A stretch of 21,270 nucleotides of DNA, taken from the NCBI GenBank assembly GCA_026710565.1, contig JAPOQV010000387.1, positions 1-21,270 on the forward strand, written 5' to 3'. Positions 1 through 21,270 of the stretch are shown here, piece after piece. The stretch comes from Spirochaetaceae bacterium. Its GTDB lineage: Bacteria > Spirochaetota > Spirochaetia > SZUA-6 > Bin103. The notes under the pieces are model-generated. The model was given only the letters and a program-made list of their open reading frames with translations. It was not told where the DNA came from and did not search any database. A program made the translations under genes and the position numbers. Each line of letters begins with the position of its first letter. The first letter of the stretch is position 1.

Positions 1-360
1 ACCACGCGCCGCACGCGCTCTTCGCGCAGCTTGTGTGCCAGATCGTCGATGTGCGTGTCGCGGCGCAGGATCAGCCGTTCCTGCGCCTCCCGGATGGCCG
101 CCGCCGCGCTGGGCCGCGCCACAACCTCGGCGTAGATCGGGTGGGCGATGCGCGGCGGGCCGCCGTCGGCCTGCGCCACCAGTCCCAGGTCGCGGACGTA
201 GGCCAGATCCTCGTCCGAACACGTGGTCTCGACCGCTCCGGTCAGGATCGGCTCTACCACGCGCCGCACGCGCTCTTCGCGCAGCTTGTTCGCCAGGTCG
301 TCGACATGCGTGTCGCGGCGCGCGATCAGCCGCTCCTGCGCCGCGACGATGGCGTCCGCC
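1..360 (-). repeat. Direct repeat, two ~105-bp units 255 bp apart
   Basis: Bases 1-105 and 256-360 are near copies. The first 34 bases of each are identical and scattered substitutions follow. The offset of 255 bp is exactly 85 codons, so the repeat keeps the reading frame of the minus-strand ATPase fragment. The substitutions argue against a very recent duplication; recombination between two diverged paralogues is the alternative. Confidence 0.75.
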
Positions 361-392
361 GTGATCGCGAGCGCGCGGTCGCGCCCGGGCTC
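1..392 (-). pseudogene. C-terminal fragment of an AAA-like ATPase
   Basis: On the minus strand this stretch reads as one open frame, but no start codon is visible and the frame runs off the left edge. It contains PGRDRALAITADAI, ERLIARRDTHVDDLA, KLREERVRRVVEPIL, DEDLAYVRDLGLV and PRIAHPIYAEVVAR. These match the region after the ATP-binding core of the large AAA-like ATPase family (AAA-like domain, PF14516 style), where RRDTHLD, RVRRVIEPML and IANPIYxEV are characteristic. The ATP-binding part is missing. Homology stops near 390, where an unrelated plus-strand gene begins, so the gene is cut at its 5' side. After AEVVAR the sequence repeats the ERLI-RRDTH-KLREERVRRVV block instead of continuing as in the family. 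Family recognition is from motif memory, not a search. Confidence 0.6.
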
Positions 393-1130
393 GTGATCGC
401 CGGGGCGCTGGCGAAGAGCGCCGAGCCGGTGTTCACGGTGTCGGCGAGTCTGCGCACCGCCGGCATGGTGGCGCGGCGGGTGGCGGCGGCACGCGCGGGC
501 GGTTCGGTGGCGCTGCTGGTGCTGTCCGGAGGGGGGCTGGTGCGCCGCCTGTTCGGGATCGTGAAGCTCGGCTGGCTGCTGCCGCAGAACTCGTTCCGCA
601 TCCTGCGCGCGATCAGGCGCGCGCATCCCGACCAGCCGCTGTGGGCGGTGGAGAACCCGATCCTGCCCGGGCCGGCGGCACGAGCGCGCTGCATGCAGCG
701 CAAGGTCGACGCCGGCGCGCAGGTGATCCTGACGCAGCCACCGTTCCTGTGGCATCGGTTCACGCGCTGGCTGGCCGAGGTCGAGCGGCTCGGCGTGACG
801 GCGCCAATCGTCTGCGGCGTGCCGATCGTCACCTCGCCGCTGTCGCTGCGCACGTGGCTGTTCCTGGTCGGCTTCACCGGCTCGCACGCGGAGACAGACG
901 CGCTGCTCGACCGTCTGCGGAGAGCGGACGCGCGCGGCCAAGCGGCAGAGGAGGGGATGCGCTACACCGTCGAGCTGCTGCAGCGCCTGCGTGCCACCCC
1001 CGGCGTGGCCGGCGTACACATGATGCCGATCTTCGCCTGGCGGCGGCTGGAGCGGGTCCTCGCGGCCGCCGGCCTGGGGCCGACGGACCGTTTGGCCGCA
1101 GACGGGGACAATGCGGCGGCCACGCGATAG
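393..1130 (+). pseudogene. Methylenetetrahydrofolate reductase-like protein, 5'-truncated
   Basis: The frame carries PILPGPAARARCMQRKVDAG, AQVILTQPPF and, near the end, GVAGVHMMPIF. These fit the second half of the MTHFR family (PF02219), which has a (R/Q)RKVxAGAxFIxTQPxF strand and a GVHLMPF-like strand. Members reduce methylenetetrahydrofolate using a flavin in a TIM barrel. Clear family sequence begins only around FTVSASLRTAG. The N-terminal strands of the barrel are absent, and bases 1-392 belong to an unrelated ATPase fragment on the other strand. The frame is open back to base 33, but that part is the antisense of the ATPase. The GTG at 393 is the first usable start after the junction and no convincing ribosome site precedes it. 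It is probably a remnant. A divergent MTHFR-like protein of another function is possible. Confidence 0.5.
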
Positions 1131-1239
1131 CGATTCCGATTCCTGCCACCCGTAGACCAGTTACCGCGCGGCCAGACACTGAAGGAGGTGCTGGAGCAAC
1201 CGTCGGGGATGCCGGACGACTCGTCGTGAGATGCGCCCA

Positions 1240-2457
1240 TCACACGGACCCCATTACGGCGGCCGGTCCGATGACCGGCGTTCCGTCGACCTGTTCGACG
1301 TGCGGAGCTTTCAGCCACAGGGCGTAGTGCACCTGCTTGCCGTGGCGGAAGGGCGCCCTTTGCACCTTGCGTATCAGCTCCGCTGCGGTCCGTTCCGGGG
1401 CGGAGCGGTCCGACCACTTCACTTCGCCGAACAGCAGGTGCCGGCGATCGGCGGACTCGGCTACCACGTCGAGTTCCAGCGGGGATCTGTCGACGCCGGG
1501 GCCCCACCAGCGGGACGCTGGATTCCAGTCGATGCCGTGGAGCTTGAGGCGCGGGACCGAGTCTCTGGCTAGCCACTCCCACACCTCGGCCACGTGGCCG
1601 GAAAGCTGCGCCATCACCTCGGCGTGCACCGCCTCGATCAGATCATGCTCGAGCCGGGACCGGTTCGGGGCCACGAACCGGTACCAGAACAGCAGGAACG
1701 GATCGTCCAACCGATACAGGCTGCGCTTGGTAGAGCGCGTGCTCTCGCCGAAGGGAAGCTCACGGCGGACATAGCCGAGGTCGATCAGCCGCGCCAGCGG
1801 ACGGCTGAGGTTCGAGGCCGGCTGGCCGACGCGACCGCCGATCTCGCTCAGTCGATGGCACCCCGAGCCGATCAACGCGAGCAGGGAGTTGGCCTGCACG
1901 ACGCTGCGCATGTCGTCGAGCAGCAGGCGGGGCGGTTCCCCGTGCAGGACGCCGTTTCGATCGAGGATGAGTGTGGCGAGCGCCTCGTCCGTGCCGGCGT
2001 AGTCGGCCGCAAGCTCCCAGTTGCGTGGCAATCCTCCCCAGACGGAGTAGGCGGTCACGGCTTGCTCCGGCGCCAGTCCCAACGCTTCGGACAACGCCGC
2101 CGGGGGCATCGGTGCGACCTTGATGATCTCGGCGGCGCGACCGTACAGCGGCGCGGTTTCGTCCAGCACCAGACCGTGCATCATGCGCTGTGACGAACCG
2201 CAGATGACCAACCGCAGGGGCCGTGCGCGCGGGGTGTCGACCAGTCGCTGGACGATGCTCGGCAATGCCGGGGAGACGTGTGCCAGATAGGGCAACTCGT
2301 CGATGACCAGCCAGGCGTCGGCGGGCGCCCGCGCGCACCACGTCTCCAGGAACGCCGTCCAGTCGGGATACGACGCCGCCTCGAATCCCGGTACGAGACG
2401 CCCGGCCTCGACCGCGAGGGCTGCGCGCTGGATGCCGTCTTCGCTGAGGTCGGCCAA
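1240..2457 (-). pseudogene. DUF234/archaeal-type ATPase, N-terminus with P-loop missing
   Basis: The product resembles the family with an N-terminal ATPase (PF01637), a winged helix and a C-terminal DUF234 nuclease-like domain (PF03008). Seen here: a Walker B strand WLVIDELPYL near residues 48-57, the sensor-like LRLVICGSSQRMM, and YSVWGGLPRNWEL. A winged-helix part (SLLALIGSGCHRLSEIGGRV) and RLDDPFLLFWYRFVAPNRS follow. The C-terminal LELDVVAES...LLFGEVKW has the D...ExK spacing of PD-(D/E)xK folds. The frame is open only to a TAA at about 2475, and the family sequence starts at RHAYYLAD just after it. The Walker A segment, roughly the first 40 residues, is therefore absent. The assigned start is TTG at 2457. 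Without a P-loop, ATP binding is unlikely, so I call it a truncated gene. Members are often predicted toxin-like or mobile-element-associated ATPases of unknown role. Confidence 0.7.
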
Positions 2458-2491
2458 GTAGTAGGCGTGCCGGGATTATTATGTTCCTGTG

Positions 2492-2516
2492 ACATTATGT
2501 CAGAGAGGCATAATGT
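2492..2516. repeat. Inverted repeat overlapping the -10 box (possible operator)
   Basis: ACATTATG (2492-2499) and CATAATGT (2509-2516) are perfect 8-bp arms with a 9-bp spacer. The left arm covers the predicted -10 element of the minus-strand promoter, the usual place for a repressor site. The stem is AT-rich, so it is unlikely to be a terminator for the dsbA gene that ends at 2543. Confidence 0.5.
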
Positions 2517-2523
2517 TTGTCGA
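2494..2523 (-). promoter_or_regulatory. Predicted sigma70-type promoter facing the DUF234 ATPase
   Basis: Read on the minus strand, TCGACA (2523-2518) and CATAAT (2499-2494) each match the -35 and -10 consensus at 5 of 6 bases, with an 18-bp spacer. It points at the truncated ATPase whose TTG start is at 2457, and it sits in an AT-rich patch unlike its GC-rich surroundings. Confidence 0.45.
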
Positions 2524-2542
2524 GCAGTGCCGGGCCCTCGGA

Positions 2543-3579
2543 TCAGCGGGCGTCCAGGCGCTCCAGCTCGTCGTCGATGGTGGCGGCGATCGTCTCGAAC
2601 GGTGCCGCGCCGGTCAGGGGGCGTCCGTTCACGAACAGCGCGGGCGTGCCCGACACGCCGGCCGCGGCTCCGGCGCGGATGTCGTCCCGCACCGTCTCGT
2701 GGTGGCGGCCGGAGTCCAGACATGCGTCGAACGCCGCGCGGTCCAGCCCGATGCGGCCGGCTTTGTCCTTGAGGTCGGGCACGGACAACGCGGCCTGCTC
2801 GGCGAACATGAGGTCGTGCATCTCCCAGAACATCGCCTGCTCGCCGGCGCAGAGCGACGCCTCGGCGGCTTTCTGCGCGTTGGCGTGGATGTCGGCCAGG
2901 GGGTAGTGGCGGTACACGATCCGGAGCCTGTCCCCGTACTCGCGTTTGGCGCGCTGCAGGGCCGGCTGGACCCTCGCACAGAACGGGCACTCGAAGTCCG
3001 AGAATTCGACGATGGTCACCGGCGCGTCCTGGGGTCCGAGGGTCGCGAACCCGTCGGCGGCCACGTCCACTCGGAAGGGTTCGAGACGGTAGTCGACCGC
3101 GAACCGCTGTTCCAGCACGCCGAGAAACTCCGTCTCGGCCTGTTGCTCCGCCTGTTGCCTGAGGAAGTCGCGGATCTGACCCGCCACCGCCCCCAGCGCG
3201 TACGGGATGCGGCTCTGGTTCTCGCGGTAGAACGCCGCGACTTCGGAGTCCTCGATCTGAGGCACCGACTCGTACACCGAGGCCATGATCGCCTCCACGG
3301 TCATCCCGGAGCGGCCGGCTTCCAGGTCGAGCAATCGTTCGTGCACGAGTTGGCGGAGGAACGTCTGCAGCACTTCGGCGTGGCTCCGGTCCGCTTCGAC
3401 CTGGCAGCGCAGGCGTTCGAGCTCGGTCTGTTCCAGGGAGAACGACGCCACCGTGAGGAGCTCGGCGCGCTGCACGGACTCCTCGCCGATGGTCGCCACC
3501 ACGTCATCCGCCCATGACGTCACGGAGCCGACGAGCAGGATGGCAGCCGCCAAGCAGAGGAGGCGGGCTGACGGACGTG

Positions 3580-3583
<4 letters not shown>
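2543..3583 (-). CDS. Secreted DsbA-family thiol oxidoreductase (copy 1, intact)
   Basis: The 346-residue protein begins with a signal peptide ([20 protein letters not shown]). A helical SurA/parvulin-N-like segment with Gln- and Glu-rich helices follows, up to about residue 150. The C-terminal half is a DsbA/BdbD-type thioredoxin domain (thioredoxin_4 style). It shows [20 protein letters not shown] with the CPFC redox site near residue 198, and [11 protein letters not shown] with the cis-proline near 313. It should act outside the cytoplasmic membrane on protein thiols or disulfides. Its ATG overlaps the TGA of the upstream copA remnant (ATGA, 3583-3580), so it was translationally coupled to a copper exporter. 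A second copy at 10986-11859 is a pseudogene, so this is the only intact one here. Because its own copA has lost its 5' half and promoter, what now drives this gene is unclear. Confidence 0.85.
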
Positions 3584-4927
<1,344 letters not shown>

Positions 4928-5022
4928 GCTGCCGATCCTGGCTACCTCCCCGCGTAGCTGCCAATCATTGCCCATGCAAGACGCGTTCGGCCGCCGGCAC
5001 GCTCCGCAACCTCCGTCAGGTG

Positions 5023-5148
5023 TCACGTCTTCTCGCCCGTCGGCCCTTGCCGCAGCAACCGCAGAGCATTGCCGACGACCAACAGCGAGGCGCCCACGTC
5101 GGCCGCGATGGCGGCCCACAGTGTGGCGAAGCCGGCAAAGGTCAGGCG
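5023..5148 (-). pseudogene. C-terminal scrap of a Zn/Cd-type P-type ATPase
   Basis: Minus-strand codons give LTFAGFATLWAAIAADVG then ASLLVVGNALRLLR and a stop at 5023. That is the last two membrane segments of ZntA/CadA-type ATPases (AGLATLWxAVxADxGxTLLVVLNALRLLR). It differs from the CopA C-terminus seen twice elsewhere in this window (LSSVSVIxNALRLRS). Upstream of about 5148 the reading frame is unrelated. Only about 40 residues survive, and the copA remnant begins less than 100 bases further on. The order suggests a deletion that joined the ends of two metal-ATPase genes. Confidence 0.65.
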
Positions 5149-5717
5149 CTGCCTGGGCACACGCCCGTCGAGGCGTACCGGGACGGCGTGGCAGATTTCG
5201 CATAGGAGGTGGCATAGCGACGATGATTGGAAGGCGGCACGAAAAGGCTGCGAGGTCCGGAGGGCGAACGGCCAGCGCGAACAGCGGAGAGTTATCCACA
5301 AAGTCCGCAGGCTGGAGCACTCCCTCCCTGGCCCCCAACCCCCTTTTACCGCCGCCTGTTTCTCACGAAGAAGGAGTAGATTGACAACTCAATGGGTTAC
5401 ACCTTACCTACCTCTTGAGCTGTCCAACGGATCGAGAGCACCTCAGACGAGCAGCCGCAGAAATTGTTCAGCCCCGCCCGAGGCCCCCCCGGGGCAGCAG
5501 CCGACCTATGGCTGCGCCAACGGCATAGGTCGCCTGAAACGGCGCACCCACGTGTGGTCGACCGTATCTATCTCACGTACCATCATGAACATAGGGGTCG
5601 TCGTAAAAGAGCCGCACCCTCATGGAAGATGACGAGGCCATCCACCGGTAACGATCGAATCATCTGTAGCGAGGTTGTCAAAATCGATTCAGTCAAAGAA
5701 GGAACATCGAGGTCGGC
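5149..5717. other. Intergenic stretch without recognisable gene
   Basis: No frame here gives a protein I recognise, and the base composition between about 5370 and 5720 is visibly less GC-rich than in the flanking genes. The only structure I see is the pair of inverted repeats listed separately. The region may be the eroded upstream part of the metal-ATPase locus plus the leader of the NusG_II operon. Confidence 0.5.
5471..5532. repeat. Two consecutive inverted repeats (hairpins)
   Basis: GCCCCG (5471-5476) pairs with CGGGGC (5490-5495), and CGACCTATG (5502-5510) pairs perfectly with CATAGGTCG (5524-5532). Both loops are 13 nt. They lie 6 nt apart in an otherwise empty spacer about 185 bases before the small ORF ahead of the NusG_II gene. 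No U-run follows on either strand, so a simple terminator is not supported. Confidence 0.45.
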
Positions 5718-5798
5718 ATGGCGGCGGACGAGGAGCAGCGCCATACGCTTTCCGACCGAGCTCTGAAGGAGTATGGTTGCCCTGAAGCCCACGGATGA
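5718..5798 (+). CDS. Small ORF (26 aa) coupled to the NusG_II gene
   Basis: ATG at 5718 is preceded by GAGG at 5709-5712 (5-nt gap) and opens a 26-residue frame, starting MAADEEQRHTLSDRALKEYG, that ends with TGA at 5796-5798. That TGA overlaps the ATG of the NusG_II gene (ATGA), the layout of translationally coupled genes. The peptide is charged and matches nothing I know. An alternative overlapping 11-codon frame starts at 5773. The short length makes this a weak call. Confidence 0.3.
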   Translation: MAADEEQRHTLSDRALKEYGCPEAHG

Positions 5799-6154
5799 AA
5801 CCGCTTGACTACGTTGCCCTGTGCATGGCCGCGGCTCTGGTGGTCGTTGTCGCTCTTGCCGTCTACTCGGGCGGCGGCGACCGTACCAGAGTGCGCATCA
5901 CGGCACCGTCGGGCGAGTACCTGTTCGCATCAACCGCAGAGGACACGATTGTAGTCAGCGGTCCGATCGGAGACACTGTAGTTCAGATCGGAGATGGCGG
6001 TGCGCGTGTGCTCTCGTCGCCGGGGCCGATGCAGATCTGCGTCAAGGCCGGGCGCATTTCGCGCTCGGGCGCATGGCTTGCCTGCATGCCGAATCGGGTC
6101 TTTATATCGATCGAGTCGCGGCACTTCGAAGACATCGACGCGCGGAGCTATTGA
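5795..6154 (+). CDS. Membrane-anchored NusG domain II protein
   Basis: The 119-residue product has one N-terminal membrane segment (YVALCMAAALVVVVALAVYS, about residues 6-25). A single small beta domain follows with RVRITAPSGEYLF, IVVSGPIGDTVVQIGDGGAR and ICVKAGRISRSGAWLACMPN, ending in VFISIE. This is the NusG_II domain (PF07009, formerly DUF1312). Its hallmark is the I(C)VK-GxIxxxGxxIxCxPNxxxIxIE ending, including the two cysteines. Such stand-alone domains are common in spirochaetes and Firmicutes, and their role outside the membrane is not established. The domain is complete and the length is normal. The ATG overlaps the stop of the small upstream ORF. It is one of few apparently intact genes in this eroded half of the window. 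Confidence 0.8.
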   Translation: MKPLDYVALCMAAALVVVVALAVYSGGGDRTRVRITAPSGEYLFASTAEDTIVVSGPIGDTVVQIGDGGARVLSSPGPMQICVKAGRISRSGAWLACMPNRVFISIESRHFEDIDARSY

Positions 6155-6353
6155 CCTCAATCTCCGTGTCGATTCACGCATGCATGTAACCGGTTCTCAC
6201 TTGGGAAATTCCGAGTCCAATAGTACTTGAGGATCAGTGTCACATAGGCAGGATGGGGGTTCTTGTCCTGCGGCTGCGTCGCGAGTTGGCAGTCGGCGCG
6301 ACCGTGTCCGCGGGGTTCGCGACTCCCGAATCCTCTCGGACTGGTGAAGAGTA

Positions 6354-6899
6354 TTGACGGCGGCGCGAGTCTCGTCACTCTGGCTGCCACACTCCAGTGA
6401 TGCCCGGGTATCCCGTACGGCGCTCCCGCCCGGCCTGCACTACAGATTGGACCAGGGGAAGACGTGGACGCCGAGCGCATTGCGCGGATTGGCCGGGCGT
6501 ATCACTGGACTCGCAGCCCATCCGGTCGATGCGAGCGCGATCGCGTTGGCTACCGTCATGGGACTCTACCTGTCCGATGACCATGCCTCTTCGGTTGCGG
6601 AATTGTGGGATGGCGGTCCGGTGACCGCGCTGGCGTTCTCCTCCGACGGACAGCGTTTGATGTTCGGCTCGAAACGGCTCTACCGGCTGGACCTCGCCGA
6701 TCGCATCGCACGCGAGGTCGCACTCCCGGTGTTAGCGCCAGACGAGGTCTTGACCTACCTAGCAATCAATCCCGCTTCGCCCGGAGAGATGGTTGTGTCA
6801 ACGTCTCATCTCAACGTCTTCCTGCTCGCGAGCGGGTCCGGGGACGGTTCGAAGCCGGTCGAGTGGCAGCGGATTCTGCGAAGCGGTTCAAGCGAATGA
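6354..6899 (+). pseudogene. F510_1955-type beta-propeller, C-terminal part only
   Basis: The frame reads GLHYRLDQGKTWTPS, then ITGLAAHPVDASAIALAT, GLYLSDDH, PVTALAFSSDGQRLMFGSKR and DEVLTYLAINPASPGEMVVS. These are successive propeller blades with an Asp-box-like xxDxGKTW turn. The order resembles the C-terminal half of the F510_1955 glycosylhydrolase-like family (LAxHPxDxxxxAxATxxGVYxSxD, then YLAINPxNPxE). I see no signal peptide and no earlier blades upstream in any plus frame, so the 5' half is missing. The nominal start is TTG at 6354, just after an in-frame TGA. The end at 6899 lies 39 bases from the convergent ccsA stop. The enzymatic function implied by the family name is not supported here. 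Confidence 0.5.
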
Positions 6900-6938
6900 C
6901 CGCGAGAATGTTGGGCGTCAGAGCCGGGTCGTGCCGAG

Positions 6939-8915
6939 TCAACGAATAGATATCCGGCGGCGACCAAGCAGGGTGATGGCCGTCAGGAACACGACCTCGA
7001 TCGCGCCGTAGATCAGCAGGCCGGAGAGCACTCCCTCGGTGAACCCGTAGGTGTGCAGGCCCACGCCGAGCTCGTTGATGCCGAACCAGGCGAGCATCAC
7101 CACCATGATGCCGATCACCGAGCCGACCGCCATGCCGTACTCGCCGATCATCTTGCCGAGACGCGCGTGGAAGAGGATCGCGCACCACAGCACGATCATC
7201 AGTGCGCCGTTCTCCTTGGGGTCCCATCCCCAGAAGCGGCCCCAGGACTGATCGGCCCAGATCCCGCCAATCATGGTTCCCGCGAACGACAGGATCAGCC
7301 CGAACGCCAGCGCTCCGAACAGCAGCCGGTAGGTGTGGCGCAGACGCGAACGGTCGCCACGCGCCTCGACGTACTGGAACAGGTAGACATGCCCGACGAA
7401 CCCCGCAAAGACGCAGGCGCAGTAGCCGAGAGTGATCACCACCACGTGCGTGGACAGCCAGAAGTTGGTATCCAGCACTGCTTGGAGTTGCCGCAGCGTG
7501 TCGCCTTCGGCCGCGAATTTGCCGGAGATCCACAGCAGCAGGAAGCCGATCGCCATCCCGCTGACGGCGCCCACACGATTTCCCCGGTAGCGCAGGCGCA
7601 GGAACAGCCCCGCGCCGGCCGCTCCCCAGGACACGAACACGAACGTCTCGTACAACGTGGTGACCGGCGGCCTGCCGTTGATGATCATGCGCAGCAGAAT
7701 GCCGCCGGTGTGGATGAGAAAGCCCAGCGCCAGGACACCCACGCTCGCCCGCTCGGCCAACGGGCGCCCGATCAGCATGGCCAGCAGCGCCAGCGCGGTA
7801 CCCACCAAGTACGCCCAGCGGGTGTACGAGAGCGGATCCACCCGCCGGTAGAACAGCTCCAGAGCGGGCCGGGGCAGCACCATGGCCGTCCCCAGACGCT
7901 CCTCCTGGACGCGGACGAAGGTCTGCGCCGCCAGGTCGAAGCGCGCCTGCCGCTCCTCGACGTAGGCCACCTGCAAGTCCCGGAGCGCAGTCAACTCCTC
8001 GGCGACCTGCGGCGTGATCTGCGGCTGTCCGAGGGCCTGCCACGGGCTCAGCCAGCGTTCGCCCTCGGTCGTCATCATCGGGATCAACGGCAGCGGCAAC
8101 GTGCCGTACGTCTGATCCCAGAGGCGCACGCTCCGCACCAGCCGCAACAGCGTCGCATCGGTCGCATCGAGCGTACCGGAGCGGCCGTGCTGATCGATGG
8201 CGGCGGCGGCGCGTTCCTCCAGAAGCGGCCGCCGGAGCGCCAGGTCCAGGTAGCTGTACGGACCGGGGCCGGGCAACTGAAGAACTTCCGCCGCCTGGTC
8301 CGAATCGACGAAGAACGCCTGTTCGTCGGGATAGGTGAAGCCGAACGCGGCGAGCAACCCCGAGAACTCGACCAGGTTGTTCCAGACCCGGATCAGCTCG
8401 CGCTGCACCGGGCTGCGCTCCTCGGCCGGCAACTCGGACGCCAGGGCTGCCAGCTCCTCGAGCTCCAGTCCCCCCGCCCGCAACTCCTCGAAGCTGTAGC
8501 GGGCGCGGCCGCGCGACGTCACGCCGATCGCCTCCAGCACCTCCGGGTTGTCGACCAGAAACACCTCGTCGCGATGGGTCTCCTGTGGCGCCAGCAGCAC
8601 GCGCGCCAACCAGTCGATCGCGGACTCGCCGGCGTAGCGCTCGCGACCCGAGTAGCGCAGCAGCGTGTTGCGGGCGTAGCTGTCGAGCGGCTTGGGACGC
8701 CCGTCCTCGATCACCAGCAACGGCCGTAGTGCGTCGGCGCTGGCCAGCCAGGGCTCGGGGGGAACGTATCCGGTGGAGCGGTCACCGCGTCCGAAGCGTC
8801 CGATCATCGATGCCGCCAGCAGGCAGAGCACCGCCAGCAGGCAGAGCAGCAGAATGCGGGTGGACCGCGTCATGCCGGCAGCGGGCGCGATCAGTGGGGC
8901 TGTATCTGCGCTCAC
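6939..8915 (-). CDS. ccsA: Cytochrome c maturation protein CcsA/ResC
   Basis: The 658-residue protein has a membrane segment at about 18-38 and a long extracytoplasmic part to about 365. A block of some eight membrane helices follows. The haem-handling WWD-type motif reads SWGRFWGWDPKENGALMIVL at about residues 555-575. Flanking histidines stand in GFLIHTGG, STHVVVITLGY, VGHVYLF and FHARL. With ResB it forms the system II synthetase that carries haem across the membrane and attaches it to CXXCH apocytochromes. The GTG start at 8915 overlaps the TGA of resB (GTGA, 4 bp), so the two are translationally coupled. The long N-terminal domain is typical of the larger CcsA type. The operon has no thioredoxin-like CcsX/ResA, which the system normally needs to reduce the apocytochrome cysteines. 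Confidence 0.92.
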   Translation of the reverse strand: MSADTAPLIAPAAGMTRSTRILLLCLLAVLCLLAASMIGRFGRGDRSTGYVPPEPWLASADALRPLLVIEDGRPKPLDSYARNTLLRYSGRERYAGESAIDWLARVLLAPQETHRDEVFLVDNPEVLEAIGVTSRGRARYSFEELRAGGLELEELAALASELPAEERSPVQRELIRVWNNLVEFSGLLAAFGFTYPDEQAFFVDSDQAAEVLQLPGPGPYSYLDLALRRPLLEERAAAAIDQHGRSGTLDATDATLLRLVRSVRLWDQTYGTLPLPLIPMMTTEGERWLSPWQALGQPQITPQVAEELTALRDLQVAYVEERQARFDLAAQTFVRVQEERLGTAMVLPRPALELFYRRVDPLSYTRWAYLVGTALALLAMLIGRPLAERASVGVLALGFLIHTGGILLRMIINGRPPVTTLYETFVFVSWGAAGAGLFLRLRYRGNRVGAVSGMAIGFLLLWISGKFAAEGDTLRQLQAVLDTNFWLSTHVVVITLGYCACVFAGFVGHVYLFQYVEARGDRSRLRHTYRLLFGALAFGLILSFAGTMIGGIWADQSWGRFWGWDPKENGALMIVLWCAILFHARLGKMIGEYGMAVGSVIGIMVVMLAWFGINELGVGLHTYGFTEGVLSGLLIYGAIEVVFLTAITLLGRRRISIR

Positions 8916-10057
8916 GACGCCTCCGCCCCGGCTGTGCGCCGCCGCCGCCCCGGGCGTGCCAGCGTCTGGATGAAATGGACGATCAGGCCGATGCTGATCA
9001 CGGCGGTGCCCACATACGGCACGATGCGGCCGCGATTCTCGACCACGGCCAGGGTCGAGTAGGCGGCGCCGGTGGCGTCGAACTCATAGGAAGCCTGATA
9101 GAAGGTGAACCCACCGAACCGGAGCGGCTTGTTCATCGAGATGCGCACCGGCCGCCGCGTGCCTGGCGCCTCGACGACCACGTCGCTCTCGAACGAACGC
9201 GGGGTGTCGGTGCCCGGGTGGAACTCGGCCCGGAATTCCTGCAGGCCGATGAGGGCCGGCAACTCGTAGCGTGTGCGGCGCAGGGAGAAGGAGTACCGCT
9301 TGCCGTCAAGGGTCACGCTGGTCGGCGCGGGATCAAGGGCCCACAGCGCGAGCGACGCGCCTTCCGAGCCGGTCCCGACGTCCAGGATGGCTCCCGGCTG
9401 GTTCTCTTCCGGGCGGACGGAGCGCCGCCGCGGGCGCAGCTCAGCGATGCCGCGGGCGTTCAGGAACGGGCTGCTCCGCCCCTCTGCCGGCAAGTAGGCG
9501 TCCGCGCTCGGGTGGTTCTCTTCGACGAGCATGGTCAGGCCGAGCGCCGGCAGGGTCACCTGATCGCCGGGAGCGAGCTGACGCAGGTCGACCGCGCTGA
9601 CATCGCGAGCGTCGGCCCCCTCGCGCCACGCGGCAATCTCCCACTCGTGGTAGTCCTCACTCGTGTTCCGCCACTCTCCCTCCTGCAGCCTGAGGAAGGA
9701 CTCCTGGGCGAAGTAGGAGACGAAGAACATGCCGAAGAACATTACGAACATGCCGAGGTGGGTGATCAGGATGCCCACGCGCGACCACCGGTACACGAAC
9801 CGCACGGCGGTCACCGCCACGAGGTTGACGAACAGAACCCACAGCACGAGTTGCGCGCCGGGCAACGGCACTATGCCGCCGACCAACGTGATCCAGGCTC
9901 CGAAGTAGCGCTGCTGGGCGTCGTACAGACCGTGCGACACCTGATGAAAGGTGCCGAGCAGGGTCAGCAGGAACAGCAGCGCCAGGGAAACCACGGTGAC
10001 GCGCAGGTCTATCGCGATCCTGAGCAGCGGGCTGCGCCTGATCGCCTGAACCAGCAT
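8912..10057 (-). CDS. ccsB: Cytochrome c maturation protein CcsB/ResB
   Basis: The 381-residue protein matches ResB (PF05140). Membrane segments lie near residues 20-40, 65-85 and 95-115 (LVLWVLFVNLVAVTAVRFVY, then GILITHLGMFVMFFGMFFVS). A large extracytoplasmic domain follows, with the signature ISMNKPLRFGGFTFYQASYE, and a last helix (VPYVGTAVISIGLIVHFIQT). It is the partner of CcsA in system II haem attachment. ATG at 10057 has AGGAG eight bases upstream, inside the last codons of the lipoprotein gene, whose stop is 5 nt away. The three genes form one tight operon. Confidence 0.92.
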   Translation of the reverse strand: MLVQAIRRSPLLRIAIDLRVTVVSLALLFLLTLLGTFHQVSHGLYDAQQRYFGAWITLVGGIVPLPGAQLVLWVLFVNLVAVTAVRFVYRWSRVGILITHLGMFVMFFGMFFVSYFAQESFLRLQEGEWRNTSEDYHEWEIAAWREGADARDVSAVDLRQLAPGDQVTLPALGLTMLVEENHPSADAYLPAEGRSSPFLNARGIAELRPRRRSVRPEENQPGAILDVGTGSEGASLALWALDPAPTSVTLDGKRYSFSLRRTRYELPALIGLQEFRAEFHPGTDTPRSFESDVVVEAPGTRRPVRISMNKPLRFGGFTFYQASYEFDATGAAYSTLAVVENRGRIVPYVGTAVISIGLIVHFIQTLARPGRRRRTAGAEAS

Positions 10058-10062
10058 CGGCG

Positions 10063-10692
10063 CTACTCCTGGCTCCCGTACCCGCCGGTGGAGGATCGCG
10101 GGCCGAGGGAGCTCAGGAGCTCGATGAACGCTGCGCGCTGTTCGCCCAACACGCCGGCCGGCGCCTCGGCCTTGACGAACATCGTCTGCCCGCCCGCGGA
10201 CGCGATCGCCGCAAGGAACGCGGTCTGGTCGCGGCCGGACACGAGGGGCGTGAAGTCGAAGAGCGTGAAATCGAGGTTGCCCCGTACAGCGGTCGCATCA
10301 TCGAGGAGCGAGCGTACCCGCTCGGGAGGCAGGTCCAGCCCGAGCTGCGTGAGCCAGCGGCGCACGTTCGCTTCCACGCCGCCGGCGTCACCGGCCAGCA
10401 CGACCAAGGTGCTCTCACCCCCGCCCGGCAGCCCGAAACGGGCAACTCGCAGCCCGTCCCCGGGCAACTCGCTCCAGTCGGCCGGAGTGACCCAGCGCCA
10501 GTTCCCGTCGCTGCCCGCGACCGAGCCGGTCTGGCTACCGGTCGAATCGAACAGCGCGCCGACCGGCGTCGGCGCCACCGTCACCTCCCGATAGCTTCGG
10601 ATCTCGATCTTTCGGTCACAGCCGGCGAGCGACACGAGCGCCGTCAGCGCGATTGGGAGGAAGACGAGCTTCCGTCGAGTGGTCGAACCCAT
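10063..10692 (-). CDS. Lipoprotein of unknown function, first gene of the ccs operon
   Basis: Starting at ATG 10692, the product (209 aa) has a textbook lipoprotein signal: GSTTRRKLVFLPIALTALVS followed by the lipobox LAGC. A globular part with NWRWVTPADWSELPG, ARFGLPGGGESTLVVLAGDA and GGVEANVRRWLTQLGLDLP comes next. This W-x-x-P-x-x-W...GG-x-x-x-NV-RW pattern recurs in extracytoplasmic proteins of unknown function. The frame is open to another ATG at 10857. That start is only about 4 nt downstream of the inferred transcription start of the CueR-type promoter, so a leaderless 264-aa form cannot be excluded. The extra 55 residues look non-conserved and would bury the signal peptide, so I prefer 10692. 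It is tightly joined to resB and may assist cytochrome c maturation or copper handling; this is inference. Confidence 0.7.
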   Translation of the reverse strand: MGSTTRRKLVFLPIALTALVSLAGCDRKIEIRSYREVTVAPTPVGALFDSTGSQTGSVAGSDGNWRWVTPADWSELPGDGLRVARFGLPGGGESTLVVLAGDAGGVEANVRRWLTQLGLDLPPERVRSLLDDATAVRGNLDFTLFDFTPLVSGRDQTAFLAAIASAGGQTMFVKAEAPAGVLGEQRAAFIELLSSLGPRSSTGGYGSQE

Positions 10693-10867
10693 GACCCCCG
10701 CCCCAAGGTAGAACCAGCGACGGGCTCGCGGGATCCCGAACGCCGAGCCGATGAAGGCGATCACGGTGATGAATACCCTTGGATCGTTGTGCCGCAAAGG
10801 CTCCGGGCATCTGGAGGGCGCGAGTGCGAGCCACCTCATGGAATCCTGGATCGCCATGCTTGTGCAA

Positions 10868-10898
10868 AGGATCTACCTTCCAGGAACAGGAAGGTCAA
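10868..10898 (-). promoter_or_regulatory. CueR-type promoter/operator of the lipoprotein-ccsBA operon
   Basis: On the minus strand TTGACC (10898-10893) and a weak -10 GATCCT (10873-10868) are separated by 19 bp, the long spacer of MerR-family promoters. Inside is a perfect dyad: ACCTTCC (10875-10881), 7 bp, GGAAGGT (10889-10895). This is the CueR operator pattern known from E. coli copA. The weak -10 fits an activator-dependent promoter. Confidence 0.75.
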
Positions 10899-10913
10899 GA
10901 GGGCGTTTAATCG

Positions 10914-10945
10914 GGTAGTGGGTCACTTTGAAGTAACCCACTACC
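10914..10945. terminator. Strong hairpin between dsbA pseudogene and ccs promoter
   Basis: GGTAGTGGGT (10914-10923) pairs perfectly with ACCCACTACC (10936-10945). The inner ACTT/AAGT can extend the stem after one mismatch. It lies about 40 nt past the stop of the minus-strand dsbA pseudogene and just before the ccs promoter, so termination or insulation is the obvious job. No U-run follows on the minus strand, so it is not a classical intrinsic terminator. Confidence 0.45.
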
Positions 10946-10985
10946 TGTGATCGACCGCAGGGACTTCGCAGTTAAGGTTGAGGAG

Positions 10986-11859
10986 TCATCGCGTGCCGAG
11001 CCGCTTCAGCTCGTCGTCGATGGTGGCCGCGATCGTCTCGAAGGGCACCGCGCCCGAGAGCGGGCGGCCGTTGACGAACAGGGCGGGCGTGCCCGACACC
11101 CCGGCCGCGGCGGCGGCGCGGATGTCCATCCGCACCGTCTGCTGGTGCCGGCCGGTGTCGAGGCAGGCGTCGAACGCGACACGGTCCAGTCCGATCCGCC
11201 CGGCTTTGTCCTTAAGGTCCGGCACCGACAGGGTGGCCTGCTCGCCGAACATCAGGTCGTGCATCTCCCAGAACTCGCCCTGCTCCCCGGCGCAGATTGA
11301 CGCTTCGGCGGCTTTCTGAGCGTTCGGATGAATGTCCGATAGCGGGCAGTGACGATAGACCAGGCGCAGCCTGACCGCATACTCCCGCTTGGCCCGCTCC
11401 AGGGCCGGCTGCACCCGCGCGCAGAACGGGCACTCGAAGTCCGAGATGTGCCGCGACGTCCTTCAGCCCGTACGGGATGCGGTCACGGTTGCGCTGGTAG
11501 AACCCCTCGATCTCTTCCGTGGAGACCGGCGGCGCCGACTTGCGGGCCGATGCCAGCATCGCCTCCACCGTCGTCCCGGTTCGTTCGGACTCCAATTCGA
11601 GCAGACGATCGTGTACGATCTCGCTTAGAAATGTTCGCAGCACCTCGTCGTGCTGGCGGTCCGCTTCGTATCCGCAGCGCAGGCGTTGGAGCTCGGTGTC
11701 TTCGAGGGCAACCGCCGCCGCCGTCATGAGCTAGGCACGTTGCACCGGCTGGTCGCCGATGATTGCCACCACGCCGTCGTCGGCCCACAGCGTAGAGGCT
11801 CCGGCGAGCAGCAGGGCCAATCCCAGCCAGACTCGGCTCTTCGCCCCGGGACCGGTCAT
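10986..11859 (-). pseudogene. DsbA-family oxidoreductase, copy 2, inactivated
   Basis: The frame starts at ATG 11859, overlapping the copA stop (ATGA). It encodes a signal peptide ending ASTLWA and IIGDQPVQRA, then meets TAG at 11733-11731, where copy 1 has GAG (Glu). A second lesion lies near 11445-11460. Sequence corresponding to the end of the helical domain and the first thioredoxin strand is missing, a net loss of about 170 bases by length comparison with copy 1, and the frame changes. After the gap the CPFC site and the GTPALFVNG cis-proline loop are still present in another frame. With a nonsense codon plus an out-of-frame deletion, no functional enzyme can be made. The conserved remaining sequence suggests the loss is not ancient. 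Confidence 0.9.
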
Positions 11860-14150
11860 CGGACCGACCTCAGGCGGAGCGCATTGGCGATCACCGACAC
11901 CGACGACAGGCTCATCGCCACGGCGGCGATGACCGGCGAGAGCAGAACGCCCAGAAACGGATACAGGACGCCGGCCGCCACCGGCACGCCGAGGGCGTTG
12001 TAGACGAATGCGAAGAACAGGTTCTGGCGGATGTTGCGCATGGTAGCGCGGGCGAGGCGGCGAGCGCGAACGATACCGTCCAGGTCGCCCTTCACCAAGG
12101 TGATCCCGGCGCTCTCGATCGCCACGTCGGAGCCGGTCCCCATGGCGATGCCGACGTCCGCCGCGGCGAGCGCCGCCGCGTCGTTCACCCCGTCCCCGGC
12201 CATCGCGACCTTCAGGTTCCGGTCGCGGAAGGAACCGACCAGCGCGCCCTTCTCCTCCGGGCCGAGCTCCGCGTGCACCTCGTCGATGCCCAGCTCGCGG
12301 GCGATCACCGCGGCCGTGCGCGGATTGTCACCGGTGGCCATGACGATCCCAAGACCGGCGTCGCGCAGCGCGCGGACGGCCGCCGCCGCCGTCTCCTTCA
12401 CCATGTCCGCGACGGCGATGATGCCGGCGGCTGCGCCGTCGACCGCGACGAACAGCACCGACTTTCCGTCCTCCTGAAGGTCCTGTGCGGTGTGCTGCAG
12501 CGAACCGGGATCGACGCCGGCGTCGGCCATCATCGCGGTGTTGCCGAGGGCGACCTCGTGTCCGTCTATGCGGCCCCGGACTCCCTTGCCCGTGACCGCG
12601 AAGAACCGTTCCGGATCTCCGTCGATACGCTCGGCGCCGCGGTCGCGGGCGCCTTCCACGACGGCGTCCGCCAGCGGGTGTTCGGACCCGCGCTCCAGCG
12701 CGGCGGCCAGCGCCAGGACGCGGGAGGACGGGATCTCGCCTGCGGGAATGACGTCGGTCAGCGCCGGCCGGCCGCTGGTCAGGGTGCCGGTCTTGTCGAC
12801 GATCACGAGGTCCACGTCTGCGAACCCTTCCAGGGCCTCCGCATCGCGGATCAGCACCCCGGAACCAGCGCCCCGTCCGGTCGCCACCATGATCGACATC
12901 GGCGTGGCAAGGCCGAGCGCGCACGGGCAGGCGATGATCAGGACGCTCACCGCCGCGCTCACGGCGAAGGACAGCGCAGGGGGAGGTCCGAGGACGATCC
13001 ACGCCACGCAGGCGATGACGGCAACAGCGACGACCGCGGGCACCAGCCACCCCGCGACCCGGTCGGCCAGGGCCTGGACCGGCGCTCGGCTGCGCTGCGC
13101 CTGCGCGACCAGGTCGATGATGCGGGCCAGCAGGGTATCGGCGCCGATCCGCTCCGCGCGCATCACGAACGAGCCGGACCGGTTCAGTGTCCCCCCGGTC
13201 ACCGGATCGCCGGCCACCTTCTCCACGGGGATCGGCTCGCCGGTTATCATGCTCTCGTCCACGGAGCTGTGGCCGGCAAGTACGGTGCCGTCGACCGGGA
13301 CCGTCTCTCCGGGCCGGACGCGCAACCGGTCACCCGCGCCCACCTGCTCGAGCGGCACGTCCTCTTCGCCGTCGTCGTGGACGCGCCGGGCGCCAGGCGG
13401 CGCAAGGTCGACCAGGGCGCGCAGGGCGTCGCCGGTGCGTTCGCGCGCCGACAACTCCAGCACCTGACCGGCAAGGACCAGGACGAGGATGACCGCCGCC
13501 GCCTCGAAATAGGCTGGAGGCAACCCGTGCGCGTCGCGCAACTCCGCCGGGAACAGGCCGGGTGCGAGGACCGACGCCAGGCTGAACAGGTAGGCTGCTG
13601 CCGTTCCCAGGGAGATGAGCGTCCACATGTTCGGGCTGCGGTTCCCGATCGAGGCCCAGCCGCGTTCGAACACGGGTCTGGCCAGCCACACGACGATCGG
13701 GGTCGCCAGCGCGAGTTGCAGCCACACGTGGAGGCGGGCGCCGAGCCACTCGGCCACGGGCACCCCCAGGTGCACGCTCATCTCCAGCAGGAAGACCGCG
13801 AGCGCCAGCGGCGCGCCGATGCGGAGCCGGCGGCGGAAGTCGATCAGCTCCGGGTTCGGTCCCTCAGTGGCAACGGGCGTCATCGGCTCCAGCGCCATGC
13901 CGCAGAGCGGGCAGGCGCCGGCCTCCTCCTCGACCACCTCGGGATGCATCGGGCAGGTGTAGCGGTTGCCCTGCGCCGCCGCGGCCGGCTCCGGCGCGGG
14001 CCGCTCGTCCAGCCACTGCTCCGGAGCTTCGGCGAACCGGTGCATGCAGTGCGGGCAGCAGAAGTGGTAGCGGCGGCCTTCGTGCTCCAGGGAGGGGCCG
14101 CCGGCCTCCGGATCGACTGTCATGCCGCAGACCGGATCGGTGGTCGTCAT
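11856..14150 (-). CDS. copA: Copper-exporting P1B-type ATPase (copy 2, intact)
   Basis: The 764-residue protein starts with a YHS/TRASH-like cysteine domain ([10 protein letters not shown]...[12 protein letters not shown], about 5-45). A heavy-metal-binding domain follows ([20 protein letters not shown], about 63-85), replacing the usual ferredoxin-like HMA domain. After four membrane helices come the actuator loop [11 protein letters not shown] (about 300), the CPC metal helix [12 protein letters not shown] (about 407) and the phosphorylation site DKTGTLT (about 450). [16 protein letters not shown] and [10 protein letters not shown] (about 650) follow, with final helices ending [17 protein letters not shown]. 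All catalytic motifs are present. It pumps Cu(I) (possibly Ag(I)) out of the cytoplasm. It lies directly behind a CueR-type promoter and its stop overlaps the dsbA pseudogene start. The ATG at 14150 is about 3 nt from the predicted transcription start, so initiation may be leaderless. Confidence 0.93.
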
Positions 14151-14159
14151 GGGACCCTC

Positions 14160-14190
14160 AGAATAAAGCTTCCAGTCACGGGAAGGTCAA
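14160..14190 (-). promoter_or_regulatory. CueR-type promoter/operator of copA
   Basis: Minus strand: TTGACC (14190-14185), a 19-bp spacer, then TATTCT (14165-14160). The dyad is AGCTTCC (14167-14173), 7 bp, GGAAGGT (14181-14187), with one mismatch between arms. The -10 ends only 10 bases before the copA ATG. Confidence 0.8.
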
Positions 14191-14262
14191 GGCAGTGACA
14201 ATGGTCTACACCACATAGGTCCGGCTGAGTTCCATGTCAGGGCATGCTCCGAGCGGTAGTGG

Positions 14263-14395
14263 CTACGAGGAGTCGCCGTAGTAGGTCAGGGCCTGCTCGA
14301 AGGCGGCGATGCCGATCTGCGAACCGATGATGCGGCCCGGAAGGTCGTCCACCTACGGATGGATGCCGCCGTAGAGGCGGGAGATGCGGGCCTCG
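14263..14395 (-). pseudogene. C-terminal remnant of a vanadium haloperoxidase/PAP2-like protein
   Basis: Minus-strand codons read ARISRLYGGIHP, stop (TAG at 14355-14353), then VDDLPGRIIGSQIGIAAFEQ and ALTYYGDSS before the final stop at 14263. SRxYGGIHxxxDDxPGRxxGxxIGxxAF is the C-terminal active-site region of vanadium-dependent haloperoxidase/PAP2-type proteins, where the histidine binds the phosphate or vanadate. The in-frame stop falls directly after GIHP and nothing recognisable precedes it, so only a scrap remains. It fills part of the copA-cueR spacer. Confidence 0.5.
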
Positions 14396-14668
14396 CCCCG
14401 TCCCGGTCGCTGTTGTCAGGGTCGTAGCCGAGCTCCTTCATCCCAGCGGCGCGCCACGGAGTGCTCGGGGTCGGTCACCGCGATGCCGGCCACAAGCGCG
14501 AACGCGATACAAGAAGGCCGGTCGAACGCGAGAGGCCGGTGGCCCCGCCTTCCACCAACAACGATCGGCCACAGCCGCCTCCATACGAGCCACGACGCCC
14601 CTGCCTACTTGGCCAACGGCCCGCGGGCGAACCCACAGTCGCTGAAACTTGCAGCGTGCCGCGGGACG
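14396..14668. other. Spacer upstream of cueR without recognisable gene
   Basis: I see no convincing protein or RNA here. Short minus-strand runs such as AGIAVTDPEHSVARRWDE may be further eroded parts of the neighbouring haloperoxidase-like remnant, but stops interrupt them. Confidence 0.4.
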
Positions 14669-14699
14669 TTGACCTTCCAGTTACTGTAACGTGTATAAC
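14669..14699 (+). promoter_or_regulatory. CueR-type promoter/operator of cueR copy 1
   Basis: TTGACC (14669-14674), a 19-bp spacer, then TATAAC (14694-14699). The dyad is ACCTTCC (14672-14678), 7 bp, GTAACGT (14686-14692), with 5 of 7 right-arm bases as in the perfect site. This is the strongest -10 and the weakest dyad of the four, suggesting a higher basal level and autoregulation. Confidence 0.7.
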
Positions 14700-14718
14700 G
14701 ACTACGGAGGCTGTGGCC

Positions 14719-15120
14719 ATGAACATCGGCGAGGTTGCGGAGGCATGCGGGCTGTCTGCCAAGACGATACGCTATTATGAGGAGATCGGACTGGTCAGTC
14801 CGGATCGCAGGGCAAACGGCTACCGGCACTTTCCGGATGCAGAGGGACACAAGCTCAAATTCGTGTCACGAGCACGATCGCTCGGCTTTGCGATTGAGAG
14901 TTGCCGCGCCTTGCTCGCCCTTTACGAGGATCCTGCTCGCGCCAGCGCGGACGTTCGCGCCATCGCCCAGCGCCATGTCGACCGTATCGATCGGAAGATC
15001 TCGGAGCTGCAGGGCATGCGCGACACGCTCAGTTACTTGGTGGAGCGCTGCCAGGGGGACGACCGTCCGGACTGTCCGATCCTGGAAGACTTGGCGAGTG
15101 CGCCAGGAACAGGACGATGA
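14719..15120 (+). CDS. cueR: CueR-like MerR-family copper sensor (copy 1)
   Basis: The 133-residue regulator has the MerR winged helix (MNIGEVAEACGLSAKTIRYY, then EEIGLVSPDRRANGYRHF). A dimerisation helix and a metal loop follow. The loop has Cys111 and Cys119 (C-QGDDRPD-C-PIL), seven residues apart as in E. coli CueR Cys112/Cys120. Ser76 in DPARASADVR matches CueR Ser77, the position linked to recognition of +1 metals. It should bend the 19-bp-spacer promoters when Cu(I), Ag(I) or Au(I) binds. ATG at 14719 has GGAGG at 14706-14710, 8 nt upstream. Its TGA overlaps the cytochrome ATG (ATGA). Its own promoter carries the operator, so autoregulation is likely. It is about 80% identical to the copy at 17929. 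Confidence 0.9.
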   Translation: MNIGEVAEACGLSAKTIRYYEEIGLVSPDRRANGYRHFPDAEGHKLKFVSRARSLGFAIESCRALLALYEDPARASADVRAIAQRHVDRIDRKISELQGMRDTLSYLVERCQGDDRPDCPILEDLASAPGTGR

Positions 15121-15806
15121 CCCAGCGGCGAAGCTCCGACAACGAAAAGCGCCGATCGAAGCACTCCGATAAGGAAGATGCAGCGAAGCAGCGCAAAGGC
15201 TCCCCCGGCAACAAGCGCCGATCGAGGACGCGCAGGAAGGAGCAAGGGACAGACAAGCGGCCGCTCATGCTTGCCGTGGGATTGGGGGTGCTCGTCGTCG
15301 CCGCTGGCGGTGCCCTCGTGATTCTCTGGCCCGAGCAGGACCCGTCGCCGACCGCGGCAGGAGCTCTCTTCCGCCCCGACGACCGGCAGGTGGTTGAACA
15401 AGGGCAGTACATCTATCGCGTCGCATGCGCGCAGTGCCACGGCGTCAACCTGGAAGGACAGCCGAACTGGCAGCAGCGGGGCGCCGACGGTCTGATGCCT
15501 GCTCCGCCTCACGACGCGAATGGGCATACGTGGCACCACCCCGATTATGCGCTGTTCGAGATGACAAAGTACGGCATGCAGCGGTTCGCGGGCCGTGACT
15601 ACCGTTCCGCGATGCCGGCCTATCAGCGGATTCTCACGGACGAGGAGATCATCGCCGTGATGTCCTACATCAAGAGCCGGTGGCCGGCGTCGATTCGCAC
15701 GCAGCACGACCAGATCAACGCAAGGAACGCGGCGCAGTCCAGCCTGCATCGATGGGACGCACTGACCGCGCTGGCGGCCCGGAGCCGACTAACCAGACTC
15801 ACCTAA
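15117..15806 (+). CDS. Membrane-anchored c-type cytochrome (copy 1)
   Basis: The 229-residue protein has a very basic N-terminus of about 48 residues rich in Lys/Arg. One membrane segment follows (PLMLAVGLGVLVVAAGGALVI, about 49-71), then one class I cytochrome c domain. The haem site CAQCH is at about 104-108, followed by GVNLEGQPNWQQRGADGLMP and APPHDANGHTWHHPD. Methionine candidates for the sixth ligand occur in MTKYGMQRF and in SAMPAYQ. The NLEGQPNW...PPHD.GHTWHHPD pattern recurs in small cytochromes near copper-resistance genes. The haem domain should face the periplasm. It is translationally coupled to cueR (ATGA). The basic tail is about 32 residues longer than in copy 2. It ends in a 4-base overlap with the convergent GH36 gene. 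Confidence 0.88.
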   Translation: MTQRRSSDNEKRRSKHSDKEDAAKQRKGSPGNKRRSRTRRKEQGTDKRPLMLAVGLGVLVVAAGGALVILWPEQDPSPTAAGALFRPDDRQVVEQGQYIYRVACAQCHGVNLEGQPNWQQRGADGLMPAPPHDANGHTWHHPDYALFEMTKYGMQRFAGRDYRSAMPAYQRILTDEEIIAVMSYIKSRWPASIRTQHDQINARNAAQSSLHRWDALTALAARSRLTRLT

Positions 15807-17812
15807 CCGTGGTCTCGGGGCGAGTCCACTCGATATGAGAGCAGCCTGGCCGACGCCGGCTGCAGCGCGACAGACAGCCCGCGGGTGAGCTGCTCACCTG
15901 TCAGGCTCTCCCCGACACCGGAGCTCTCGTCTCTGACCCGGTAGCGGGCCGCCGGGTCCACGGCCTGCAGAGCAATCCGCTGTTCGCGCGTTTCCCCCGC
16001 GACGCGAAAGGCGAAGACGATGCCCTCCTCGGATCCCGCGGCAAACTGCATGACGTTCCAGTCCGCCTCCGACTGCGGCTGCGGCAGCAGCCGGTAGTAG
16101 TCGAGCATCAACAGATGGCGCACCCGCTTGTAGACGTCGATCCAGTGGCGGGCGCGCTCCCTGGCCGCGGCCGGCCACTCGGAAATCGTGCCGTGCAGGA
16201 AGAGCTCCCCCGCCATGCGGCTCAGGAAGGAGAGATCGGTGAGCTTCGCGTCGGGGTGGAGCGCCATGCCGGGCCGGCCGCGCAGGCCCTTGCTCGGCGG
16301 CCATCCCAGGGAGCTTCCAAGGTAGTTGGCGGGGAAGAACGCGTTACCGCCGGCCTGCATCGCGTGGTAGAGGTGCGGATGGGCGTTGCTGTCGCTGCAC
16401 CAGCAGGCATGGTGTCGCCGCATGGTGCCGAAGTCCAGCCGCTGGCCGCCTCCGGCGCAGCACTCGAGCATCAACGAAGGGTGCCGCTCGGCAAGCGTCT
16501 CCCATACCCGGTAGAGCCCCGCGAGGTGGGCGAACTTCACCTTGAGCGTCGGGTCCACGGCCTGGAAGATGGGGTGCCCGTCCATGTTGTAGTCCCAGCG
16601 GAGGTAGCGCACGTGGTAGCGCTCGATGAGGCCGTCCAGGAGCTCCAGGAAGTGGTCGCATGCCTCCGGGAGGCCGAAGTTGTAGAGCCGGCGGTGCGGG
16701 GTCCAGGCGCTGCCGAGCTCCGGCCCGTAGAAGAACTCGGGGTGCTCCCGCAGGATCCGGGTGCCGGGCTCGGCCTCCGCGTCGATGAAGAGCCCGAAGC
16801 GCATGCCCTGCTCCTCGACCCGGTCGACCACCCGCTCCAACCCGGCGGGGAACTTGGCGGGGTCGGGGTACCAGTTGCCGCATCCGCCGGGGAACCGGCC
16901 CTCGTACCAGGCGTCATCGACGATGAACACCTCGACCCCCAGCTCGGCGGCGGTGTCGATCTGGGGGTAGATGTCGCGGTCCGTGTACGGCGCCTGGATG
17001 CCGGGCCAGATGGTGTAGGCCACCGGCGGCACCACCCGGCGTCCTTCGTGGCGGGGAGTGACGTGCTCCCTGATGTAGCCGCGGCTCCGGTTGGTCGCCT
17101 GCTCGAAACCCCCCTCGAAGAAGATCACGTGGGCCGGCGGCAGCTCCAGCGATTCGCCGGGCGCCAGCACCAGGCAGCTCACCGCCGGTCCCGCCTCGGC
17201 AACCAGGATCTGGTCATCCGGCTCGTAACCGACGCTCATCGTCCAGCCGGCGGACCACTCCAGCCCGATGATGAAGCCTGCGCCATCCGGCTCGATGCCG
17301 GGGCTGACGAAGGCGATGGGCAGGTCCTTGGCGGAGGACTGGTCGCCCTCCGCCGACAGCTCGACACCGTGGCGTGAGTGGGGGAACTGCAGGAGGTCCC
17401 ATCGCGTCCAGTAGGCGCCGCGCGGCGGATAGCGGCCGCCGGGGTCGCCACCGCCGGCGGAGCTCATCACGCGCGGTGGGGTGCGGATGTCACCGATCGA
17501 AAGCAGCAGCGGGGAGAGGGCGGTGAGCGGCTGCAGAGCGGCGGCACCGGTGTTGGTGAGCGTCGTCCGGTAGACGGCGAAGCGGGCCTTGGGGTTGCAG
17601 CGCACGCGCACGACCGCTTCGAGCCCGCGATCCGACGCGAACCTGAGCAGCGTGCGACTGTCGTCCTCGGTTGTCTCCTCGAGTGGATGCCAGGAGAGGA
17701 GGCGCTCCGCGACCCTCACGCCGAATCCTGGTCCGTTCCGCATCCTGTGGGCCAGCTCTCCCGGTGCCGCACGCCGCAGGAGGTCGACCACGGTCCGGGT
17801 CGGTTCGCTCAT
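15803..17812 (-). CDS. Alpha-galactosidase, GH36 family
   Basis: The 669-residue enzyme has an N-terminal beta-sandwich and a TIM barrel of the GH36/melibiase type (PF02065). Seen are VEVFIVDDAWYEGR (about 295), FGLFIDAEAEPGTRI and LRWDYNMDGHP (about 403, where the Asp after Trp is the predicted nucleophile). ECCAGGGQRLDFGTMRRH and CWCSDSNAHPH (about 472, predicted acid/base Asp) follow. No signal peptide is visible, so hydrolysis of alpha-galactosides probably occurs in the cytoplasm. It sits on the opposite strand between the two cueR-cytochrome pairs, head to head with the second and tail to tail (4-base overlap) with the first. It has no apparent link to copper. The ATG at 17812 is 66 bases from the cueR copy 2 promoter, which points away. 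Confidence 0.88.
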   Translation of the reverse strand: MSEPTRTVVDLLRRAAPGELAHRMRNGPGFGVRVAERLLSWHPLEETTEDDSRTLLRFASDRGLEAVVRVRCNPKARFAVYRTTLTNTGAAALQPLTALSPLLLSIGDIRTPPRVMSSAGGGDPGGRYPPRGAYWTRWDLLQFPHSRHGVELSAEGDQSSAKDLPIAFVSPGIEPDGAGFIIGLEWSAGWTMSVGYEPDDQILVAEAGPAVSCLVLAPGESLELPPAHVIFFEGGFEQATNRSRGYIREHVTPRHEGRRVVPPVAYTIWPGIQAPYTDRDIYPQIDTAAELGVEVFIVDDAWYEGRFPGGCGNWYPDPAKFPAGLERVVDRVEEQGMRFGLFIDAEAEPGTRILREHPEFFYGPELGSAWTPHRRLYNFGLPEACDHFLELLDGLIERYHVRYLRWDYNMDGHPIFQAVDPTLKVKFAHLAGLYRVWETLAERHPSLMLECCAGGGQRLDFGTMRRHHACWCSDSNAHPHLYHAMQAGGNAFFPANYLGSSLGWPPSKGLRGRPGMALHPDAKLTDLSFLSRMAGELFLHGTISEWPAAARERARHWIDVYKRVRHLLMLDYYRLLPQPQSEADWNVMQFAAGSEEGIVFAFRVAGETREQRIALQAVDPAARYRVRDESSGVGESLTGEQLTRGLSVALQPASARLLSYRVDSPRDHG

Positions 17813-17877
17813 GGGTGCGGCAGACTCTACGACCGACGCGCGTCACCCGCCAACCGCGAGGCCTCATCAGGCCGGGG

Positions 17878-17908
17878 TTGACCTTCCAGTTACTGGAATG
17901 TGTTCTAT
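17878..17908 (+). promoter_or_regulatory. CueR-type promoter/operator of cueR copy 2
   Basis: TTGACC (17878-17883), a 19-bp spacer, then TTCTAT (17903-17908). The dyad is ACCTTCC (17881-17887), 7 bp, GGAATGT (17895-17901), with one mismatch. The left half and spacer (ACCTTCCAGTTACT) are identical to the site of copy 1. Confidence 0.8.
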
Positions 17909-17928
17909 CGGTTCCGGAGGGTGCAGTC

Positions 17929-18330
17929 GTGAACATCGGCGAAGTCGCGGAGGCGTGCGGTCTGCCCGCGAAGACGATTCGGTACTACGAGGAGATCGGC
18001 CTGGTCAGCCCGGACCGGAAGGCGAACGGCTACCGCGACTTTCCGGAGGCGCAGGGGCACAAGCTCGCCTTCGTGGCGCGCGCCCGATCGCTCGGCTTCT
18101 CGATCGGGGACTGCCGCGCGCTGCTCGCGCTCTACGACGACCCCCACCGTGCCAGCGGCGACGTCAGGGAGATCGTGCGGAGTCACGTCCGCGGCATCGA
18201 TCGCAAGATCGCGGAGCTCCAGGGCATGCGCGACACGCTCGACCACCTGGTGGAACGCTGCCACGGCGATGAACGTCCAGAGTGCCCGATCCTTGACGAT
18301 CTGGCGAGCGCGCCGGGGACCAGGAGATGA
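17929..18330 (+). CDS. cueR: CueR-like MerR-family copper sensor (copy 2)
   Basis: The 133-residue paralogue of the 14719 gene differs at about 27 positions by eye. Conserved are the winged helix (NIGEVAEACGLPAKTIRYYE), Ser76 in DPHRASGDVR and the metal loop C-HGDERPE-C-PIL with Cys111 and Cys119, so both copies look able to sense Cu(I). The start is GTG at 17929, with GGAGG at 17916-17920 eight bases upstream, exactly the layout of copy 1 apart from GTG for ATG. The stop overlaps the cytochrome start (ATGA). Its changes lie mainly on the dimerisation helix and outside the metal loop, so the two could form mixed dimers; this is inference. Confidence 0.9.
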   Translation: MNIGEVAEACGLPAKTIRYYEEIGLVSPDRKANGYRDFPEAQGHKLAFVARARSLGFSIGDCRALLALYDDPHRASGDVREIVRSHVRGIDRKIAELQGMRDTLDHLVERCHGDERPECPILDDLASAPGTRR

Positions 18331-18920
18331 AGCGGGGCCAGGGCGCTGGCAAGCGGGACGGGAACAAGAAGCGACCGCTTCTCCTGGCAGGCGCCCTGGT
18401 GGCGCTGGCCGGAGCCGGCGTGGGCGCGTTCGTGCTCTTCTGGCCCGAGCGGGACCCGTCGCCGACCGTGGCGGGAGCTCTGTTCCGTCCCGACGATCGC
18501 CGCGCCGTCGAAGAGGGCAGCTACATCTACCGGTTCGCCTGCGCGCAGTGCCACGGCGTCAACCTGGAGGGACAGCCGAACTGGCAGCAGCGGGGCGCCG
18601 ACGGGCTGATGCCGGCTCCTCCTCACGACGCGACCGGGCATACGTGGCACCACCCCGATCAGGCGCTGTTCGAGATGACCAAGTACGGCATGCAGCGGTT
18701 CGCCGGTCGTGACTACCGTACCGCCATGCCCGCCTATCAGAAGACCCTGACGGACGACGAGATCATCGCCGTCATGTCCTACATCAAGAGCCGGTGGCCG
18801 GCGTCGGTCCGAAGGCAGCACGACATGATCAACGCCAGGAATGCGGTGCAGTCCAGCCTGCATCGATGGGACGCGCTGACCGCGCTGGCGGCTCGGGCCG
18901 CAAGCGAGCGCCGGGGCTGA
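18327..18920 (+). CDS. Membrane-anchored c-type cytochrome (copy 2)
   Basis: The 197-residue paralogue of the 15117 gene has a short basic tail of about 16 residues, one membrane segment (PLLLAGALVALAGAGVGAFV) and the cytochrome domain. The domain shows CAQCH, GVNLEGQPNWQQRGADGLMP, GHTWHHPDQALFEMTKYG and TAMPAYQKTL. The haem domain is almost identical to copy 1; most change is in the N-terminal tail and linker. ATG at 18327 lies in the ATGA overlap with cueR. It should be anchored to the membrane with its haem outside. Its maturation requires haem attachment such as by the ccsBA pair at 6939-10057. Confidence 0.88.
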   Translation: MKRGQGAGKRDGNKKRPLLLAGALVALAGAGVGAFVLFWPERDPSPTVAGALFRPDDRRAVEEGSYIYRFACAQCHGVNLEGQPNWQQRGADGLMPAPPHDATGHTWHHPDQALFEMTKYGMQRFAGRDYRTAMPAYQKTLTDDEIIAVMSYIKSRWPASVRRQHDMINARNAVQSSLHRWDALTALAARAASERRG

Positions 18921-18958
18921 CACGCGTCGAGCGTGGCCTGGAGCGGCGCGCCGCCGAG

Positions 18959-20323
18959 GTGCGCGCGGGCAGGTCGGCGCTGCGCCGCGCGTGCCGGGCG
19001 CTTGGGATCGAGGAGCCGCGTTCGCTGTGGGTGGCATCCGGCGCGGGCGGTCCGTTCCGGCCGGCGGTGGCGGTGCGCCGATACCTTACCGAGGAACGTA
19101 TCGAGGTGGTCGTCGACCTGTCGCAAACCGCCGGCGGCGAGGAGCTGGCCGACTCGTTTCGTGCCGTGCTGGCCGGCGGGATTTCCGGTCGAGGGGCCGG
19201 GGATCTGCCGATCGGCGGCTTCACGCCGTTGCGGCACAGCCCGGTCTGGGGGCTGAACGCAGCCTTCTGGGATCACGCGGACCGGTACATCGCCGCCCGC
19301 GGCGGCGACTACCGCGATGCCGTGGGCGGGTCACCGGACCTGATCAGGCCGCTGGTCCGCGAGCGGGCGGAGCGTCTCTGCGCGTCGATTCGCCGCGTGC
19401 GCGCCGGTGCATCCGGCGCCCGTGCCGAGTTGGCGTATCTGAGCATCGGCGCCTCCGGAGCCGAAGGGCCCCGGCTGTTCGCCGAGGAGCTGACGCGGGC
19501 GGCGGTGGCCGGCCGGGTCGGCCTGGAGGGGGTCTGCTACCTGGTCGCCGATCGGTCCCCGCGGGTGTTGGACGCCGTGCATGCCGCGCTCGGCGATCGG
19601 TTCGACGCGCTCCGCGTCGGCTATGTCGAGCTCGACCTGCGCTCGCCGGCCCCGGCGCTGGCGCCATGGCGGGCCCGCATCCTGCACGCTCACGTCGGCA
19701 GCCTGTTCGACAACCTGCCGGCCGACCACGTCGAGTGGCTGGACGGGCGGTGCTACCTGGTCGAGGGGCTGCTCTTCCTCCCGGCCGCGGCGGCGGACGG
19801 GCTCGCGGCCCGATTCGGGGTCGGCGCCGGAGTCCTGCGCGAGGTGCTGCACGGGCCTGCCCCGTCCTTGCCGGACCGCCTGCAGGCGGTCGCCGGAGCG
19901 ACCGGGATGTATCGGCTGTGGGCAGATCTCTACCAGGCGCTGCGCATCGCCGAGCGACTGGTCCCGCCTCCGCCGGAAGCCGTGCCCGACAGCCTGCTCC
20001 AGTGCCCGGCCGACGGGCGGATGGCGCTGTCCGGCGACGCGATCGCCAGCGCGCTGACGCTGCTCGGACTGCTGCACGAGCACGGCGTACTGGAGATCGT
20101 CGACATCATGGGCGCCGACGGCGCGCAGTATGCCGGACGGTTCCGGACGACCGCGAAGTACGACGGGTCGGCGGTGGAGTGGTTCAACGCCGCGTTGTTG
20201 GAGGCGCGGCTGCGCCGCGAGGTCCCCGGCTGCACGGTGGGCTTTCGGTCGCTCGCCAGGTTCGGAAAGCCGCGGATGACCCGCATGGAGATCCGGCACG
20301 GCCAGGAAAGAGGCGCGCGGTGA
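18959..20323 (+). CDS. Putative SAM-dependent methyltransferase (MidA/NDUFAF7-like)
   Basis: From GTG 18959 the product is 454 residues. AELAYLSIGASGAEGPRLFAEEL resembles the glycine-rich SAM-binding strand. CYLVADRSPRVLDAVHAAL is the expected second strand, and ILHAHVGSLFDNLPADHVEW resembles the NExxDNLPxD part of Methyltransf_28 (PF02636). Earlier GFTPLRHSPVWGLNAAFWDH may be the substrate-side segment. The usual GxGxG is replaced by GASGAEG, so SAM binding is not certain. The start is ambiguous: the frame is open upstream through the end of the cytochrome gene, with ATG at 18866 as an alternative, and neither has a clear ribosome site. It follows the cytochrome on the same strand and may be co-transcribed. 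The target is unknown. Confidence 0.5.
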   Translation: MRAGRSALRRACRALGIEEPRSLWVASGAGGPFRPAVAVRRYLTEERIEVVVDLSQTAGGEELADSFRAVLAGGISGRGAGDLPIGGFTPLRHSPVWGLNAAFWDHADRYIAARGGDYRDAVGGSPDLIRPLVRERAERLCASIRRVRAGASGARAELAYLSIGASGAEGPRLFAEELTRAAVAGRVGLEGVCYLVADRSPRVLDAVHAALGDRFDALRVGYVELDLRSPAPALAPWRARILHAHVGSLFDNLPADHVEWLDGRCYLVEGLLFLPAAAADGLAARFGVGAGVLREVLHGPAPSLPDRLQAVAGATGMYRLWADLYQALRIAERLVPPPPEAVPDSLLQCPADGRMALSGDAIASALTLLGLLHEHGVLEIVDIMGADGAQYAGRFRTTAKYDGSAVEWFNAALLEARLRREVPGCTVGFRSLARFGKPRMTRMEIRHGQERGAR

Positions 20324-20397
20324 ACTTGACAGAACATGAGCGCCGGTTGCACATTTGCTCCGTCGGCGCGCGCAGGGTGCATCGGCTATTTCTTTAT

Positions 20398-20469
<72 letters not shown>

Positions 20470-20471
20470 AG

Positions 20472-21270
20472 TTGCAACGGCCGGAGTCAGGACAGCGGGG
20501 CGGGACCGCCCCCGACGATGCGATCGCGGCCCGGTTCGGCCGTATCCGCGGACGCGCGGTGCATCTGGTCGGGGTCGCCGGACAGGGCATGTCCGCGCTT
20601 GCCGAAGTGCTGCAGGCTCGCGGCGCGGTCGTCACCGGTTCCGACGTCGACGAACCGTTCTTCACCACACCGGTCCTGGAACGGATCGGCGTGCCGGTGC
20701 TCCCGTTCGACCCCCGCAACGTGCGCGGCGCCGACCTTGTCGTGTTCTCGGCGGCCTACGATCCCGACCGCCATCCGGAGCTGCGCGCGGCGCGGGATGC
20801 CGGCCTGCCGCTCGCCAATTACCCGCAGGCTCTGGGCGCGCTGTCCGCGCAGTGCGAAGCCGTCGCGGTGTGCGGCACGCACGGCAAGACCACGATCACG
20901 GCCATGCTGGGAACGCTGCTGGATGGCCTGGAGCTGCCGGCGACGGTGCTGGCGGGCAGCCCGGCAGCAAGCTTCGGCGACCGCAGCACGCTCAACCGGG
21001 GCACCGAGCTCCTGGCGGCCGAGACCTGCGAGTACCGACGCCACTTCCTGCACTACCACCCCGACAGCATCGTCCTCTCCGGCGTCGAGTGGGAGCACGT
21101 CGACTACTTCGCCGACTACCACGACACGGTGGCTGCGTTCGTGGAGTTCTGCCGGCGGCTCCCGCCCGGCGGTGAGCTGGTCTACGACGCCGACGACGCC
21201 GGCGCGGCCACGGTAGCCACGGCCGTCGCCGGCGAACGCGCCGACGTGGTGCGCACCCCGGTAGGCCGCA
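20472..21270 (+). CDS. murC: UDP-N-acetylmuramate--L-alanine ligase-like protein (partial, runs off window)
   Basis: The first 266 residues are visible. They show a nucleotide-binding start typical of MurC/Mpl (VHLVGVAGQGMSALAEVLQA), VTGSDVDEPF and the ATP-binding loop CGTHGKTTITAMLGTLL (Gly at about 135). AETCEYRRHFLHYHPDSIVL and GVEWEHVDYFADYHDT follow, corresponding to the Mur ligase E(A/C)xExxxxF...HxDY region. It would add L-alanine to UDP-MurNAc in the cytoplasm during peptidoglycan synthesis. The ECEYRRHFLHYHP wording is like spirochaete MurC. The assigned start is TTG at 20472, with AGGAG at 20462-20466 five bases upstream, inside the tRNA acceptor strand. A GTG at 20559 is possible but would lie right at the first strand. 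An Mpl-type ligase cannot be excluded without the C-terminus. Confidence 0.8.
   Translation, partial: MQRPESGQRGGTAPDDAIAARFGRIRGRAVHLVGVAGQGMSALAEVLQARGAVVTGSDVDEPFFTTPVLERIGVPVLPFDPRNVRGADLVVFSAAYDPDRHPELRAARDAGLPLANYPQALGALSAQCEAVAVCGTHGKTTITAMLGTLLDGLELPATVLAGSPAASFGDRSTLNRGTELLAAETCEYRRHFLHYHPDSIVLSGVEWEHVDYFADYHDTVAAFVEFCRRLPPGGELVYDADDAGAATVATAVAGERADVVRTPVGR

Follow-up and report, generated by a model that had tools for sequence, protein, structure and literature searches.

A copper pump, two cytochromes c, and a haem-attachment enzyme stand behind one type of switch in the 21,270-nucleotide stretch of DNA analyzed here (the window), suggesting that new cytochrome c may be made when copper becomes toxic. 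The two halves of this arrangement differ in novelty: a cytochrome under CueR had been foreseen, whereas none of the other sequences examined had a CueR site in front of haem-attachment genes.

CueR-type promoters and their genes

A preliminary description of this DNA had placed one and the same CueR operator before copA, before both cueR-cytochrome pairs, and before the lipoprotein-resB-ccsA (ccs) operon. All four promoters were recovered, each with TTGACC, a dyad of the form ACCTTCC-N7-GGAAGGT, and the operator within a 19-bp promoter spacer, and each agreed with TTGACCTTCC-N7-GGAAGGT at 15 to 17 of its 17 fixed bases (Table 1). The dyads are not identical, there being two mismatches at cueR1 and one each at copA and cueR2, and only the ccs operon has a perfect site. 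The -10 hexamers of the ccs and cueR2 promoters agree with TATAAT at three of six positions.

Table 1. Promoters and genes of the window, in order of position
Feature	Position	Strand	Evidence and remarks
SurA-N/DsbA-like thioredoxin, second copy	2543..3583	-	open over 346 aa; CPFC; PF01323 94.2 bits
Second copA, truncated and frame-shifted	3589..4933	-	tblastn; spans copA residues 314-762
ccsA (System II haem-handling protein)	6939..8915	-	PF01578 84.2 bits (cut-off 29.9); motif WGRFWGWD
resB (System II cytochrome c synthase, ResB part)	8912..10057	-	PF05140 62.1 bits (cut-off 24.6)
Lipoprotein, 209 aa, first ccs operon gene	10063..10692	-	no Pfam or NCBIfam match
ccs promoter	10868..10898	-	17/17 fixed bases (10898-10875); TTGACC; perfect dyad; 19-bp spacer; -10 GATCCT
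SurA-N/DsbA-like thioredoxin gene, broken copy downstream of copA	10986..11793	-	split over different frames, with stops
copA (Cu(I) P-type ATPase)	11856..14150	-	N-terminal YHS and HMBD domains; TIGR01511 582.5 bits (cut-off 397)
copA promoter	14160..14190	-	CueR-type; 16/17 fixed bases (14190-14167); -10 TATTCT
cueR1-cyt1 promoter	14669..14699	+	CueR-type; 15/17 fixed bases (14669-14692); -10 TATAAC
cueR1	14719..15120	+	TIGR02044 168.3 bits; S76, C111, C119
cyt1 (membrane-anchored monohaem cytochrome c)	15117..15806	+	GHTWHH family; PF00034 48.2 bits; one CxxCH
cueR2-cyt2 promoter	17878..17908	+	CueR-type; 16/17 fixed bases (17878-17901); hexamer TTCTAT
cueR2 (GTG start)	17929..18330	+	TIGR02044 155.6 bits; 80% identical to cueR1
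cyt2 (monohaem cytochrome c)	18327..18920	+	PF00034 46.6 bits; 81% identical to cyt1 over 174 aa

The window was simulated 60 times with a first-order Markov model; the highest score was 14 of 17, with mean numbers of matches of 1.9 at 12, 0.2 at 13, and 0.02 at 14. From base composition alone, the expectation of a perfect 17-base match in the intergenic stretch before the lipoprotein gene is about 1e-8. Given these figures, a chance resemblance of the four sites is scarcely credible. Scanning the window for the dyad only (at most 3 mismatches) gave five matches against 0.55 expected, and the fifth, at 12461, was rejected as a promoter, lying inside copA without a -35 element. Because the dyad is palindromic, its reverse readings score 13 to 15 (15 for ccs), but they lack TTGACC. 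An origin of the ccs operator by duplication was likewise rejected, as no self-match of the window spans the ccs site.

Both regulators exceed the curated TIGR02044 cut-off of 147.4 bits and keep Ser76, Cys111, and Cys119 (cueR1 aligned to 1q05), which bears out their earlier assignment to CueR; we take the cysteines to be those of the metal loop and Ser76 to be the equivalent of Ser77 of E. coli CueR. The likeness to the E. coli CueR regulon (copA, cueO) extends from the regulator family and metal-site residues to the copA target and to a -35 element overlapping the dyad within a 19-bp spacer, which we take to be the E. coli layout. Unlike that regulon, the set found here includes cytochromes c and a haem-attachment operon, a scan of 17 window proteins found no multicopper oxidase, and the host is probably a spirochaete.

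CopA exceeds the TIGR01511 cut-off and has CPC at 408, YNxxxxP at 717, and MxxSS at 746, the motifs of P1B-1 Cu(I) ATPases, the group to which we assign it. Upstream of the decayed second copA there was no match of at least 12 of 17, and the window scan placed no CueR-type site near the second SurA-N/DsbA-like copy.

The ccs operon encodes a System II cytochrome c synthase, its ResB and CcsA domains being over their cut-offs and the WWD motif, which we take as a mark of System II, being present; the TIGR03144 CcsB equivalog model gave 128.7 bits against a cut-off of 187.6. Among named organisms, Spirochaetaceae have the proteins closest to those of the ccs operon, and the ResB proteins of the closest relatives, for example on contigs of 4,703,694, 1,438,260, and 1,653,827 bases, are 85 to 89% identical. 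For the lipoprotein a start at 10692 is most likely, and not one at 10857, because its relatives begin at the same Met, which would give the ccs operon a leader of about 170 nt. A simple scan of positions 10600-11100, covering one promoter type, gave no other sigma-70-like promoter, and no intrinsic terminator was reported between copA and ccs. Visual inspection shows an inverted repeat, not followed by a run of T, at about 10944-10917, between the broken dsbA and the ccs site.

The cueR-cytochrome pair is duplicated, and the start of cyt1 overlaps the cueR1 stop. The cytochromes belong to class I of the monohaem cytochromes c, with one CxxCH, a Pfam cytochrome c domain, and an invariant M134 near the domain C terminus; four further histidines besides the haem ligand (H100, H105, H108, and H109) are invariant in 22 sequences. 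The structure model of cyt2 had a mean pLDDT of 86.7. Foldseek pointed to the fold of a class I electron carrier, with cytochrome cL as the nearest solved fold, by weak matches of which none had E <= 0.001, and searching solved structures with the cytochrome returned general class I cytochromes only. Of the 15 window genes checked for CxxCH, cyt1 and cyt2 alone have it, in a window of 21 kb that is little of a genome. A contig of 2,974,383 bases carries a cytochrome with 98% identity.

CueR sites and the cytochrome family elsewhere

The cytochrome family was followed through 80 loci of other genomes, where it is repeatedly found in copper islands together with CopC, multicopper oxidase, and DUF411 proteins. 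The count covered 142 neighboring genes no farther than 400 bp away and shorter than 2 kb, copA-sized genes therefore being excluded; the commonest families were CopC (14), DUF4396 (13), multicopper oxidase (9), DUF411 (8), and YkuD (8), and CusF was found 4 times. Two of three annotated plasmid regions agree with a cytochrome in a copper island. A copA or cueR homologue lies within 5 kb of the cytochrome in 34 of the 80 loci and was not found in the remaining 46, where many contigs end early. An operator scoring at least 13 precedes the cytochrome in 4 of the 80, against 1 of 80 for a reversed control, whose match scored 15. Viral contigs yielded one cytochrome relative (L086), with no operator scoring at least 13, and no match to the lipoprotein or CcsA.

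Strict CueR sites gave 70 matches in 31 of 47 cytochrome-carrying genomes, against one match each in 2 of the 47 for the reversed pattern. Sixty-nine were read, one in G129 being left out, with genes called as longest open frames, so that some gene starts are wrong. Downstream on the same strand and within 3.3 kb, 49 of the 69 have copA, cueR, or a cytochrome of this family, and 20 lead to none of these; the cytochrome follows within 3.3 kb at 11. One member of the family (L062) has a CueR site 66 bp before it, though the upstream scan missed it. In four alphaproteobacterial loci (L020, L033, L040, and L049, of which L020 and L049 are from Thalassospira) a strict CueR site, copA, cueR, and the cytochrome stand in a row. 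These operons share the strict site and the cytochrome family with the window, but no haem-handling WWD protein was found in the DNA around any of the 80 cytochrome loci. Unless its contig is misbinned, the MAG of L072, assigned to Phycisphaerae, likewise carries cueR and strict CueR sites.

Haem-attachment genes were found behind none of the 69 strict sites by WWD motif and phmmer. A family scan of downstream genes (76 of 78 selected, one cueR and one fragment being excluded) left out genes of at least 700 aa, mostly copA, and gives 25 of 51 families, so that the absence of ccm and ccs genes rests on the motif and phmmer searches instead. Across 120 genomes from the order to which L015 belongs, none of 14 CueR sites was near ResB, and in 101 relatives of L072, of unstated kinship, none of 4 was near CcsA among the best matches listed. 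CueR control as a general trait of ccs genes was rejected on these two samples. Plasmids gave two weak ResB matches, under genes annotated ccsA and spanning 26% of the query.

No link between CueR and ccs genes emerged from a literature search, most subscription papers being outside its reach; the word "cytochrome" is absent from PMC9948745 and PMC8478169. The preliminary description had named no described regulon in which CueR controls a dedicated cytochrome c and the haem-attachment machinery together; for the cytochrome half this does not hold, because Permina et al. (2006; PMC1526738) predicted cytochromes c553 and c554 in Vibrio CueR regulons. There too, a CueR-type palindrome precedes a small cytochrome c gene, as predicted by comparative genomics; the portions of that paper available to us name no maturation gene under CueR. 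Its authors argue from cytochrome biosynthesis genes in the copper resistance of P. fluorescens, but they found no CueR site in that case. The entry printed as its reference 37 is an E. coli paper on an unrelated subject.

In Corynebacterium glutamicum, ccsA and ccsB rise about 3.6-fold under copper excess (PMC3140484). These are System II genes, as in the window, and they rise together with a periplasmic thioredoxin and copper defence genes. Unlike that proposed for the window, the regulator is not CueR; CopR is reported to have the stretch between copR and cg3286 as its only binding place, and the accessible text names no regulator for the copper response of the ccs genes.

A candidate regulon and competing explanations

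Copper is known biochemically to poison cytochrome c assembly, and such poisoning by periplasmic copper is the proposed reason for a joint induction of copper export, cytochrome c, and maturation. Elsewhere, copper stress has been tied experimentally to cytochrome c assembly (PMC8456105, PMC3140484). We think it reasonably probable that the window, from a high-GC and probably spirochaete host, holds a CueR copper-stress regulon that joins export with a membrane-anchored cytochrome c and the maturation of that cytochrome, keeping assembly and electron transfer going. From the sequence we infer CueR binding, induction, and a protective role as follows. As Cu(I) builds up in the cytoplasm, one or the other CueR paralogue, loaded with Cu(I) and sitting in the 19-bp spacers, would activate the four promoters; CopA would move Cu(I) to the periplasm, and the same signal would call up two membrane-anchored monohaem cytochromes c together with lipoprotein-ResB-CcsA for haem attachment. 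The likely purpose would be to sustain two processes that exported Cu(I) attacks, the assembly of cytochrome c and electron transfer in the periplasm; the cytochrome would be a redox carrier of the copper-defence set, produced with its maturation machinery. The operator scores, the family and metal-site residues of the two regulators, and the copper-island setting of the cytochrome support this reading. Against it count the -10 hexamer of ccs with three of six matches, the lack of a second genome among those examined with haem-attachment genes near a CueR site, the 46 of 80 loci where neither copA nor cueR was found near the cytochrome, the operators scored upstream in 4 of 80 loci against 1 of 80 for the control, and the 20 of 69 strict sites that lead to none of the three genes.

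The ccs genes might instead be a housekeeping operon serving the whole respiratory chain, boosted by the CueR site for copper repair, with the cytochromes as no special clients. This is possible though doubtful: the modest 3.6-fold rise in C. glutamicum, tied by its authors to respiratory-chain cofactors (PMC3140484), speaks for it, while the single-type promoter scan gave ccs no second sigma-70-like promoter, and CxxCH is confined to the two cytochromes behind CueR-type sites, of which 21 kb says little. We hold it unlikely that the cytochrome accepts electrons from periplasmic Cu(I) oxidation and passes them to the respiratory chain, ccs being co-induced simply because its client is. The multicopper oxidases and CopC neighboring the family, the four invariant histidines, which could bind copper, and the class I carrier fold nearest to cytochrome cL are consistent with such a role, and a transfer of periplasmic Cu(I) electrons to the quinol pool is proposed for the unrelated GigT of Cupriavidus (PMC10304878). 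Against it, the window proteins scanned include no multicopper oxidase, the Foldseek matches are weak, and the copper site is only putative.

We give still less credit to the dyad before the lipoprotein being a relic or an effectless binding site, with ccs transcribed from another promoter such as that of the copA operon. The second copA has decayed, so the region does hold relics, and copA and the broken dsbA directly precede ccs on its strand, with no intrinsic terminator reported between. Yet the ccs site is the sole perfect one of the four, has a correct -35 and spacing, and lies outside the self-matches; the inverted repeat separates dsbA from it, and read-through from the copA promoter would likewise be copper control.

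If the proposed regulon is real, direct control of a haem-attachment enzyme by a copper sensor would answer, at the level of genes, the copper poisoning of cytochrome c assembly, and the role of the copper-island cytochrome would become testable. The spirochaetes would also join the groups with CueR; a marine survey (PMC10141476), in its accessible text, has CueR homologues in Pseudomonadota only, among its genomes, although the MAG of L072 has a cueR too. More tentatively, CueR regulons may be able to hold a respiratory repair kit, that is, copper-inducible spare or extra periplasmic electron-transfer parts and their makers. Such a kit would be a cytochrome c and its haem-attachment enzyme in the window and other parts elsewhere: in two genomes (L107 and L119) the genes behind a strict CueR site are those of an orphan Rieske iron-sulfur protein and, next, copA, and in another locus (L144) those of this cytochrome family and a cytochrome c'.

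CueR-type promoters and the proteins they precede

CueR responds to Cu(I) by activating promoters having a 19-bp spacer, CopA exports Cu(I), and ResB and CcsA attach haem. The preliminary description placed four CueR-type promoters (TTGACC, 19-bp spacer, dyad) before copA, cueR1, cueR2, and the lipoprotein-resB-ccsA operon (ccs). Scoring of the 17 fixed bases of TTGACCTTCC-N7-GGAAGGT bore this out, with 17 bases matched at ccs, 16 at copA and at cueR2, and 15 at cueR1, and no score above 14 in 60 simulated windows. TTGACC and the spacer were kept at all four sites in this window of 69% G+C; the -10 element was weak (3/6) at both ccs and cueR2. The remaining matches of at least 13 were reverse readings of the same palindromic dyads, scoring up to 15 and lacking TTGACC, and one further dyad within copA, scoring 13 on each strand (12458/12484). 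A simple scan of positions 10600 to 11100 found no additional sigma-70-like promoter and no intrinsic terminator.

Both regulators exceeded the CueR equivalog cut-off and possess Ser76, Cys111, and Cys119, as had been described. The cueR1 product aligned with Escherichia coli CueR (1q05) and was 59 to 63% identical to five CueR proteins from other loci; a sixth aligned sequence (29%) was translated from an out-of-phase open frame. The copA product is a P1B-1 type ATPase containing YHS and HMBD domains, and ccs encodes a lipoprotein matching no Pfam or NCBIfam family, ResB, and a CcsA that bears the WWD motif and falls short of the TIGR03144 cut-off. The two cytochromes, cyt1 and cyt2, are monohaem and 81% identical over 174 amino acids, cyt2 having a predicted N-terminal helix at residues 16 to 37. 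PAPPHD and GHTWHH motifs were invariant among 22 aligned sequences of the family, as were four histidines (H100, H105, H108, and H109) lying between CxxCH and Met134 of cyt2 (18327-18920), a possible copper site.

Two blocks of the window are duplicated, dsbA-copA (79 to 83% DNA identity over matched pieces) and cueR-cyt (77 to 85%). Decay of the former is reciprocal: the intact copA adjoins a broken dsbA, and the open dsbA adjoins a truncated, frame-shifted copA. Neither duplication covers the ccs operon or its operator, each of which is present once.

The cytochrome and ccs genes in other genomes

Of 7,999 entries scored in a protein search with the cytochrome, 5,179 matched, some possibly outside the family. 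A genome contig scan yielded 577 loci; by their titles, the best 80 were Proteobacteria plus one Phycisphaerae. Neighbors of the cytochrome at these 80 loci were surveyed within 400 bp and below 2 kb in length, so that copA-sized genes are absent from the 142 genes obtained. The commonest families were CopC (14), DUF4396, of unknown function (13), multicopper oxidase (9), and DUF411 (8), followed by YkuD (8), histidine kinase (5), CusF (4), and MerR (4), with 25 of 126 families shown. A copA or cueR homologue lay within 5 kb of the cytochrome in 34 of the 80 loci. Among 72,556 plasmid records, 282 had a cytochrome match, 133 of them conjugative; two of three plasmid regions read had multicopper oxidase and DUF411 nearby, and the third had a metal-sensitive regulator and DUF305, with neither of those two. 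A viral-collection contig (IMGVR_UViG_3300007790_001678) also carries a relative of this cytochrome.

The nearest named relatives of the lipoprotein and ResB were from Spirochaetaceae MAGs (lipoprotein, 77%; ResB, 88% and, for another, 53%) and from an uncultured clone of Spirochaetales (57%); farther named ResB relatives (36 to 44%) were from Omnitrophota, Fibrobacteria, and Kiritimatiellia. Contigs of identical length suggest that the database relatives lipoprotein P0143, ResB P0174, and cytochrome P0007 co-occur (each on 4,703,694 bases), as would lipoprotein P0132 and cytochrome P0083 (each on 7,389,700 bases) and a lipoprotein and ResB on 1,438,260 and likewise on 1,653,827 bases.

Reach of the CueR regulon

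Strict sites (TTGACCTTCC-N7-GGAA) were sought in 47 genomes, drawn from 49 of the 80 cytochrome loci; 31 genomes had 70 sites in total, and two genomes each had one match to a reversed control pattern. For the 69 sites whose downstream genes were read, copA followed 36, cueR a further 6, the cytochrome alone a further 7, and none of the three 20. At 11 of the 69, the cytochrome was encoded no more than 3.3 kb downstream and on the site's own strand, a share that is no population estimate since the genomes were picked for carrying it; at four loci the site was 60 to 185 bp upstream of the cytochrome. The 76 downstream genes scanned included MerR (15), cytochrome c (8), multicopper oxidase (4), and Rieske (2) proteins. 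In a Phycisphaerae MAG (loci L072 and L091), which if correctly binned lies outside Pseudomonadota, one strict site precedes copA and another cueR, which a small cytochrome c follows.

At none of the 69 sites was a relative of the lipoprotein, ResB, or CcsA found downstream, and the WWD motif, found in all five ccsA loci of a positive control, was absent from open frames of 60 operator loci and 80 cytochrome loci. Among 120 genomes of the order of a Hydrogenophaga locus, 55 had ResB and 14 had one strict site each; in the eight with both, these were on different contigs or at least about 500 kb apart. The 101 relatives of L072 held four sites in three genomes, none near CcsA among the matches listed. 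Judged by these two groups, CueR control of ccs is not a general feature, and may be lineage specific or unique.

A regulon joining CueR, cytochrome, and haem attachment had been presented as not known to have been described. This stands for the CueR-ccs link, which none of the literature records listed by the searches named, but not for the cytochrome half, which is an extension of a 2006 prediction of cytochromes in the CueR regulon of Vibrio (PMC1526738).

Possible roles in electron transfer

The arrangement in the window would couple copper export to the synthesis of new cytochrome c and its maturation system. Going by sequence, the cytochrome may replace damaged carriers, accept electrons from Cu(I), or serve otherwise. 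Excess periplasmic copper strikes cytochrome c maturation, according to PMC8456105, citing Durand 2015. In Corynebacterium glutamicum, ccsA/ccsB rose about 3.6-fold under copper, and its authors connect this with haem and copper both being respiratory-chain cofactors (PMC3140484).

In two other genomes (L107 and L119) the gene for a Rieske iron-sulfur protein separates copA from a strict CueR site, and inspection of neighboring frames by eye recognized no cytochrome b or c1 gene. Both genomes also have, at L104 and L118, a further strict site that lies upstream of a small cytochrome c, and at L144 a cytochrome c' is the second gene after the copper cytochrome. Taken together with the window, this small and unsystematic set suggests that CueR regulons sometimes include periplasmic electron-transfer parts.

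Coordinates of Rieske loci in other genomes and of further features of the window
Feature	Position	Remark
Strict CueR site - orphan Rieske (PF10399 + PF00355) - copA, L107	G112:C13:6324-13390	
Strict CueR site - orphan Rieske (PF10399 + PF00355) - copA, L119	G140:C38:170097-177165	
Duplicated dsbA-copA blocks	2543-4933 and 10986-13203	Reciprocal decay
Melibiase-like gene (PF02065)	15803-17812	Between cueR-cytochrome pairs, divergent from cueR2 promoter
Small NusG domain II protein (PF07009)	5795-6154	
181-aa frame without family	6354-6899	After NusG-domain gene; convergent with ccsA
Direct repeat, 87% identical	1-106 and 256-361	Start of frame matching MTHFR (PF02219) further on
tRNA gene	20398-20469	RF00005
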